Assembly (NCBI GenBank): GCA_026710945.1
Contig: JAPOQA010000059.1
Coordinates: 85,265-149,264 of the forward strand
Source: Chloroflexota bacterium
Lineage (GTDB): Bacteria > Chloroflexota > UBA11872 > VXOZ01
Length of the DNA: 64,000 bases
Direction of reading: 5' to 3'
In this document: positions 1 to 64,000 of the stretch, piece after piece
How positions within the stretch are numbered: position 1 is the stretch's first letter
How the letters are laid out: each line of letters starts with the position of its first letter
Translations under genes and position numbers: made by a program
Notes under the pieces: generated by a model
The model's database searches: none
The model's input: only the letters and a program-made list of their open reading frames with translations
Told to the model about the DNA's origin: nothing

Positions 1-1
1 G

Positions 2-532
2 ACGGGAACGGTGGAAATCAAGGAAGTTGCCCGGGATCCGGGCTCGCGCACCAAGGTCGCCGTGGCAGCGAACCAAGAGGGCCTGGACCCGGTGGGTTCC
101 TGCGTCGGGATGCGAGGAACCCGCATTCAAAATGTGCTCCGGGAACTCGGCAATGAAAAAGTGGAGATTATCGAGTGGAGCGGGGATACTGCCACGTTCA
201 TTAAGAATGCGCTTTCTCCGGCGGAGGTCCAACGAGTGGAACTCATCGAGGTTGACGAGCAGCAGGTAGCATCCGTGCTCGTTAGCGCCGATATGGTGTC
301 GCTGGCTATCGGCCGCGAAGGCCAAAACACGCGACTCGCCAACCGCCTCACCGGATGGAAGATTAACATTCGTTCACTGGAGGATGAGCAAGGCGCCACT
401 GATGCATCGCCCGAAATTTCGGCGGAAGCCTCAGCCGAGGCCGAGGCCGAAGCAGCGCCAGAGCAAGCAGCTCCAGATGAGCAGCCTGCGGCAGAGTCTT
501 TGGCAGCAGAGGAGACCACAAGCAGTGCCTAA
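2..532 (+). CDS. nusA: Transcription termination/antitermination factor NusA, C-terminal part (5' truncated by window edge)
   Basis: NusA binds RNA polymerase and nascent RNA and controls pausing, termination and antitermination. The visible part covers the end of the first KH domain and all of the second. EVARDPGSRTKVAV and GSCVGMRGTRIQ are typical of NusA KH1, and SLAIGREGQNTRLANRLTGW is the KH2 hallmark. The reading frame is open at the left edge, so the GTG at 11 is an internal valine and not a start. After KH2 comes a roughly 45-residue acidic, Ala/Glu-rich tail of low complexity. The tail is not conserved across the family and is probably disordered. ylxR and infB follow on the same strand, the usual nusA operon order, so the assignment is firm. 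Confidence 0.95.
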   Translation, partial: TGTVEIKEVARDPGSRTKVAVAANQEGLDPVGSCVGMRGTRIQNVLRELGNEKVEIIEWSGDTATFIKNALSPAEVQRVELIEVDEQQVASVLVSADMVSLAIGREGQNTRLANRLTGWKINIRSLEDEQGATDASPEISAEASAEAEAEAAPEQAAPDEQPAAESLAAEETTSSA

Positions 533-650
533 CCGGCGCTGCGGCAGAGAATCGATGCAGACTCGCCCTGCGCTGCAACCACTGGCTGCCATATAGCGGC
601 GGTCCATCTGCCCGAATTCGCAAGGGAGAAGGGAGCCTCGGAGGGAGGGT

Positions 651-971
651 GTGGTGAATTCAACGGCCACGCCACAGGAAAAGCACATACCGCAGCGCAC
701 GTGTCTGGGTTGCCGGGCGATAAAGCCAAAACAATCTTTGATCCGCATAGTGCGCACGGCAGAAGGGGGCGCACTAGTCGATACCACGGGGAAGGCACGT
801 GGACGCGGCGCCTATTTATGTCCCACTGCGGCTTGTGCAAAAAAGGCGCTCAGAGCGAATATCCTGAATCGAGCGTTGAGAGTCACCTTAGATAATGCGG
901 CGCTTGCAGAATTGCGGGCTTCGGTCGAGCAGATTTCCGAGACGGCCTGCACGTCCGCGCATGCGCCTTAA
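651..971 (+). CDS. ylxR: YlxR family (DUF448) RNA-binding/nucleoid-associated protein
   Basis: A 106-residue protein with the DUF448 signature RTCLGCR near residue 17, followed by a basic strand and a GRGAYLC motif around residue 52. YlxR proteins are small and basic, are almost always encoded between nusA and infB, bind RNA, and in some bacteria act as regulators. Two consecutive GTG codons (651 and 654) follow a purine-rich ribosome site (GGAGGGAGG), so the exact start could be either. The gene lies 118 bp after nusA and 62 bp before infB, consistent with one transcript. Identity is strong; cellular role is only by family. Confidence 0.9.
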   Translation: MVNSTATPQEKHIPQRTCLGCRAIKPKQSLIRIVRTAEGGALVDTTGKARGRGAYLCPTAACAKKALRANILNRALRVTLDNAALAELRASVEQISETACTSAHAP

Positions 972-1033
972 GCCGGTCTTCCTCCCCAGGCCCACCGCAG
1001 CGGGAGAGTACTCCCCCAAGAGGAGGGGCAACT

Positions 1034-2923
1034 ATGAGAATGGGTTCTAGGTATGGCGGCGCGCGTCCACGTCGGCGTTCCTCCAGGCGTGGATCGTCGG
1101 ACCAAAGAGATCGTAACGCAGTTGCGTCGCAAGGGGCTGTTGCCAGCCAGACGGCTCCGCCGCGGAAGATCAAGCTTCCGCAAGACATTACCGTCGCCCA
1201 ACTTGCGGAGCGCCTTGAAGTAAGCCCTACAGCCATTATCAAAGAGCTATTTACACGCGGTACCGCAGTTACCATTAACCAAACACTCGATTACGCCACC
1301 GCTTCGCTCGTGGTCGAGGCGCTGGGCCATAGCGTAGTGAAAGAGGAAGCCAAACCGGCGGCAGCAAAACAAAAGGAAGACGTCGTATTCGAACTTGCCA
1401 AGCAGACGGGCACCACCACACGGCGACGGCGGCGCTTTGAAAAACGATCTCCGGTGATTACCGTGATGGGACACGTCGACCACGGCAAGACCTCACTGCT
1501 GGACGCGCTGCGCGAGACCAAAGTGGCTGAAGGCGAATTCGGCGGCATTACCCAGCGTATCGGCGCCTATCAGGTAACAAACAATGGCGACACCATCACC
1601 TTCATCGACACGCCCGGCCACGAGGCGTTCACCGCTATGCGCGCGCGCGGCGCCAAGGTCACAGACCTGGCGGTCATTGTCGTTGCAGCCGACGACGGTG
1701 TGATGCCGCAAACCGTTGAAGCCATCAATCACGCGCGGGCGGCAAAAGTCCCGCTGCTCATTGCACTGAATAAGATCGACCTGCCGAACGCCAATCCGGA
1801 TCGTGTGAAGCAGCAGCTTACGGAACACGAAATCCTCATCGAGGAATATGGCGGCGAAACGGTGCTTGTAGAGGTCTCCGCCCAGACCAAGGAGGGCCTG
1901 GATGACCTCCTGGAGATGATCGCGCTGCTTTCCGATATCGAAGGCGTGCGCGCAGACCCCCGCATTCCGGCGCGAGGCGTCGTGATCGAAAGCCACATGG
2001 ACAAGAGTCGCGGCCCCGTTGCAACCGTGCTTGTGCAGGAGGGAACCCTCAACGTGGGCGAAACGGTGGTCTGTGGCAAGACGTCCGGCCGCGTGCGCGC
2101 GCTTTTCAATGACAAGGGCGCTTCCCTGGCCGATGCAGGCCCCTCTGTGCCCGTGGAGATACTCGGTCTTGGCGCGCTGCCTGCTCCCGGTGAGACACTC
2201 ATCGTCGTGGTCGACGAAAAGGCTGCGAAGGTTCTGCTCCAAGAACTCGCTGAACGTGATGAGACAGAGCGGATGTCGCTGGATACACTCAGCGCTACTG
2301 CCGGGGAGGGCGTGGAAGAGCTGGACATAATTGTCAAGGCTGATATTCGCGGCTCGGTAGAGGCGATTCAGCAAGCATTAGAGCACCTCTCCACCGAAGA
2401 GACCCGGGTACGCGTCATCTATAGCGGCGTCGGCCCCGTGAGCGAATCGGACGTGCAACTGGCTATTGCGGGAAACGCGTTGATCACCGCGTTCAACGTG
2501 CGCCCCGATACCGCCGCTCGTTCCCTGGCGGAAGCAGAGAAAGTGGAGATTCGCACGTACAACGTCATCTATACCCTCATCGAGGAGATGGAAAAGGCCC
2601 TGCTGGGCTTACTGGAGCCTGAATTCGTCGAGGTAATGGATGGGCAGGCGGAGGTGCGGGCGGTGTTTAACCAGGTGCGCGGTCAGAGCGTGCTCGGCGC
2701 CATCGTACGCGAAGGCACAATGCGGCGCGGCGCCCAGGTCCGCGTACTACGCAACAAGCGGCAACTGCTCAAGACGACCGTTACGAGCTTGCGCCGCTTC
2801 AAGGACGCTGTGCGCGAGGTGACCAGCGGCTATGAGTGCGGTATCGGCATTGGCGAAGTTTATGAGGCCCGCGAAGGCGATTCCCTCGAGACGTTTCATA
2901 TCGAAGAAAAAGCACGCTTCTAG
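1034..2923 (+). CDS. infB: Translation initiation factor IF-2
   Basis: IF-2 is the GTPase that delivers fMet-tRNA to the 30S subunit and promotes subunit joining. The order is a basic N-terminus of about 40 residues, an IF2-N module (about 48–100), then the G domain with G1 GHVDHGKT (from about 145), G3 DTPGHE (about 192) and G4 NKID (about 246), followed by the domain II, III and IV beta-barrels. At 629 residues this is a short IF-2 lacking the long Lys/Ala-rich N-terminal extension of enterobacteria. The ATG follows AGGAGGGG at 1021–1028, a strong ribosome site that fixes the start. It lies in the nusA–ylxR–infB block and is followed by a terminator-like hairpin at 2973. Confidence 0.97.
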
Positions 2924-2972
2924 CACAACCAGAAGCATGCTTGCGCCGCCTGCAGGTGGTGCAAGCTCAGAG

Positions 2973-2998
2973 CTGCGGGTCTTCGGGCCCGCAGTTTT
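2973..2998 (+). terminator. Rho-independent terminator after infB
   Basis: A 9-bp stem (CTGCGGGTC pairing with GGCCCGCAG, one T·G wobble) closes on a TTCG tetraloop and is followed directly by TTTT. It lies 50 bp after the infB stop. This would end the nusA–ylxR–infB transcript and leave rbfA to its own promoter or to read-through. Confidence 0.75.
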
Positions 2999-3165
2999 AC
3001 ATTACGTGGAGGTACACGACCTGAAGACACGCGACGCCGGCCGTACGATTTCTGCCGCTGCGGTACCACGAGCGGCAGCAAACTTCAGCCGGGCGGTTGC
3101 GTTCAGAATGCAGAGTATCTCTTTAGGGAGGTGAGCTCCGCACCGCAGCGGTACAAGGTGCACGC

Positions 3166-3580
3166 AGGACTCCCTTCCCTGGGAAGACCTGTGCGTATCT
3201 TCGACCGGAGGTGCAATAGATACACCGTCCCCTTGGGGGAGACCATTGGGTAACAAGAATCTGAGCGATATGTGTTTCTCCCCGGGGAGAGGGTTGGGGT
3301 GAGGGGTTCTTGCCAATCCGGTTTCCCTATCCCGTGGAACTTATGCGTATCAGAGCAGTACTGATGATGAATGAGTCTAATTGCGGAGATTCCCCCTCAC
3401 CCTCTCCGACTGGAGACCTTTGCACAACCCTTGCCGGGGCGGGAAAGTCCCCTCTCCCCAAGGAGAGGGAGTAGCTCGTGCGCCTCCGGCCGGGTTTACT
3501 TAAAGGTCTCCACTGGGAGAGGGAACATACTCGCTGCGGCTAGGTTTTCGCGAGAGTTTCCTCTGGGAGAGGGGACAATC
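3166..3580. repeat. Dispersed CCCTCACCC / CTCTCCC repeat cluster between infB and rbfA
   Basis: This 700-bp gap has no convincing gene. It holds several degenerate copies of a GC-rich element: a CTCCCC–GGGGAGAGGG hairpin joined to GGGGTGAGGGG (3279–3306), the same in inverse orientation from 3391, and partial copies near 3508 and 3558. Some carry an adjoining tract GGAGACCTTTGCACAAC (about 3414). The same tracts recur near 4330, 6529, 23921, 39789, 59101 and 60750, so this is a genome-wide repeat and not a local feature. Confidence 0.75.
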
Positions 3581-3625
3581 TCAGATTGAGCAGGGCAATG
3601 GAAGAGTCTCGGAAGGAACCAGCAA

Positions 3626-4051
3626 ATGGACTTGCGGAAACTGGAGCGGTCTACTGCGCTATTGCGTGAGGAGCTGACCGATATTCTGCGCTCGGAAGTG
3701 CGGGACCCCCGTCTCAACGTGGTTTCGATCTCGGCGGTGCGCCTCTCCCGCGATCGACGCTACGCCCGCGTATACGTGAACCTCGCGGAATTGGAGCAGG
3801 AAGAGGAGCAGGCGATTCTTGCCGCGCTGCGCCGCGCTGCCGGTTTCGTGCGCCGCTGCCTGGCGCAACGGCTGACGTGGTATAAGGCGCCGGAGATTTC
3901 GTTTCACCTCGACGAGGGCATGAAGCAGGGCGACCGCGTACTCGAGCTCTTTCGCGACCTGGAGACTGAGGAGCGCCCGGAGCCGGACGCCGCGGAACCT
4001 GCGGCCCAGGAGAACGGCGCCGGAGACGCTGAAGATACTCCTCAGCGATAA
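3626..4051 (+). CDS. rbfA: 30S ribosome-binding factor A
   Basis: RbfA is a single KH-fold protein that assists late 16S rRNA maturation and cold adaptation of 30S subunits. Residues 1–110 match the family: an N-terminal helix with LREELTDILRSEVRDPRL, then the ARVYVNL strand and a long helix containing RRAAGFVRRCLAQRL. The last 25 or so residues are an acidic Ala/Glu tail. The ATG follows GGAAGGA at 3611. Its place between infB and the DHH phosphoesterase gene matches the conserved order, although repeat-filled gaps separate it from both neighbours. Confidence 0.92.
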   Translation: MDLRKLERSTALLREELTDILRSEVRDPRLNVVSISAVRLSRDRRYARVYVNLAELEQEEEQAILAALRRAAGFVRRCLAQRLTWYKAPEISFHLDEGMKQGDRVLELFRDLETEERPEPDAAEPAAQENGAGDAEDTPQR

Positions 4052-4216
4052 TGGACTCACGCTCGGCAGCACCGCCTGCTATGGGGCACTCTTCCCATGC
4101 ACAGGCCGGCAGGCGAGAAGACATCCACTCCTTGGGGAGACCCTCGTATCGGGGCACAAGTCTTGCTCTTCGCTAAACCATGAGCAGGCCTTGCATTGTG
4201 TTGGTCAAGTTTGCAG

Positions 4217-4364
4217 GTATTACCTCCTCTCCCTGGGGAGAGATTTAAGGGTCGTATCGGGGGCACTGGTCTTGCTCTTCGCTATACCCATAGCAAGCCT
4301 TACTTAACATCGGTCAATTGTGCAGGAATTGCTTCCTCTTCCTTGGGGAGAGGGTCGGGGTGAG
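4217..4364. repeat. Dispersed CTCTCCC/GGGGTGAGGGG repeats upstream of nrnA
   Basis: Two partial copies of the CTCTCCC…GGGGAGAG element (about 4217–4246 and 4330–4364) lie in the 400-bp gap between rbfA and the DHH gene. The second ends in GGGGTGAGGGG. The parts in front of the two copies are also related to each other (GTATCGGGG…CTTGCTCTTCGCTA at about 4145 and 4253), so the unit was locally duplicated. Confidence 0.65.
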
Positions 4365-4394
4365 GGGAAGTCTTCACCAATCCAGCCCACGTCT

Positions 4395-4466
4395 GCATTC
4401 GCGACGAAGCCGGCGTCTGCGACGAAGTCAGCGTTTGCGACACAGTCGACGTGCGCGTCAGAGTTT
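4395..4466. repeat. Degenerate 18-bp tandem repeat, four units
   Basis: Four adjacent 18-bp units start at 4395, 4413, 4431 and 4449. The first three share the core GCG-(T/A)-(T/C)-TGCGACGAAG. The period is a multiple of three, so the frame reads through as six-residue repeats. The nominal GTG start at 4451 of the next gene lies in the fourth unit, which argues for the later ATG at 4481. Confidence 0.75.
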
Positions 4467-4480
4467 CAGAGAAATTTCCA

Positions 4481-5500
4481 ATGGTTGACCCAAAACGTCT
4501 CAACACGGCGAATACAACTGATGAATGGGCACAGGCGTGTGCGCTGGTGCTGGAAGCGCAGCGCGTTGTCCTCACGACGCACGCCGGTCCCGATGGCGAC
4601 GGCATTGGCTGCCTGGTCGGCCTCTCCATCTCGTTGCGCGCGATGGGCAAGACAGTGGCGATGGTGAGCGCGGATCCGGTGCCGCAAGACCTCGCGTTCT
4701 TACCGCACGCAGACCGGATTCAGGTCGTTCACAATCTCGAAGCGCTCACCTTTGCGCCCGATCTCATCATCGTTTGCGATTCTGCCAGCCTGGCGCGACT
4801 TGGCGCAGTGTACACCGAGAGCCTATCCTGCTTTGCGAGGCTACCAATTCTCAATCTCGACCACCACCAGACAAATACGCGGTTCGGCCGAGTCAATCTC
4901 GTGGATACTAACGCAGCCGCAACGGTAGAGATTGCGCACGAGTTACTGGAACGACTGCACGTGGAACCCACGCCGGAAGCGGCCACGGCGTTGATGACGG
5001 GCCTCGTTACCGACACGTTGGGGTTCCGTACCGACAGCGTTACGCCGCGGACGCTTGGCTTGGCGGCACACTTGCTGGAACACGGCGCGCCGCTGGAAGA
5101 GATCAATCATCGTGTCTTCCACGCCACGCGCTATGAGAAACTGAAACTCTGGGGGTACGGCCTTTCCAACCTGCAGCGCACTGAAGACGGCCGTATCGTC
5201 TGGGTGCAACTCCCGCGTGAAGTGCGCATGGAATTGGGAGCCAAGGAGACCGACTTGATGGGTCTGGCCTCCCTCGTCGAGGGTATCGAGGGCGCGGAAA
5301 TTGTCATCGTCGCTTGGGACAAGAGGAAAGACCCACTGCGTACGGGTATTTCCCTGCGGTCGCGCACCGTGAACGTTGCCGCTATTGCGCAGACGCTGGG
5401 CGGCGGCGGTCATGCCGGCGCTGCCGGTGCGTTGCTTTCCGAACCGCTGGCAACGGGATTACGCAAAGCGGTAGCGGCGGCTAAGGCACACCTCGACTAA
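4481..5500 (+). CDS. nrnA: DHH/DHHA1 phosphoesterase, NrnA-like oligoribonuclease / pAp phosphatase
   Basis: Bifunctional NrnA enzymes degrade nano-RNAs of 2–5 nucleotides and hydrolyse 3'-phosphoadenosine 5'-phosphate. Seen here are the N-terminal metal site PDGDGIG (about residue 37), the DHH triad in LDHHQTN (about 127), and the C-terminal DHHA1 glycine-rich motif GGGGHAGAAGA (about 306). That is the full two-domain layout at the usual 330–340 residues. The frame is open back to a GTG at 4451, but that codon sits inside an 18-bp tandem repeat; the ATG at 4481 is preferred, though neither has a good ribosome site. truB follows after 45 bp, as in many nusA operons. Confidence 0.9.
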   Translation: MVDPKRLNTANTTDEWAQACALVLEAQRVVLTTHAGPDGDGIGCLVGLSISLRAMGKTVAMVSADPVPQDLAFLPHADRIQVVHNLEALTFAPDLIIVCDSASLARLGAVYTESLSCFARLPILNLDHHQTNTRFGRVNLVDTNAAATVEIAHELLERLHVEPTPEAATALMTGLVTDTLGFRTDSVTPRTLGLAAHLLEHGAPLEEINHRVFHATRYEKLKLWGYGLSNLQRTEDGRIVWVQLPREVRMELGAKETDLMGLASLVEGIEGAEIVIVAWDKRKDPLRTGISLRSRTVNVAAIAQTLGGGGHAGAAGALLSEPLATGLRKAVAAAKAHLD

Positions 5501-5545
5501 TAGGTTTAACGTATTCGCTGACCTGCTTGGGACAAACTCTGCATC

Positions 5546-6439
5546 GTGCGTCACGGCTTTCTCAACATCGCAAAGCCTACTGCCTGCACCTCCCACGACG
5601 TTGTAAACGCCGTGCGCCGCCTTTTGGGCCAGCGGCGCGTGGGACACGCCGGCACCCTGGACCCACTCGCAACAGGTGTCCTGGTACTCGGCATCGGGCA
5701 CGGCACGCGTCTCATCGAATACCTCGCGGCCACGCGCAAGACGTACCGCGCCGGTATTGTGCTTGGCCGGACGACGACGACTGACGACAGCGCGGGCGAA
5801 TTGCTGAGCGAACGGCCGGTAGACGTGGACACGGCAGCCGTGCCTGCCGCTCTACCGAAGTTTACCGGCACAATCGAACAAGTGCCGCCTGCATTCGCTG
5901 CCATCCACGTGCAGGGCACGCGCGCATACGTGCGGGCACGGCGAGGTGAGACGGTGTCGTTGGAACCGCGGCAGGTGACAATTCATCGCATTGAAATTCT
6001 GGACGTGCAACTCCCACGGCTCAGCCTCGAGGTGGAATGCTCCACCGGCACCTATATCCGCGCCCTGGCGCGCGACCTGGGCGAGACCCTCGGCTGCGGC
6101 GCCCACTTGGAATCTCTCACGCGTACGCAGGTAGGCGCCTTTTCGCTGCAGGATGCTATTCCTCTCGGCCAACTCGCGGACCGTGCGGCTGACCGGGGCT
6201 GGGACGAACTGCTGCTGCCTTTGGACTGGCCGTTGCGTCACTGGACCGCTCGCCACTTGAGCGATGAAGAGGCGTCACAGGTGCTAAACGGTGGGCGCGT
6301 GACAGCGGATGGCGCAGCTTGCTCAGGACAATGCGCGCGCGCCTACGACCCGCAGGGACGCTTGATCGCGGTAATGCAAGCGGTGGATTTGCCGACACCA
6401 CTCTGGCAGCCGGTGAAAGTGTTTCGCTATAATCCCTAG
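5546..6439 (+). CDS. truB: tRNA pseudouridine(55) synthase TruB
   Basis: TruB makes pseudouridine at position 55 in the T-loop of nearly all tRNAs. The catalytic motif GHAGTLDPLATGVL is present with Asp38, and KTYRAGIVLG and STGTYIRALARDLGE are further family signatures. The last 65 residues form a short PUA-like tail. At 297 residues the length is normal. The start is GTG at 5546 without a clear ribosome site. The gene lies between nrnA and ribF, the classical order. Confidence 0.93.
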   Translation: MRHGFLNIAKPTACTSHDVVNAVRRLLGQRRVGHAGTLDPLATGVLVLGIGHGTRLIEYLAATRKTYRAGIVLGRTTTTDDSAGELLSERPVDVDTAAVPAALPKFTGTIEQVPPAFAAIHVQGTRAYVRARRGETVSLEPRQVTIHRIEILDVQLPRLSLEVECSTGTYIRALARDLGETLGCGAHLESLTRTQVGAFSLQDAIPLGQLADRAADRGWDELLLPLDWPLRHWTARHLSDEEASQVLNGGRVTADGAACSGQCARAYDPQGRLIAVMQAVDLPTPLWQPVKVFRYNP

Positions 6440-6524
6440 TGGTGCACGCGAAAACGAACCGATCCTCAGGAGACCAATGTGTGACAATGCGAGTCAGTGG
6501 GAAGTGAGCGGATAGGGGTTTGCA

Positions 6525-6910
6525 TTCCCCTCACCCCGGCCCTCTCCCCTGGGAGACCTTTGCGAAACCTAAGCGGGAGCGAGAGTGTTCCCTCTCCCTC
6601 GACGGGAGAGGGCTAGAGCCTGCCCCGTACGTGATACGGGGGTGAGGGTGAATCTCCTGAAATCTCTCCATATGCACACCGATTCTGCCTGATACGTCCT
6701 GACACTACTCAGCGTAAAGGGCCATTGTAGCTAAGAAACCCCCTCACCCCAACCCTCTCCCCCAGGAGAGGGAGTGCCCCTGTTTGAAAGTGGGGTTATG
6801 CAAAGGTTTCCCTGGGGAGAGGGAGTCTTAAGGCCTGTCGCGATCGGGCTCTCTCTAGGGTGAGGGGGTCATGTGACCCATCGCGGTCGGGCGCTCTCTA
6901 GGGTGAGGGT
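6525..6910. repeat. Cluster of CCCTCACCC/CTCTCCC dispersed repeats between truB and ribF
   Basis: The 540-bp gap has no supported gene. One copy of the element starts near 6529 and includes the GGAGACCTTTGCGAAACC tract, a second starts near 6740, and a shorter CTCTCTAGGGTGAGGG motif is present twice (about 6850 and 6893). The arms CCCTCTCCC and GGGAGAGGG would fold as hairpins in either orientation. Confidence 0.75.
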
Positions 6911-6981
6911 TGGTTTTCTTGATCGGGCTACGCCACGGTTTTCTTTGGTCGCACAGGCAGGCGCAAGGATAGGCAATCGCA

Positions 6982-7941
6982 GTGCAGGTGTATTTCAGGG
7001 ACCCTGAGTCACTTGTTCCAGACCGTCCCACTGTGCTCACTATCGGTAAATTCGACGGCATTCACCGGGGACACCGGCACGTGCTGGAGGCAGTAGCGAC
7101 GCGGGCGCGCGCCAATAGCTGGCAGTCCGCCGTTATCATCCTCTGGCCGCCGCCGCCGGAAGTCCTGCGACCCGGCGCTCAAATTCCTCGCCTCTCTACA
7201 CTGGCCGACCGAGAGTCAGCCATTGCCGCCAGCGGCATCGATCTCTTCATCCTCTGGCCGTTCACGCTGGAGCTCTCTCGGCTCTCGCCGCGCGCGTTCA
7301 TGCAGGTCTTGCGCGACCGCCTCGATCTCCGCGTGCTCGTCATAGGCAGCGACTTTGCCCTCGGCCACCAGCGCAGCGGCACGCCTGACGTGCTGCGGGA
7401 CTTGGGAGATGAAATGGGCTTTGAGGTGGTTGTTTCGCCGCCCTTTGTGCATGAGGGACAGGTCGTCAGCAGTTCCCGGATACGCGAGCACCTGACCGTG
7501 GGCGACGTGGGGCAAGCGGCGCGTCTCCTCGGACGCTGGCCCACGCTCACCGGTACTGTGGCGCGGGGCGCCGGACGGGGCAGACTCTTGGGTTTCCCCA
7601 CAGCCAACCTTCATCTGACCGAGCCGCTCGCCGTGCCCGCCCACGGCATCTATGCTACCTTTGCGGCACTCGCGCCCACCGGCGGCGCTCCTGCGTACCC
7701 GGCAGTCACCAGCATCGGCGTGCGCCCTACCTTCGACGACACAGACAAACGCACCATCGAGACCTTTCTCCTGGACTACACCGGCGACCTCTACGACCAG
7801 GTGCTCCGCCTGCACTTTGTGGAGAAGCTCAGGGACGAACTGAAGTTTTCATCTGTGGAGGCCCTGATCGAGCAGATGGAACGGGACGTGGCCCACGCCG
7901 CCGCGGTGCTCGCCCAACACGCGCTGCCAGGACTGACTTGA
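6982..7941 (+). CDS. ribF: Bifunctional riboflavin kinase / FMN adenylyltransferase
   Basis: RibF converts riboflavin to FMN and then FAD. The N-terminal nucleotidyltransferase domain shows IGKFDGIHRGHRH (GxFDGxHxGH, about residues 22–34) and SSSRIREHL (about 162). The C-terminal flavokinase domain shows GRGRLLGFPTANL (PTAN motif) and GVRPTF, then the FLLDYTGDLYDQ segment that supplies the catalytic acidic region. The 319-residue length is typical. The start is a GTG at 6982. No FMN riboswitch is visible upstream; only dispersed repeats are found there. Confidence 0.94.
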   Translation: MQVYFRDPESLVPDRPTVLTIGKFDGIHRGHRHVLEAVATRARANSWQSAVIILWPPPPEVLRPGAQIPRLSTLADRESAIAASGIDLFILWPFTLELSRLSPRAFMQVLRDRLDLRVLVIGSDFALGHQRSGTPDVLRDLGDEMGFEVVVSPPFVHEGQVVSSSRIREHLTVGDVGQAARLLGRWPTLTGTVARGAGRGRLLGFPTANLHLTEPLAVPAHGIYATFAALAPTGGAPAYPAVTSIGVRPTFDDTDKRTIETFLLDYTGDLYDQVLRLHFVEKLRDELKFSSVEALIEQMERDVAHAAAVLAQHALPGLT

Positions 7942-7969
7942 GCCCAGACGAGACTGCGCCGATATCTTC

Positions 7970-8310
7970 TGTCATTCCTGTACGTGTTGAGTAATTCGAT
8001 GACAGATATTGTAAAAGATTCCTTGTAGCAGAACTCTGCGCTCGCCTGAGTACTTGTCATTCCTGTAAATGTCAGGTACTTCGTTGACAGATTTGAAAAC
8101 AAAAGCAACTGAACGCAGTACTCTACATGAACAGTACACATGTCATTCCGAACGGAGCGCAGCGAAGTGAGGAATCTAAGATGTTGAGCCTATTGGGCGA
8201 CACGTTGCATGGGCCCTAGATTCCTCGCTCCGCTCGGAATGACATGATCTGTAAACACTGCCAATTTGGGAGAGATTTCTGTCAACGAATTACTCAACAC
8301 TTACAATTCC
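7970..8310. mobile_element. Composite MITE-like element, copy 1
   Basis: A non-coding 341-bp unit. The outer arm at 7970–8007 (TGTCATTCCTG … GACAGAT) is repeated directly at 8055–8092 and returns inverted at 8278–8310. Nested inside, 8139–8246 is a second inverted repeat: CATGTCATTCCG … GAGGAATCTA against its complement TAGATTCCTC … CGGAATGACATG, with about 35 bp between. A further partial copy of the inner arm follows at 8308–8330. A second composite with the same layout is at 36647–36900. No transposase is encoded, so it would have to be mobilised in trans. The rest of the gap to 8506 shows nothing recognisable. Confidence 0.7.
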
Positions 8311-8506
8311 GAACGGAGTGAGGAATCTAAGCCGTCCGCTCTAACGAGCGCCGTCGTTCTGCCGCAGTAGTGCGTAAGCCTTAGTGCCGAGCGCTAAAGA
8401 ACGGCGCATTGCCCATGTGCAAACGCGCACACCATCGTGGACAAGGCGCCAAGGAGACCTTGCATCATGCAGCGCCTAGCATAGCAGATGTGCAACCGCC
8501 CACACT

Positions 8507-10453
8507 CTACTCCGGCTCTGTGCCGGGAATCTGCCCAGGGGTTTGAAAGCCGGGCATTCTCCCGCCGCCCGGTCGGCGGCGGCCAAACGGCGGCATAGGA
8601 CCACCGGACTCGGCTTCAGGCGCGGATGGCGGCTCCGGCTCGGTGCGGAACTGGATGCTGTGCAGCTTGGCGTAGAGGCCGCCCTGCGCCAGCAATTCCT
8701 CGTGCGTGCCGGACTCGGCGGCGCGGCCCTCCGCGAGCACCAGGATGCGATCGGCGGCGCGGACGGTAGAGAGGCGGTGCGCGATAACGAAACTTGTCCG
8801 CCCCTGGCGCAACGTGTTCAGCGCCTGCTGGATGAGCTCTTCAGACTGGGAATCGAGCGACGACGTGGCCTCATCCAGGATGATGATGCGCGGGTTCTTC
8901 AGGAAGACGCGGGCGATGGCCACGCGCTGCTTCTCACCGCCGGAGAGCCGGAAACCCCGCTCGCCGACCACGGTTTCGTACTTTTCGGGTAAGCCCTCGA
9001 TGAAGTCGTGAATTTGCGCCGCCTTGGCAGCCTCTACGACGTCAGCTTCCGTCGCTTCCGGGTTGGCGTAGAGCAGGTTCTCCCGCAGCGACGTATGGAA
9101 CAGGAACGGCTCCTGGGTCACCACGCCCACGTGCCGCATGAGCGACAAGTATTGCAGGTCGCGCAGGTCATAGTCGTCCAGCCGCACCTGACCGTTCACC
9201 GGATCGTAAAGCCGGGGGATGAGATACGTCAGCGTGGTCTTGCCGGCGCCGCTGGGGCCGACGAGGGCGATCATCTCGCCCGGTTCGGCCGTAAACGTAA
9301 TGCCTTGTAGCGCCCACGCCGCCTCGTCGTTGTAGCGGAACCAGACATCGTCAAAGGAAATACGCCCCTGTACTCTGGCGACCTCCCGCGCATCCGGCGT
9401 GTCGAAGATCTCCGGCTCCATGTCCAGGTAGCCGAAGATGCGGTCGAACAGCGCCATGGCGCCCTGCACGTCCACGTACACGTTTGCCAGTTGCGACGAC
9501 GGCCCGTAGAGATTCCGCAGAAACGCGACAAAGGCGACAATGGTGCCAAGGGTTAGTTCATCTTGCATCACCTGGCGGCCGCCGAACCAGTAGATCGCCG
9601 CGGGGCCGATGGAGGCGAACAGGCCCAGGAACATGAAGAACCAGCGGCCCACCATGGCCTGCTTGATGTTGAGGCGCAGCAGGTCCCGGCCGATGCCGCG
9701 AAAACGCGAGTCCGCGCGCTGTTCGCCGGAGAACGTGCGCATGAGCAGGTAGCCGCTGATATTCATCATCTCGTGGAGGAAGGCGCTGAGATCGGCTTGC
9801 TTCTCCTGGGTCTCGCGGGAGACCTGACGCCGGTAGCGCCCCACGCGCCGCGTCGGCAGCACAAATGCCGGTGTGACGATGAGGGCAATTATCGCTAATT
9901 GCCAGTTCATAAGAAAGAGCACGACGACCGTAAACAGCACCGTAAAAATGTTCGTGATGATTGAGATGATGGTGCCGGCAATAACGCTCTGCACGCCGGC
10001 GACGTCGTTGTTGATGCGGGAGATGATCTCGCCGCTGCGAGTCTTGGTGAAGAAGCGCAGCGACATGCGCTGCATGTGCCGGAAGAGCTGCTTGCGCAGG
10101 TCGTAGACGATGCGCTGGCCGACCAAGGCGTTTAGGTAGCTCTGCAGCACGCTGATCAGGCCGGAGAGGAACGGCAAGGCAACCATGCCGAAAACGAGCA
10201 GGTTGAGCAGGCCGAAGTCCTTATCCGGTAGGGCGGTGTCGATAACGCTGCGTATGAGGAGCGGCGGAATCAAGCCAAGGCCGGTGACGGCCAGCACGCA
10301 GATAAGAATGACGATTTCGTGGGGCCAGTACGGCAGCAGGTAGCCGAAGACGCGGCGCACGCCGGCAGCCGTGAGCGCCACCTTGGGCTGGTCTTCGTCT
10401 GATCGGTACGGGCGGTTCATGTGCCACCCGCCGCCATACATCATGCGCGCCAT
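8507..10453 (-). CDS. ABC multidrug/lipid exporter, fused membrane and ATPase half-transporter
   Basis: A 648-residue type IV (MsbA/LmrA-like) half-transporter. The N-terminal six-helix exporter domain spans about residues 25–340 and includes FFTKTRSGEIISRINNDV, the usual first intracellular coupling region. The ATPase follows, with Walker A GPSGAGKTT (about 400), signature LSGGEKQR (about 503), Walker B IIILDEATSSLD (about 525) and the H-loop IAHRLST. It should work as a homodimer, or with an unlinked partner, at the inner membrane; substrate is unknown. An odd C-terminal tail of about 35 residues is rich in Pro, Gly and Arg. The gene stands alone, with repeat-filled gaps on both sides. Confidence 0.9.
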   Translation of the reverse strand: MARMMYGGGWHMNRPYRSDEDQPKVALTAAGVRRVFGYLLPYWPHEIVILICVLAVTGLGLIPPLLIRSVIDTALPDKDFGLLNLLVFGMVALPFLSGLISVLQSYLNALVGQRIVYDLRKQLFRHMQRMSLRFFTKTRSGEIISRINNDVAGVQSVIAGTIISIITNIFTVLFTVVVLFLMNWQLAIIALIVTPAFVLPTRRVGRYRRQVSRETQEKQADLSAFLHEMMNISGYLLMRTFSGEQRADSRFRGIGRDLLRLNIKQAMVGRWFFMFLGLFASIGPAAIYWFGGRQVMQDELTLGTIVAFVAFLRNLYGPSSQLANVYVDVQGAMALFDRIFGYLDMEPEIFDTPDAREVARVQGRISFDDVWFRYNDEAAWALQGITFTAEPGEMIALVGPSGAGKTTLTYLIPRLYDPVNGQVRLDDYDLRDLQYLSLMRHVGVVTQEPFLFHTSLRENLLYANPEATEADVVEAAKAAQIHDFIEGLPEKYETVVGERGFRLSGGEKQRVAIARVFLKNPRIIILDEATSSLDSQSEELIQQALNTLRQGRTSFVIAHRLSTVRAADRILVLAEGRAAESGTHEELLAQGGLYAKLHSIQFRTEPEPPSAPEAESGGPMPPFGRRRPGGGRMPGFQTPGQIPGTEPE

Positions 10454-10545
10454 TCCGTATTGGTTACGTGCCTACGTCTTGCCATGTGCAGTCTCAAGCT
10501 TCTCGCCGACGGTAGCCTGGGTAGCCGCACAATCCTCGTCCTCCG

Positions 10546-10657
10546 GTAGCGCAGGTTTGTAACCTGCGACGACAATCCCCATTCCTCCGGTAGCGCAGGT
10601 TTGTAACCTGCGACGACAATCCCCATTCCTCCGGGTAGCGCAGGTTTGTAACCTGCG
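10546..10657. repeat. Three tandem type-B REP units (GTAGCGCAGGTT hairpins), 44–45 bp period
   Basis: Units beginning GTAGCGCAGG start at 10546, 10590 and 10635. Each contains a perfect 7-bp stem GCAGGTT/AACCTGC around TGT, and the spacers GACGACAATCCCCATTCCTCC are nearly identical. They lie just upstream of the ABC exporter. GTAG followed by a hairpin is the layout of REP sequences handled by RAYT transposases. Confidence 0.8.
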
Positions 10658-11059
10658 TCCCATCTGGTTGATACGTGACCTGAAAGGCCCGCAGCCACAC
10701 CTACCTAGCAGCGCATGACTACCCGTGCACCCGGCTTGGATTCACGCGGACTCCTATGGCCGTGCAAACTCGCAATCCTCTCCGTAATCCAACTGAGCGG
10801 ACGAGCAACCATGCAAGCGCCTGCTACGTCTATATTAACCATTACGTGAATGTTGCACAATGATAATGCAGAGGTAAGGAGCAAGGAATGCATGGCAGCG
10901 CCGCGCCAAGCGATATGGGCGACACGGCAGAGCCAGGGGCGAATAATAGAGAAAACGGTCACCCCGTCGCCGCTGAATCCGGCGGATGCCGGAGCCAGGA
11001 ATGCGGTGGGACTAAATTGCGGCGCTCAGCGTGCGGAACAGGCACTCTCCCGCATTAAC

Positions 11060-11093
11060 GGCGTAGGGGCACGATATATCGTGCCCCTACGCC
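11060..11093. repeat. Perfect 34-bp palindrome, GTAGGGGC family
   Basis: Two 17-nt arms (GGCGTAGGGGCACGATA and its exact complement) meet with no spacer. It lies 28 bp after the stop of the small membrane-protein gene on the minus strand. A sister palindrome with the same GTAGGGGC ends is at 58202–58229. It could act as a terminator or be a mobile palindrome; no T-run follows. Confidence 0.75.
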
Positions 11094-11121
11094 ATCAATC
11101 GTCATTGGGGGAAGAGACGGC

Positions 11122-11379
11122 TTATGGGTGTTCTTCTTTGCTCGCTTCCCCGCGCCTGAGCATATCCCGCAAGCCCTCGAACAACCCCTCGAGGCGGGCC
11201 ACGCGCTGCTCAAGATTGGAAACGCGAATGCCCAGTTCGCCCACGCGCGTACATATTTCGCGCAATTCCGCGCGGAGCTCGTTGCGCAGGTTATTCTGTC
11301 CATGCGTAACGAACGTGGCAACCGCAATAGCTGCCAGCACGACGGTGGCGATCGTGGCCCAGAACTCGTAGTTTTCCAT
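11122..11379 (-). CDS. Small membrane-anchored coiled-coil protein, unknown function
   Basis: 85 residues. One hydrophobic helix (WATIATVVLAAIAVATFV, about 7–24) is followed by a heptad-rich amphipathic segment (about 28–75) in which Leu/Val recur at a/d positions, ending in a charged tail. This layout of membrane anchor plus short coiled coil is frequent in small uncharacterised bacterial proteins that form oligomers at the membrane. It is encoded head-to-tail with three paralogous small membrane proteins, so a shared process is possible. No catalytic motif is seen. The long ORF on the other strand is treated as a shadow. Confidence 0.7.
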   Translation of the reverse strand: MENYEFWATIATVVLAAIAVATFVTHGQNNLRNELRAELREICTRVGELGIRVSNLEQRVARLEGLFEGLRDMLRRGEASKEEHP

Positions 11380-11424
11380 TAGCTACTTCTCATGCAAAGA
11401 GCGACACAACAATGCCGGAAACGG

Positions 11425-11787
11425 TCAGAATATGTCGCTGATCTTCTTGCCGGAGTAGAAGACGTTAACGACGACGATCGCTGCCCAGACGAGGCCAACT
11501 CCCAGAATTCCCGCACCGAAGTCAAGCATGATCGCGGTCAACGGGATTGCGAAGACGAGCGAGCAAATAGGGACGGCGGGCGACACGCTCTTCGGTTTGA
11601 CGTCCTGCAAGCGTGCTTCCACGCGACGGTCGATCACGGTATCCAAACGCTCGATGAGCATGTCGGTCAGTTCCTCGTTGTATTCCGCGCCGAGTTCCTG
11701 CCGCGCCGAGAGGATAGCGTCCAGTTCCTCCCGGGTGCCATCCGCTTTTACGCGCTCATCTTTGTTGTGCCCTGCACTGCTGCTCAT
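11425..11787 (-). CDS. Small two-helix membrane protein, paralogue 1 of 3
   Basis: 120 residues from the ATG at 11787; the frame runs upstream to 11832 but this ATG begins the region shared with the paralogues. The conserved N-terminal module REELDAILSARQELG(A/T)EYNEEL is followed by D(M)LxERLDxVIDRRVEARL, a charged helical part. Two hydrophobic segments then follow (about 75–115), with a short YSGKK(I/L)(S/G)DIF end. Proteins with the same ARxELGxEYExxL motif and two C-terminal helices occur in Actinobacteria and Chloroflexota as unnamed membrane proteins. Function unknown; it is closest to the next gene upstream on this strand (paralogue 2), with a near-identical motif block and C-terminus. 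Confidence 0.75.
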   Translation of the reverse strand: MSSSAGHNKDERVKADGTREELDAILSARQELGAEYNEELTDMLIERLDTVIDRRVEARLQDVKPKSVSPAVPICSLVFAIPLTAIMLDFGAGILGVGLVWAAIVVVNVFYSGKKISDIF

Positions 11788-11916
11788 GCTCTCTGTCCCA
11801 TTTGTTCGCTGCCAAAGTGCTCGCCAAGGCACTCTCTTTGTCTAATTTTCCAACTGCCCAACTTACAGACGTGACACGGAAGTAGCTAGGGGAATGCTGC
11901 GTTTGCTCCGAACCCG

Positions 11917-12279
11917 CTAGAAGATATCGCCAAGCTTCTTACCCGAATACAGAACATTGACAATGATCAACGCGGCCCAGACGATGAGAACGCCCCTAAT
12001 GCCTAGCATAGCGGCCGCAATCGCGGTCAAGGGAATTGCAAGAGCTAAAGTCGTAATCGGCACGGCAGGCGAAAGAGAACTCTTAGGGGATTTATCCAGA
12101 CGCGCTTCCACGCGGCGGTCGATCACGTCGTCCAGCCGCTCCATCAGCATGTCCGCGAGTTCTTCGTTGTACTCGGTGCCGAGTTCTTGCCGCGCGGAAA
12201 GGATGGCGTCCAACTCCTCGCGGGTGCTCTTAGCCTCTTTGCGTTCTTTCTTGTCCTTGTCTTTCCCGCTCTTGCTCAT
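11917..12279 (-). CDS. Small two-helix membrane protein, paralogue 2 of 3
   Basis: 120 residues if started at the ATG at 12279, which follows GAGGGAAG on the minus strand; the ORF is open further upstream but that part has no support. A Lys/Glu-rich N-terminus (KSGKDKDKKERKEAK) precedes the shared motif block REELDAILSARQELG and DRRVEARLD, then two hydrophobic helices and YSGKKLGDIF. It is nearly superimposable on paralogue 1 and clearly a tandem duplicate. The charged helical half should lie in the cytoplasm and the hairpin in the membrane; no enzyme motif is present. Confidence 0.75.
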   Translation of the reverse strand: MSKSGKDKDKKERKEAKSTREELDAILSARQELGTEYNEELADMLMERLDDVIDRRVEARLDKSPKSSLSPAVPITTLALAIPLTAIAAAMLGIRGVLIVWAALIIVNVLYSGKKLGDIF

Positions 12280-12444
12280 GGTCTGCTTCCCTCTGGCCTG
12301 GACTAATCGTTTTCGTTTTGGCAGGCATCCCGCCAATTGCCAATCGCGGTAAGCCCTGAATTTCTGTCGGCGTGAACGAGTACTCGCTATATTAGTTGCC
12401 CTGCCGTCGTGCCGGCGCACCGATGTGTCCGGCAGTGTCAAGCC

Positions 12445-12804
12445 CTAGTCTCGTCTGCCAACGGCCCAGATAACGTTGAGAATGATAATGGCGATCCAGG
12501 GAGAAAGGATGACAAGCGGCGAGGCAAATCCACCCATTGCAGCACCGGCGATGGCCATGGCCGGGAGTCCGGCAAAGAGTGACAAGACCGGCAGGACCAA
12601 GGGAGAGGCGCTGCCCTTGCGGTTCTTGATACGGGCCTCGATGCGCTGGTCGATGGTAGCGTGCAAACGCTCGACAAACGAGTCTGCCAACTCGGTGCCG
12701 AAGCGCTCGCCCAGCTCTTGATGCGCGGCGACCATGGCCTGCACCTCCCGCCGCAACTGCGCATCGCTCGGTGGCTCCTGCTTTTCCGACTCTACCGCAG
12801 CCAT
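12445..12804 (-). CDS. Small two-helix membrane protein, paralogue 3 of 3 (diverged)
   Basis: 119 residues from the ATG at 12804 (GAAGGGTGG upstream); a GTG at 12831 is an alternative. The motif block is kept in diverged form: REVQAMVAAHQELGERFGTEL then FVERLHATIDQRIEARI, followed by SPLVLPVL and two hydrophobic segments. It lacks the YSGKK end of the other two. The three genes face the same way with gaps of about 130–165 bp, so they may be one transcript. It looks like the oldest branch of the family. Function unknown. Confidence 0.72.
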   Translation of the reverse strand: MAAVESEKQEPPSDAQLRREVQAMVAAHQELGERFGTELADSFVERLHATIDQRIEARIKNRKGSASPLVLPVLSLFAGLPAMAIAGAAMGGFASPLVILSPWIAIIILNVIWAVGRRD

Positions 12805-12997
12805 AGACCACCCTTCGAGATCTTTAACCACTACCGTCCATTTATCCTGATTTCAGACATTGTAACTTGAAATGTTAGAAGAGTATTGCAAGCCTCTTAA
12901 GTTAAGGGATATACCACACACCGTCGGACAGTGCAACTTACCTGGCGGCGCTCCGCGAAGGTTTACGCAACAAAGTGCTCGCACACCTTCGCGCGGG

Positions 12998-13051
12998 GAT
13001 TGCGCAATATGCGAAGATTGCGCAATATGCGAAGACTGCGCAGAATGCAAA
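12998..13051. repeat. 18-bp tandem repeat, three units
   Basis: Units start at 12998, 13016 and 13034; the first two (GATTGCGCAATATGCGAA) are identical and the third differs at four positions. The array ends 3 bp before the stop codon of the Gfo/Idh gene on the minus strand. The + strand translation gives CAICED repeats, which look like a metal-binding peptide but are a by-product of the period. Confidence 0.85.
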
Positions 13052-13053
13052 GA

Positions 13054-14061
13054 CTAGAGCTTTACAACGCTGCCAGTGCGGCTGGCCTCGTAGGCGGCCA
13101 GAATGATGCGCAGGTTCATCAGGCCATCCGCAGCGGTGGTCGGCACGGGGCCTTTGCCGTCCAGGGCATCGCAGAACTCTGTAAGTATGGAGGTAAACCC
13201 GTCGGCGCCTGATTGTAAAGGCTTGGGATACTCGCAGTGGTCGCCCTTCCAAAGCTCGATGGGGTGCTCCGCATTGCCCCTGAGCAGGATCGACCCCTCT
13301 GATCCCTGCACTTCGCGGGCCGGCATGCTTCGGTCCGCGCCCCAGCCGTTCTGGATGGAGGTGATGGCGCCGCTTTCGTGACGCAGTAGTGCCAGGGCGG
13401 TGTCTTCCACTGAGAAATCGCGGGCAAAGGTGCCCACCACGCCAAACACCTCTTTGACCTCGGACTGCAGCACGTACCGCGCCAGATAGATGCTGTGATA
13501 GCCGTTGTCGAGCAAGGCGCCGCCCCCGCCGCGACCGGCATCGGCCCGCCAGCTGGGGTCATACGCCGCTGTGCCCAGGTAGTGATAGTCGCCGAAACCC
13601 TCGTACCGCACCAGGTAGGGCGTGCCGATGGCGCCTGCGTGCACCAACTCCACGACGCGGGCGGGTACACTCTGGCGCGAATAGTTGTGGATGAGCGAGA
13701 AGACGATGCCGGCCTCTTCCACGGCGGCGATCATCTCCAGGGCCTCGTCCTCGCGGGCGGCGATGGGCTTCTCCAACAGGATGTTGTGTCCCGCCTCAGC
13801 CGCGGCCAGCGTGGCCGGGTGGTGCAGGTGGTGGGGCAGGCAAATGTCCACGAAATCCAGATCGTCACGGCCGAGTAATTCATGATAGTCGTCGTAGCGC
13901 GCTTCGGCTGGAATTTGGAATTGCTCGCCCAGCAGGTCGCGCCGCTCCACGGCCGGGTCCGCCACCGCGACGACGCTGAGACGGTCCGCCAGTGCTGTAT
14001 AGGCGCTTTGGTGCCCTCTGGCGGCAATTTGGCCGCAGCCGATGATGCCAACACGTTTCAT
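13054..14061 (-). CDS. Gfo/Idh/MocA family NAD(P)-dependent oxidoreductase
   Basis: 335 residues. The N-terminal Rossmann fold starts GIIGCGQIA (GxGxxA type) and contains DICLPHHLH and LLEKPIA; the Lys of EKP is the conserved family lysine. The C-terminal half is the alpha/beta dimer and substrate domain, with GGGGALLDNGYH supplying the usual His/Asp region. Members oxidise sugars, inositols or amino-sugar derivatives. A TIM-barrel sugar isomerase-like gene is encoded 1.5 kb away on the same strand, separated only by the REP/RAYT island, so both may serve the same sugar or inositol route. Substrate cannot be assigned. Confidence 0.88.
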   Translation of the reverse strand: MKRVGIIGCGQIAARGHQSAYTALADRLSVVAVADPAVERRDLLGEQFQIPAEARYDDYHELLGRDDLDFVDICLPHHLHHPATLAAAEAGHNILLEKPIAAREDEALEMIAAVEEAGIVFSLIHNYSRQSVPARVVELVHAGAIGTPYLVRYEGFGDYHYLGTAAYDPSWRADAGRGGGGALLDNGYHSIYLARYVLQSEVKEVFGVVGTFARDFSVEDTALALLRHESGAITSIQNGWGADRSMPAREVQGSEGSILLRGNAEHPIELWKGDHCEYPKPLQSGADGFTSILTEFCDALDGKGPVPTTAADGLMNLRIILAAYEASRTGSVVKL

Positions 14062-14207
14062 AATGCAGGTTCCTTCATGGTGTCATTGGGTTTGCCGACC
14101 ACAACACAGATTGTGATCGCGCCAGTAAGACTCTGCAAACACGGCCGCCACACTCACCGAATTCATCTATCTGTCGGCGACTCTTGAATCGGTGACGTCC
14201 ATCTTCA

Positions 14208-14350
14208 GTAGCGCGGGGGCTTGTCCCCCGCCTCTTCGCACCAACTGGGTCAGGTTCTGAAGCTGGTTTTCGATAAAAGCCACACATTCTTCGACAGCGT
14301 CAACGCGAGGTGTCGTCCGCATCTTCGTAGCGCGGGGGCTTGTCCCCCGC
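14208..14350. repeat. REP-bounded unit, copy 1 (type-A REP – 95 bp – type-A REP)
   Basis: Two type-A REPs (GTAG plus hairpin GCGGGGG/CCCCCGC around CTTGT) at 14208–14231 and 14327–14350 enclose 95 bp. The same unit recurs at 14480–14622 with 8 differences in the 95-bp core. On the minus strand the core can be read from an ATG as a short amphipathic peptide (VDAVEECVAFIENQLQNL), with the REPs adding RRGTSPRAT and RRGGGQAPAL at the ends. Confidence 0.8.
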
Positions 14351-14479
14351 CTCTTCGCCAGGGAGACTACACTCGCGAGAATGGATGCGGCATCTAGACA
14401 GGTGACGCGGTTGTCGGGCAATCAGCAGTCCTTTCACCGCTCCCTTTTGCAGTGGGTCATCGAACGCCTTCTCTCTTCC

Positions 14480-14622
14480 GTAGCGCGGGGGCTTGTCCCC
14501 CGCCTCTTCGCACCAACTGGATCAGGTTTTGAAGCTGGTTTTCGACTAAAGCCACACATTCTTCGACGGCCTCAATGCGAGGTGTCGTCTGCATCTTCGT
14601 AGCGCGGGGGCTTGTCCCCCGC
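14480..14622. repeat. REP-bounded unit, copy 2
   Basis: REPs at 14480–14503 and 14599–14622 with a 119-bp spacing identical to copy 1. The core reads IEAVEECVALVENQLQNL on the minus strand. Six of the eight base differences from copy 1 change a residue, mostly conservatively, so selection on a peptide is possible but not shown. The RAYT gene starts its 3' end 22 bp further on. Confidence 0.8.
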
Positions 14623-14644
14623 CTCTTCGTGCGAACAAGAGGCT

Positions 14645-15142
14645 TCAGAGCCATCCGCTCAAATCGTATACCAGCGAGCCGGAGAATTCATAGTCTCGCC
14701 ACTCGGCCGCGAGGCCCTTGCGCACTGGATTATGGAGCACGTACCTTACTACCTCGTCCAGGTTCTCTTCCTCGCGCACGAACCGGTCCCAGAAACTTAC
14801 CTGCCAGATTCGACCGGTCACACCGAGTTTCCAAACTTGCCGCTGTGCAAGGTTCTTGAACTGACCAACAAAGGCTATAATATCGCAGTTTTGAGAAGGT
14901 CCGAGGACGAGGTGCGCATGATCCGGCATCAGGCAGTACACGTAGACTGGCACTCCGGTCTTGTGCGCATGCCTGTGAAGCACGTCGCACGCAGGTCCCG
15001 CGATCTTTGGATCTGCGAAGATTGAGTGTCGCTCTCGTGCGCCAATAGTCACGGAGCAGATCGTGCCAGGTTGGGCATAGAGCTATCGCTCCAGGCGAAT
15101 ACGTTTGTGAAAGCGATTATTGGAGCGAGTATCGGAAACCAT
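14645..15142 (-). pseudogene. REP-associated tyrosine transposase (RAYT, IS200-like), interrupted by an amber codon
   Basis: The HUH motif is in YCLMPDHAHLVL and the catalytic Tyr probably in VVRYVLHNPVRKG; SFWDRF and FKNLAQR are also typical of this RAYT branch. Translating upstream of the GTG at 15052 gives RIRLER-stop-LYAQPGT, which continues the family N-terminus (RIRLxxxLYAQPG) back to an ATG at 15142. A TAG at 15085–15083 therefore interrupts the gene in frame. Either it is a fresh pseudogene or a shorter form starts at GTG 15052, which would lack the first strand. Type-A REPs flank it in opposite orientations (14599–14622 and 15164–15187), the arrangement expected of a RAYT and the REPs it processes. 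Confidence 0.85.
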
Positions 15143-15163
15143 GTTCCTTACTACCACGGGTGT

Positions 15164-15497
15164 GCGGGGGACAAGCCCCCGCGCTGCGGCGAGACCGCAT
15201 TCAATCACGACAAGGCCTTGGGAGGTCTTACCTTTTCTCAGACAAGAAGCGGGGGACGAGCCCCCGCGCTACGGCTGGACCGCCTCAAATCTTGACAAGG
15301 CTTCGGGAGGTCTTGCCTTACTTCAGGCAAACAGCGGGGGACAAGCCCCCGCGCTACTCTAGATATCTCGTTCATGATGGGGCTAGTTGGGCACCCGGGC
15401 CGTAATGAAGCAGAGATCGAGAGGCAGAATTCCGCGCCTCTCAAGTATACTCTCACTCTACTGCGGGCAAAGAGCGGGGGACAAGCCCCCGCGCTAC
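15164..15497. repeat. Four inverted type-A REPs downstream of the RAYT 5' end
   Basis: Minus-orientation REPs at 15164–15187 (GTAG changed to GCAG), 15249–15272, 15334–15357 and 15474–15497. The first three are evenly spaced by 85 bp and separated by related sequence, indicating tandem amplification of REP plus spacer. They face the four plus-orientation copies on the other side of the RAYT. No gene is supported in this stretch. Confidence 0.82.
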
Positions 15498-15547
15498 TGA
15501 AGAGCGTTGAATGATCGGTGACTGTTCGCCACCAGCACTTTCTCTTG

Positions 15548-16396
15548 CTACCCCACCGGCAGGTTCAACTCCTGTTCGACGAAGGCTTTATTCGTCGCGG
15601 CGCTGTCCTTGGGTGTGGAGCGAGAGCGGTCGAGCTCGATCATGAGCCAGCCGGCGTAACCGCTCTCCTGAAGCTCCTGGACGCAATCTTTCACGTGCAC
15701 CACGCCGGTGCCGAGTTCCACGAAGTCGGGCAAGATAGCGGTTGCCGCATCGGCGCCCTGGGCCGGCTCGGTCTGCGAATCGGCAAATGCCTGTGGATCC
15801 CAATCCTTCAGGTGCACGTACTTCACGCGGTCGGCATAGGCCCGCACTACTGACACCTCATCGCCGCCGCCTTTGCGCAGGTGCGCGGTGTCCGGGCAGA
15901 GGAAGACGTAGCGCGGGTCGGTGTAGTCCATCATGATGTCGATCTCTTCCTCCGTTTCCACTGTGGTGGCGTAGTGCGGGTGGTAGCAGGCCAGCACGCC
16001 GTAGTCCAGGCAGCGGCGGCCGATCTCGTCCATGCAGTGGGCCTGGTTGAGCAGCTCTTCGTCGGATGGGCCGCCCGGCGCGCGCGAACCGCCGCCCAAG
16101 ACCAGCCGGTCAGCCCCATGAGCCGCCAGGAATTTGGCAAAGCCCACGTTGCGGGCAACCATTTCGTCCATGCGGTGGGATTCATTCATAGGGCCGCCGC
16201 CATAGACGGTGACAAGCTCTAGACCCCGTTGCGCTATGAGGTCTTGAAACTCGCTGACCCTACTGCCGTACGTGTCCACCACCGCCGCGAAGGTCTCAAA
16301 GCCCTTGAAACCCAGCCCGGCAATCTCGTCCAACGCCAGTTCGAAGCCATCCATGCCCCAAGTGATTGTATGGTATCCGACCCGAATGTCTGCCAT
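15548..16396 (-). CDS. Sugar phosphate isomerase/epimerase family TIM-barrel protein (IolE/AP endonuclease 2 fold)
   Basis: 282 residues of the xylose-isomerase-like TIM barrel family, which includes inosose dehydratase, hydroxypyruvate isomerase and 3-epimerases. Metal-site elements are visible: E in GFETFAAV, H in ACYHPHYATTVE, D and H in CPDTAHLRKGG, and the ending YVHLKDWDP with a late E in MIELDRS. PDTAHL and HLKDW are characteristic of IolE-like members. With the nearby Gfo/Idh gene it suggests inositol or uncommon-sugar metabolism. The ATG at 16396 follows AGGGAG on the minus strand. The exact reaction is not predictable from sequence. Confidence 0.85.
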   Translation of the reverse strand: MADIRVGYHTITWGMDGFELALDEIAGLGFKGFETFAAVVDTYGSRVSEFQDLIAQRGLELVTVYGGGPMNESHRMDEMVARNVGFAKFLAAHGADRLVLGGGSRAPGGPSDEELLNQAHCMDEIGRRCLDYGVLACYHPHYATTVETEEEIDIMMDYTDPRYVFLCPDTAHLRKGGGDEVSVVRAYADRVKYVHLKDWDPQAFADSQTEPAQGADAATAILPDFVELGTGVVHVKDCVQELQESGYAGWLMIELDRSRSTPKDSAATNKAFVEQELNLPVG

Positions 16397-16870
16397 GTTT
16401 GAAATCTCCCTTTGGGTTGCTCTCCCGCCAAGCGACGGCCTGCACTCATGTATTTCAGTACGAGCCCTGATGACTACGCATCATTATAGTAGCAGCGAAC
16501 ACCTTCTGGAGCGCGCCGAGCCGGGGAGATCAGACGCTTGTGTGATTGCTGCCCTGTTATACTACAAGACAAGCTGACAAGCGTCCGCCCACGTATGGTT
16601 GGGACGCCGCGGGCGCAGCGCAAAGTCAGTCGGTTGTGTTGCGTTTCAATATAGCGTGCAATTGGCGTCAAGCGGTCGAATCTGCAGTGGTCACTCTCGT
16701 CTACTCCCTGCGGAGTGTGACGTACGCCCACGATTTCCCCTCAGTGCGGGCTCGCCAGCAGGTAGGGAGTGCCTGCATGCGCCCGCCGGAGTTGCCCGGA
16801 ATTGGGTTTTCATTCGCGGTGTCAACTATTGCTTTGCACAAGCAGAGGTACTGGTGAAAGGAATTGAACG
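16397..16870. other. Intergenic region without recognised feature
   Basis: The isomerase gene (minus) and the lipoprotein gene (plus) diverge here, so promoters for both must lie within these 474 bp. A short ORF from 16546 has no recognisable motif and is not supported. No REP, palindrome or RNA gene was seen. Confidence 0.5.
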
Positions 16871-17524
16871 GTGAGACTTCTGTCTCGTGTGCCGGGTGTC
16901 TTACTGGCCCTGGTGTTGCTTGGCGCTTCGCTGATGACGTTGTCGGCCTGTATAGTTTCTGACACGCTCTCCATGGGCGACGCGGTGGAGGAGCCGGTTA
17001 CGAGGAGCAACTCGTTCGCTACGGCCACCTTTGGCCCCGGCGCTGTTGTTCACATTGTGCGCAAAGACACCGGCGAGGAGCTCACGATTCGCTCGGGTGG
17101 ATACCTGCGTCAGGCTGACTCCGGCGACGGCCGCGGCGGTCAGACATATCGCATCGATGGTTCTGACGGCGACATAGTCCGGCGTTGGTTAGCGCCTGAC
17201 GACCCTGAAGTCAGATACATTCCCTGGGCTTTGCTCATCGAGAGCTACACCGTGCCTGAAGGTGTCCTGGCCCTCATCCCGTTGGATGACAAGAATCCCG
17301 TGCCCTACCAGTTGGTTCAGGCCTTTGGGGACGACAGAGTCTATGTGTTCACCCCGACTGGTGGGTGGCGATGGATCCCCGACCTCGCGACCTTTACGGC
17401 AAACGGCTTCTACTGGTGTGACGTGAGTACAGGCGACGCTGAGTTCTTCACCCGTGTCACGAAGGGCGACCCATTGCCGCTGAGAGCGGAGGTCCCCAAC
17501 CACCCGGGTTGCCACAACACATAG
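16871..17524 (+). CDS. Secreted lipoprotein of unknown function
   Basis: 217 residues with a clear lipoprotein signal: basic MRLLSR, a hydrophobic core and the lipobox LSAC, giving lipid-modified Cys27. The rest is soluble and beta-rich with short repeated polar strands (FGPGAVVHIVRKDTGEEL, GGQTYRIDGSDGD) and three further Cys. No domain is recognised. It should be anchored on the outer face of the cytoplasmic membrane. The start is GTG after GAAAGG. It is monocistronic, with about 400 bp free on both sides. Confidence 0.75.
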   Translation: MRLLSRVPGVLLALVLLGASLMTLSACIVSDTLSMGDAVEEPVTRSNSFATATFGPGAVVHIVRKDTGEELTIRSGGYLRQADSGDGRGGQTYRIDGSDGDIVRRWLAPDDPEVRYIPWALLIESYTVPEGVLALIPLDDKNPVPYQLVQAFGDDRVYVFTPTGGWRWIPDLATFTANGFYWCDVSTGDAEFFTRVTKGDPLPLRAEVPNHPGCHNT

Positions 17525-17928
17525 CTCATCCCAACCACCCGAGTTTGGGAGCGAACAAATACATGCCATCCGTAAAGGCATCAGATACGTCCGAGCTATC
17601 AGTGACCGGAAGAGCAAGCGCAAGCCGATTGCACGCTAGCGGAGCTGGGGGGCTATGAAGTCTCCAATTGCCACGGCGAGAGCCGGCCCCTACCTCTCAT
17701 CTATTCAGTAACTTCCTGAACCAATTTCCAGTGGCACAGCAAATGTCCTTGTGCAAGAATAACGATTGTAGCGTGCAAAACTAGAGTCACCAGGTTGCGC
17801 ATGCCAAGCGGGAAACGAGCTTAGGGAAACAGACTCGTGGCGAGAGCAGAATCCCTACATGTCAGGCCCCCCTCCAGGCCGTACTGGATAGGCCATGAGA
17901 CCCAAGTCTGGAAAATGGGAATGGCACA
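17525..17928. other. Intergenic region without recognised feature
   Basis: 404 bp between the lipoprotein and the XRE-ImmA gene, both on the plus strand. No repeat family of this window enters it. It must hold the promoter of the toxin–antitoxin-like pair, but no clear -35/-10 pair or operator dyad can be pointed out. Confidence 0.45.
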
Positions 17929-19101
17929 ATGACAGACTATGTATCAGGTGTCAATCCTGACGTGCTGCGTTGGGCTAGAGAGAGTTCTGGCTTCTCTTTA
18001 CAGGAAGTTGCTAGATTCCTGAAAAAAGAGGAGGCAGCAGTTATTCAATGGGAAACCGGCGAAGCTAGTCCAACATATGTCCAGCTTGAGAAGCTCGCGT
18101 ACAATCTATACAGGCGACCGGTCGCCGTGTTCTTTTTCCCAGAACCTCCGCTGGAACCAGATGCCACAGAGTCATTTCGAACCCTTCCTGAGTTTGAAAT
18201 TGCCAATCTGATCCCTGATACAAAACATGCCTTGCGGGAGGCTCAAGCCATGCAGATGGCTCTGCGGGAACTCTCTGGCGGGCAGAACACAAGCGAAAAA
18301 CAGCTCCTAAAAGATGTTCACGTTGATCCTAGTGATGACATACCCTCAATTGCTAAATTTGTGAGAAGGTACCTAGAAATACCACTCTACCAGCAAGAGA
18401 AGTGGAGAAGCGCGGACAAAGCACTGCATGAATGGCGTGAGGCCGTGGAAGACAGTGGCATATACGTTTTCAAGAGATCTTTCAAGCAAAGTGATGTCTC
18501 AGGTTTCTGCTTGCAGGATGACGAATTCCCGATAATCTACCTAAACAACAGCGCAGCCAAGTATCGCCAAATCTTTAGCCTATTTCACGAATTAGCACAC
18601 GTACTCCTACAGACGTCAGGTGTGACGAAGTTGAATGACCGTTATGTCGCTCAACTCTCAGGAGAAGCCCAAGACATAGAGGTATTCTGTAACAGGTTTG
18701 CAAGTGAGTTTCTGATTCCGTCTACTGACTTCAACAGTAGACTTAAGGAAGATGAGACTCCAGAGGAAACTGCAGAAAGGTTGTCTGAGCACTACAAAGT
18801 CAGCCGGGAAGTAGTGTTGAGAAGGCTCTTGGACAAAGGGACAATTGATGAGAGCTATTACCATGGCAGAGTCGCCGAATGGAACGAGAGATTCGAGGTG
18901 AATCGGCGGGAGCAAAAGGGAGGGGGTAACTATTACAACAATCAAGTGACATATCTGGGCAGGAAATTCCTTACCCTTGCGTTTAGCAGATTCCATTCGG
19001 GTCATGTGAGTTTTGATGAACTAGCCGGTTACTTGAATGTGAAGCCCAAGAGCATACCGGACCTTGAAAAGCAAGTCCTCGGGAGTATCTCTTCCCGATG
19101 A
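17929..19101 (+). CDS. XRE-type HTH protein with ImmA/IrrE metallopeptidase domain (putative antitoxin/regulator)
   Basis: 390 residues. Residues about 8–65 form an XRE helix-turn-helix (ARESSGFSLQEVARFLKK … IQWETGEASPTYVQLEKLA). The central ImmA/IrrE (DUF955) zinc peptidase domain carries HELAH at about 220–224, with the third ligand likely in the EVFCNRFASEFLIP segment. The C-terminus is a helical extension. Such fusions regulate mobile elements or act as antitoxins; here the next gene, overlapping by 4 bp (ATGA), is a DUF4411 PIN-like toxin. Base composition and codon use are visibly more AT-rich than neighbours, pointing to acquisition. Confidence 0.88.
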   Translation: MTDYVSGVNPDVLRWARESSGFSLQEVARFLKKEEAAVIQWETGEASPTYVQLEKLAYNLYRRPVAVFFFPEPPLEPDATESFRTLPEFEIANLIPDTKHALREAQAMQMALRELSGGQNTSEKQLLKDVHVDPSDDIPSIAKFVRRYLEIPLYQQEKWRSADKALHEWREAVEDSGIYVFKRSFKQSDVSGFCLQDDEFPIIYLNNSAAKYRQIFSLFHELAHVLLQTSGVTKLNDRYVAQLSGEAQDIEVFCNRFASEFLIPSTDFNSRLKEDETPEETAERLSEHYKVSREVVLRRLLDKGTIDESYYHGRVAEWNERFEVNRREQKGGGNYYNNQVTYLGRKFLTLAFSRFHSGHVSFDELAGYLNVKPKSIPDLEKQVLGSISSR

Positions 19102-19568
19102 CCTACGTGTTAGACTCCAGTAGCTTTATAGTGCTCGGCCACTTTAATCCAGACCTCTTTCCATCCTTCTGGGAAAACTTCGACCACCTCGTAGCCAGTG
19201 ACCGGGTCATCACTGTAAGGGAAGTTCGGAAGGAAATTGATAACCATATCGCAAGGCCATCACTAGTTGCTTGGATAAAGGAGAACTCTTCAATCTTCTT
19301 GTCACCGACGGCAGAAGAAACCGAGTTCTTACGGAGTGTTTTTTCTATAGAGCGATTTCGTTCGCTGCTAAAGCCGAGCCAATTACTGCGAGCTGGGCCC
19401 GCCGCAGATCCGTTCTTAGTTGCTTTGGCGCATTCAAGAAGAGCCTGCCTTGTTACCGAAGAAACAAGAAAGAACAATGCGGTGAGAATTCCCGACGTTT
19501 GTGACTTCTACAGAATCGACTGCACCAATCTCGATGGAATGATGAAGAGAGAAGGATGGCGATTCTAG
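19098..19568 (+). CDS. DUF4411 family PIN-like ribonuclease (putative toxin)
   Basis: 156 residues. The PIN-like acidic residues are in YVLDSSSFI (Asp6), in VREVRKEID (Glu) and in AADPFLVALA (Asp, about 111), ending with the DUF4411 tail GMMKREGWRF. DUF4411 proteins are partnered with XRE–ImmA/IrrE proteins in many genomes and are treated as type II toxin modules that cleave RNA. The ATG lies inside the stop of the upstream gene, so the two are translationally coupled. Toxicity and RNA target are inferred only. Confidence 0.85.
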   Translation: MTYVLDSSSFIVLGHFNPDLFPSFWENFDHLVASDRVITVREVRKEIDNHIARPSLVAWIKENSSIFLSPTAEETEFLRSVFSIERFRSLLKPSQLLRAGPAADPFLVALAHSRRACLVTEETRKNNAVRIPDVCDFYRIDCTNLDGMMKREGWRF

Positions 19569-19668
19569 ATTGACCTGACACAACAAAACCAGGAGATGGG
19601 TCTTCGGGCTTGAGACCTAGCTCTTGTGGTGACGGTCCTTTGGTGGCTGCTACTTTTCGCCTTCGGAC

Positions 19669-21099
19669 CTATCGTGCTGCCTTATATGCATCTTCCGCCG
19701 TATATGCCTCTTCCAGCTTTACGCGGAAGGGTTCTTGAGGGCGGGAGACGGCGGCGCATTGGTAGGCGTGGTTTTGGAGGTTATGTGCGACGAGCAGGCC
19801 GCGCATATGGGATATGACCTCCGCGTGTGCGCGGCTGTCCGCTAGATTCTCAATTTCATCGGGGTCGGATTCCAGATCGTAGAGTTCGCTTTCGCCGGTG
19901 GCGTAGTGGGCGTACTTGTAGCGGGCGTCCCGTACCATCTGGCTGCCCATGTTCTCGCTGAAGACACTGCCGCGATGGGGAAGCGCGGGATCTGTCAGCA
20001 ATGGCCCAAGGCTTGTGCCTTGCAGCGTGTCCGGCGGTTCCAGGCCGCAGGTGGTGTAGAAGTGCGGCACGTAGTCAAGAGAACTCACCAGCGCCGGGCA
20101 GCGCGACCCACCAGCCACCCCAGGTCCCCGGATAATGAGCGGCACGTGGGCCATGGACTCGTAGTAGAAGCCTTTGTACGGCAGGCCGTGGTCGCCCAGG
20201 GCGTCACCGTGGTCGGCGGTGTAGATGATGAGGGTCTTGTCCAACGCGCCGTTGGCTTCCAGCGCAGCCAGCATTTTGCCGACCTCCTCGTCGATGAGCG
20301 AAATGTTGGCGTAGTAGTGAGCGCGCCACATGCGATGCTGCTCCGGCGTTGCCTCCGAAGGGCTCATGCGGTACATGGAGTTCTTAAGGTTTTCCTTGCC
20401 GGCCATCTGTTGGGCGCGGGGCTTGTTCACAAGCTCCGCCCGCGAACCGACAGGCCGGGGAATCGGCGCGTCGTAATACATGTCCGCCATTTCCTCCGGC
20501 GGGTCGTAAGGGTCATGTGGCCCGGCAAAGCTCACCCATGCCGCAAAAGGTTCCTTGCCGTTCTCCGCCAGCCACTCTGCCGCCTGATCGCCGATGAAGC
20601 CATCCACGTGAAAGCGCTTCGGCAGCGGCGTTACCGAGGCGTTCAGTGTGTCGAAATAGCCGGGATTCTGGGTAGGATGCGCGCGCTGGTGGCCGTGGGC
20701 GCGCAGGAACTTGCTGTGGTCGTCGGGCAGGTACGTATGCCGCTTGTCCTCCGCGCTAATGCGCTCTTGAAAACCGTTGCGGGCGTCCCAGGGAAAGAAG
20801 TGCATCTTGCCGACGGCGGCGGTGTTGTACCCGGCGTCGGTGAGTTCCTGGGGCCAGACGGGGAGCTTGCCCTCGTCGAGCCAGTGTGAATTACCGAGCA
20901 CGCCGGTGGCGGACGGCCACTGGCCGCACAGCAACGCCGCGCGCGTCGGCACGCAGAGCGGCGCGGGCACGTAGCAGCGCTCGAACACCATCCCTTCCCG
21001 CGCCAGCCGGTCGAGATTAGGCGTCTGCATGAAGTCCAGACCGTAGCACGGCAGGCTATCCCAACGCTGCTGGTCTGCGGTGATGAAAAGCAGATTCAT
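19669..21099 (-). CDS. Sulfatase (formylglycine-dependent, alkaline phosphatase superfamily)
   Basis: 476 residues from the ATG at 21099, which has GAGAGG upstream; the frame extends to 21141 without support. The sulfatase signature is PLCVPTRAALLCG, with Cys49 the residue converted to formylglycine; the motif is C-x-P-T-R where C-x-P-S-R is more usual, but Thr is tolerated. TADQQRW (metal Asp), GKMHFF, FAGPHDPYDPP and TADHGDALGDHG supply the metal and substrate site. No signal peptide is evident, so the enzyme is probably cytoplasmic or on a scaffold. Likely substrates are sulfated sugars, fitting the other sugar genes of the window. No anaerobic maturase gene is in view. Confidence 0.9.
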   Translation of the reverse strand: MNLLFITADQQRWDSLPCYGLDFMQTPNLDRLAREGMVFERCYVPAPLCVPTRAALLCGQWPSATGVLGNSHWLDEGKLPVWPQELTDAGYNTAAVGKMHFFPWDARNGFQERISAEDKRHTYLPDDHSKFLRAHGHQRAHPTQNPGYFDTLNASVTPLPKRFHVDGFIGDQAAEWLAENGKEPFAAWVSFAGPHDPYDPPEEMADMYYDAPIPRPVGSRAELVNKPRAQQMAGKENLKNSMYRMSPSEATPEQHRMWRAHYYANISLIDEEVGKMLAALEANGALDKTLIIYTADHGDALGDHGLPYKGFYYESMAHVPLIIRGPGVAGGSRCPALVSSLDYVPHFYTTCGLEPPDTLQGTSLGPLLTDPALPHRGSVFSENMGSQMVRDARYKYAHYATGESELYDLESDPDEIENLADSRAHAEVISHMRGLLVAHNLQNHAYQCAAVSRPQEPFRVKLEEAYTAEDAYKAAR

Positions 21100-21206
21100 G
21101 GAACCCCTCTCGTCCAATTTCCTTGCCAAGTACGATAGCAAGATTCGGGTGGTTACTCAACACGCTGCGGGGGTACAGTAACCTTAATGAAGAAAGGGAA
21201 TGCCGC
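21100..21206. promoter_or_regulatory. Divergent promoter region between sulfatase and AraC–MGMT genes
   Basis: The two genes start back-to-back with 107 bp between their ATGs, so both promoters and any AraC-type operator should lie here. Ribosome sites are visible on each side (GAGAGG for the minus gene, GAAAGGGA for the plus gene). No confident -35/-10 pair is offered. Confidence 0.5.
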
Positions 21207-22082
21207 ATGGAACAATGTGACGATTATCGCCGCATCGAACACGCTATTGAATTCTTGGCGCACAACTTCCGCAACCGGCCTCGCCTCAACGAAGTCGCTG
21301 CCAGTGTGCACCTCAGCAAGTATCATTTTCAGCGGCTCTTCAAGCGTTGGGCCGGGGTGACGCCGACCCAATTCTTGCATTACCTCACCGTCGAATACGC
21401 CAAAGAGCAGTTAGCCGCAAGCCAAAGTATCTTCGAGACGACGCTTGACGCCGGTCTCTCCAGTCCCAGCCGTCTTCACGACCTCTTCGTCACGTTCGAG
21501 GCCATGACACCCGGCGAATACAAGCGCCATGGGACCGGCCTGGAGATCGACTACGGAATTCACCCTACACCCTTTGGGGAGTGCCTGCTCGCCACCACGG
21601 CGCGCGGTATCTGCGCGCTGCGGTTCGTTGCGCCGGAGAACAGAGGGCAAAGCGTCACGCAGCTAAGAGAGGAGTGGCCGCACGCGCAATTCGCGCACCG
21701 TTCTGCTGTAACCGAGCCTATCGTCCGGCGCGCCTTCAGTCCCACAGACTGGCGAGAGGCGCCTCGCTTTCATCTCTTGGTCAGGGGAACGAACTTCCAA
21801 ATCCAGGTTTGGCAGGCATTGCTTACCCTCCCCTTTGGCGCCATGGCAAGCTACCAGACTGTAGCAGCACATTTGTCTGCTCCTACTGCGGCCCGCGCAG
21901 TAGGTGGCGCAATCGCGCAGAATCCCATCGCGTACCTCATTCCCTGCCACCGAGTCATCACGAAAGTGGGCACAGCCCACCGCTATCGCTGGGGCACTGC
22001 CAAGAAGCAAGCCATCCTCGGCTGGGAAGCAAGCCGCCTGCACAAGGATTCAATCCGACTGCGGCAGACTGGCAACGCGTAG
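21207..22082 (+). CDS. Ada-like fusion: AraC-type HTH plus methylated-DNA–protein-cysteine methyltransferase
   Basis: 291 residues from ATG 21207 (GAAAGGGA upstream); an open frame back to 21123 runs into the divergent promoter and is discounted. Residues about 8–105 are an AraC/XylS double HTH (LSKYHFQRLFKRWAGVTPTQFL). Residues about 115–280 are the O6-alkylguanine DNA alkyltransferase, with the suicide Cys247 in IPCHRV and the RAVGGAIAQNP arginine-finger helix. The N-terminal zinc Ada domain that senses methyl phosphotriesters is missing, so this is the short Ada form known in many bacteria. It repairs alkylated guanine and may regulate itself or its divergent neighbour. Confidence 0.9.
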   Translation: MEQCDDYRRIEHAIEFLAHNFRNRPRLNEVAASVHLSKYHFQRLFKRWAGVTPTQFLHYLTVEYAKEQLAASQSIFETTLDAGLSSPSRLHDLFVTFEAMTPGEYKRHGTGLEIDYGIHPTPFGECLLATTARGICALRFVAPENRGQSVTQLREEWPHAQFAHRSAVTEPIVRRAFSPTDWREAPRFHLLVRGTNFQIQVWQALLTLPFGAMASYQTVAAHLSAPTAARAVGGAIAQNPIAYLIPCHRVITKVGTAHRYRWGTAKKQAILGWEASRLHKDSIRLRQTGNA

Positions 22083-22266
22083 ACGTTCCTCTCACGTCTT
22101 GAATCACCTTTAACCAGCTCGAAAGGTCTGTCGCACGATTTAATGGCGGTCACCGTCCCCGTTGAAATCTACTTCCAGGGTCTCGCCTCGCGCCGCTCCG
22201 CTAGCAGGCAGCACACGTATCCCTTACGATAGGGAAGATTGATCGAATGAACGAGCGGAGTAAGCC

Positions 22267-23052
22267 GTGTCTACGGATTCTGCGGACGCCCTGTTAGAGG
22301 TTGACCACGTTACCAAGTCGTTTGGCGGCTTGCAGGCGGTGCGCAACTGCTCACTGCAGGTGCGGCAGGGCACGATAACGGGTCTGATTGGGCCGAACGG
22401 GGCCGGCAAGACGACGCTGTTCAACCTCATCTCCGGCTTCTACGCCCCGGACGCCGGCAGCATCGTATTTCAGGGTAAGCGCATCGACGGCCTACCGCCG
22501 CACCGGGTCTTCCGCCACGGCCTCTGCCGCACCTTTCAAGTGCCCAAAGAACTCAAGCAGATGACGGTGCTGGAAAACCTCATGCTGGTGCCTTCCGGCC
22601 AAACGGGTGAGTGGCTGGGGGCCGCGTGGCTCATGCCGTGGCGGGTGCGGCAGCAGGAGCAGGAAGCCTACGACAAGGCGCTGAGCGTTCTAGAATTCGT
22701 GAACCTGGCGCATCAGCGCAACGAATATGCCGCCAATCTCTCCACGGGCCAGAAGAAACTGCTGGAGCTCGCCCGGGCGATGATGACCGATCCGCAACTC
22801 ATCATGCTGGATGAGCCGGGGGCCGGCGTAAACCCGACGCTTTTGCGCAGCCTTATGGAACAGATCGAGCGGCTCGTCGCCGAGCGGGGCATCACCGTGC
22901 TGCTCATTGAGCACAACATGGCCGTAGTGATGGGCCTCTGCAACCCCGTGATCGTGATGAGCAACGGCGAGAAACTTGCGGAAGGCACACCGGCTGAAGT
23001 CCAGAAGAACGAGCAGGTACTTGCGGCGTACTTGGGAGGCCAAAACCGGTGA
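22267..23052 (+). CDS. livG: Branched-chain amino-acid type ABC transporter, ATPase LivG
   Basis: 261 residues. Walker A GPNGAGKTT (about 40), Q-loop FQVPKELKQM, signature LSTGQKKL, Walker B LIMLDEPGAGVNP and H-loop IEHNM identify the LivG class; the signature is LSTGQ rather than LSGGQ, usual for this subfamily. It powers import of hydrophobic amino acids, urea or amides with LivF. The start is GTG at 22267. livF overlaps by 4 bp and livH/livM follow on the same strand. No livK binding protein is in the cluster. Confidence 0.9.
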   Translation: MSTDSADALLEVDHVTKSFGGLQAVRNCSLQVRQGTITGLIGPNGAGKTTLFNLISGFYAPDAGSIVFQGKRIDGLPPHRVFRHGLCRTFQVPKELKQMTVLENLMLVPSGQTGEWLGAAWLMPWRVRQQEQEAYDKALSVLEFVNLAHQRNEYAANLSTGQKKLLELARAMMTDPQLIMLDEPGAGVNPTLLRSLMEQIERLVAERGITVLLIEHNMAVVMGLCNPVIVMSNGEKLAEGTPAEVQKNEQVLAAYLGGQNR

Positions 23053-23759
23053 ATTTACTCGAGGCCACCGGCATCGTCTCCGGCTACGGCGAAATAGAAA
23101 TCCTGCATGGTGTCTCTCTTGCCGTCGGCGCCGGCGAATTGGTGACCATCATTGGTCCCAACGGCTGCGGCAAGTCCACGCTTATGAAGACAATCTTCGG
23201 CCTGCTGGAGCCTACCAAAGGGAAGATTTCGTTCAACGATACCGACATCACCGGCATGCCGCCCCACGAGATCGTCTGCCTGGGCTTGAGCTACGTGCCG
23301 CAGGCAGACAACACGTTCTTGAGCCTCACGGTGCAGGAAAACCTGGCAATGGGCGCGTTCCTACGCTCCGACGGCTACGCGAAACAAACGGAGATGGTCT
23401 ATGAGCTCTTTCCTGATCTCAAGGAACGCCGCCAGGCCAAAGTCTCGTCGCTGAGCGGCGGCCAGCGGCAAATGGTGGCGATGGCCCGCGCGCTGATGCT
23501 CGATCCACGGCTGCTGCTGCTCGACGAACCCACGGCGGGCCTCGCGCCGGTATTTGTAGAGACGGTGTTCGCACAGATAGCGCACGTCAACGCACAGGGC
23601 ATTGCGGTGCTTATGGTGGAACAGAACGCGCGCATGGCGCTGGAACATACGCAGCGCGGTTACGTGCTGGCGAGCGGAGAGAACCGCTTCACCGACGCCA
23701 GCAGCGCGCTGCTGGCGAACGAGGAAGTTGCGCGGCTCTATCTGGGAGGAGACATTTGA
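23049..23759 (+). CDS. livF: Branched-chain amino-acid type ABC transporter, ATPase LivF
   Basis: 236 residues with Walker A GPNGCGKST (about 37), signature LSGGQRQM, Walker B LLLLDEPTAGLAP and H-loop VEQNA, the standard LivF set. Its GTG start overlaps the livG stop (GTGA), so the two are coupled and should form the ATPase heterodimer. livH comes 427 bp later across a repeat-filled gap, so transcription of the permeases may be partly separate. Confidence 0.9.
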   Translation: MNLLEATGIVSGYGEIEILHGVSLAVGAGELVTIIGPNGCGKSTLMKTIFGLLEPTKGKISFNDTDITGMPPHEIVCLGLSYVPQADNTFLSLTVQENLAMGAFLRSDGYAKQTEMVYELFPDLKERRQAKVSSLSGGQRQMVAMARALMLDPRLLLLDEPTAGLAPVFVETVFAQIAHVNAQGIAVLMVEQNARMALEHTQRGYVLASGENRFTDASSALLANEEVARLYLGGDI

Positions 23760-23920
23760 TTAGCTCAGTCATTCAGGTGAGAGCCGGGTTTCAACGGCAT
23801 AAGGTTGCGCGCGGCAGCTTGTTCTCAGACCTTACGTACTCCCATCCCAACCCTTCTCCAGCAAAGAGAGGTCTGTATTGCTCTGCTGGGCCGGTGGATG
23901 TGGGTTGGATGGCGAGTATT

Positions 23921-24000
23921 TCCCCTCACCCCGGCCCTCTCCCCAGGGAGAGGGAGTCATTTGGGCCCGGCCCTCTCCCGAGAGTGAGGGGGTCATTCGG
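23921..24000. repeat. CCCTCACCC/CTCTCCC dispersed repeat inside the liv cluster
   Basis: One full copy (CCCCTCACCCCGGCCCTC then hairpin CTCTCCC/GGGAGAG) followed by a second partial copy (CGGCCCTCTCCC … GTGAGGGGG) in the 427-bp livF–livH gap. A related partial unit precedes it near 23840. No gene is supported in the gap. Confidence 0.7.
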
Positions 24001-24186
24001 TCCTGGCTGTCTCCAGAGTGGGAGAGTCTTCTTCCGTCCCGGAAGTATTCAGAGAGAGGGAGGATCTTGCCGCCTTTCGTCCGGGGGAATGCAGCAGACT
24101 GAACGTCCGCCCATTCTTCGCGGCACGTTGCGGAGGTCGCAGGCAAGGGAGAAAGAGTACCGCAAGGGTCTCCGAGGTGGAGCGGC

Positions 24187-25104
24187 ATGATTGCGCTGGT
24201 CGTGGACGGCATCATTCTCGGCAGCATACTCTCCCTGGGCGCGGTGAGCCTTACTTTGGTGTATGGCATCGTGCGCTTTGCCAACTTCGCCCACGGCGAC
24301 TTGATGGCCGTGGGCGCGTACGTGGCGTTCTTCCTCGTGAACACGGTCTTCGCGATGCTGGGTGTGCCGAATGTCACATTTGGGCCGCTCTCGTTCGGCT
24401 TGCCAATGCTGCTTGCACTTCCGATCGCAATGCTCGTTACAGCGGTTGTTGCCGTGATTGTCGATCGGCTGGTTTTTCGTCCCATGCGGCGGCGGCGCTA
24501 CGCTACGGTGATGTTCGTTATCGGTTCCTTAGCGGTCGCCTTTGCCGTACGCGCCTTGCTCTTCATCATCTGGGGGCCGGAGTTTCACTTCTTTACGCAA
24601 GCCTTGCGGCCGGCCATGCAACTGCCATTCGAAGTCCGCGTAAAGCCCGATCAAGTTTTCATTCTGTTTGCCTGCCTCGCCATGGTTGCGGGTCTGTATC
24701 TCTTCTTGCAGCGCTCGAAGATCGGCCAGGCGCTCCGCGCCACGGCGGATAACCCGGATTTGGCACGCATCAGCGGCATCAATACCGAGCACATGATGGT
24801 CTGGACCTGGGCTATCGGGGCGGCTATGGCGGCGACCGCGGGCATACTGCTCGGCATCGACTCGCAATTGCGCCCGGAGATGGGATGGAATTTGCTGCTG
24901 CCGCTCTTTGCCGCAGCCATTCTCGGCGGCATCGGCAACCCGTACGGCGCGTTGGTCGGCGGTATGGTAATAGGGATCGTGCAGCAGGTGTCGACGGCGT
25001 TCATCTTGCCCACGTATAAGCCCGCCGTGGCGTTTGTGATTCTGATATTGGTGCTGCTTGTTCGCCCGCGGGGGTTATTCGGTAGCGAGGAACGGGGGTT
25101 TTAA
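24187..25104 (+). CDS. livH: Branched-chain amino-acid type ABC permease LivH
   Basis: 305 residues with eight or so hydrophobic segments. Family signatures are the N-terminal GIILGSILSLGAVSLTLVYGIVRFANFAHGD stretch and, near residue 190, the EAA-like coupling loop LRATADNPDLARISGI. The end GGMVIGIVQQVSTAFI … LLVRPRGLFG is typical. It pairs with LivM to form the membrane channel. GGTGGAG lies just ahead of the ATG. The assignment is firm; the transported compound is not known. Confidence 0.9.
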   Translation: MIALVVDGIILGSILSLGAVSLTLVYGIVRFANFAHGDLMAVGAYVAFFLVNTVFAMLGVPNVTFGPLSFGLPMLLALPIAMLVTAVVAVIVDRLVFRPMRRRRYATVMFVIGSLAVAFAVRALLFIIWGPEFHFFTQALRPAMQLPFEVRVKPDQVFILFACLAMVAGLYLFLQRSKIGQALRATADNPDLARISGINTEHMMVWTWAIGAAMAATAGILLGIDSQLRPEMGWNLLLPLFAAAILGGIGNPYGALVGGMVIGIVQQVSTAFILPTYKPAVAFVILILVLLVRPRGLFGSEERGF

Positions 25105-25117
25105 GCGTAGTTGGCGG

Positions 25118-25331
25118 GTAGCGCAGGTTTGCAACCTGCGTTGTTCGCGATGGAAGTGAGAGTGGTGGCCGTGATGATGTCGCTGCAAAGCACATGAGTT
25201 TCGTTGCGGGGAGTGTCGGTTTACGTGGTGGTCCGGGGTTTCACGTCCGATAGGCTGCGCGAGGCGGCTGCGAAATCTCGGTATTGGGTGGGAGCAGGGC
25301 AGACAGGACGCAGGTTACAAACCTGCGCTAC
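25118..25331. repeat. Two type-B REPs in inverted orientation between livH and livM
   Basis: A plus-orientation REP (GTAGCGCAGGTT…) at 25118–25140 begins 13 bp after the livH stop. A minus-orientation copy is at 25309–25331. Together they form an inverted pair across the 338-bp gap, like a BIME. The stretch between them has no feature. Confidence 0.78.
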
Positions 25332-25442
25332 CGGAGGAGCGGCTGCGCGCGATGTGCCCCGCGTCGTTCGTTGCAGCGGTTACTGCGGCAGCATTGGGGA
25401 GGGTAACTTTGGTCACGATGCACGAGGAGCGCAAACACTAGC

Positions 25443-26432
25443 ATGACTCTCGAGGCAATCCTGAGTTCCGGCATTCTGAATTATCTGGTCGGCTTCCTCA
25501 TCGTCGCCGGCATCTACGCGCTGTTCACGCTCGGCCTGAACGTGCACTTCGGCGACACCGGCCTCATCAATTTCGGTGTCGCCGGGTTCTTTGCCATTGG
25601 CGCCTACACGGCGGCGTTGGTCACAAAGCCGCTGCCCACAGGTGAACTTGCCCGCTACACCCAGCAGGCGCTCGGCCTCAACCAGCCGTTTCTCGTGGGA
25701 GTCATTGCCGCGGCCGTCGTCTGCGGCATCGTGGCTGTGCTCATAGGGATACCCACGCTCCGGCTCCGTGAGGACTACCTGGCAATTGCTACCATCGGCA
25801 TCGCCGAGAGCATTCGGCTGGTATTCAACAACGAGCAGTGGTTGGCCAATGGTTCGAAAGGACTGGTGGGCATCCCGCGACCGCTCTACGACCTGGTGCC
25901 GTCCGCGTACTACAACTACATCTATCTCGGCATCGTTGTGCTCGTGGTCGCGTTCGTCGCCATACTGCTGGAGCGGATGATCCGCTCACCGTGGGGGCGC
26001 GTGCTGCGGGCAATCCGGGAAGATGAGGTGGTGGCTGCCGCCTATGGAAAGAACGTGTTCGGCTTCAAGCTGCAAGCCTTGGTGCTCGGCGCGATGGTAA
26101 TGGGCGTGGGCGGCGCGCTTTACGCCCACAACGCCGGCACCATCAGTCCCAGCGTGTTTGAGCCGGTCTTCGGCACGTTCATCGTTTGGGTAATGCTCAT
26201 ACTGGGAGGCAGCGGCAACACGAAAGGCGTCATCCTCGGCGCTTTCGTCTTCTGGGCCATCTGGGCGGGAACGCAGTTTGCTACCGACGCGCTCGTACCG
26301 CCCGCCTTGAACGCCCGCGCCCCGCACTTCCGCTTTCTCCTCATGGAAACGCTGCTCGTGCTGATGCTGCTCTTCCGTCCCAAAGGCATCCTGGGCGAGG
26401 AACGCTTCGTGTCTAATCTGCGGCCGCACTGA
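25443..26432 (+). CDS. livM: Branched-chain amino-acid type ABC permease LivM
   Basis: 329 residues with about nine hydrophobic segments. LNVHFGDTGLINFGVAGFFAIGAYT is the LivM signature near residue 35, LRLREDYLAIATIG follows near 100, and RAIREDEVVAAAYGKN is the coupling loop. The end LLFRPKGILGEERF is characteristic. It completes livGFHM. A substrate-binding lipoprotein is not encoded next to it, so one must be supplied from elsewhere. Confidence 0.9.
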   Translation: MTLEAILSSGILNYLVGFLIVAGIYALFTLGLNVHFGDTGLINFGVAGFFAIGAYTAALVTKPLPTGELARYTQQALGLNQPFLVGVIAAAVVCGIVAVLIGIPTLRLREDYLAIATIGIAESIRLVFNNEQWLANGSKGLVGIPRPLYDLVPSAYYNYIYLGIVVLVVAFVAILLERMIRSPWGRVLRAIREDEVVAAAYGKNVFGFKLQALVLGAMVMGVGGALYAHNAGTISPSVFEPVFGTFIVWVMLILGGSGNTKGVILGAFVFWAIWAGTQFATDALVPPALNARAPHFRFLLMETLLVLMLLFRPKGILGEERFVSNLRPH

Positions 26433-26439
26433 CCCAAGT

Positions 26440-26473
26440 AATCCTATTCCCCCGGTTGTTTGGGAACAGGATT
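26440..26473. terminator. Hairpin between convergent livM and PASTA genes
   Basis: Arms AATCCTATTCCC and GGGAACAGGATT pair at 11 of 12 positions around a 10-nt loop, 8 bp after the livM stop. The neighbouring gene converges from the other side. There is no T-run, so its role as a terminator is tentative. Confidence 0.45.
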
Positions 26474-26497
26474 GCTGCCGATTCTCGTCCGTTTATA

Positions 26498-26545
26498 CTT
26501 CGACAAGCTCAGTACGAACGGAGGCGCTCAGTACGAACGGAGGCG
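26498..26545. repeat. CTTCGACAAGCTCAG repeat with a 19-bp direct duplication
   Basis: A copy of the widespread TTCGACA(A/G)GCTCAG…CGAACGG repeat, in which GCTCAGTACGAACGGAGGC occurs twice in tandem (from 26507 and 26526). Related copies are at 37149–37174, 58278–58315 and 59639–59692. Confidence 0.7.
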
Positions 26546-26590
26546 CAGAGTAGAGCCACCAAATGGAGATAACCCGCAACGAAGTGTGTG

Positions 26591-27490
26591 CTACGGTGGC
26601 GTGCAGCCGGGGACGCCGCGAATGTTGAGGGCAACTTCGGCATTCTGTTCGGCTGGAATGCCGGGTAATGGATTCTGGCTGGCCACCGTGCCGCATTCCC
26701 CTGAGTCGTTGGTAAGGGTGATGGCGAGCTTACCGCGAAAACCGCTCGCACTGAGGTCTTCCAGCGCAATGGCGTATAGTTTGTCGCGCACATCCGGTAC
26801 GGGTACACGGTCAGCCCCTTTGCTCACAATGAGACGCACGATACTGCCCGGCTCTACTTGCGTGCCACTCGTGGGCTCTTGAGCCAGCACCATACCCGCC
26901 GGGACGGTAAAGTCGCCCTGCTCTATTTCCTCGACCGTCACACCCAGCAGTTGCAGTTGCTCGCGAGCATTCTCTACCGTAATGCCCACCACTTCCGGCA
27001 TTGTCGGATTCTCGGGTCCCTTGCTGATCCTGACCGTAACGATGAAGCCTTCATCTACCTCGGCATTGGCCGCCGGGGATTGGCTCACAACACGACCGGG
27101 GGCGACAGTTTCGTCGAATACCTCCTCTGTCTCGGCGGCTAACCCGTACTGCTCCAGCAAGGCAACCGCCCGCTCCTCAGAAAGCTGGATGAGATTCGGC
27201 ACGGCAGTGCGCGGTGTGGGAGAAGGCTGCGCGATTTGGCCTCGCGACGGCGTAGGCACGGTATTGGGTGTCGGGCGTATGGGTGCCCTGGGCTCGCTGG
27301 TGGCGGAAGGCGAAAGAATGGGAACATCGTCAAGCAGCGCTCCCAGGTCCGGCACCAGGCGGAATCCAAGCCACAGCGCGATGATCGCCGCGATGAATAT
27401 GAGAGGGATACCCCAGCGGGATGCCGGTTCCGGCGACCGCCTGTCCGGCCTCTCAGGTCTTCTCGATCCCCCCGATCCAAGCAATCTCAC
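26591..27490 (-). CDS. Stand-alone PASTA-domain membrane protein
   Basis: 299 residues. A basic cytoplasmic N-terminus (about 1–27), one transmembrane helix (IPLIFIAAIIALWLGFRLV, about 29–47), a Pro/Thr/Ser-rich linker, then three PASTA domains (about 97–162, 164–229, 230–297), each with the (V/M)P(N/E/D) start and a VSKG end. PASTA repeats bind peptidoglycan fragments or lipid II and normally sit on Ser/Thr kinases or PBPs. No kinase domain is fused and none is encoded beside it, so it may be a kinase-free sensor or cell-wall scaffold. The start is a GTG at 27490. Confidence 0.82.
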   Translation of the reverse strand: MRLLGSGGSRRPERPDRRSPEPASRWGIPLIFIAAIIALWLGFRLVPDLGALLDDVPILSPSATSEPRAPIRPTPNTVPTPSRGQIAQPSPTPRTAVPNLIQLSEERAVALLEQYGLAAETEEVFDETVAPGRVVSQSPAANAEVDEGFIVTVRISKGPENPTMPEVVGITVENAREQLQLLGVTVEEIEQGDFTVPAGMVLAQEPTSGTQVEPGSIVRLIVSKGADRVPVPDVRDKLYAIALEDLSASGFRGKLAITLTNDSGECGTVASQNPLPGIPAEQNAEVALNIRGVPGCTPP

Positions 27491-27690
27491 ACTCCTCGCT
27501 ATGCCTTGGCGCGATGCCGCTTCCGCTGTTTATTCTCAATTCCGCTCAAACTAAGAAGACTAATCTCTGTAACGTGCCAGCACCTGCGCCAGGCCGCCCA
27601 TCTATCGATCCTGCAACAAGCCTGTGCTGAGCACTTCGGCAAGCTTAGGACAGGCAGCCTCAGAGCTTGCACCGTCCTCGATACAAATTT

Positions 27691-27721
27691 ATCGACACGA
27701 TACAGCGTATCGACACGATAC
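27691..27721. promoter_or_regulatory. Operator-like 18-bp-spaced direct repeats with internal dyads
   Basis: ATCGACACGATAC occurs twice, at 27691–27703 and 27709–27721, with starts 18 bp apart. The overlap also contains dyads: CGATAC–AGC–GTATCG and TATCG–ACA–CGATA. It lies in the 290-bp gap between the smc stop and the PASTA gene start (both minus), about 200 bp upstream of the latter. It could be a repressor site or a short tandem duplication. Confidence 0.45.
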
Positions 27722-27780
27722 GGGGACGTACAAATGCCACCTCGCATGTACGGAAGAGACTCTGCGGGGAGCTCCGCCGC

Positions 27781-30700
27781 TCAACCCACGGGCGAGAGCA
27801 TCTGGTCGCGCAACTCTTCCAGGTGGAGTGACAGCACCTGCGATACGCCTTCCTCCGACATGCTCACACCGAAGAGCGCATCCGCCATCTCCATAGTGCC
27901 ACGATTGTGGGTAATGACCAAGAACTGAGTCTCCCGCCCGTACTCGCGGAGCAAGCGGCAGAAGCGGCCGATGTTCGTTTCATCCAACATCGCGTCCGCT
28001 TCGTCGAGCAGACAGAGCGGCGTGGCCCGGGCACTGAGCAAAGCAAACAGCAACGCCAAAGCCACCAGCGCCCGTTCACCGCCGGAAAGGAGAGAGAGTG
28101 CCTGCCGCCGCTTACCCGGAAGCCGCACTGTAATCTCGATACCGGTCTGGTCCGGGTTTTGGGGATCGGTCAGCCTCAAGTCGGCGTCACCGCCGTCGAA
28201 CAGCACTTTCACCATTGCGCGGAATTCCTCCGCGACGCGCTGGAATGTCGCCGTAAAGTCCTGGCGAATAGTGCGGCGGAGTTGTCGTTTTACCTCGTCC
28301 AGGTCTTCCTCGGCGGCTTCCAGATCGGCAATCTGCTCGCGGAGAAACGTCGCACGCTCTGCCAGCAGAGAGAATTCCTCCACGGCAAGCGGGTTGACGG
28401 GACCGATCCGCCGCAACCGATTCCGCAGCGACGTGACACGGTTTTGCAGTTCTTCCAAGGGCTCGGCTGCAGGCTTGGGTACCGGCTCGGCGTCCGGTTC
28501 GTCGCTCAGCCAACGCAACACCGTATCCTCGCGGCGCTGTTGTATGCCCGCCAGCACTTGCTCGGCGCGACTGTAGTCCACCGTGCGCGCGGTCCGCTGA
28601 CTCTCCAAGTCGGCCTTGGCCCGGACAAGCGCGCCATGCCGCACGCCTAGTTGCTCCAGGGCGGCGCGCTGCTTCTTTCTCCGTGTATCGGCTTCTTCAA
28701 GTTGGACCGCAGTCTGCTGGGATGTCTCAGCGGTTGACGCCACTTCCGTCTGAAGCGCGCGGAGCGCCTCTTCTCGCTCCAAGCGCGTGGCCGCGAGCGT
28801 GCTGCGCTCGCGCAGGAGACCCTGTTGCTCCGTACGCAATTGGGCAATGGCGCGGGTCAGATGCTCTTTCCGCTGCTGCTGTACGGCAAGCTGAGTTTGC
28901 AGAGAATTCACCGTGGCACGCTGAGTCTCTACTTCCTGCTGCTGCGCATCGCATACGCGCTCATTTTCGCCAATCTCGCGCGTTAGGCGCTCTTTGGCGG
29001 CGACGGCCAACGGCGCTTCGCGCTCTCGCGACGCGATGCCATCTTCAAGCTCGTCTTGTTGCGCGCGCGTCTCCCGCTCCACCTGCTCCCACCACGCGCA
29101 CTGCCGCGCCAATTCATCGTATTCGTGGGTGTGCCGCTGTAACGCGGCGTTGGCAGTTCGCGCCTCTTCAGCACGCTGCGCATGCGCCTTGGCCGCCGCG
29201 CGTTCTTCTCCGCGCAGTTGTTCTTGCCGGGCACGCAGCGCGGACTCTTTCTCTTCCAACTCTTCACATTGACGACGCACCTCTGCCAAGCGCGCGGAAA
29301 GCGTGCGATACTGCGCTTGTTGCTGCCCGCGCTGCACCGACGCCTGCGCATAGCGGTAGACGCCGTTACTGTAGACCACGCCGTCTACGCTCACGATCAG
29401 AGGCCAGGGGTGCCGGGCGGCGAAAGTAGGAATGGCGGCAATGTCCTCAACCACGAGAATCGCTTCAAGCAACGGCTCTAGGGCAGCACTCTCGGGAGGT
29501 AGCGCTATAAGATCGGCGGCGCACCCAATGACGCCGGGATGATCGGGAACTGAGCGTGCTTCCGATTGCAGAAGTTCAACCGCCAGCACGGTTGCGTTCG
29601 CGGCAGCCACGCTCACCAAGTGTTCGACGAGTTTCTCCGCATCTCGCACACTCTCGGTGAAATACGCCTCGCTCGGCAATGCGGCTTCGATAGCGGTAGC
29701 GATGTCTGCGGGCAGTTCCGTCGCTGCGATTGGCGGCAGCAGCGTCACGCCAACCTTGGCCGCTATTGCCGCAGGCTTCGATTCTTCGTCTGCCGCGGCT
29801 CCTGCCAGGATAGCGCGTAAGGCTTCTGTGCGGCCTTCCAAGTCAGCGCGATGGCGGAGGGGACGTTGTCGCTCCTTCTCAAGTCGATGCAGTTCCTGCT
29901 CCACCAACGCCAGCGCGGATTCGGCTTTCTCTTTCGCGGCAAGCCGGACGGCTTCCTCGGCCTGAAGTGTGTCCGCCTGTTCCTGCAGCGTTGCCAGGGA
30001 CGCGGCACGGTCGCGCTGCTGCTTGCGCACGTGTTGCAGTTGTTCCGCCGCTTCGGCGGAGCGGGTCAATACCGCTTCGCGTTGGCGTTTCCCGTCGTTG
30101 ATCGCAGCAGTGAGGCTGCTGAGCCGGGTGGTAACGGCAACCCCCTCCTGCCGAAGTTGCTGCAGGGCGCTCTCCGCCTCCTGACGCGCTTCTTCTTTGC
30201 GCGCAATGCCACCCCGCACCGCATGCCACTCACCTTGAAGTGCGGTGAGCGCCTCAGTTGCCTCGGCTAAGACCGCTTCCTGCTCCGGCAGTCGCGCAAT
30301 TGCGGCCTCATGCCGGGCGACCAGATCCGCTTCCCGGGACTCGGCTTCCTCCGCGCTCCTGCGTAGATGCGTTTGCCGCTCCTGCTGTACTGCCTGCCGC
30401 CGGGCAAGCTCATTCAAGCGGCTGCGCAGGCCTCCGACGCGCGCTTCCAAGCGGTGCATGCCCTGCTGGTGCTCCTGCATGGCCTGCTCCAATTGCTTGC
30501 GTTCACGGTCCTGGCCCGTGATCCGGGTATCTAGCGTGGTGAGGACCGTCTGAATCCGCTTCAGGTCTTGGGTTGCCGCTTGTTCTTCCGCGACAAGCTG
30601 CGCCAGTTGCGCCGCGTACCAGGCGTGCAGCGCTTGGGCGAGTTCCTGCTGGAGCACCTCCGCTCTCTGGGCCTCCTTCGCTTGGGTTTCCAGGACGGCA

Positions 30701-31299
30701 AGGCGCGGCTCCAGTTCGAGAAGTATGTCGCGCACCCGGTTCATGTTGTCGTGCACGCGGAGGATCTTGTTTTCCGCCTCGTGCTCCTGCATGTAGAGGG
30801 AGCGTACACCGGCGGCTTCCTCCAGCAGGATGCGGCGGTCCTCCGGCCGCTGCGCCAGCACTTGATCGACCAGCCCCTGCCCGATCATCATGCCTTGCCC
30901 GATACCGGCGTCCGCGAGCAGTTGCTGAATATCGCGCAGACGCACGCGATTGCCATTGAGGAGGTATTCATTCTCACCGGAGCGATACGCCCGCCGGGAA
31001 ATGCTGATTTCGGCGAGTTCCAGGGGGAACGTGCCGTCCTCGTTATCGAAGGTGAGCGTGACCTCGGTCATGCTGCCCTGCGCACGCCGGGGCGTGCCCG
31101 CAAAGACGACGTCTTCGCTCTTGCGCCCACGCAACGCCAGCATGCTCTGCTCGCCCAGCGCCCAGCGGATCGCGTCTGCGAGGTTGCTCTTGCCGCTGCC
31201 GTTCGGGCCGACAATGGCGGTTATCCCCTGCGGGAAGGCCAGCCTGGTCCTGGTAGGAAACGTCTTGAAGCCGTGAATTTCAAGCTGTGTAAGGTACAT
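27781..31299 (-). CDS. smc: Chromosome segregation ATPase SMC
   Basis: 1172 residues, the usual SMC length. N-terminal ATPase half with Walker A GPNGSGKSN (32–40) and ALRGRKSEDVVFAGT; a long coiled coil (about 170–500); a hinge (about 510–650, containing TLLPPIAA and VIGCAADLIALPP); a second coiled coil (to about 1000); then signature LSGGERALVALALLFA and Walker B PLCLLDEADAML. It folds back into an antiparallel dimer that compacts and loops the chromosome with ScpA/B. rnc lies 5 bp upstream on the same strand and ACP/SDR further up, the conserved fab–acp–rnc–smc neighbourhood. ftsY, often next, is replaced here by the PASTA gene. Confidence 0.96.
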   Translation of the reverse strand: MYLTQLEIHGFKTFPTRTRLAFPQGITAIVGPNGSGKSNLADAIRWALGEQSMLALRGRKSEDVVFAGTPRRAQGSMTEVTLTFDNEDGTFPLELAEISISRRAYRSGENEYLLNGNRVRLRDIQQLLADAGIGQGMMIGQGLVDQVLAQRPEDRRILLEEAAGVRSLYMQEHEAENKILRVHDNMNRVRDILLELEPRLAVLETQAKEAQRAEVLQQELAQALHAWYAAQLAQLVAEEQAATQDLKRIQTVLTTLDTRITGQDRERKQLEQAMQEHQQGMHRLEARVGGLRSRLNELARRQAVQQERQTHLRRSAEEAESREADLVARHEAAIARLPEQEAVLAEATEALTALQGEWHAVRGGIARKEEARQEAESALQQLRQEGVAVTTRLSSLTAAINDGKRQREAVLTRSAEAAEQLQHVRKQQRDRAASLATLQEQADTLQAEEAVRLAAKEKAESALALVEQELHRLEKERQRPLRHRADLEGRTEALRAILAGAAADEESKPAAIAAKVGVTLLPPIAATELPADIATAIEAALPSEAYFTESVRDAEKLVEHLVSVAAANATVLAVELLQSEARSVPDHPGVIGCAADLIALPPESAALEPLLEAILVVEDIAAIPTFAARHPWPLIVSVDGVVYSNGVYRYAQASVQRGQQQAQYRTLSARLAEVRRQCEELEEKESALRARQEQLRGEERAAAKAHAQRAEEARTANAALQRHTHEYDELARQCAWWEQVERETRAQQDELEDGIASREREAPLAVAAKERLTREIGENERVCDAQQQEVETQRATVNSLQTQLAVQQQRKEHLTRAIAQLRTEQQGLLRERSTLAATRLEREEALRALQTEVASTAETSQQTAVQLEEADTRRKKQRAALEQLGVRHGALVRAKADLESQRTARTVDYSRAEQVLAGIQQRREDTVLRWLSDEPDAEPVPKPAAEPLEELQNRVTSLRNRLRRIGPVNPLAVEEFSLLAERATFLREQIADLEAAEEDLDEVKRQLRRTIRQDFTATFQRVAEEFRAMVKVLFDGGDADLRLTDPQNPDQTGIEITVRLPGKRRQALSLLSGGERALVALALLFALLSARATPLCLLDEADAMLDETNIGRFCRLLREYGRETQFLVITHNRGTMEMADALFGVSMSEEGVSQVLSLHLEELRDQMLSPVG

Positions 31300-31304
31300 A
31301 GGAA

Positions 31305-32048
31305 TTATGTGGGTGAGGTGTAATATGCGGGCAGCGGGTCTTCAGTTTCGATCTGCTCCAATGCTCGTGCCGCGGCAACTTGCTCGGCCTTCTGGGTGCT
31401 GGAGCCTTCGCCGGTGGCGAGCAAGGTCTTCTCCTGGTAGACGCCGACAACGAATTGCCGCGCATGATCGGCGCCACTGGCCTCTAGCACGCGATACGTT
31501 GGCGTAATGTTGCACTCTGCCTGCAGGTGCTCCTGGAGTTGCGTCTTGGCATTGAGATCGCTCGCGGTACTCAGGATGTGATCGATTGCCGCTTCGAGTT
31601 GCGGGGTCAAGAAAGCTGTTACGTGCTCATATGAAGTCACGAGCAGGAGTGCGCCGACAACTGCTTCGAAACTGCCTGCCAAGATTGAGTCACGTTCGCG
31701 GCCGCGATTGGCTTCCTCGCCCTTGCCAAGACGGAGCACGGGGCCGAGGCAGGCGTCTTCCGCAAATACGCTCAACTGCTCTTTGCGTACGAGCGCCGCC
31801 CGCAAGCGCGATAAATCCCCCTCGGTCCTGGTGGGAAAGCGTCGATAGAGAAACCCGGCGGTGACGGCATCGATAACGGCATCGCCGAGAAACTCGAGAC
31901 GTTCGTTGCTCTCAAGGCTTGAGAGACCGTGCTCGTGCGCATACGACCGATGGGTGAGTGCTTGCGTGAGGAGAGACACAGCCGATTCAGGTATGCCGAG
32001 GGTCTCGCGAAGTTTCGTGAATTCAGCCAAATCTCGGGCAGTCGGCAC
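31305..32048 (-). CDS. rnc: Ribonuclease III
   Basis: Cleaves double-stranded RNA in rRNA processing and mRNA turnover. The catalytic signature NERLEFLGDAVID (48–60) and a second acidic cluster DSILAGSFEAVVGAL (about 118) give the Mg2+ site. The C-terminal double-stranded RNA-binding domain runs from about 165 (NAKTQLQEHLQ) to GEGSSTQKAEQVAAARALE. At 247 residues it is of normal size. The start is GTG at 32048. It is followed after 5 bp by smc, so the two are co-transcribed. Confidence 0.95.
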   Translation of the reverse strand: MPTARDLAEFTKLRETLGIPESAVSLLTQALTHRSYAHEHGLSSLESNERLEFLGDAVIDAVTAGFLYRRFPTRTEGDLSRLRAALVRKEQLSVFAEDACLGPVLRLGKGEEANRGRERDSILAGSFEAVVGALLLVTSYEHVTAFLTPQLEAAIDHILSTASDLNAKTQLQEHLQAECNITPTYRVLEASGADHARQFVVGVYQEKTLLATGEGSSTQKAEQVAAARALEQIETEDPLPAYYTSPT

Positions 32049-32125
32049 GATCTAATCCATTCAAGTTTATGTGGGCGCTCATGTTCGTGTAAGACATGGC
32101 CGGCCTCTTAGGCGGACCAATTCCA

Positions 32126-32256
32126 GTAGCGCAGGTTTGTAACCTGCGGCCAACGGCGTGGCAGGGCAAGTTTTGCGCTTGCCCTCTATTGAGAGACAAC
32201 CGCTGGGTCTTGCGCTTCACTTTACTTTGGAGGCGGGGGACAAGCCCCCGCGCTAC
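32126..32256. repeat. Type-B and type-A REPs in opposite orientation upstream of rnc
   Basis: Type-B REP at 32126–32148 (plus) and type-A REP at 32233–32256 (minus) lie in the 336-bp gap between the SDR gene and rnc. A mixed-family inverted pair shows that both families use the same kind of site. Nothing else is seen in the gap. Confidence 0.8.
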
Positions 32257-32384
32257 AAGTGCCAGTAAAGAATCCGCCTGCGCGTCGCAATCGCTTGGGG
32301 GAATCTCTTCCGCCGAATTCCAATATTTTGGCGCGCCAGCCTGTCCGTCCACCGCCGCAATTGATACCGACGCGCGCCGACCGA

Positions 32385-33155
32385 CTAAATCAGCGAACGG
32401 GACTGGCACCCGTCGACGGGGATGCACGTGCCGTTCACCCAACTCGCCCGCGGCGAGGCGAGAAAAGCGACCACGTTGCCGACTTCTTCCGTTGTCCCAA
32501 AACGTCCGCCCGGAATTTCGCGTTCGACAAAGTCGGCCATGCCGTCCGGGTCGTCGTGCACGCGCCGGTCCCAGCTACCGCCGGGGAAACGGATCGAGCC
32601 AGGCGCGACACTATTCACCCTGATACTTTGGGCCGCAAGTTCGCGGGCAAGACTAGCGGCAAGGCCAATCGCCGCCGCTTTCGTGCTGACGTATACTGCC
32701 GAGCCGCCTAGCTCGCGGCCCCAGATCGACGATACAAATATTACGGAGCCACCGCCTGCCGCCGCCAGATGGGGAATGGCAGCGCGGGTCATTCGTACGC
32801 CTGAGAGCAGATTCAAGCCGATGACTTCCTCCCACTCCTCGTCGCTCTGCTGCGGAAACGGCGTGCGGTTGTTGCCGCCCACGTTGTTCACGAGTACGTT
32901 GAGTTGACCATAGGCCGCTATGGTGGCGCCGACAACGTGCGCCGCGGAATCCGGCTCCGTAACATCACGTGCAATGGTGAGCACCTCAGCGCCGCAATCG
33001 CGCAACTCCGCAGCGGTCTCTGCGAGAGTCTCACTGCCGCGGGCGCAGATGGCCAGCTTACAGCCCTCTTGCGCGAGCGCCGCTGCGATGCCTTTGCCAA
33101 TGCCGCGACTGGCGCCGGTGACGAGGGCAACGTGTCCGGCAAGTGCGAGGTCCAT
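32385..33155 (-). CDS. SDR family oxidoreductase, FabG-like
   Basis: 256 residues. The NAD(P)-binding glycine motif TGASRGIGKG (from 14), NNVGG (about 92) and the catalytic S…YVSTK (about 143–160) define a classical short-chain dehydrogenase. It lies 17 bp after acpP on the same strand, in the place where fabG often sits, so beta-ketoacyl-ACP reduction is plausible. However, the insertion RFPGGSWDRRVHDDPDGM in the substrate loop and the NVGGNN version of the NNAG motif are unlike textbook FabG, so another alcohol or ketone substrate is possible. Confidence 0.85.
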   Translation of the reverse strand: MDLALAGHVALVTGASRGIGKGIAAALAQEGCKLAICARGSETLAETAAELRDCGAEVLTIARDVTEPDSAAHVVGATIAAYGQLNVLVNNVGGNNRTPFPQQSDEEWEEVIGLNLLSGVRMTRAAIPHLAAAGGGSVIFVSSIWGRELGGSAVYVSTKAAAIGLAASLARELAAQSIRVNSVAPGSIRFPGGSWDRRVHDDPDGMADFVEREIPGGRFGTTEEVGNVVAFLASPRASWVNGTCIPVDGCQSRSLI

Positions 33156-33172
33156 TTACCCGGTACGGAGCG

Positions 33173-33412
33173 CTAGCCGGAGGTCTGCTGATTGATGAAC
33201 GCGACGGCGTCTTTGATGCTGCGGATCTCCTGGGCCTGTTCGTCCGAAATCTGGATGCCGTATTCGTCTTCCAGCGCCATGATAAGCTCGACCAGGTCGA
33301 GGGAATCCGCTTCCAGGTCTTCCTGGAAGCGGGTCTCTTCCGAAATCTCGCCGATTTCCGCGCCGAGTTTATCCGCTACTACCGCTTTCACCTGCTCCAG
33401 TGTATCGCTCAT
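33173..33412 (-). CDS. acpP: Acyl carrier protein
   Basis: 79 residues, acidic, with the phosphopantetheine site EADSLDLVEL (Ser37), the hallmark of ACP. It carries growing acyl chains in fatty-acid synthesis. An SDR/FabG-like gene follows after 17 bp, then rnc and smc, a conserved arrangement. fabF, the biotin carboxyl carrier gene and a biotin importer lie upstream on the same strand. AGGAG(T) precedes the ATG. Confidence 0.95.
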   Translation of the reverse strand: MSDTLEQVKAVVADKLGAEIGEISEETRFQEDLEADSLDLVELIMALEDEYGIQISDEQAQEIRSIKDAVAFINQQTSG

Positions 33413-33948
33413 TACTTACTCCTCTAGGCTGTGCGAAACGACACTGCAAATCAATAAACTAGTGGGCTGCACTTCTGCCAAGATTGCTCTTGCCACGGAG
33501 GGAGTGGCTACACTTCTCGTTCTCATCTCTCGGCGCCGGGGGTCGGCAATCGTCGCATGCGACATCGAATTACACTAGTTTCATATGGAAAGAAACGGAA
33601 CCGGAAACAATCGGTTGCACCTAGCTTACGCGGGTAGTTCCGCTGTTCGCCTGACCAAGGCACATCCCGTGCCCATCGGCGCCCTGGCAACCGAATCCAC
33701 TATCGTCCTGCGTCTTTCAATAGAACCCCGGAATGTACAGCGCAGCCGCACATTGCCATCAAGAAACTGAATCCAGCACTTCTATAAATTATATAACCAC
33801 CGCTATGCGTTAAGAAAGTGTGAAAGCGCGCACATGCGTTATTTGGCGGACATTTCGAGGCCACAGCCTATCGTCCGGCCGAAGTACTCCCGAGCACAAG
33901 CCAATGCTTGAGAGAATCCTACTGAGGATTCCCTACGTGAACTACCAA
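33413..33948. other. Intergenic region upstream of acpP without recognised feature
   Basis: 536 bp between the bioY stop and acpP start, both minus. The part near 33770–33830 is relatively AT-rich. It must contain the acpP promoter, but no FapR-type or other operator palindrome is clear, and no repeat family of the window occurs here. Confidence 0.45.
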
Positions 33949-34545
33949 TCACTTCTTCATACCGGGCAAGGATAGACCCAAACGCGTGCCGCCGTATACC
34001 AGACCGACGGCGACGATCGCCTTGGCAATATCGATCAAGACAAACGGCTCCACACCATTGCGGTACGCAAGCATCCACGGGCTCACTTCGTCTCTCACCA
34101 AGAAGTACCACTGCGACAGATGGTACCAGCCGAGAGCATAGATGACGGCGATTCCTGCCAGCGCCGCTATGATAGACCAACGCTGCCCCAGCCAAAGCGC
34201 CAGTATCCCGACAAGCGGAGCGGCAACGAGAAAGCCCCAAATGTATCCGCCGGTAGGTCCCAGCAGCCAGGCGATGCCGGAACCGCCGCCGGAAAAGACC
34301 GGCAAGCCGATAATGCCGGCGGCAATATACTCGGACAGGGCGAGGAACGATTGTCGCGGGGTGAGGCTCAGACCGATGAGCAAGACCACCAAGACCTGCA
34401 GCGTAATGGGCACCGGCGTAAACCACAGGTGGAACTCCGCCCGCGCCGCAACGGCTACCAGCACCGCCGCAAACGTCGCCAAGGCGACCGCCATGAGCGC
34501 ACTACGCGCGGTCTCGCCGGACAATATCGTCTCTCGTGCCGTCAT
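33949..34545 (-). CDS. bioY: Biotin transporter BioY (ECF substrate-binding subunit)
   Basis: 198 residues from ATG 34545, preceded by AAGGAG on the minus strand; the ORF upstream to 34638 is unsupported. Five to six hydrophobic helices, with the BioY signature PVPITLQVLVVLLIGL near residue 43 and GPTGGYIWGFLVAAPLVG near 90. BioY captures biotin either alone or with the shared EcfA/A'/T module, which is not encoded nearby. It lies next to accB, whose product needs biotin, so a scavenging role for fatty-acid synthesis is likely. No BirA-type operator was recognised. Confidence 0.9.
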   Translation of the reverse strand: MTARETILSGETARSALMAVALATFAAVLVAVAARAEFHLWFTPVPITLQVLVVLLIGLSLTPRQSFLALSEYIAAGIIGLPVFSGGGSGIAWLLGPTGGYIWGFLVAAPLVGILALWLGQRWSIIAALAGIAVIYALGWYHLSQWYFLVRDEVSPWMLAYRNGVEPFVLIDIAKAIVAVGLVYGGTRLGLSLPGMKK

Positions 34546-34706
34546 CCTCTCATCTCCTTCATTGCAGATTGACCACGTTCTCCGGGCACACCAACGACTA
34601 AATGCCAACTCGTCATCGTGCTGTCCCTCTTGCTCCAAGTAAACGAATTCTCAGATTCAATGTGGGGTGGGAGCTCACTTTGAAGGCTCTGTAGTCTTCC
34701 TTGGGA

Positions 34707-34811
34707 GCGGGGGACAAGCCCCCGCTCAACGAATTGCCGAAATCTCAAGCAATGGACAGGCACTACGCTATGCCTGGCCCAATTCCCACCGGAGACAAGC
34801 TCCCGCGCTAC
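34707..34811. repeat. Two type-A REPs between bioY and accB; one forms the accB stop
   Basis: A hairpin-only copy (GCGGGGG/CCCCCGC) is at 34707–34725. A degenerate full copy, minus orientation, is at 34791–34811 (GAGACAAGCTCCCGCGCTAC). The CTA inside the latter (34808–34810) is the TAG stop codon of accB, so the REP starts at the exact end of the reading frame. Confidence 0.72.
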
Positions 34812-35284
34812 GAACCGTCCGCACCTGCACCTTTCGTATCTAACGCGATGAGGTCTTGTCCGCTCTCCACCATGTCGCCGGACTCTACGAGTAACGCCGT
34901 CACGTGGCCGGTCTCTTCTGCATGTATCTCGTTGAAGACTTTCATAGCTTCAATGATGGCAACTACCTGACCGCTCTCTACGCTGTCACCCACCTGCACG
35001 AAGGGATCGGCTTCAGGGCTTGACCGGTCGTAATAGATGCCATTCAGTGGCGCCTGAACAGCGGTCCACTGTGCCGGTTCCTTGCTGGGTGCGCGTGACT
35101 CTGCCATCGGGGCCTGGGAGACGACGCCGGGTCGGCGGCGCAGAAGTACTGCCGTTTCGCCAAAGCGAATCTCTACCTCACTAATTGCTGTGCCCTGCAG
35201 GGCGAGAATGAGATTGTGCACATCATCCAGCCATGCGGCGCTCTCGTCGTCTTTCGTAGCGTCAGACTGCTGCGGCGATTCCAC
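34808..35284 (-). CDS. accB: Biotin carboxyl carrier protein of acetyl-CoA carboxylase
   Basis: 158 residues. The C-terminal biotinyl domain (about 75–150) has EAMKVFNEI with Lys115 as the biotin attachment site, the usual E-A-M-K-V/M. A Pro/Ala-rich hinge precedes it (about 52–72), and the N-terminal part is the AccC-binding region. It carries CO2 between biotin carboxylase and carboxyltransferase to make malonyl-CoA. fabF lies 12 bp upstream on the same strand, so the two are co-transcribed. The start is GTG at 35284. The stop TAG is contributed by a REP sequence. Confidence 0.93.
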   Translation of the reverse strand: MESPQQSDATKDDESAAWLDDVHNLILALQGTAISEVEIRFGETAVLLRRRPGVVSQAPMAESRAPSKEPAQWTAVQAPLNGIYYDRSSPEADPFVQVGDSVESGQVVAIIEAMKVFNEIHAEETGHVTALLVESGDMVESGQDLIALDTKGAGADGS

Positions 35285-35296
35285 CGTTCTTAACCC

Positions 35297-36541
35297 CTAG
35301 GTTTCGTAACGAGTAAAGATGAGGCTGGCGTTGTGACCGCCAAAGCCAAAGCTATTGTTCATGACCGCGTGGATTTCCGCCCGGCGCGCGCTATGGGGCA
35401 CATAGTCCAGATCGCAGTCGGGGTCAGGTTGTTCATAGTTGATCGTGGGCGGGATCAGGTTATCTTCAATTGCTTTCAAACAAAAGACAGATTCCACGCC
35501 GCCCGCGCCGCCAAGCAGATGGCCGGTCATGGACTTGGTGGAACTCACGGCGAGCCTTGCGGCATGCGCACCGAACACGGCCTTGATGGCCTGGGTCTCC
35601 GCCCGGTCGTTGAGCGGCGTGGAGGTGCCGTGGGCATTGATGTATTGTACGTCTTCCGGCTTGAGCCGGGCTTGCTCCAGCGCGGTCCGCATGGCGCGGG
35701 CAGCGCCTTCGCCGTCTTCCGGCGGGGCGGTGATGTGGCTGGCGTCCGCAGTCGCGCCGTAGCCTGCAACCTCACCGTAAATGCGCGCGCCGCGGTCCAG
35801 GGCATGCGCCAGGCTTTCCAGCACGAGGACTCCCGCGCCTTCGCCAACTACGAAGCCGTCGCGCTGCTTCTCAAAAGGGCGTGAGGCAGCCGCCGGAGCG
35901 TCATTTCGTGTGGAAAGCGCGCGCATGGCGGCAAAGCCGGCGATGGTCATGGGGGTCACCGCGGCCTCGCTGCTGCCGCAGAACATCACGTCCGCGTCGC
36001 CGCGCCGGATGGCTGCCGCGCCCTCGCCCACGGCATGTGCGCCGGTGGCACAGGCCGAGACAACCGCGAGATTCGGCCCGCGTAAGCCAAACCGGATAGA
36101 AATCGCTCCTGCCGCCGTATCCGTGAGCAACATGGGAATGAGAAACGGGCTTAAGCGGCTGGGCCCGCGCGCGGCCATGACCGCAAATTGCGACTCCAGC
36201 GACTCTATCCCGCCGATGCCGGAGCCGACGAAGACACCGACCCGGTCGGCATTCTCCGCGGTAATGCTCAGAGCCGAGTCGTCCATGGCCTGTTGGCCTG
36301 CCGCCACCGCATACTGCGTGAAGCGGTCCATCCGCCGCACCTCGCGCGCATCCACATACTGCCGCGCGTCGAACTCCTTCACCTCACCGGCAATCTGGGC
36401 CGCGAAGTCGTCAGGATCGAAGCGACTGATGCGCACTATCCCTGAAGTACCTGCGCACACAGCGTCCCACGAGTCCGCGACGCAGTTTCCCACGGGAGTA
36501 ACCGCGCCCATTCCGGTGACGACAACACGTATTCGCGCCAT
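35297..36541 (-). CDS. fabF: Beta-ketoacyl-ACP synthase II
   Basis: Condenses acyl-ACP with malonyl-ACP to extend fatty acids. The Cys–His–His triad is present: Cys164 in VVSACATGAHA, His in INAHGTSTPLND (about 303) and His in KSMTGHLLGGAG (about 340). At 414 residues the length is exactly that of FabF. ATG at 36541. It leads a probable operon fabF–accB, with bioY, acpP and the SDR gene downstream on the same strand. Confidence 0.96.
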   Translation of the reverse strand: MARIRVVVTGMGAVTPVGNCVADSWDAVCAGTSGIVRISRFDPDDFAAQIAGEVKEFDARQYVDAREVRRMDRFTQYAVAAGQQAMDDSALSITAENADRVGVFVGSGIGGIESLESQFAVMAARGPSRLSPFLIPMLLTDTAAGAISIRFGLRGPNLAVVSACATGAHAVGEGAAAIRRGDADVMFCGSSEAAVTPMTIAGFAAMRALSTRNDAPAAASRPFEKQRDGFVVGEGAGVLVLESLAHALDRGARIYGEVAGYGATADASHITAPPEDGEGAARAMRTALEQARLKPEDVQYINAHGTSTPLNDRAETQAIKAVFGAHAARLAVSSTKSMTGHLLGGAGGVESVFCLKAIEDNLIPPTINYEQPDPDCDLDYVPHSARRAEIHAVMNNSFGFGGHNASLIFTRYET

Positions 36542-36646
36542 TTCCGAAATCCTCGTTGTGAAACGTCACTACGAATGCAGGGACGGGTTAGGCAGAGTCT
36601 TTGAGAGCCGGCTCTTTGTGGTCCCTACGAAGCGGCATTCCAGCCC

Positions 36647-36900
36647 GTCATTCCTGTAAGTGTTGACTAATTCGTTGACAGAATCTTCTATTCACTGGAA
36701 AGCATCGACCGTGCATGTCATTCCGAGCGCAGCGAGGAATCTAGGGTTCACGTCGAGCGTGTTTGTTAGGATCAGCATCTTAGATTCCTCACTGCGCTGC
36801 GCTTCGTTCGGAATGACATGTGTGTGGGGCATGCAGGGCGAATAGTCTTCACGTTCCTAACATCAAATCTGTCAACGAATTACCTGACATTTGCAATTCC
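36647..36900. mobile_element. Composite MITE-like element, copy 2
   Basis: Outer arm GTCATTCCTGTAAGTGTTGA…GACAGA at 36647–36682, returned inverted at 36867–36900 (ATCTGTCAACGAATTACC…GCAATTCC). Nested inside, 36714–36820 is the inverted pair CATGTCATTCCGAG…GAGGAATCTAG and TAGATTCCTC…CGGAATGACATG. The layout matches the element at 7970–8310, but with one outer direct copy fewer. It lies upstream of fabF in a gap of 745 bp; the remainder to 37287 holds a short GC hairpin and a TTCGACAGGCTCAGGG repeat at 37149–37174. Confidence 0.7.
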
Positions 36901-37287
36901 CGCGAAAGCACGCCCCCGCACGGGGGCGCGGAATCCATCCCCTCCGCAATAGTGCACACTGCCTGGAGCGGGAACAATCCCTCCCGCTGCATATCAGATT
37001 CTTCCCCGTGTTTCGCACGGGGCCGCTGCCCGCTCGGAATGACTTGAAACGTCAACATTGCTTCTTCTATGGAAAGCGAGACTCCGTGCGCCCCGTAGAT
37101 GAGACTACACTACAAAGTTGGCGAATTCAACGCGGCGCGTCCCGTCCACCCTTCGACAGGCTCAGGGCGAACGGGAGAATTGGCCGCAAGCTCAGGGTGG
37201 ACGGTGCGCACTGTCATGAGACAAGATGGACGAAATGCGCAGAGGGTCAACATTCTTCGCTTGCGACACTTTTGTCGGCGGGCCAGT

Positions 37288-38406
37288 TCATGCACCTAGG
37301 AACCGGCTCGCCAGCCACGGCGCCAGGTCCAGTTCAGTCTTGCCTTCCATGATCCACTTGGCGTTGTACTCACCGAGGGCCACGGAGAACTTGAAACCGC
37401 GGCCGCTCCACCCACAATCGAGGAACAGGTTTTCGTAGCCGGCAATGTAGCCCAGGAGGGGTTTCAGGTCGGGGGTGTCATCATAGCAAGTCTGATACGC
37501 GCCCTGAAAACGGCCGCGCTTCATCTTGGGCAGCCGCCGCTCGATCACTTCCGTCGTCCAGTCCACCATCCATTGCGGCGGCACGGCATTGGTGGGATCC
37601 GGTTCAATCTTGACCAGCGGATCGCGCCGGTCGCACAAGACGCGAAAATGCTTGTTGTGCCAGGGAATAATGGCAAGGTCCACGCTGAACACCGGCGGCC
37701 GGTCGTAGAAATCGGGCGGCTGGCGGTAGAACGACACGCCGACCTGCGAAGGTTGAATGGGCAGGCGCAAGCCGGCGGAGCGCGCCACCTTGTGGCTCCA
37801 CGGCCCACAGGCGAGCACGACTTTGCCCGGCACGATTGATCCTCCCGGCGTCTCCAACCGCTCGATGCGTCCGCCCTTGGCGTGAATGTGCGTGACCGGC
37901 GTAAACTCGCGAATCTCCACGCCGTGTGCCCTCGCGCCAGCCACATAGGACTGCATGGTGCGGTAGGCGTCCACGTTGCCCGTCTCGCCATAGAGGAGCG
38001 CCGCGCCCGCCCCCTCCACGTTGGCTTCCGGGTAGAAGTCCTTGGCCTCGTCGAGCGTGAGCGCGCGGGCGGCGGAGCCGTTCTTTCTCGCCCTCGCGGC
38101 AGCGTTTTCGGCTGATTCCATCGAGTCGGAGAGATTCAAGATGCCATACTTGAAAAAACCGCAGTCGCCGCCAATGACGTCGGCAAAGTTGTCGTAAATA
38201 TCGCGGGCGCGTACCGCCAGCTTGGCGATGGTGTCCGTCATCTCCGCTTGCTGGCCGCACATGGCGCCGGACATGGAACTCGTCCCGGAGCCAATAGTCT
38301 TCCGTTCGCAGAGCACCACCTTGCCCGCGCCGGCTTTCGCGAGATGATACGTGATCGTGGTGCCGACAATCCCACCGCCAATTACAACGACATCTGCGGT
38401 TTCCAT
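37288..38406 (-). CDS. FAD-dependent oxidoreductase, D-amino-acid/glycine oxidase (DAO) superfamily
   Basis: 372 residues. The FAD dinucleotide motif VVVIGGGIVGTTITYHLA (7–24) opens the chain, followed by VLCERKTIGSGTS and, at the C-terminus, GYENLFLDCGWSGRGFKFSVALGE, the second FAD contact typical of sarcosine/glycine oxidase relatives. A deacetylase-like pair is encoded downstream on the same strand. Likely substrates are secondary amines or N-methyl amino acids; dehydrogenase versus oxidase cannot be told. ATG at 38406 with GAGAG upstream. Confidence 0.87.
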   Translation of the reverse strand: METADVVVIGGGIVGTTITYHLAKAGAGKVVLCERKTIGSGTSSMSGAMCGQQAEMTDTIAKLAVRARDIYDNFADVIGGDCGFFKYGILNLSDSMESAENAAARARKNGSAARALTLDEAKDFYPEANVEGAGAALLYGETGNVDAYRTMQSYVAGARAHGVEIREFTPVTHIHAKGGRIERLETPGGSIVPGKVVLACGPWSHKVARSAGLRLPIQPSQVGVSFYRQPPDFYDRPPVFSVDLAIIPWHNKHFRVLCDRRDPLVKIEPDPTNAVPPQWMVDWTTEVIERRLPKMKRGRFQGAYQTCYDDTPDLKPLLGYIAGYENLFLDCGWSGRGFKFSVALGEYNAKWIMEGKTELDLAPWLASRFLGA

Positions 38407-38600
38407 AGAGTCTCCACTCTCTCCTCGTACTCAGCAGGATTACGCCTGCTTAGTTTGGTGCGAAGTATTGCCACTATTCTAGACGCAACGCGGTCGAGCC
38501 GTACACTTTCAGGCCTCGAGGCGTTCGTAGTGGGAAACGCCGCTGTACGCGTGACTCGGATTGCGGTGGATGTGCCGGACTGCGCAGCGTGCTTGGATTC

Positions 38601-39509
38601 TCAGTTGTTTAGGTGGTCCGCTATTTCGCGGTTGGTTGTCGCCCAGCAGCCGCCGGGTTTGTCCAGCGCGTGGCGTAGCACGGCATCCACCATGTCGCAA
38701 TGCGGGTCGCGAGCGGCGATATCCGACGGATGACAGCACAGGCTGAAGATTTGCTTGTGCTCGTGGGCATGGTCCACACCGGCCTTGATGAGATCGATGA
38801 ACTCCCAGCGATCCAGGTCCATGTGCCGGAAGGCCCAGATGGACGTAATACCCATCAGCGGGATCTCCAGCAGGCCGTTGGGATAGCGGTACGGTTGCAG
38901 TTTGTTAAGACTGGTGCCAAATGCCGCTTCCAGCTCCGCCGTGGGGTGGTGCCGCACAGTGTTGTCTACGGGATAATGGTAATTGGCCGAGGCAAAGCGA
39001 AAGCCCTCGTCCCGCAGCACGTCTTGCACGTCCGGCACGTCGTCGAGCCCGCCGTCGAACCCGCCCGGCGTGCGGAAGCCCTGGGGCCGTTTGCCTAGCT
39101 TCTCTTCGATTGCGTCACTTGTCTGCCGGATCTCCTGCCGGATGACTTCCAACGGCGTGAGGCCCTCGGCGCGCCAGGGGGCGTTGGCATAGACCTCCTG
39201 TAAACCATCAATCGTCTTGGCTTTCACGTTCACGTGGGTGTAGGTGTGGTTGTCGATGGCATGACCGTCGTCGACGAGCTGCTTCAGATAATCGATGTCC
39301 GGGTCTTCCAACGCGCTGCCGACCAGGAAGAACTGCAACTTGACCCCGTAGCTCTTCGCTATCTCGCTCATCCTGCGCAAATAGAGCTTGGTGCCTTCGT
39401 CTATCTCACCCTTGCGATGGTTCCACCGGGAGGTCCAATAAGGGAAATTGGGCGTCATTTCGATGTCGAACGTGAGGCTGAGGGAGAATTCGGCGCCGTT
39501 TGGGAACAT
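38601..39509 (-). CDS. Polysaccharide deacetylase family protein (NodB homology), paralogue 1
   Basis: 302 residues from the ATG at 39509, which has AAGGA upstream and matches the start of its paralogue. The NodB fold shows LTFDIEM (motif 1, usually TFDD), DNHTYTHVNV (metal H-x3-H), FRTPGGF (motif 3) and a late LCCHPSD. It is of the PuuE/allantoinase-like, cytoplasmic type with no signal peptide. Members remove acetyl groups from chitooligosaccharides or hydrolyse cyclic amides. A close paralogue is encoded 490 bp upstream on the same strand. Substrate unknown. Confidence 0.85.
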   Translation of the reverse strand: MFPNGAEFSLSLTFDIEMTPNFPYWTSRWNHRKGEIDEGTKLYLRRMSEIAKSYGVKLQFFLVGSALEDPDIDYLKQLVDDGHAIDNHTYTHVNVKAKTIDGLQEVYANAPWRAEGLTPLEVIRQEIRQTSDAIEEKLGKRPQGFRTPGGFDGGLDDVPDVQDVLRDEGFRFASANYHYPVDNTVRHHPTAELEAAFGTSLNKLQPYRYPNGLLEIPLMGITSIWAFRHMDLDRWEFIDLIKAGVDHAHEHKQIFSLCCHPSDIAARDPHCDMVDAVLRHALDKPGGCWATTNREIADHLNN

Positions 39510-39703
39510 GTGTGCGTCCTTATGTCTTGTTATGCTCAAGCGGATGGAATTTTCGATTTTGTTGCGTCGCTGTCCACTGTGCGTTGCTACGCGTCTTGCT
39601 CAAAATGCGGTTGGTTGTTCCCGCCAAAGAGTGGAGGACAAGCCCCAATGCTGTCGCATTAACCGCCGGGGTGAAGAACATGGTGTTCTCAGTGCCCTGC
39701 CCG

Positions 39704-39937
39704 GTAGCGCAGGTTTGTAACCTGCGTCCTCCTGCTGGGACGCAATCCTTATGGTTGCAGGTCTCTCTTCATTGCTGCAACGCTGCACCACCCCCTCACC
39801 CCGGCCCTCTCCCCAGGGAGAGGGAGCAATACGCAACTCTGGAAGAGAGGAGATACGCGTTCCCTATGCGCGTAGGGAATGCCAAGCGTCCCCCTGTGCT
39901 TTTAGTGCGACAGCATTGGGGACAAGCCCCCGCGCTA
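39704..39937. repeat. Mixed repeat block between the two deacetylase genes
   Basis: In order: a type-B REP (39704–39726, plus), a CCCCTCACCCCGGCCCTC element with CTCTCCCC/GGGAGAGG hairpin (about 39789–39828), and a type-A REP (39914–39937, minus). A degenerate type-A remnant is near 39630. Four units of three families in 300 bp show how repeats collect in a single intergenic site. Confidence 0.75.
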
Positions 39938-39996
39938 CGGTCGGCCAACGACACATGAGCTTGTTCCGTACGCGCAGGTGTGTTGAGCCCAAGTAC

Positions 39997-40905
39997 TTAG
40001 TTCAGTGTGTGGGCGACCATCTCCTGGTTTGTCGTAATCCAGCAGCCGCCGGATTTTTCCATGGCGTAGCGCAATACGATGTCGAGCATGTCGCAGTGGG
40101 GATCGCGCACGGCCAGCACCGGCGGATGGAAGCAGAGGCTCAGTACCTGACGGTTAGCGTGGGCGTGGTCGATGCCGCGCTTGAGCACGTCGATGAATTC
40201 CCAGCGGTCGAGATCCAGCACGCGAAACGCCCAGATGTCTGTGATGCCTGCCAAAGGCAGTTCCGGCAACCCGTTGGGATAGCGGGAGGGCTGGAGCGCG
40301 TCGATGCTTGCCTCCATCGCCTGATTGAGGACTTCCGCAGCAGGACGCTTCTTCTCCGTATCGACCGGGAAATAGTACCGGGCCGAGGCATACTGCATGC
40401 CCGCGTCGCTGAGAACTTTCTGCACGGCGGGCACATCGTCAAGGCCGTTGTTGAACCCGCCGGGCGTGCGAAAGCCGGTGGGGGCGACGCCGAGTTTCTC
40501 GGTGATGGCCGTGGAGGTTTGCCGCACTTCGCGCTCAATACACTCCAGAGCATTGAGGCCGGCGGCCCGCCACGGCGCATTAGCGTACACGGGCTGGAGC
40601 TGCGGAATGTCCTGAGCTTTCACGGAGACGTGGTTATACGTGTGGTTGTCCACGGCATGACCTTCGGCCGTCATGCGCTTCAGGTAGTCGATATCCGGGT
40701 CTTCCAGCGCCTTGCCTACGAGGAAGAACTGAAACTTCACCCCGTACTTGTCCGCGACGTCCAGCATCTTGCCCATATAGAGCTTGCTGTCCTCGTCAAT
40801 GGCGCCCTTGCGATGGTCCCAGACTGACGTCCAGTACGGGAAATTGCTGCACATTTCGATATCAAACGTCAGGCTTAGGCCGAAATCCGCTCCATTTGGG
40901 TACAT
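39997..40905 (-). CDS. Polysaccharide deacetylase family protein (NodB homology), paralogue 2
   Basis: 302 residues, about the same length and clearly homologous along the full chain to the gene downstream (shared blocks FPYWTS, FFLVG, ALEDPDIDYLK, YANAPWRA, FRTPGGF, IWAFR, LDRWEFIDV). Metal motif HTYNHVSV and LCFHPP are kept. The pair is a tandem duplication with substantial divergence, so they may act on different substrates or as a heteromer. ATG at 40905 follows AGGAGAAG. Confidence 0.85.
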   Translation of the reverse strand: MYPNGADFGLSLTFDIEMCSNFPYWTSVWDHRKGAIDEDSKLYMGKMLDVADKYGVKFQFFLVGKALEDPDIDYLKRMTAEGHAVDNHTYNHVSVKAQDIPQLQPVYANAPWRAAGLNALECIEREVRQTSTAITEKLGVAPTGFRTPGGFNNGLDDVPAVQKVLSDAGMQYASARYYFPVDTEKKRPAAEVLNQAMEASIDALQPSRYPNGLPELPLAGITDIWAFRVLDLDRWEFIDVLKRGIDHAHANRQVLSLCFHPPVLAVRDPHCDMLDIVLRYAMEKSGGCWITTNQEMVAHTLN

Positions 40906-41143
40906 CCGTCTTCTCCTATGCTACGTGGAAATGCGCTCGGTGAATGCGGTGACTCTATGCTCTCACGCATTTCTTGCCGCCGCCCCGGTAACCGTTAGTG
41001 CGCTTGGGGAGGCAGTAATGCAGAAGGCCTGCAAGGAGCTTTATCATGGGTGCCTTCGCGGCGAGAACAGCCTTAGTATGCTCCCGCAGAGCTTTCTACG
41101 GCAAATGGCGCTGCACCCGCCTGTAACAGTGAATAAGGGGAGG

Positions 41144-41404
41144 CTACCGCGACTCAAGGATAAACTTGATCGCCGTGCGCTCGCCATTCTCCACCGTCAC
41201 CTCGATGAAGGCTGGAATGCAAATGAGGTCGATTCCGCTGGGCGCCAAGTAGCCTCGCGCAATCACAATGGACTTGACGGCCTGATTTACTGCTCCCGCG
41301 CCAATCGCCTGGACCTCGGCCCGTCCGGATTCGCGTACCACGCCTGCAATTGCGCCGGCCACAGCCGTCGGCTTGGACTGTGAAGCTACCTTCAGAATCT
41401 CCAT
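41144..41404 (-). CDS. spoVS: Stage V sporulation protein S (SpoVS), Alba-like
   Basis: 86 residues from the ATG at 41404 (GGAGGGGG upstream), exactly the family length. The core EILKVASQSKPTAVAGAIAGVVRE and KSIVIARGYLA are nearly invariant in SpoVS. The protein has an Alba-like fold and affects sporulation and cell-wall or RNA processes in Bacilli, but is also common in non-sporulating Chloroflexota and Thermus. It lies 186 bp downstream of the RNase Y gene on the same strand, as in Firmicutes (rny–ymdB–spoVS), here without ymdB. Confidence 0.93.
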   Translation of the reverse strand: MEILKVASQSKPTAVAGAIAGVVRESGRAEVQAIGAGAVNQAVKSIVIARGYLAPSGIDLICIPAFIEVTVENGERTAIKFILESR

Positions 41405-41590
41405 TTGCTCCCCCTCCAGCACCGATGTTGAGTGCAACGTTAGTCGCTCAGGTGGGCCAGAGCACGTATTCCTTGAAAACGCCTATACTTTTCTCGCTCG
41501 CCTCATGTGCCTCTCTTGCAAGATCTTATGCGGCTGGAACCAGGCTGCGCTGCCGTCCACTCACGGCAGCCTACGTCCAATAATCCTACG

Positions 41591-43120
41591 TTACTTCGCA
41601 TAACCCACCACCCGTGTCTCGCGAATCAACGTGACTTTCACCTGGCCTGGGTAATCAAGCGTCTCTTCGATCTGCTTGCAGATATCACGCGATAGCCGTA
41701 CCGCGCCTAACTCGTCAATTTCGTCGGGACGCACCATAATCCGCACTTCCCGCCCAGCCTGGATTGCATATGATTTCTCCACACCGGAGAAGGAATTCGC
41801 CACGGCTTCCAGTGCCCGCAGGCGCTGCATGTACCGCTCGATCGAATCGCGCCGCGCGCCGGGCCGCGAAGCAGAAATGGCATCCGCCGCCGATACGACA
41901 AATGCTTCTACAGTGCGTGGCTCCTCATCGTTGTGGTGGGCGGCAATGGCATGGATGATCTTGGGCGACTGATTATAGCGGCGCGCCATTTCCGCTCCCA
42001 CCAGCGCATGGGGACCTTCCATATCGGCGTCAACCGCCTTCCCCACGTCGTGGAGCAGGCCCGCGCGCCGAGCGACATTTACGTCGGCGCCGATTTCCGC
42101 TGCCATGCTGGCTGCCAACTGCGCCACTTCAACGCTGTGGGCCAGCACGTTCTGGCCGTAACTAGAGCGGTAGCGCAGCCGTCCGATGAGGCGAATCAAT
42201 TCGGCCGGCAGGCCGCGCACCTGCGCCAAGTCGGCTGCCTGCTCGCCTTCCTCCCAAATTGTATCCTCGATTTCCTTGTCGGCCTTGCCCACCATCTCCT
42301 CGATGCGGGCGGGGTGAATGCGCCCATCTTGGATTAGTCGGGTCAGAGCCAGACGCGCGACCTCTCGCCGGACGGGATCGTGCGCAGACAGTACCACCGC
42401 TTCGGGCGTGTCGTCAATGATGAGGTCCACGCCGGTGAGGAGTTCCAAGGCACGGATGTTGCGCCCCTCGCGACCGATGATGCGGCCCTTCATCTCCTCA
42501 TTTGGCAAGGTAACGACCGAGACCGTCGTTTCGACGGTATGATCGGCGGCCAGCCGCTGGATTGCCGTAGCAATCACACGGCGCGCGCTGCGTTCTGAAT
42601 CCTCACGCGCCGAGGCTTCCAATTGCTTGATCATACGGGTGCACTCTTCGCGCACCTCTTCTTCGATGCTCTTCGTCAGCACCTCTTTCGCTTCGTCGGC
42701 CGTCATCTGGGCGATGCGCTCAAGTTCGCTGATCTGTTTCTGACGCAGCCCGATTACTGCGTCCCGATCGCGCTCCACCCGTTTCTCGAACTCGCCGACC
42801 TTTCTCTCGCGGCGCTCAGCCTGCGTCGTGCGCTGATCTAGCGTTTCTTCGCGCTGTTGCAGACGGCGCTCGGTGCGGGTAAGCTCCCCGCGCCAACGCC
42901 CAATCTCATCTTCCGCTTTGGTCTTAAGCCTGAGCGCTTCATCCTTAGCTTCTACTTCCAGTCGTTTGCGTGTGGTCTCTGCATCCTCCAAAAGCCTCTG
43001 TGCTTCAGCCGCCGCCGCTTGGGTATTGCGATGTTGGATCAATCGTTGTGTCCAAAAACCGACTACAAAAGCTCCAGGGATTAGGACAAGCAGAGGCACG
43101 ACAAGCATCCATTGCTCCAT
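41591..43120 (-). CDS. rny: Ribonuclease Y
   Basis: Membrane-bound endoribonuclease that starts mRNA decay. Order: N-terminal transmembrane helix (about 5–25), a long coiled coil (about 30–170), KH domain with EMKGRIIGREGRNIRALE (about 208), then the HD domain with LAHSVEVAQ, LLHDVGKAVD and AAHHNDEEP, and the tail VKVTLIRETRVVGYAK, which ends nearly all RNase Y proteins. At 509 residues the length is standard. ATG at 43120. spoVS follows downstream. Confidence 0.96.
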   Translation of the reverse strand: MEQWMLVVPLLVLIPGAFVVGFWTQRLIQHRNTQAAAAEAQRLLEDAETTRKRLEVEAKDEALRLKTKAEDEIGRWRGELTRTERRLQQREETLDQRTTQAERRERKVGEFEKRVERDRDAVIGLRQKQISELERIAQMTADEAKEVLTKSIEEEVREECTRMIKQLEASAREDSERSARRVIATAIQRLAADHTVETTVSVVTLPNEEMKGRIIGREGRNIRALELLTGVDLIIDDTPEAVVLSAHDPVRREVARLALTRLIQDGRIHPARIEEMVGKADKEIEDTIWEEGEQAADLAQVRGLPAELIRLIGRLRYRSSYGQNVLAHSVEVAQLAASMAAEIGADVNVARRAGLLHDVGKAVDADMEGPHALVGAEMARRYNQSPKIIHAIAAHHNDEEPRTVEAFVVSAADAISASRPGARRDSIERYMQRLRALEAVANSFSGVEKSYAIQAGREVRIMVRPDEIDELGAVRLSRDICKQIEETLDYPGQVKVTLIRETRVVGYAK

Positions 43121-43348
43121 GCCCTTGGCCTACCTCTCCGCGATTCCATGCAAAAAAGCGAAACATTTCTAACACCATACGTGGCAATCAAGCCTTTATA
43201 TTGGGCAAGGCGTTCACCGCTAGTGCGAACGAATTTACCCACCCTAACGGTACTAAGTTGCCGTTCCGCTGTCAACGCACTTGCAACACTTTGCCCAACC
43301 GTAGTTCTTGCGTTGAGCAGGCTGAGCATGGCCGTGGCAGAAATGAAA

Positions 43349-43378
43349 GACTGGGCGGGTTGTACAACCCACCCAGTC
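43349..43378 (-). terminator. Terminator after the first sugar-binding protein gene
   Basis: A stem built from GACTGGGCGGGTTG and its near complement (TACAACCCACCCAGTC) begins 36 bp past the stop codon on the minus strand and is followed by CTTTCATTT. It is a relative of the hairpin at 44991–45024, so the duplication that produced the two genes included their terminator. Confidence 0.68.
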
Positions 43379-43413
43379 TCATTTGCCTTGCTACGCAGCA
43401 AAGGAAATAGCCG

Positions 43414-44799
43414 CTATCCGCCCTGGTCGGCCAGAACGCCGTTAAGCAACTCAACGGCCTGCGGGAACGCCTCCTGCACGGTGAGTTCCTGATTGTTCAG
43501 GGCATCCCATACCGGCTTGGTGGCTTCGTTTCCTGCGGACGTGTGTATCCACGGGTACGGGCCGGAATTGTCAGCGATCTTCTCCAGATCCGCCAGCACC
43601 GGACGCTCTTCGACACGTGCCAGCCAGGCTTCGCTCTGGTAGAATTCCTTGCGACCGGCATTCCGGGAGAGAATACCAGCGAAATATTTCTCCAGGGTGG
43701 CCTCGCTGTTGACCCAGCTCATCCAGCTCCACGCCAATTCGGGGTCTGGCGAGACGCTGAAGAGGCACCACTGGTTCGTCCAGGTGACGCTACCGGGAGT
43801 CTCTCCGCTGGGGCCCTTGGGGAAGGGGGCAAAGTCGAATTCCAACTCTGCGTTGCGGCCGAAGATGTACCCTACACTCCAGGAACCTTGGGCGTCAATG
43901 ACAATCTGCTCGTTGTCGAACGTCGCACCTTCCGGCTTGGGGCCGAACTTGTGCTTCAGGCGCAGGTCTTCCTTGTACTGGCCCGCGGCAATGCCTTCGG
44001 GGGAGTCAAAGGCCGCTGCTGAATTATCAGCCTTGTAGAGCGTGGCGCCATTGGGATAGACCCACCGCGCTATGCCATAGATGCTAAAGCCGTCGGCATC
44101 ATAGCCCAAGCGCGTGATATTGTCGCCATCCACCTCGTGAATCTTCGTCGCATACTCTACAAACTGGTCCCAATCCCAATTCCAGGTAACTTCACGAGAG
44201 GGGTCGAGGCCGGCGTCCGTGAGCAGGCGGGTATTGAGTCCAACCACGGTGGTGGAGGGGCCGTCATACGGTATGCCGTACGTCTGGCCGTTGTGCATGT
44301 TGAAGAAGCGGCCGGAGTCCACGAACTTGTCGGGCGCCGTGTCAGGGTCTTTGGCCTGGAACGGGTCGAGCGGCTGCAGGAAGTCTTTCAGCAACCAGTT
44401 AAGAATGAAGGCTACCGAAACCTGCGAGGAGTCCACCTGCTCGCCGGCGGCAATCATTGTGGTTACGTGGTCCTGCAAGCCGATGGTGCCCTGCACGTGG
44501 ACCGACTCCACGGTCACGCCGGGATTCAGTTCCGCGAAGTCAGCCTTGATGCCGTCGAAGTACTCCTGAATTGTCGGCGCGCCACCGGGCCGCCACCAGT
44601 CCGTGTGGACAATCACACGGGGCTCCATCTCTTTCGTGTCTGCCATCTCAGCCTTGGGGGCCTCTTCCTTGGCCTCCATCTCGCCTTCGCCCTCCATGGC
44701 GCCGGTCTGCGCGCCGCAGGCCGCCAGCAATACGCCGCCGCCTACCACGCCACTCCAGCCGAGGAGCGAGCGTCGACTAAATCGTCCTGTGCTTCTCAT
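43414..44799 (-). CDS. ABC transporter extracellular sugar-binding lipoprotein (Tat), paralogue 1
   Basis: 461 residues of the family 1 (MalE/UgpB-like) solute-binding proteins. The N-terminus has a twin-arginine motif SRRSLLGW (Arg9-Arg10), a hydrophobic stretch and the lipobox LLAAC (Cys28), so export as a folded lipoprotein is expected. An acidic EGEGEMEAKEEAP linker follows, then the binding domain (VIVHTDWWRPGGAPTIQ … TNQWCLFS … GILSRNAGRKEFY). Probable ligands are oligosaccharides. The neighbouring gene 260 bp upstream is a close paralogue. No permease or ATPase is encoded nearby. Confidence 0.9.
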   Translation of the reverse strand: MRSTGRFSRRSLLGWSGVVGGGVLLAACGAQTGAMEGEGEMEAKEEAPKAEMADTKEMEPRVIVHTDWWRPGGAPTIQEYFDGIKADFAELNPGVTVESVHVQGTIGLQDHVTTMIAAGEQVDSSQVSVAFILNWLLKDFLQPLDPFQAKDPDTAPDKFVDSGRFFNMHNGQTYGIPYDGPSTTVVGLNTRLLTDAGLDPSREVTWNWDWDQFVEYATKIHEVDGDNITRLGYDADGFSIYGIARWVYPNGATLYKADNSAAAFDSPEGIAAGQYKEDLRLKHKFGPKPEGATFDNEQIVIDAQGSWSVGYIFGRNAELEFDFAPFPKGPSGETPGSVTWTNQWCLFSVSPDPELAWSWMSWVNSEATLEKYFAGILSRNAGRKEFYQSEAWLARVEERPVLADLEKIADNSGPYPWIHTSAGNEATKPVWDALNNQELTVQEAFPQAVELLNGVLADQGG

Positions 44800-44990
44800 G
44801 GTATGAAAACCTCCTGAGCACTACCTACCTACTCTCGGCATGCTCACCGTAGAGCAAAGCCGTTGCCCTAACGGTACTAAGCCGCCCATTTGCTGTCAAC
44901 AAGCTGACAATACTCTGCTTTGCGATGGTTCTTAACATGAAGCACCACTCTCCCCTTCGAGAGCATGTAGGGCGCGGTCGTAGCAAAAGA

Positions 44991-45024
44991 AAACTGGGCG
45001 GGTTTTGCAACCCGCCCAGTTTTA
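44991..45024 (-). terminator. Terminator after the second sugar-binding protein gene
   Basis: Perfect stem AAAACTGGGCGGGTT/AACCCGCCCAGTTTT around a short loop, then TTTTCTTTT on the minus strand. It lies 35 bp past the stop of the gene ending at 45059. A strong intrinsic terminator. Confidence 0.82.
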
Positions 45025-45058
45025 ATCGCTGTACTAAAGAGCAGAGGAATGAGCTTGC

Positions 45059-46441
45059 TTAGGTGCCCAACTCCTCCAAAACGCCATTGAGCAGCCCCGC
45101 GGCCTGCGGGAAGGCCTCTTGCACGGTGAGTTCCTGGTTATTCAGGGCATCCCACACCGGCTTGGTGGCTTCGTTGCCTGCGGCTGTGTGGAGCCACGGG
45201 TACGGGCCGGAATTGTCAGCGATCTTCTCCAGGTCCTTCAGCATCGGCCGTTCGGCCACGATCTTCTGCCACGGCTCGCTCTGGTAGAACTCCTTGCGGC
45301 CGGCTTGGCGGGAAAGGATGCCGGCGAAGTACTTCTCCAGGGTGGCTTCGCTGTTCACCCAGCTCATCCACTGCCACGCCAATTCGGGGTCTGGGGAGAC
45401 ACTGAAGAGGCACCACTGGTTCGTCCAGGTCATGCTGCCAGGGGTCTCGCCGTCGGGACCCTTGGGGAAGGGCGCAAAGTCAAACTCCAGGTTTTCATTG
45501 TTGCCGAAGATGTACCCGACAGCCCAAGAACCCTGTTGGGAAAGGACGATTTGCTCGTTGACGAAGGTCGCTCCTTCAGGCGTGGGGCCAAACTTGTGCT
45601 TCAGTTGCAAGTCTTCCTTGAACTGTCCCGCGGCAATGCCCGATGGGGAATCGAAGGCCGCTGCCGAATTGTCCTCCGTATACAGGGTAGCGCCGTTGGG
45701 GTAGAGCCACCGCGCGATGCCAGACAGGCTGAAGCCGCTGGTGCCATAGCCCAAGCGCGTGATATTCTCGCCCGACACTTCGTGCACCTTCTGCGCATAT
45801 TCCAGGAACTGGTCCCACTCCCAATTCCAGGTTACTTCGCGATCGACATCGAGGCCGGCGTCCGTCAGCACGCGCGTGTTAAGCCCCATCACAACGGTTG
45901 CGGGGCCGTCGTACGGGATGCCATAGGTCATGCCGTTGTGCTGGTTGAAGAAACGGCCGGAGTCAACGAACTTGTCGGGCGCCGTATCGGGGTCTTTGGC
46001 CTGAAACGGGTCGAGCGGCTGCAAGAAGTCTTTCAGTAGCCAGTCAAGGATGAACGCCACCGAGACCTGTGAAGAGTCCACCTGCTCGCCGGCAGCGATC
46101 ATCACGGTAACGTGTTCGCGCAGCCCATTTGTGCCCTGCACGTGGACCGTATCGACGGTCACGCCGGGATTCAGTTCCGAAAAGTCAGCCTTGATGCCGT
46201 CGAAGTACTCCTGAATTGTGGGCGCGCCGCCGGGCCGCCACCAGTCAGTGTGCACGATCCTGCGCGCCTCAGGCGCCTTTGCGGCCGTCTCAGCCTTGGG
46301 GGCCTCTTCCTTGGCCTCCATCTCGCCTTCGCCCTCCATGGCGGCGGGCGCCGCGCCGCAGGCTGCCAGCAATGCGCCGCCGCCTACCACGCCACTCCAG
46401 CCGAGGAGAGAGCGTCGACTAAATCGTCCTGTGCTTCTCAT
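45059..46441 (-). CDS. ABC transporter extracellular sugar-binding lipoprotein (Tat), paralogue 2
   Basis: 460 residues, aligned with paralogue 1 over its whole length. The first 27 residues are identical except for the position before the lipobox, and the acidic linker and most of the ligand-binding domain are shared. The differences concentrate in the middle (for example NENLEFDF versus the NAELEFDF of paralogue 1, and GTSGFSLSG versus DADGFSIYG), where sugar contacts lie, so specificity may have shifted. Twin-arginine SRRSLLGW and lipobox LLAAC are intact. The two genes have separate terminators and similar upstream regions, so each is probably its own transcript. Confidence 0.9.
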   Translation of the reverse strand: MRSTGRFSRRSLLGWSGVVGGGALLAACGAAPAAMEGEGEMEAKEEAPKAETAAKAPEARRIVHTDWWRPGGAPTIQEYFDGIKADFSELNPGVTVDTVHVQGTNGLREHVTVMIAAGEQVDSSQVSVAFILDWLLKDFLQPLDPFQAKDPDTAPDKFVDSGRFFNQHNGMTYGIPYDGPATVVMGLNTRVLTDAGLDVDREVTWNWEWDQFLEYAQKVHEVSGENITRLGYGTSGFSLSGIARWLYPNGATLYTEDNSAAAFDSPSGIAAGQFKEDLQLKHKFGPTPEGATFVNEQIVLSQQGSWAVGYIFGNNENLEFDFAPFPKGPDGETPGSMTWTNQWCLFSVSPDPELAWQWMSWVNSEATLEKYFAGILSRQAGRKEFYQSEPWQKIVAERPMLKDLEKIADNSGPYPWLHTAAGNEATKPVWDALNNQELTVQEAFPQAAGLLNGVLEELGT

Positions 46442-46705
46442 GGTGTGAAATCCTCCTGAGCGCTACCTACTTACCCACTTTCGGACACGCTAAAAATACA
46501 ACAAGAACATCTATCCTGTCAAGTATCAGTGTGCCAACGTGCTCGAATCGGTGTGATTGTCTGCCATTTCGGCAATCTAGTGCTTGAGCGTTCTGCCTTC
46601 AAGAGTCAGAGTATAGGTTATCAACGCTCAGCCTAGAGCCGCTCTCAACCCAAGTTAAAGACCAAGACCGAGGAACCCAGCTCAAGACGCCAAACCTGCG
46701 GAGTC

Positions 46706-47710
46706 CTACCACTCAAAAACCACCCCCAGCCAATCTGCGCCGCCGCGCGCGATCATGTCGTAGGTCTCCGGGGCTTGCGCCGGCATCATGCGGTGGGTAA
46801 TGAGATGGTCTACCTTCAGCGCCTGCCGCGCGAGCAAGTCGAGAATCTCCGCGCGGTTGCGCTCTTGCGTCCACGGGTAGTAGGGATGGGCAATCATGGG
46901 CGAACGCGGCTGGAGCACGCCGATGATGCTGAGCTCTTTCGTCTGCAATGGATCGAAGAGCGGAATCTCCACGATGCGCGGGATACTGCCCACGAGGAGA
47001 ATCTTGCCGCTCTGAGCGGCCATATCCATGAGCATGCGCATGGCGGTGCCGCTGCGGGTGGCGTCAAAGCCGTACGTCACGCCCGCGCCGCCGGTAACCT
47101 CCATTACGCGCTGCACGACGTCCTCGTCGGCTCCGTTGACCAAAACCGGGGTACCGCTTTGCGCTCCCATCTCTAATCGAACGGGAAAGACGTCAATGCC
47201 GATCACAGGATGCACGCCGTTCAGACGCAGAAGCTGGCAGAGGAGTTGTCCGACGACGCCTTGGCCCACCACGGCGGCAGTCTGCCCTAACTTGGGCTCC
47301 GCTTTGCGGATGCCGTGCATGGCGACCGCGCCCAGGGTCGTAAATGTGGCGTCAGCCGGGTCGACACCATCGGGTACCCGCAGCAATGTCTGCGGCGCGC
47401 CGGTGCGGCCGGTGGCGCGGTTAACGACGTGGTGGGAAGCATGCCGGCCGTTGCTCAGCACACGGTCACCCTCGCTAAAATCCCCAACCTCATCGCCCAC
47501 GCGCTCCACGACACCCACGTTGGAGTAGCCCGGATACTTGGGGAAGGACTGGCGCTCCATATCGCCGCGCAGATTCGTCAGTTCGGTGCCTGCGCTAATC
47601 AGGCTGACCTCGGTGCGCACCAGCACGTCGTGTGGCCCAAGCGGCGGCAGCGTTACGGCTTCAATCGTTACCTTATTCTGTTCGGGAAAAACTATCTGGG
47701 TTGCTTGCAT
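46706..47710 (-). CDS. MDR-type dehydrogenase (zinc-alcohol-dehydrogenase fold, apparently without zinc sites)
   Basis: 334 residues from ATG 47710 (GAGGAG upstream); an upstream extension to 47746 runs into a REP and is rejected. GroES-like N-terminal half (VLVRTEVSLISAGTELTNLRG, GYSNVGVVERVG) and Rossmann half with AAVVGQGVVGQLLCQLL (GxGxxG). The chain has only one Cys, so both the catalytic zinc ligand (normally C in GICGTD) and the four-Cys structural zinc loop are missing. Relatives of this kind act as polyol or sugar dehydrogenases or reductases. It diverges from a Gfo/Idh gene 190 bp away, suggesting shared sugar metabolism. Confidence 0.85.
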   Translation of the reverse strand: MQATQIVFPEQNKVTIEAVTLPPLGPHDVLVRTEVSLISAGTELTNLRGDMERQSFPKYPGYSNVGVVERVGDEVGDFSEGDRVLSNGRHASHHVVNRATGRTGAPQTLLRVPDGVDPADATFTTLGAVAMHGIRKAEPKLGQTAAVVGQGVVGQLLCQLLRLNGVHPVIGIDVFPVRLEMGAQSGTPVLVNGADEDVVQRVMEVTGGAGVTYGFDATRSGTAMRMLMDMAAQSGKILLVGSIPRIVEIPLFDPLQTKELSIIGVLQPRSPMIAHPYYPWTQERNRAEILDLLARQALKVDHLITHRMMPAQAPETYDMIARGGADWLGVVFEW

Positions 47711-47735
47711 GCCTATCACTCCTCTTCTGTATTCA

Positions 47736-47790
47736 GCGGGGGACAAGCCCCCGCGCTACTGATCCAGCGGGGGACAAGTCCCCGCGCTAC
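47736..47790. repeat. Two tandem type-A REPs in the divergent promoter region
   Basis: Minus-orientation REPs at 47736–47759 and 47767–47790, 31 bp apart start to start. They lie between the MDR dehydrogenase start and the divergent Gfo/Idh start, just ahead of the ribosome site of the former, so they may affect its promoter or leader. Confidence 0.82.
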
Positions 47791-47903
47791 TGCATTCGTT
47801 CCCGCTTGGCGCAGTCATTTGCACTGTGCGCAGAAAAACCCATAATAGGACGTAGTCTTGACCGCTGACAGGTCCAATTGTACGGGAAAGGACGCAAACT
47901 GGA

Positions 47904-48929
47904 ATGTTAGGTGTTGGCATTATTGGGTGCGGCGGCATTAGCAACGGCCACGCGCGGGGTTGGAACGCCAATAGCGACCGCGCCAAGGTGGTGGCGGTGG
48001 CGGACGTGGTGGAAGCTGCCGCGCAGACGCGCGCGGCGCAAGTGGGCGGCGCGCAGGTCTACACGGACTACCGCGAACTCCTGCAAAATCCCAATGTAGA
48101 CGCGGTGGACATCTGTTTGCCGCATCACGTGCATAAAGACGCCGCGGTGGCGGCGGCGGAAGCCAAGAAACACGTCCTCATCGAAAAGCCGCTCTGCTTG
48201 ACGATGGACGAAGCCAAGGAGATTGAAGCGGCCGTTGAGGCGAACGGCATCACGCTCATGTGCGCCCACAATCAGGTCTTCACAGAATCCGTGCAGGAGA
48301 TCAAGCCACGCATCGATGACGGCCTCGTAGGCGACGTCTACTGGATTCACTCCGCCGACTGCTTTCTGAGCCGGCCCTACATCAGAACGGGCTCGGCCGC
48401 GCTATCGTCGCATGGTCCGGGCACGTGGCGCTCCAAACGCGAACTCATGGGCGGCGGCGAGCTTATCGATACGGGCTACCACCCGACCTATCGCCTGCTC
48501 TATTTGGCCGGCTCGAGAGCGATGACCGTCAGTGCATTGCTGACCAATCACCGCCTGCCGCAACTCGACGGCGAGGACACGGCGCAAGTGCTGGTGGCCT
48601 TCGAGAATGGTTCCACCGGCCAGGTCCTCAGCTCGTGGGCCATGAACCTGCCGTCGGGCTATTCGATCCACGTGGTAGGCGACCGGGGCACGATCTCGGC
48701 AGGGCCGGGCCGCATTGAGATGATGCTGAACGGCATGGACCGGCCCGCGGTAAAGGAACTCCAGGTTCCCGACACGTTTGCCCGGGAGATCGAACACTTT
48801 ATCGGCTGCCTCGAAAACGGCGAGACGCCGGTGCAGAGCTTGGCCGACGGCATCGCCACTTTGCGCCTGATCCGGGGAGCGTACCTATCAGTAGAGGAAC
48901 AGCGGATCGTGTCGCTCGATACGGTCTAG
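47904..48929 (+). CDS. Gfo/Idh/MocA family oxidoreductase, second copy
   Basis: 341 residues. Rossmann start GVGIIGCGGISNGHARGW, DICLPHHVHKDAAVAA and LIEKPLCLTMDEA carry the cofactor and EKP lysine motifs; GGGELIDTGYHPTYRLLY marks the substrate domain. It resembles but is not especially close to the gene at 13054. It diverges from an MDR dehydrogenase gene and is followed by a bidirectional hairpin. NAD(P)-dependent oxidation of a sugar or cyclitol is expected. AAAGGAC upstream of the ATG. Confidence 0.88.
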   Translation: MLGVGIIGCGGISNGHARGWNANSDRAKVVAVADVVEAAAQTRAAQVGGAQVYTDYRELLQNPNVDAVDICLPHHVHKDAAVAAAEAKKHVLIEKPLCLTMDEAKEIEAAVEANGITLMCAHNQVFTESVQEIKPRIDDGLVGDVYWIHSADCFLSRPYIRTGSAALSSHGPGTWRSKRELMGGGELIDTGYHPTYRLLYLAGSRAMTVSALLTNHRLPQLDGEDTAQVLVAFENGSTGQVLSSWAMNLPSGYSIHVVGDRGTISAGPGRIEMMLNGMDRPAVKELQVPDTFAREIEHFIGCLENGETPVQSLADGIATLRLIRGAYLSVEEQRIVSLDTV

Positions 48930-49018
48930 CCTCCTCCCAAAAACTGGAAATCGCTGCGGAGCGCCGGCAAGCGTACAAGCGAAGCTTCTGGAATGACGCA
49001 TGCACCACGAACCTTCAA

Positions 49019-49043
49019 CAAGACGGGCAGTTTGCCCGTCTTG
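49019..49043. terminator. Hairpin between convergent genes
   Basis: Perfect 10-bp stem CAAGACGGGC/GCCCGTCTTG with loop AGTTT, located between the Gfo/Idh stop (plus) and the NuoN-like stop (minus). The plus side continues CGCATTTG and the minus side TTGAAGG, with weak T content, so it probably terminates both transcripts moderately. Confidence 0.6.
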
Positions 49044-49151
49044 CGCATTTGCGGCTCTACGTTCCCAATGCAGTTGCTGGTGAAGTCTGCCGCCGCAGGC
49101 CGGTACGTTATTGCCGGCGACCACTCCCAAGGCGGTGGCCAGAGGGCCTGC

Positions 49152-50543
49152 CTAAACAGCGCGCACGAAACTGAGATCTTTGACCACATCGAGAATCGCA
49201 GAGAAGATCGGTGACGGGTAGATGCCCAATCCGCAACAGAGCAGGGCAACGAGCACGGCCATAATTGAGCCGGAACGCGAGAAGGGGCTGATCCTGCCGG
49301 GTATCTGAACCGGCTGGAGGCAGGCGCGGAGCGCCCGCGCATACGCGAGCATCAGCAGTCCGCTCCCTGCGAGGAGAGTGAAGAGAAACCACTCACCCTG
49401 TTGCGAAGCGGCTTGAAAGACAAGCCAGCGACCGGGAAAGCTGGCAAAGCCCGGCACGCCGACAATGGAAAAGCTGCCCACGATGAACGCAAGGGTAAGC
49501 AAGGGAGCGCGGGACGTCAGCCCGGCCAACTGCGCAAAGGAAGCGCCGCCGAGACGCTCCTCGATCACGCCGACAAGAATGGCGAGCAAGAAGAGCGCCG
49601 CCGCCATTGCCAGCGCCTGATAGAGAATGCCCGTAACCGCCAATGCCGAGCGAGAAGCAACCCCTATGATGATAAAGCCGCTCGCGCTCACCGTGGAATA
49701 GCCCAGGAGTCCGCGCAGGTCATTGGCGCTAAATGCCAGAAGCGCCCCGATCAGGACCGTGGCTAGTCCACCCAAGGCGGCCGTGGCGTTCAACTGCGCG
49801 TCGTTGGAAAGCCACGGAAACGTGGCCATCACCGAAACCAAGAATGTCGTCGTTGCGGTATGTAGAACTGCGGCAATCAAGATAAACCCCATCACCGGCG
49901 CGCGATACGCTACGTCCGGTAGCCAGAAGTAGAGCGGCGCGGCGGCCAGCAGAGTGCCGAAGCCCACGGAAAGCACGGCGGCAATGGCGCGTACACTGAG
50001 TTCCGTCTCGGGACTCACGCGATATTGGTCTACCAACAGCAGGCCCAACACAATCAGCGCGCCCCCAATCGTCATCATGAGCGCATAGCGGATCATGGTA
50101 ACGCCTATGCGTTGCGTCGGCACTGTGCCCAAGATGCCCATGGCCGCCACAACGTGCGCTAACTGCAGCAAAGCCGCGGCAACGACGTAGCGCGTATAGA
50201 TCATTGCCGCGGCAATCAGGACTGCCGCCAAGACGCACGTGGTTGCGGGAAAGAACTCTCCTTGGCTGCGGATTAAGTGAAACACCAGAGTGAGTGCAAG
50301 TAGCCCAGTGACTGCAAGCAATGGCAAACGCGCTCTGGCGTCAAGCTGTATCGTGAAAGTCAGAATGGAGCTGCCGGAATCGGTATCCAAGACCATTACC
50401 AGCATGAATGTAACGACGAGCGCGCTAAGGGCAACCAGCCCTGAAAACGCCGTCCAGCGCCGAAAGAGAATGGCTAGCCCCGCCGCGCCAATAGGGACGA
50501 TGAGCAAGTGCAATGGTGTTGTTAGCACGCTATCTGCTAGCAT
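49152..50543 (-). CDS. Complex I-like proton-conducting antiporter subunit (NuoN/MrpD type)
   Basis: 463 residues, about 13–14 hydrophobic helices. The Proton_antipo_M pattern is seen from about residue 120: LLQLAHVVAAMGIL, ALMMTIGGALIVLGLL, APLYFWLPDVAYRAPVMGFIL (the PLHxWLPDA-like motif with Leu-Pro-Asp), NDLRGLLGYSTVSASGFIIIG (LKRLLAYSS-like) and GVPGFASFPGRW (GIPxxxGF). The usual W-E-L helix is reworked to QLAHVVAAM. It is the last of three overlapping genes with a HyfE/NuoK-like and a NuoL-like protein. No NuoB/C/D, Fe-S or NiFe hydrogenase genes are near. Confidence 0.82.
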   Translation of the reverse strand: MLADSVLTTPLHLLIVPIGAAGLAILFRRWTAFSGLVALSALVVTFMLVMVLDTDSGSSILTFTIQLDARARLPLLAVTGLLALTLVFHLIRSQGEFFPATTCVLAAVLIAAAMIYTRYVVAAALLQLAHVVAAMGILGTVPTQRIGVTMIRYALMMTIGGALIVLGLLLVDQYRVSPETELSVRAIAAVLSVGFGTLLAAAPLYFWLPDVAYRAPVMGFILIAAVLHTATTTFLVSVMATFPWLSNDAQLNATAALGGLATVLIGALLAFSANDLRGLLGYSTVSASGFIIIGVASRSALAVTGILYQALAMAAALFLLAILVGVIEERLGGASFAQLAGLTSRAPLLTLAFIVGSFSIVGVPGFASFPGRWLVFQAASQQGEWFLFTLLAGSGLLMLAYARALRACLQPVQIPGRISPFSRSGSIMAVLVALLCCGLGIYPSPIFSAILDVVKDLSFVRAV

Positions 50544-51123
50544 CCCGCTCCAATACGCCCTCGAACTCGATGATCTGCACCAGAGTTGCCAAGAAGCCTA
50601 CCCCGACCAGCACCAAGCCTTGCACCGTTAACAATGCCATGCCTTGTTCACCGAGGAACAAGCAGATCGTAAAGTCCAGTCCATTGACGACGAGCAACAC
50701 TCCCATGCTCATACCAAAGATGCTGGTACGCAGCACCACCGCAAAGAAGCCAAGCAGGAGCACGGCTGCCGCAGCCATAGCGGCAATTTGGGGGATTAAC
50801 GCAGGAATGCGCTCAGCCAGCAGATACGCTGCCAGAATGCCAAGGGCGGCGACACCTATCAGCGTGGGAGTCTCGAATATGGACTGGTTTTGCAGTGGCC
50901 GCTCCCGCTCCACCCACAAAGCTGCGGCGAGCATGGTGGCGACGGTGAGGCCAATGATGATGCGCGTGACTCCCACAACCGTCCCTGTGTAAGCCATGAG
51001 CAGCAGAGAAGTGCCGAGAAACGTGGCGACAAGCCCAATGTAAACCGCGAGCCACTGGCGCACCGCCAAAACCGTACAGGCACCGGCAAGGAGAATTGCG
51101 AGCGTGTAGTGTTCCCAGCTCAC
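50530..51123 (-). CDS. Membrane subunit with NuoK/HyfE-like features
   Basis: 197 residues from a GTG at 51123 that overlaps the preceding stop codon (GTGA); the longer frame to 51243 is antisense to the neighbour's end and discarded. Six to seven hydrophobic helices; the C-terminal half (LLLGFFAVVLRTSIFGMSMGVLLVVNGLDF) resembles NuoK/MnhC/HyfE, where a helix ends in a conserved Asn/Glu pair used in proton transfer, here NGLD. It overlaps the next gene by 14 bp. The length fits HyfE (about 210 residues) better than NuoK (100). Confidence 0.7.
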   Translation of the reverse strand: MSWEHYTLAILLAGACTVLAVRQWLAVYIGLVATFLGTSLLLMAYTGTVVGVTRIIIGLTVATMLAAALWVERERPLQNQSIFETPTLIGVAALGILAAYLLAERIPALIPQIAAMAAAAVLLLGFFAVVLRTSIFGMSMGVLLVVNGLDFTICLFLGEQGMALLTVQGLVLVGVGFLATLVQIIEFEGVLERDASR

Positions 51124-52994
51124 GAGGCAATCCCTTGCGTTTCCAGGAGCAGGACGAGAAGCCCGAATATGGCGAGCATTGCGATTGCAATGTAATAGCG
51201 CCGCTCCGCCGCGGTGGAGGTTCTGCCGAGAAACGCCAGGCAACGTCCCAAGAGCAGGAGCAGGCCGTTAGGCGGCACGAGAAGGCGGTCCGCAGCGCCG
51301 CCGATTGTCCGGGTTATGGATGCCAGTTGCCGCCGATCCCGAGGATGCATGCGCCGCAAGAGCACTACGGCAATCACACCGACGCCGCCTACCAGTGCCG
51401 TAGAGAGCGTGCTCGGCACCAAATGCGCAGCCCAAGAGAACGTCGCCTGATCCGACATAGTGGCGTGGCTTATCGTCGTGACCGCCGGCCAGACAAGTAC
51501 GGAAAACTGCCACTGCAATACTGCCATGACAGTTCCCCCTGCGACAAGAAGCCACACGAGACTTCCCTGGCCGAGCAAGACTTCCGCTCTGCGCACCGAG
51601 GTGAGTGGTGGATTGACAAAGAGGCGCTGCATCCAGCGCCCAAAGGTAACGATAACTGTGATACCAAAGAGAACTATGAGAGCCTGCAGGGGAATTGCCC
51701 AGGTCTCTCTATCAATTGCCAAGTAGAGGAATGAACGCGAAGCGGCGCTCAAGGGGAGAACCACTCCTGCGAGCGCTGCAATGCCGATAACTACGGTGGC
51801 TGCCGGCAAGGCCCAAATGGCGCGCTGGCTCTGGCGGTGTATCGCCAAGAGCGACGGCCCCGCCGCCGCGACCAGCGCCATGCCGATGCCCCCACTGAAG
51901 ACGATCAGCGCCGCCGCGGCTATGGCCTGGTACGTGCCTACGGCAACCGCCACCGCGATGAGGCCGGCGTGACCGATCCAATTAACGGCGAGCAGGGAGG
52001 CGAGCCTGCCTAATGCAAGCATTGCGGCAATCGAGAGCGCCAAGCTCAGACCGCCGACAATGAGCAACGGGTTCGACCACGGAAGGAACGGCTCCGGACC
52101 GGAGAGCACGAGAAACCGCGCGACTACGTACATGGTTCCTAGCAGCATGATACCCGCCACATTCGCGTAAATTGGCGCGAGATGACTGCGCAGGGAGGCC
52201 GCCCAACCGTGAAAGGGAGGCCAACTTGCCCGAGCGGCCACGGAGGCCAATACGAGACCCACGACCAGTGCATCGAAGGCGCCGGAAGGAATGTCGCCGT
52301 AGAGATATTGGTCGCTCCGGCGAGAAATGATAAGAATTGCCGCAAGCAGACCGTAACCGGAAAAGTGGCTCACCATGAGCAAGCGCACCGCCGCCGCACT
52401 TACCTGCGGGCGTTCTTCCCGGGGTAATACGGCCAGGAAGTAACTGGTCAAGCCCAGCGCTTCCCAAAACACGTAGAGAAAGAGCAGGTTCTCGGAGAGC
52501 ACCAAGCCTCCGTAGGCGCAGAGCGTGAGAAGGATGCAAGCGTAGGCTCTACCCATTTGATCTCGCGGGAGATGCGCCGCCGGAAGAATCCAAAGAAAGC
52601 AGAGCAATATCGCTGCGCCAAGCCAGAGAAAGAGCAGGCTTACGGAGTCGAGCCGAAAGGCCAGCACGATTGCGTTGTTGAGGAGCGAGAGCCAGGGTCC
52701 GACTTCGACTTCCCACGGCGCTTCGGCGCCAAGCGCCGCGTAGACGCTGATCTGCACGAGGAGCCCGGCAATGGCAACCGTGGCAACAATGGGATATACC
52801 TCAATCCATGTGTTAGAGAGACGGAGCGCAACCACGAGCGGTCTCAGCCAACGCCACCGCAGCAAGCGTTGCTGCAGCCACGTGCTTCCCCGCACGACAT
52901 AGTCGGCACCGATGAAAAGCAAGCTGAGGCCGAGGAACACCGCCGCCGGCCCAAACAGCCAGGGGTGCGGCACACTAAAGAAGAGATTCTGCAC
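51120..52994 (-). CDS. Complex I-like proton-pumping subunit (NuoL/HyfB type)
   Basis: 624 residues with about 15–16 helices. Antiporter signatures: LFLYVFWEALGLTSYFLAVL (the Glu of TM5 as in W-E-L-M-G), SWPPFHGWAASLRSHLAPIYANVAGIMLLG (the PFHxWL…P.Y…H motif, with ASL in place of PDA), and LALGRLASLLAVNWIGHAGLI. The C-terminal lateral helix of true NuoL is not obvious. It heads a three-gene unit with overlaps of 4 and 14 bp. Such modules can couple ion flow to another redox or transport partner. Confidence 0.82.
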   Translation of the reverse strand: MQNLFFSVPHPWLFGPAAVFLGLSLLFIGADYVVRGSTWLQQRLLRWRWLRPLVVALRLSNTWIEVYPIVATVAIAGLLVQISVYAALGAEAPWEVEVGPWLSLLNNAIVLAFRLDSVSLLFLWLGAAILLCFLWILPAAHLPRDQMGRAYACILLTLCAYGGLVLSENLLFLYVFWEALGLTSYFLAVLPREERPQVSAAAVRLLMVSHFSGYGLLAAILIISRRSDQYLYGDIPSGAFDALVVGLVLASVAARASWPPFHGWAASLRSHLAPIYANVAGIMLLGTMYVVARFLVLSGPEPFLPWSNPLLIVGGLSLALSIAAMLALGRLASLLAVNWIGHAGLIAVAVAVGTYQAIAAAALIVFSGGIGMALVAAAGPSLLAIHRQSQRAIWALPAATVVIGIAALAGVVLPLSAASRSFLYLAIDRETWAIPLQALIVLFGITVIVTFGRWMQRLFVNPPLTSVRRAEVLLGQGSLVWLLVAGGTVMAVLQWQFSVLVWPAVTTISHATMSDQATFSWAAHLVPSTLSTALVGGVGVIAVVLLRRMHPRDRRQLASITRTIGGAADRLLVPPNGLLLLLGRCLAFLGRTSTAAERRYYIAIAMLAIFGLLVLLLETQGIAS

Positions 52995-53092
52995 GGCCTC
53001 TGCGCTTTCGATCTGCAGTGAGGAGGCTGTTCCCTACCCATGCAGCAAGGATTCGCCGACTGTCTGCTCTCAATTGTACTGCGGGCCCTCGG

Positions 53093-53113
53093 CCGCGCGC
53101 CCCTGGCGCGCGG
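53093..53113. other. Perfect GC hairpin upstream of the complex I-like unit
   Basis: Nine-bp stem CCGCGCGCC/GGCGCGCGG with loop CCT, in the 164-bp gap between the UbiD stop and the NuoL-like start (both minus). No T-run on either side. It could slow transcription leaving ubiD or affect the leader of the next gene. Confidence 0.5.
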
Positions 53114-53158
53114 AGTCTTCCTATAGCTCTCTCAGAATTAGGTAGCAAAGCAAGGGTA

Positions 53159-54622
53159 TCAGACGCGAAAATACTCCTGCCAGCGGCGCGTCACCCGTTC
53201 CGCGATCTCCGGGCTCATTACGATGTCTTCCGGCCACTCGCGGGTAAAGCCCTCTTCCGCCGTCTTGCGGGTGGCATCCACGCCCAACTTGCCGCCATAG
53301 TTCGGCAGCGGCGCCGCGTGGTCGAGCGAATCCACTGGCCCTTCTACAATCACCGTATCCCGCTTCCAATCGACGTTGTTCCCCATGCGGAAGAGGACCT
53401 CGGACGTATCCTGCACGTCAATGTCGTCATCTACCACCACAATGAGTTTGACGCACATCATCTGATGTAGGCTCCAAAGAGCGTACATGGTCTTGCGCGC
53501 GTGACCGGGAAAGCGCTTCTTAATGGAAACGAAGACAATATTGTGAAAGACGCCTTCGTCCGGCAGGGCAATGTCATGGACCTCCGGGACCATCATCTTG
53601 ATGAGCGGCAGGAAGATGCGCTCGGTGGCCTTGCCCATGTAGAGGTCTTCCATCGGCGGGCGGCCCACAATGATGGTGACGTACATCGGGTCGCGCCGGT
53701 GCGTAATGGCCGTAATGTGAAAGACAGGGTACTGGTCCGCTATCGAGTAATAGCCCGTGTGGTCGCCGAATGGACCCTCAGTCGCGTATTCGCCGGGTTC
53801 CACGTAGCCCTCGAGCACGATCTCGCTGTTAGCGGGCACCATCACGTCCACGGTCTTGCCCTTGACGAGTTGCACCGGCCCGCCGCGCAAGAATCCGGCA
53901 AAGAGAAACTCATCGATGCCTTGCGGCAGCGGCGCGGTGCCGGAATACACCGCCGCCGGTTCCGCGCCGAGCGCCACCGCCAGTTGCAGCCGTTCCTTCT
54001 TTTCCACGCTGTCGTCGTAGTGCTCGCGCCCGCCTTTGTGCCGCTGCCAGTGCATGGCTGTGGTGTTCTTGCTAAGCACCTGCATGCGGTAGCAGCCCAC
54101 GTTGCGCTTGCCGGTATTCGGATCATAGCTGCACACGAGCGGCAGGGTGATATATTTCCCCGCATCCAGCGGCCAGCATTTGATGATGGGCAGCATGCCC
54201 AGGTCCACGTCGTCGCCGGTCAGCACGACCTCCTGGCAGGGCGCAGAATTCACTACTTTGGGCGCAATGCGCGACAATTTAAACAGTTCGCCGCCGGCCT
54301 GCAACTTGGCGGCGAGTCCTTCCGGCGGGCCGCCCAGCGCGATGCCCAGGAGGTTTTCCAGCTTCTGCGGCAGCTCTTCCCACGAATCGGACCCGAGCGC
54401 CCACGCCGTGCGTTGCTCCGAGCCAAAAGTGTTGATGAGCAGCGGTATGTCCGAGCCCTGTACGTTCTCGAAGAGCAGCGCGGGCCCTCCCGCTTTGGTG
54501 ACGCGGTCGGTTATCTCCGTAATCTCTAGCTCGGGGTCTACCGTCGCCGTAATGCGCTGTAACTCCCCTTTGCCTTCAAGGAACGCGACGTATTCGCGGA
54601 GGTCTTTGAACGTGGGTGGCAT
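53159..54622 (-). CDS. UbiD family prenylated-FMN-dependent decarboxylase
   Basis: 487 residues, typical of bacterial UbiD. Family motifs include KYITLPLVCSYDPNTGKRNVGCYRMQ, EGPFGDHTGYYS (active-site Glu region) and GRPPMEDLYMGKATERIFLPL. UbiD enzymes use prenylated FMN, made by UbiX, to (de)carboxylate aromatic or unsaturated acids, for example in ubiquinone or menaquinone synthesis. Here no ubiX or quinone genes are near, so the substrate is unclear; the nearby complex I-like module makes a quinone link possible. ATG at 54622 with AGGAGG upstream. Confidence 0.9.
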   Translation of the reverse strand: MPPTFKDLREYVAFLEGKGELQRITATVDPELEITEITDRVTKAGGPALLFENVQGSDIPLLINTFGSEQRTAWALGSDSWEELPQKLENLLGIALGGPPEGLAAKLQAGGELFKLSRIAPKVVNSAPCQEVVLTGDDVDLGMLPIIKCWPLDAGKYITLPLVCSYDPNTGKRNVGCYRMQVLSKNTTAMHWQRHKGGREHYDDSVEKKERLQLAVALGAEPAAVYSGTAPLPQGIDEFLFAGFLRGGPVQLVKGKTVDVMVPANSEIVLEGYVEPGEYATEGPFGDHTGYYSIADQYPVFHITAITHRRDPMYVTIIVGRPPMEDLYMGKATERIFLPLIKMMVPEVHDIALPDEGVFHNIVFVSIKKRFPGHARKTMYALWSLHQMMCVKLIVVVDDDIDVQDTSEVLFRMGNNVDWKRDTVIVEGPVDSLDHAAPLPNYGGKLGVDATRKTAEEGFTREWPEDIVMSPEIAERVTRRWQEYFRV

Positions 54623-54686
54623 CTGAGGTGTGCATTCCTCCTAAAAAGCTTCGTGCCAGGCCTGACTCGTGCTCCGACACGGGGAG

Positions 54687-54814
54687 GCGGGGGACAAGCC
54701 CCCGCGCTACTCCCCTGGGAGCCGCCAGTTCCGTCATTCCGGCGAAAGCCGGAATCCATCTTTTCTTCGTTCCATACGCCCTCAACCCACTGCGGGGGAC
54801 AAGCCCCGCGCTAC
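54687..54814. repeat. Two type-A REPs and a CCGGAATGAC repeat upstream of ubiD
   Basis: Minus-orientation type-A REPs at 54687–54710 and 54792–54814 (the latter one C short in the stem) enclose a copy of the GTCATTCCGGCGAAAGCCGG inverted repeat at 54733–54760. That last element recurs at 62514, 62610 and 62716. Confidence 0.8.
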
Positions 54815-54864
54815 GTTTAATCCGTACGTAATCCGGCGCGGGTTGCGGAACTACGATATCGGAT

Positions 54865-54999
54865 CGCAGGTTACAAACCTACGCTACCGGACCGCAGGTT
54901 ACAGACCTACGCTGCCGGGCCACAGGTTGCGAACCTACGCTACTGGGCCGCAGGTTGCGGACCTACGCTGCCGGGCCGCAGGTTTCAAACCTGCGCTAC
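54865..54999. repeat. Five type-B REPs in a strict 28-bp tandem array
   Basis: Units start at 54865, 54893, 54921, 54949 and 54977: a 23-nt REP (minus orientation, ending GCTAC or GCTGC) plus a 5-nt spacer, CGGxC or similar. Units 1–4 carry stem mutations (AACCTAC instead of AACCTGC); unit 5, next to the aldolase gene, has the intact stem. This graded decay suggests serial copying from the gene-proximal unit. The last REP includes the stop codon of the aldolase gene. Confidence 0.85.
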
Positions 55000-55670
55000 T
55001 GGGTCTCCATCTCTTGCCGGGCTTGCATTATGGCCGCCCGCATCGCTCGCGTCGCTGCCGTTACGCGTTCGAATTCACCGTCCAGACGCTGCCAATCCAG
55101 CAGTCCCGCGCCGACGCCGAGCGCCAAGGCGCCGCTCTTGATGTATGTCCCGGCGTTCTCGATTGTGATCCCACCGGTCGGCAGTAAAGGAATCTGACCA
55201 AAGGGGCCCTGCAGGTCCTTGAAGAACTGCGGTCCGACAATATTGGCGGGAAATACTTTTACGATGTCCGCGCCTGCCCGCAGAGCGGTGAACACCTCCG
55301 TGGGCGTGAACGCGCCGGGGACCACCATGCAGTCGTGCTCGTTGGCAAACGCTACGATCGCGGTATCGAGGTGCGGCGAGACGAAGAACTCCGCTCCGGC
55401 GGCCAGTGCTTGCTCGGCCTCCGCTACGGAGAGCACCGTACCTGCGCCAATCGCCATCTGCTCGCCCAGCGCGTCGTGCAGCGCGGCGATCATGTCCAAC
55501 GCGTGGGGCGTATTGAGCGTGATTTCCATCACGTTCACGTCCGCTGCCAGCAGCGCCTCGCCAATGGGCACCGCCCACTCAGGAGGCACGCCCCGGATGA
55601 TCATGACCATTCCGGCTGCCTCGGTGCGCGCTACCTGCGCCTGCGCGCGTACACTCTGCAAAGTTTGCAC
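54996..55670 (-). CDS. eda: KDPG/KHG aldolase (2-dehydro-3-deoxyphosphogluconate aldolase)
   Basis: 224 residues. The class I aldolase motifs are present: MIIRGVPPEWAVPIGEALL, MEITLNTPHALD (catalytic Glu), GAGTVLSVAEAEQA, FFVSPHLD, VVPGAFTPTE and the Schiff-base Lys in ADIVKVFPANIVG (about 138), then PTGGI. It splits KDPG into pyruvate and glyceraldehyde-3-phosphate in Entner–Doudoroff or uronate degradation. No edd or kdgK is nearby. The start is GTG at 55670. The TAG stop (54998–54996) is part of a REP element. Confidence 0.93.
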   Translation of the reverse strand: MQTLQSVRAQAQVARTEAAGMVMIIRGVPPEWAVPIGEALLAADVNVMEITLNTPHALDMIAALHDALGEQMAIGAGTVLSVAEAEQALAAGAEFFVSPHLDTAIVAFANEHDCMVVPGAFTPTEVFTALRAGADIVKVFPANIVGPQFFKDLQGPFGQIPLLPTGGITIENAGTYIKSGALALGVGAGLLDWQRLDGEFERVTAATRAMRAAIMQARQEMETQ

Positions 55671-55845
55671 TGTTAGAGTCCCAGTTTGTGTTTTCGTCTG
55701 CTACCCAATTGTTGTACTCCCGTCATTACTTTATGGAGAGCAGGCTATTCTCTAAGAATGCGAGAGCACCTTCTAGTCGCATCTTACTCAATTGCAACGC
55801 AAGTCTATCAGACTGCCACCGCCACTCTGAAGGGCATTTAGGTGC

Positions 55846-56349
55846 CTATTCGTGCTCTCCCGCCAACACGCTCATCACCTTAGACGGCAATGCAACGATG
55901 TCTACCATGTCGTCAAGTTTCTTGGTTAGTTTGTACGTAACTGCTTGGCCTTCCGCCATCCGCACCAACGTTCCCGCCCGGTATTCAGCAACCGCGCCTT
56001 TTCGCCACATATTGAACACCACCTGGCGGGGACATATGCCAAGACACAGGAGATAGTCGTATCCCCGATCCAAGCGCACGTGATTGAATTGAAAAGTTTG
56101 GTTCGCACCTAAGGATGCTGTCTTGACTTCAAACAACAACGATTCAACACGAAGATCGGTTCGGGATGTCCGCTTGCCATTTCCCACTGAAATGCCGTGC
56201 TGTTCCAAGTAGCGTCGAATGAACGTCTCCCCAATTTCACCTCGATTAGTATTGCCAAGCATGCGGTACCCGATTAGCGGAGAGTCCTGCCAGATATCTT
56301 CCGGCGCGTGTTCTCGAATGATGTGAGCTAACAAATCTACCGCGTTCAT
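55846..56349 (-). CDS. Putative restriction endonuclease (PD-(D/E)XK fold)
   Basis: 167 residues. GEIGETFIRRYLEQHG (Glu41 region) and TDLRVESLLFEVKTAS give a PD-(D/E)XK pattern: Asp65, Glu74 and Lys76 (E-V-K). FNHVRLDRGYDYLLCLGICP follows, an arrangement frequent in small restriction enzymes. The ATG overlaps the stop of the upstream DNA methyltransferase by 4 bp, the typical form of a compact restriction-modification cassette. The sequence is more AT-rich than its surroundings, indicating acquisition. Recognition site unknown. Confidence 0.72.
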   Translation of the reverse strand: MNAVDLLAHIIREHAPEDIWQDSPLIGYRMLGNTNRGEIGETFIRRYLEQHGISVGNGKRTSRTDLRVESLLFEVKTASLGANQTFQFNHVRLDRGYDYLLCLGICPRQVVFNMWRKGAVAEYRAGTLVRMAEGQAVTYKLTKKLDDMVDIVALPSKVMSVLAGEHE

Positions 56350-57101
56350 TCTGGTGGTTCCCAGGCACCCCGCGAGGCCCCCTTCTTCCAGAATACGAGA
56401 AAGTAGGAGTGGTTCTTCCTCGCGTGGACCTGCCTTACTGTGCGGCTGACGCCAGGTCGGTTGTTTCTGACCACGACAAATAGGTCTTCAGGGATGAATC
56501 CTAGCCTACGGTACGACTCCATGATTTCTACATGAGTGAAGCGTTGACGATTTGAGCACACTTCGTCCTGGCACTTGACGATCAAGACTCCTTGATCGCG
56601 CAGTACTCTGTGGGCCTCTGCGCCCGCATCCACGTACAGTTCCAATACTGCTTCATGGTACTTCTTGGTTGTGTTATTGCCTGTTTCGTTGTTCCGATAG
56701 TATTGCTCAAATGCGCTTTGGCTCTGATGGGCCGTGCCGCCTGGAGAATGCATGTAGGGCGGATCGAGAACCACACAATCGATCTCACCATCCTCATAGG
56801 GCAAGTCGCGACAATCTACTCCGGTCTGGATGTCAGTTCCGAGAACTTTGTATTGGTTCTCAGGAACGTTGCGCCAAAAGACCCCATCACCGTAGGTTAC
56901 ATCTGCAATCAAGCTGAACTTCGGGACATAAAGTGACAGAATCTGCGGGAAAACGCTTTCGTTTCCCCCCACGTGTGCGCTTAGAACGAGTTCGTTTGTC
57001 GGCAAACCGTTTTGGACGATCCGAGCACGTTTCTTGGTTTGTGTAGGCTGATAGGAAGCATTTGGCATGGCGATTGCGTTCCTGGTCTGCTCCTCGTGCA
57101 T
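56346..57101 (-). CDS. DNA methyltransferase (DPPY motif, N6-adenine or N4-cytosine)
   Basis: 251 residues. SAM-binding motif I is LIADVTYGDGVFW (about 65–77), an uncommon DVTYGxGVFW form, and the catalytic motif IV is VVLDPPYMHSP (DPPY 113–116). The order I before IV without a long insert suggests a small methylase with a weak target-recognition region between IV and the C-terminus. The end FLVFWKK fits motif X-like or closing strands. Starts at ATG 57101 or ATG 57068; neither has a decisive ribosome site. Coupled to the endonuclease gene by a 4-bp overlap. It should protect the host from that enzyme. Confidence 0.85.
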   Translation of the reverse strand: MHEEQTRNAIAMPNASYQPTQTKKRARIVQNGLPTNELVLSAHVGGNESVFPQILSLYVPKFSLIADVTYGDGVFWRNVPENQYKVLGTDIQTGVDCRDLPYEDGEIDCVVLDPPYMHSPGGTAHQSQSAFEQYYRNNETGNNTTKKYHEAVLELYVDAGAEAHRVLRDQGVLIVKCQDEVCSNRQRFTHVEIMESYRRLGFIPEDLFVVVRNNRPGVSRTVRQVHARKNHSYFLVFWKKGASRGAWEPPE

Positions 57102-57392
57102 GCCAGCATGTTTTTTGGTTTTCGGTACAACTTTCGTCGGTCGTCTGGGCGGATGCGCATTCCGCGCGGCGTTATGGATTGAGTCGGTCTTACCCTACAT
57201 GCGCCTCTTGCTTTTTGCAGTTGCCAATGCCTTCGAATTCCACCCGGACACGATAGCACCCGCGTCTCTTTTTGCGACGTAGCTTTCTATACTATAACCT
57301 ACTCCCCGTCGCTTGATACGCTGTGTCGTGTGCGCGGTCATCTACGCATTTGCGCTTCTCTGCCAGATAGGCATCCATCGCCGTGTATCGGT

Positions 57393-58079
57393 CTACGGTG
57401 CGGCGCCGCAGGCTTCCAGGTGGCGGCGGAGGATCTTTTCCGCACGCTGGCGGATAGCGCGCACGGCTTGCGGGCTGACGCCCATGCGCGCGGCGATATC
57501 CACCACGCGGCGGTCCTGCCAGTAGATGGCGTAGAGCACGGTTTTCTGCTTCGGTGTGAGCGCCTGCAGGGCTATTTCGAGCTCGGCGTGGATGGCCGGT
57601 TCCGCTGTGGGTTTCCCTTTGCGCAAGCACTGCTCGGCGAGGTAGGCCGTAATCTCATCGCTGAGCGACTGGTTATGGGCGGGATCCGGCGGCGCGATGC
57701 GCCGGGAGGTGCGGCCGAAGTTGTGCACGCGCCACTTGAGCATGGTGCACATGTAGGCTTCGAAGTTGCCGTTGCGCCGGTAGTCATACTCGTAGAGCAA
57801 CTCCAGAAAGAGGCGCTGCACCTCCTGGCGGGCGTCTTCAGCTTCCGAAGGCCGGAAGCTCCGCTTCAGACGCCGTATCTGGCGCTCCATCGGCAGACGC
57901 AAGCGGTCCATGAGCAGCATCTGGGCGGTGGTGTTGCCCTGCTTTGCCGCTTGCACCGTGACGAACAGTTCGTCAGGCAGATTTTGCCCGCGGCGCGGCT
58001 GCGCGGGCGTGGGCTCTTTCGCCACAGGCGCCGCTTTTGCCAACGGCGTCGCATTCATTAAGGGCATTGTCGCTGCCAT
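57393..58079 (-). CDS. Sigma-70 family RNA polymerase sigma factor-like protein, phage-linked
   Basis: 228 residues from ATG 58079 (GGAGAGGAAAG upstream); the longer frame to 58373 runs through repeats. Residues about 35–120 resemble sigma region 2 (KQGNTTAQMLLMDRLRLPMERQIRR … EDARQEVQRLFLELLYEYD), and 165–220 form a region 4 HTH (ALTPKQKTVLYAIYWQDRRVVDIAARMGVSPQAVRAI). It could direct transcription of the phage-like genes at 59.8–64 kb. Alternative: a non-canonical anti-activator using the HTH. It lies 290 bp downstream of the lexA-like gene on the same strand. Confidence 0.75.
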   Translation of the reverse strand: MAATMPLMNATPLAKAAPVAKEPTPAQPRRGQNLPDELFVTVQAAKQGNTTAQMLLMDRLRLPMERQIRRLKRSFRPSEAEDARQEVQRLFLELLYEYDYRRNGNFEAYMCTMLKWRVHNFGRTSRRIAPPDPAHNQSLSDEITAYLAEQCLRKGKPTAEPAIHAELEIALQALTPKQKTVLYAIYWQDRRVVDIAARMGVSPQAVRAIRQRAEKILRRHLEACGAAP

Positions 58080-58201
58080 TGCTCTTTCCTCTCCTTCGTT
58101 AGCTGGAACGGTTTCTGGTATGTAACGTTGGGTCGTATTGCGTAGGATCGTTTGGTGTAGGGGCGTTTCGCGAGGCGTGGTGCAGAGGCGCTTCACGAGG
58201 T

Positions 58202-58229
58202 GTAGGGGCGCTTCGCGAAGCGCCCCTAC
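58202..58229. repeat. Perfect 28-bp palindrome, GTAGGGGC family
   Basis: GTAGGGGCGCTTCG and its exact complement meet without spacer. Parts of the same unit lie to the left (GTAGGGGCGTTTCGCGAGGC at about 58157) and right (GGCGCCCCTACGGCG), so the element is locally multiplied. It lies between the lexA-like and sigma genes together with a TTCGACAAGCTCAGGACG repeat at 58278–58315. Confidence 0.78.
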
Positions 58230-58369
58230 GGCGCCCCTACGGCGTCGGACGTTCATCCGCATGTTGGGGGTTTTCCCGTTCGTCCTTCGGTCCTTCGACA
58301 AGCTCAGGACGAACGGTACGTACCATGCGCTCGGGATCCCTTGCTGTCGGCTCATGCTTGCGGCTCCCC

Positions 58370-58996
58370 TCATGCGAACACGCGGATCACGCCCACCACC
58401 TTGCCGAGAATGGTGATGTTGTCGCCGGGGAGCGTGGGGTAGTACGGGTTGGCGGGTACGAGAAAGACCTGTCCGCCGTCGCGCTGCAGGTGCTTCAGCG
58501 TGGCGGTGCCGTCCTCGCGCAAGGCCGCCACCATCTCGCCGTTCTCCGCGGCGGGCTGGGGGCGAAGGAGCACGTGGTCGCCGTCGCAGACGCAGGCATC
58601 CACCATGCTGTCGCCCTGCACGCGCAGCGCGTAGACGTCCGGGTGACGGGCGAAGACGCTATCCACGGTGAGCCAGTCCTCCACCGCCTCCACCGCTTCC
58701 ACGCCGGTACCGGCGGCAATCGTGCCGCGCACCGGCACGCGCGCCACGCCCAAGCCCTCCAGCATCTGGACCTGGGGCGTCAGCTCGTAGCTGCCCCAGG
58801 CCGTGCGGCGCAGGTAGCCCTTGGTCTCCAAGCGCTTCAGGTGGTGGTGCGCCGCCGCCGGTGCGCGCGCGCCGATGCAGCGGGCAATCTCTTCCAAGGT
58901 GGGCCAGCGTCCCTCCTGCTGCACGCGCGTGATAAACGTCAGCACCTGCCGTTGCTTGCCGGTTAGTGGCTTACCCGTCGTATGCGTTTCCTTCAT
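58370..58996 (-). CDS. lexA: LexA-type SOS/phage repressor
   Basis: 208 residues from ATG 58996 with AGGAAGG upstream. The N-terminal winged HTH is LTGKQRQVLTFITRVQQ … PTLEEIARCIG … HHHLKRLETKGYL. The self-cleavage site is Ala95-Gly96 in GTIAAG, with catalytic Ser130 (QGDSMVDA) and Lys168 (GTATLK). The 34-residue and 38-residue spacings match LexA. It would be cut when RecA is activated. Whether this is the host LexA or a prophage repressor cannot be decided; its neighbours (sigma-like gene and a divergent terminase block) favour a phage link. Confidence 0.88.
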   Translation of the reverse strand: MKETHTTGKPLTGKQRQVLTFITRVQQEGRWPTLEEIARCIGARAPAAAHHHLKRLETKGYLRRTAWGSYELTPQVQMLEGLGVARVPVRGTIAAGTGVEAVEAVEDWLTVDSVFARHPDVYALRVQGDSMVDACVCDGDHVLLRPQPAAENGEMVAALREDGTATLKHLQRDGGQVFLVPANPYYPTLPGDNITILGKVVGVIRVFA

Positions 58997-59100
58997 GTGC
59001 ACCTTCCTCTCTGTCGCCAACTATCGCTAACGAATGAATCTGTCATCGGGTGTCTCCGGTGTGGGAGACCTTTGCACAACTCAAGCCGGTAAGTGAGAAG

Positions 59101-59333
59101 ATCCCCTCACCCTAACCCTCTCCCCCAGGAGAGGGAACCGGAGCCGCTCCATGTTTGCTCGGTTCCGTGCTCTGCACTCTCTCCTGGGCGAGAGGGAACC
59201 GGAGCCGCTCCATGTTTGCTCGGTTCCGTACTCTGCACCCTCTCCCTGGGGGAGAGGGAACCGGAGCAGCTCAATGTTTGCTCGGTTCCGCGCTCTGCAC
59301 CCTCTCCCTGGGGGAGAGGGCCGGGGTGAGGGC
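59101..59333. repeat. Dispersed CTCTCCC repeat amplified in three 61–62-bp tandem units
   Basis: GAGAGGGAACCGGAGC units begin at 59129, 59190 and 59252, each ending GTTCCG(T/C)(G/A/C)CTCTGCAC, followed by the closing arm GGGGGAGAGGGCCGGGGTGAGG near 59312. The unit GGAACCG…CGGTTCC is itself an inverted repeat. Reading frames through it are by-products. The rest of 58997–59831 holds a partial type-A REP near 59432 and the repeat at 59639. Confidence 0.78.
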
Positions 59334-59638
59334 GAATCTTCACCGTTCCAGCCCAATTCCGCGTGCTCGTTAGAGTTGCGCAAAGCTCTCCTGAGGGAAA
59401 GAGGGTTTTCCTTGCTGCCACAAGGCAGGCCGTAGCGCGGGGGACAAACCCTCCGCTGCCCCCGTGCTCCGACACGGGACAGGCTTGGAGTCAAGGATAA
59501 GCACCGTCTTGGTCTAGTCATCGGCAACGGCCACATCATCATAAGGTTCCTCTCTGTCGCGCCGATGCAGCCTGTTCCCCAGCACAACACCTGCCAGTCC
59601 TCCCCTGTTCTCGTGCACTGTGGTTCCCTCGACGCCAC

Positions 59639-59692
59639 CGTTCGCCCTTCGACAGGCCTGTACTGAGCTTGTCGAAGGGCTCAGGGCGAACG
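59639..59692. repeat. Inverted TTCGACAGGC/GCTTGTCGAA repeat
   Basis: CGTTCGCCCTTCGACAGGC and, after 10 bp, GCTTGTCGAAGGG plus CAGGGCGAACG form a long imperfect palindrome, a full version of the repeat seen singly at 26498, 37149 and 58278. Confidence 0.75.
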
Positions 59693-59756
59693 GTGAGTCA
59701 CGCCATCGGCACCTGCCAGACCTCCCATGTTCGCGTCCTCTGCACGGCGTTTTTCC

Positions 59757-59831
59757 CAGTATAGTAAATATTTTGTAAAATTACAACCCCTTTTACCCCT
59801 TATTTTTTACATTATTTTTGAATATAACTCT
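59757..59831 (+). promoter_or_regulatory. AT-rich promoter region of the phage-like late block
   Basis: About 75 bp that are strikingly AT-rich in a GC-rich window, with TATAGTAAATATTTTGTAAAA and, nearer the start, TTATTTTTTACATTATTTTTG and TATAAC. The ATG at 59832 follows. It is divergent to the lexA-like gene 830 bp away, as expected for a lysis/late control region. Confidence 0.5.
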
Positions 59832-60413
59832 ATGCAGCCCCAAAATCACGGGAAACACACTTCCCCACTGCCGTCTACCCACTCCCGAAACGCCTGGCAA
59901 AGAACGCGCTCCGCGGCGATGTATGCACGCCGCACCCTGAGCGCGCGGCTCTATGGAGAGGAAAAGAGTACGGCCGGGGGTACAAAGAAAACCGCACTTT
60001 CAACCAAAGCACACGTGCCTTGCCATGACGCAAAGGAAAACACCCAGGTGACCCAAAACCGGAAGCACGCCAAGAGCCTCTACGCAGATCTCCTCACCGA
60101 GCAAGAACTGGCGGCGCTGGAGCGCACCGCCGACAATCCCCTGCTCCAGGACGAGATCGGCCTGCTGCGCATGCTCATCCGCCGCATCGCAGCCCAGTTG
60201 CTCACCGCCGAAGACGATGAGCGCGCGCCGGCGGACAAGATCAAGGCGGTCAAAGACCTGACGGACATCCTCCTCAACGCCCTGAAGGCGCGCCACCAGC
60301 TCTCGCCCCGTGCCGAAGACAACCTGACTGAGGCGATGCGTCAGGTGGTTGCCGAAATCGAAGCGCTGGAACAACAGGAAGAGCACACACAGGAACACCA
60401 CCATGCTGAATGA
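59832..60413 (+). CDS. Candidate phage terminase small subunit
   Basis: 193 residues if started at ATG 59832; the open frame begins at 59727 but its first 35 codons are the AT-rich promoter-like stretch. The first 70 residues are basic and low in order. The conserved part is SLYADLLTEQELAALERTADNPLLQDEIGLLRMLIRRI followed by KIKAVKDLTDILLNALKARHQLSP, helical modules like the small-terminase DNA-binding and oligomerisation regions that precede large terminases in phages. Identification rests on this and on the terminase large subunit and portal genes downstream. Confidence 0.65.
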   Translation: MQPQNHGKHTSPLPSTHSRNAWQRTRSAAMYARRTLSARLYGEEKSTAGGTKKTALSTKAHVPCHDAKENTQVTQNRKHAKSLYADLLTEQELAALERTADNPLLQDEIGLLRMLIRRIAAQLLTAEDDERAPADKIKAVKDLTDILLNALKARHQLSPRAEDNLTEAMRQVVAEIEALEQQEEHTQEHHHAE

Positions 60414-60645
60414 AACACCGACACAGACGCCCAGGCAGCACGACGCGCGGTTCCACAAACTGGCAGACGATCTGGACCGGCACGGCTGCGCTTTCGGCCA
60501 GGTGACGCGCGAGTTGGCTGAGAACACGCGGGAGGACTATGCCCGGCTGGAAGCCAAGATCAACGTCATCCTGATCGGCATCTTCGCTTCGCCGTTTGCC
60601 GCGGCTTTTCTCAACGGCATCCTCCGCAGCGTACCGGGGCCGTAA
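60403..60645 (+). CDS. Small coiled-coil membrane protein in phage block (XhlA-like topology)
   Basis: 80 residues from ATG 60403, overlapping the stop of the upstream gene by 11 bp. A charged amphipathic helix (FHKLADDLDRHGCAFGQVTREL … YARLEAKINVI) leads into one C-terminal hydrophobic helix (ILIGIFASPFAAAFLNGIL). This is the topology of XhlA-type holin accessories and of some phage tail/lysis proteins, but no motif proves it. It is kept as an unknown membrane protein. Confidence 0.6.
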   Translation: MLNETPTQTPRQHDARFHKLADDLDRHGCAFGQVTRELAENTREDYARLEAKINVILIGIFASPFAAAFLNGILRSVPGP

Positions 60646-60758
60646 ATGGTATACAGAGCAGCGCCCTATTCGTATCAGGCAGCTTACTCTTCGCACCTGG
60701 AGAGCATTGCGCAACTCGGACCCTCAGGAGCGGAGACTCCCTGTCCCTCAGGAGACCT

Positions 60759-62432
60759 ATGCAGACCCAAAGCCAAGCGGAAAGACTCCCTCTCCCTGGG
60801 GTGAGGGGAATGCCTGCGCCAAGCGACAGCCCTTCGCCCGGCGATGAATCCAACCATGCACGAATATTCAATGTGATGAGAACGACCGCAGCACCTACAA
60901 GAAGAAAGAACACAGAGAAAAGCGAAGCCGATCACTCGTCAGCGCGCGGCGCTGACGGTCAGGGCTCGCTTGCTCACACGTTCTTCCGCTACACCCTGAC
61001 CGACATTGCCCATTTTTCCCGTGTGCTCGTGGGGCGGCCTTTGCGGTCCTACCAGTTGGCGGTGGCACGGGCGGTGCTTGCGAGTGTGCGGCAACGTGAA
61101 GGGGCAATCTTCACCGTGGAGATGGCGCGGCAGATGGGGAAGAACGAGCTATCCGCTCATCTGGAAGCCTACCTGTTGTATCGCCATCAACAGCGCGGCG
61201 GCACTATCGTCAAATGCGCGCCCACGCTCAGCCCCCAGACCCTTGTCTCCCGCCTGCGCCTTGAATCCGTGCTGGACCGTCCCTGGCTGGCGCCCTATTG
61301 GCAGCGGGCCCACGGCTACATGGTCGCGGTCGGCAAGGCGCGGGTGATGTTCCTCTCAGCCCACGAGCAGTCCAATGTCGTCGGCGCGACTGCCGATCTG
61401 CTGCTGGAGGTCGACGAAGCTCAGGACGTTGACGAGGAGAAATTCGCCAAAGAATTCCTGCCCATGGCGACGGCGCAGAATGCCACCATCGTGCTCTACG
61501 GCACACCCTGGACGCAAGACACGCTCCTCGCCAAGTACAAGGCGCTGAACCTCGCGCATGAAGAAAACACCGGCGAGCGGCGGCACTTCTCGTTTCCGTG
61601 GCAGGTGGGCGCGCGGGAAAATCCGCGCTACGGCGCGGCGGTTAAGGCGCAGATTCGCCAGCGCGGGGAGGACGACCTGGTCATCCGCACCCAGTACTGC
61701 CTGGAGGAAGTGGACGACGCCACGGGCTTCTTCACCCCGCCGCTGCAGGCGGCCCTGCAGGGCACGCACGCGCGACAGCAACAACCGCAGGCGGATGCGC
61801 ATTACGTGGCAGCCGTGGACGTGGCCGGCGAGGATGCTGTTGGGGCAAATCAACAAGGCCGTCAGTCGCGGCGCGACAGCACGGTGGTCTTGATCGGCGA
61901 GCGAATCTGGCGGCACGACCCGGTGTTGGGGTTCGCCCTGCCCGCGGTCAACGTGGTGAATGCCTACCAGTGGACCGGCCTGCCCACCACCGAGCAGTAC
62001 GCCCGTCTCGTGCGCTTGCTCGGTGAAGAGTGGCGGGTGCAGCAGGCAATGATTGACGCCACCGGCATCGGGGATGCACTGGCGCGTTTCTTGCAAGCGC
62101 GCCTGGGTGAAGACCGCATCGAGCCGTTTATGTTCACGGCGCAATCCAAGAGCGCCCTGGGCTACGACCTCCGCACGCTCGCCGGCAGCGGACGCCTGCA
62201 ACTCTGGGCGGATGACTGCTCGGCGGAATATCGGGAGTGCTGGCAACAGGTGCGACGCTGCCAATTGGCGCTGCATCCCGGCAACCGGATTGGATTCCAT
62301 GTACCCGCCGGTCAAGGGCACGACGACTACGTGTCGGCCTTGGCACTGCTCACGCGCACGGTTGAGGCCGGCGCACCGCCTGCTGTCTCGGTCGCGCTGC
62401 CGCCGGAAGAGAGGGAGACGGAGGGGTATTGA
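60759..62432 (+). CDS. Phage terminase large subunit
   Basis: 557 residues at most. ATPase half: adenine/RPYQ-like motif LRSYQLAVARAVL, Walker A-like MARQMGKNE (about 122–130), Walker B LLLEVDEAQDV (about 213) and coupling motif VLYGTPW. Nuclease half: acidic VAAVDVAGED (about 352), STVVLIGER and DATGIGDALARFL, ending in GHDDYVSALAL. It packages phage DNA by cutting and pumping. The start is uncertain: the ATG at 60759 has CAGGAG but lies in a dispersed repeat; ATG at 60810 and 60876 are alternatives. The N-terminal 40 residues should not be trusted. Confidence 0.88.
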   Translation: MQTQSQAERLPLPGVRGMPAPSDSPSPGDESNHARIFNVMRTTAAPTRRKNTEKSEADHSSARGADGQGSLAHTFFRYTLTDIAHFSRVLVGRPLRSYQLAVARAVLASVRQREGAIFTVEMARQMGKNELSAHLEAYLLYRHQQRGGTIVKCAPTLSPQTLVSRLRLESVLDRPWLAPYWQRAHGYMVAVGKARVMFLSAHEQSNVVGATADLLLEVDEAQDVDEEKFAKEFLPMATAQNATIVLYGTPWTQDTLLAKYKALNLAHEENTGERRHFSFPWQVGARENPRYGAAVKAQIRQRGEDDLVIRTQYCLEEVDDATGFFTPPLQAALQGTHARQQQPQADAHYVAAVDVAGEDAVGANQQGRQSRRDSTVVLIGERIWRHDPVLGFALPAVNVVNAYQWTGLPTTEQYARLVRLLGEEWRVQQAMIDATGIGDALARFLQARLGEDRIEPFMFTAQSKSALGYDLRTLAGSGRLQLWADDCSAEYRECWQQVRRCQLALHPGNRIGFHVPAGQGHDDYVSALALLTRTVEAGAPPAVSVALPPEERETEGY

Positions 62433-62484
62433 TGAGGGATTTGGGTCCTGTCCCAATCAACCACGGCAGATTGGCGACCCCGGA

Positions 62485-62740
62485 CGCAGGTTGCAAACCT
62501 GCGCTACCGGTCCGTCACTCCGGCGAAAGCCGGAGTCCAGGGGGACGGCCTACGTGAAGCGATAACGCTTGTTCCTTGAATGAAAGGCGGTGTTGTCGCA
62601 GCGAAGGCTGGATTCCGGCTTTTCGCCGGAATGACGGAACTGGCGGCTCCTCGGGGAGTAGCGCGGGGGCTTGTCCCCCGCAGTGGGGCGGGGGTGTGTA
62701 GAACGAAGAAAAGATGGATTCCGGCTTGCGCCGGAATGAC
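62485..62740. repeat. REP and CCGGAATGAC repeats between terminase and portal genes
   Basis: Type-B REP (minus) at 62485–62507 and type-A REP (plus) at 62658–62681. Copies of the GTCATTCCGGC(…)GCCGGAAT inverted repeat are at 62514–62539, 62610–62635 and 62716–62740. Host-type repeats lie between two phage-like genes, so the phage block has been resident long enough to collect them. Confidence 0.8.
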
Positions 62741-62787
62741 GGACAAGAGCGACTTGCGTAAGTGAACCGAATTAGAAAGCGAGCACG

Positions 62788-64000
62788 ATGGCAGTACCAG
62801 CAACACAGTGGTGGCAGCGCGTGGGCGAACGCCTCCTTGGCGACGTGATCCAGGCACGAGTGCAGGAAGCGGTGGCGGCGGAAGACATCGGCTACCGGCA
62901 GGCAGCCGGCGGCGCCGAGTCCCGAGACGATCCGCTCTGGGACCACCAAAGGCTGCTGCGTGAAGTATACGAAGCCTATATCACGAACCCCTTGGCGTAC
63001 ACCGTCATCGACGTGCAGGCAAACTTCGTGCTGGGCGGCGGCGTGCGCATCGCCTGCACGAGCGCGACGGTGCAGGAGGTCGTGGACGCTTTTTGGCAGC
63101 ACCCCGATAACAGTATGGATACGCGCATCTACAGTCTCTACACCGAGCTGGCGCTCTACGGCGAGCAGTTCGTGCGGGTGTTCACGGACCCGCTCTCAGG
63201 CGAGATTCGCCTGCGCCAGCTCGACCCACTGCTCATCGATCAGATCGAGACCGCGCCGGAAGACATCGAGCAGGTGGTGCGCTACCGGGTGCGCGGCGTC
63301 GGCCAGGACCCGGGCTACTGGGTGGCGGCGGGTGAGATGGAGCACTTCACCATCAACCGCGTGTCGAATGCGCTGCGCGGGCGCAGCGATCTGGCGCCGC
63401 TCTTGCCGTGGCTCAAGCGCTACCGTGACTGGCTCGTCGACCGCGCCCGCATCAACCGGCTCAAGGGCAGCTTCATTTACGACGTAACCGTGCGGGGGGC
63501 AACGCGAAACGACCTGCTCGCTAAGATGGCCGCCTACGCCCAACCGCCAGCGCCCGGCTCGGTGGTCTTCCACAACGAAGCCGAGACCTGGCAGCCGGTG
63601 CAGCCATCCATTGGCGCTGACGACGTGGCCGCGGACGGGCGCGCGCTGAAGCTCATGATCGCGGCCGGCGCGGGCTTGCCGGAGCACTATCTCGCTGAAG
63701 GCGGACATGTGAACCGGGCGACCGCGGCGGAGATGGGTCTGCCGACCCTGCGGCGCTTCCAACGCCGCCAGGAGCTGTTCGGCCGCTACCTGCGTCGTCT
63801 TGTTACGCGGGCGATTCAGGCCAAGCAGGACGCCGGCGCATTGGGGACAGATGTTGATACGGCATTCCGTGTGGTCTTCCAGGAAGTCCAGCCGGACGTT
63901 GCTCACGTGGCGGGGCCGCACGCGGAGTCGTTTGCGCGCTCGTTGCAGCTTGCCCAAGCCGAGGGCTGGCTGGAAGCGGATGACGCCGCGCGGCTCTTCC
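62788..64000 (+). CDS. Phage portal protein (3' truncated by window edge)
   Basis: 404 codons open to the window end. The N-terminus MAVPATQWWQRVGERLL is followed by YITNPLAYTVIDVQANFVLGGGVRI and LYTELALYGEQFVRVFTDP, the pattern of SPP1/HK97-type portal proteins, then IRLRQLDPLLIDQIE and VVRYRV. The later part GLPEHYLAEGGHVNRATAAEMGLPTLRRFQRRQELF (portal stem/crown region) matches the family well. Portals form a 12-mer ring through which the terminase pumps DNA. It follows the terminase gene after a repeat-filled 355-bp gap, on the same strand. Confidence 0.85.
   Translation, partial: MAVPATQWWQRVGERLLGDVIQARVQEAVAAEDIGYRQAAGGAESRDDPLWDHQRLLREVYEAYITNPLAYTVIDVQANFVLGGGVRIACTSATVQEVVDAFWQHPDNSMDTRIYSLYTELALYGEQFVRVFTDPLSGEIRLRQLDPLLIDQIETAPEDIEQVVRYRVRGVGQDPGYWVAAGEMEHFTINRVSNALRGRSDLAPLLPWLKRYRDWLVDRARINRLKGSFIYDVTVRGATRNDLLAKMAAYAQPPAPGSVVFHNEAETWQPVQPSIGADDVAADGRALKLMIAAGAGLPEHYLAEGGHVNRATAAEMGLPTLRRFQRRQELFGRYLRRLVTRAIQAKQDAGALGTDVDTAFRVVFQEVQPDVAHVAGPHAESFARSLQLAQAEGWLEADDAARLF

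Follow-up and report, generated by a model that had tools for sequence, protein, structure and literature searches.

A RAYT gene probably silenced recently by a single base change within an inverted set of REPs in a Chloroflexota genome

In a 64,000-nucleotide stretch of a Chloroflexota genome (the window, taken at its full length) we identified a REPtron, i.e. a gene of a REP-associated tyrosine transposase (RAYT) placed between oppositely oriented GTAG-tagged palindromes with further copies elsewhere in the genome. This RAYT, single-copy and vertically inherited, has very probably been inactivated recently by one base change, which turned a Lys or Glu codon (codon 20) into TAG; a late origin of the stop on the branch leading to the window, a timing that we infer, is the best account. 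Judging from the family and from the co-occurrence of REPs and RAYTs, the intact enzyme would be a single-strand endonuclease of the HUH type with one catalytic tyrosine; it would recognise and cut the GTAG-tagged hairpin of the REP and disperse class-A REPs. After the stop, translation would give a 19-residue peptide only, and the REPs would stay as non-replicating residents. RAYT loss is recurrent in this genus: two sister species carry independently broken copies, and a third appears to lack the gene.

The RAYT gene and its premature stop codon

The gene, its interrupted frame and its neighbours are listed below (G001, G003 and G004 are genomes of sister species):
13054..14061, minus strand: Gfo/Idh/MocA-type oxidoreductase, conserved neighbour, resembling inositol 2-dehydrogenase below the cut-off
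14645..15142, minus strand: RAYT (TnpA_REP) gene, probably a pseudogene, from ATG at 15142 to TGA at 14645, 165 codons plus stop, with one internal TAG
14645..15052, minus strand: nominal GTG-started ORF (135 aa), whose GTG falls within predicted beta1 (residues 29-35), at a conserved Val codon
15083..15085, minus strand: premature TAG, codon 20 of the RAYT; AAG in G003, AAA in G004 and GAA in G001
15548..16396, minus strand: sugar isomerase/dehydratase-type protein, conserved neighbour, resembling IolE below the cut-off

The gene is a RAYT with a predicted TnpA_REP fold. It matches Pfam Y1_Tnp with 36.6 bits (cut-off 23), and its GTG-started part scores 83.7 bits against the NCBIfam model NF047646 (REP-associated tyrosine transposase; cut-off 80), a value that rises to 88.7 bits when the frame is read through the TAG. 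The catalytic HUH motif (H75, H77) and the single tyrosine (Y134), which are invariant in the alignment, are kept. The structure of the read-through protein was predicted with a pLDDT of 89, and the solved structure closest to this model is PDB 4er8 (E 8.7e-9, TM 0.65), in which E. coli TnpA_REP is bound to a REP hairpin. The E. coli system is similar in its HUH motif and single tyrosine, and in the GTAG-tagged hairpins inverted around the gene; unlike E. coli TnpA_REP, to which its sequence is only 20% identical, the window RAYT is interrupted, its TAG at codon 20 depriving it of the complete reading frame of the family. A search with PADLOC for an anti-phage role gave no match.

The original prediction had placed family sequence on either side of a single TAG upstream of the GTG, and this was borne out. 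From ATG 15142 the frame reads MVSDTRSNNRFHKRIRLER, then the TAG of codon 20, then LYAQPGTICSVTIG, with GTG 15052 as codon 31. R16, L17 and Y22, which are invariant among 11 homologues drawn from Chloroflexota and several further phyla, all lie upstream of this GTG and flank the TAG, and a family N-terminus matching the window sequence upstream of 15052 is therefore present. Alignment to relatives had been proposed as a check on the TAG; the column is occupied by the Lys and Glu codons given above in the three closest orthologues.

Three fates had been offered for the enzyme: newly dead, read through, or shortened. The first is favoured by our results, and the sense codon in orthologues, the invariant residues, beta1 and the lack of a tRNA with anticodon CTA speak against the other two. 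A working enzyme of 135 residues, started at GTG 15052 and retaining the HUH and Tyr motifs, has in its favour that the ORF is open, keeps Y134 and passes the NF047646 cut-off. Such a start, however, would drop R16, L17 and Y22 and would remove the first residues of predicted beta1, inside which residue 31 falls; contacts to the GTAG are made by beta1-region residues in E. coli TnpA_REP (PMC8266576), which also counts against a shortened enzyme. Moreover, all three orthologues have an ordinary Val codon at this position and an upstream ATG or GTG start, and no Shine-Dalgarno-like stretch was seen by inspection before GTG 15052. On the orthologue and family alignments GTG 15052 was rejected as the true start and, since it lies in beta1 with family residues upstream of it, a shortened enzyme is improbable.

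The orthologous locus in sister species

To judge from isolate names, the genus may live with marine invertebrates. In three of its genomes (G001, G003 and G004) the RAYT occupies the orthologous site between the same two neighbours. The G004 gene is the one copy that is open throughout; in G001 a TGG codon has become a TGA stop, and the G003 gene carries a 1-bp deletion. The oxidoreductase and isomerase genes are open and free of stops in G001-G004. If the lesions were spread randomly over the RAYT and its neighbours in proportion to length, the chance of all three falling in the RAYT would be about 0.009, in a test framed after the lesions were known. No close RAYT was found in G002, where the two neighbour genes are split between different contigs and the isomerase gene still has two diverged minus-strand REPs next to it; this looks like loss of the RAYT by rearrangement, less probably like an assembly gap. 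A further genome (G005), which is 69% complete, was left out of the judgement of RAYT presence or absence.

All the genomes used for comparison look like metagenome assemblies, so that the TAG, or the deletion in G003, could stem from a consensus error or represent a minor variant among strains. That the population behind the window is mostly intact, its TAG being such an error or variant, is nevertheless highly improbable. The source is apparently a genome assembled from a metagenome, in 70 contigs, but the lesions concentrate in the RAYT in three of the four orthologues, with none in the flanking genes, and the TAG sits in unique coding sequence although the REP flanks are complex.

Across all pairs of RAYT orthologues dN/dS ranges from 0.10 to 0.20, which indicates a long period of purifying selection on the gene. 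Parsimony assigns 17 nonsynonymous and 16 synonymous changes to the window branch, versus 5 and 13 to the G003 branch. This contrast between the branches, in which the rate difference is small and weak on its own, is suggestive of recent relaxation on the window branch; six of its 17 nonsynonymous changes fall in codons 145-149.

Decoding of the TAG at some rate, giving full-length RAYT at a low and possibly regulated level, would be consistent with a frame that is intact but for one stop, and with a nonsynonymous excess on the window branch that is still well below neutral. However, typing of the 50 tRNA genes that were located gave none with anticodon CTA, and readthrough is therefore unsupported by any UAG-reading tRNA; the TAG is present in one species only, and the different, unrelated lesions of the sister species point to decay rather than to a conserved recoding site. 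Readthrough is extremely unlikely, and recent inactivation is the reading that we retain.

It is conceivable, though doubtful, that RAYT loss is selectively favoured in the genus, given its repeated independent silencing while the REP population is kept. Were this so, REPs would be useful (or harmless) once the enzyme has become a burden, which would argue against RAYTs as stably domesticated genes.

In the window, the tracts 9500-10300, 11600-12400 and 14063-14245 are mostly 94-99% identical to G001, versus a background of approximately 80-85%. Judged by these identities, they are probably the product of recombination between species. One of them stops shortly beyond the first REP of the RAYT locus.

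Number, arrangement and activity of class-A REPs

The class A REP is a GTAG-tagged unit of 24 nt with the perfect palindrome GCGGGGG-CTTGT-CCCCCGC. As predicted, the RAYT gene stands between four REPs in plus and four in minus orientation:
14208..14231, plus strand: class A REP, perfect
14327..14350, plus strand: class A REP, perfect
14480..14503, plus strand: class A REP, perfect
14599..14622, plus strand: class A REP, perfect; corresponds to the one REP on the left side of the orthologous loci
15164..15187, minus strand: class A REP, 1 mismatch (GCAG tag)
15249..15272, minus strand: class A REP, 1 mismatch
15334..15357, minus strand: class A REP, perfect
15474..15497, minus strand: class A REP, perfect
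14202..14629, no strand assigned: 156-nt unit with two REPs, in two copies (14202-14357 and 14474-14629), 94% identical and 272 nt apart
15164..15357, no strand assigned: tandem array of an 85-nt unit, one REP per unit

Six of the eight are perfect 24-mers of GTAGCGCGGGGGCTTGTCCCCCGC, the other two differing by one mismatch; no class-A REP occurred in a mononucleotide-shuffled window. At the RAYT locus itself REPs are shared with the sister species, which have one plus and two minus. The arrangement of four plus four in the window is best explained, from the repeat structure, by local tandem duplication of an ancestral set of one plus two, rather than by eight insertions.

The REPtron reading of the original prediction is supported genome-wide. 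In the window genome (G000; 3.5 Mb, 70 contigs) we found 226 class-A copies with at most 2 mismatches, 160 of them perfect, and none with a reversed control; a 19-nt class-A core gave 241 matches versus 0 for a backwards control. Corresponding counts of class-A REPs are 192 in G004, 100 in G001, 81 in G003, and 68 in each of G002 and G005, while the 95 other genomes of the 101 searched contain 0-15 each. The abundance of class-A REPs is tied to the presence of the cognate RAYT lineage, and they are abundant in this genus only. In two genomes outside the genus that have related RAYTs (G091 and G052), similar palindromes are inverted around the gene.

The window had been credited with about 30 REPs, from which recent activity was deduced. 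This figure holds if two classes are pooled, but not for a single class: there are 16 class A (at most 4 mismatches) and 12 class B REPs. The deduction from number is weak, since it pools the classes and counts a four-plus-four set that goes back to local duplication. Recency itself has some independent support, both from sites that are not shared away from the RAYT and from the 160 perfect copies among 226. On the basis of the few sites compared, the class-A REPs at window positions 32233, 34707, 34788 and 39915 lack a same-strand counterpart in G003, and the window in turn lacks REPs that G003 and G004 have at other places.

Pseudomonas REP doublets are mostly inverted (REPINs; Bertels and Rainey 2011, PMC3116915). 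The class-A REPs resemble the REPINs of P. fluorescens (PMC3116915) in being RAYT-associated, dispersed GTAG repeats and, unlike them, occur as singlets or same-strand arrays, with no inverted doublets. Among the 100 perfect cores listed, all 32 neighbouring pairs at a distance of up to 400 bp are same-strand and none is inverted. Forty copies without a second exact copy nearby have flanks that are unrelated beyond approximately 28 nt; the class-A partners of these isolated copies are few, and all are same-strand except one weak partner with 5 mismatches. A REPIN (inverted-doublet) structure was accordingly rejected.

Related systems, a second REP class and other palindromes

The decay of a RAYT with REPs left over is a process already described in Proteobacteria, of which the present locus is a well-documented further case. 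In REPtrons of Pseudomonas and Stenotrophomonas, RAYTs have acquired nonsense or frameshift mutations or have been lost, while REPs survive (Nunvar et al. 2013, PMC3686654). As in those systems, a broken or lost RAYT is accompanied here by numerous cognate REPs, and the pattern agrees with the authors' model, in which decay follows RAYT loss. Unlike the Pseudomonas and Stenotrophomonas cases, ours concerns a Chloroflexota genus, three species of which carry different point lesions that break one orthologous RAYT. GTAG repeats have already been reported in Chloroflexi (PMC3733652). In comparison with E. coli TnpA_REP/RAYT (groups 2 and 3 in PMC8266576), the REP of the window differs in being a perfect palindrome, as in group 3.

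One orthologous locus in one genus is found intact, three times independently broken and once apparently lost, each time beside a countable REP population. This natural experiment allows the rate of REP decay to be measured once the enzyme is gone, a rate that bears on whether RAYTs are host-domesticated or slow parasites.

A second, likewise GTAG-tagged REP (GTAGCGCAGGTTTGTAACCTGCG, class B) is present in 116 copies genome-wide. In the window, class B is situated at:
10546-10657, 25118, 25309, 32126, 39704, 54865-54999 and 62485: class B REPs

The search for intact RAYT paralogues that had been suggested yielded RAYT-B, an intact gene on contig C21 (L003:1255-1821) between class-B REPs in inverted orientation, but no close paralogue of the window RAYT. 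RAYT-B shows a similar pattern to the window RAYT: it is intact in G000 and G001 and was not found in the other four genomes of the genus, although all six still contain class-B REPs. Trans-mobilisation by a close paralogue was rejected: the other Y1-type genes above the Pfam cut-off (on C21, C27 and C10) are distant and are flanked by other palindromes. A hypothetical cross-action of RAYT-B on class-A REPs is possible.

The Y1-type transposase genes on C27 (L002) and C10 (L004) of the window genome have their own palindromes on both sides, which suggests that the genome may have as many as four REPtron-like loci. The homologue in G052 (L108, 1878-2463) is also split over two frames, with GTAGCGCGGGGCCTTGCGCCCCGC on either side, once in plus and once in minus orientation; it is perhaps another broken RAYT in the phylum.

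The window also contains other palindromes. CCTCTCC-N4/5-GGAGAGG, which has no GTAG tag, occurs at 3451, 6754, 23936, 39806, 59117, 59239 and 59301, partly within a 62-nt tandem array (59128-59320), and TTCCGGC...GCCGGAA is present in three copies with common flanks, at 54737, 62613 and 62719.
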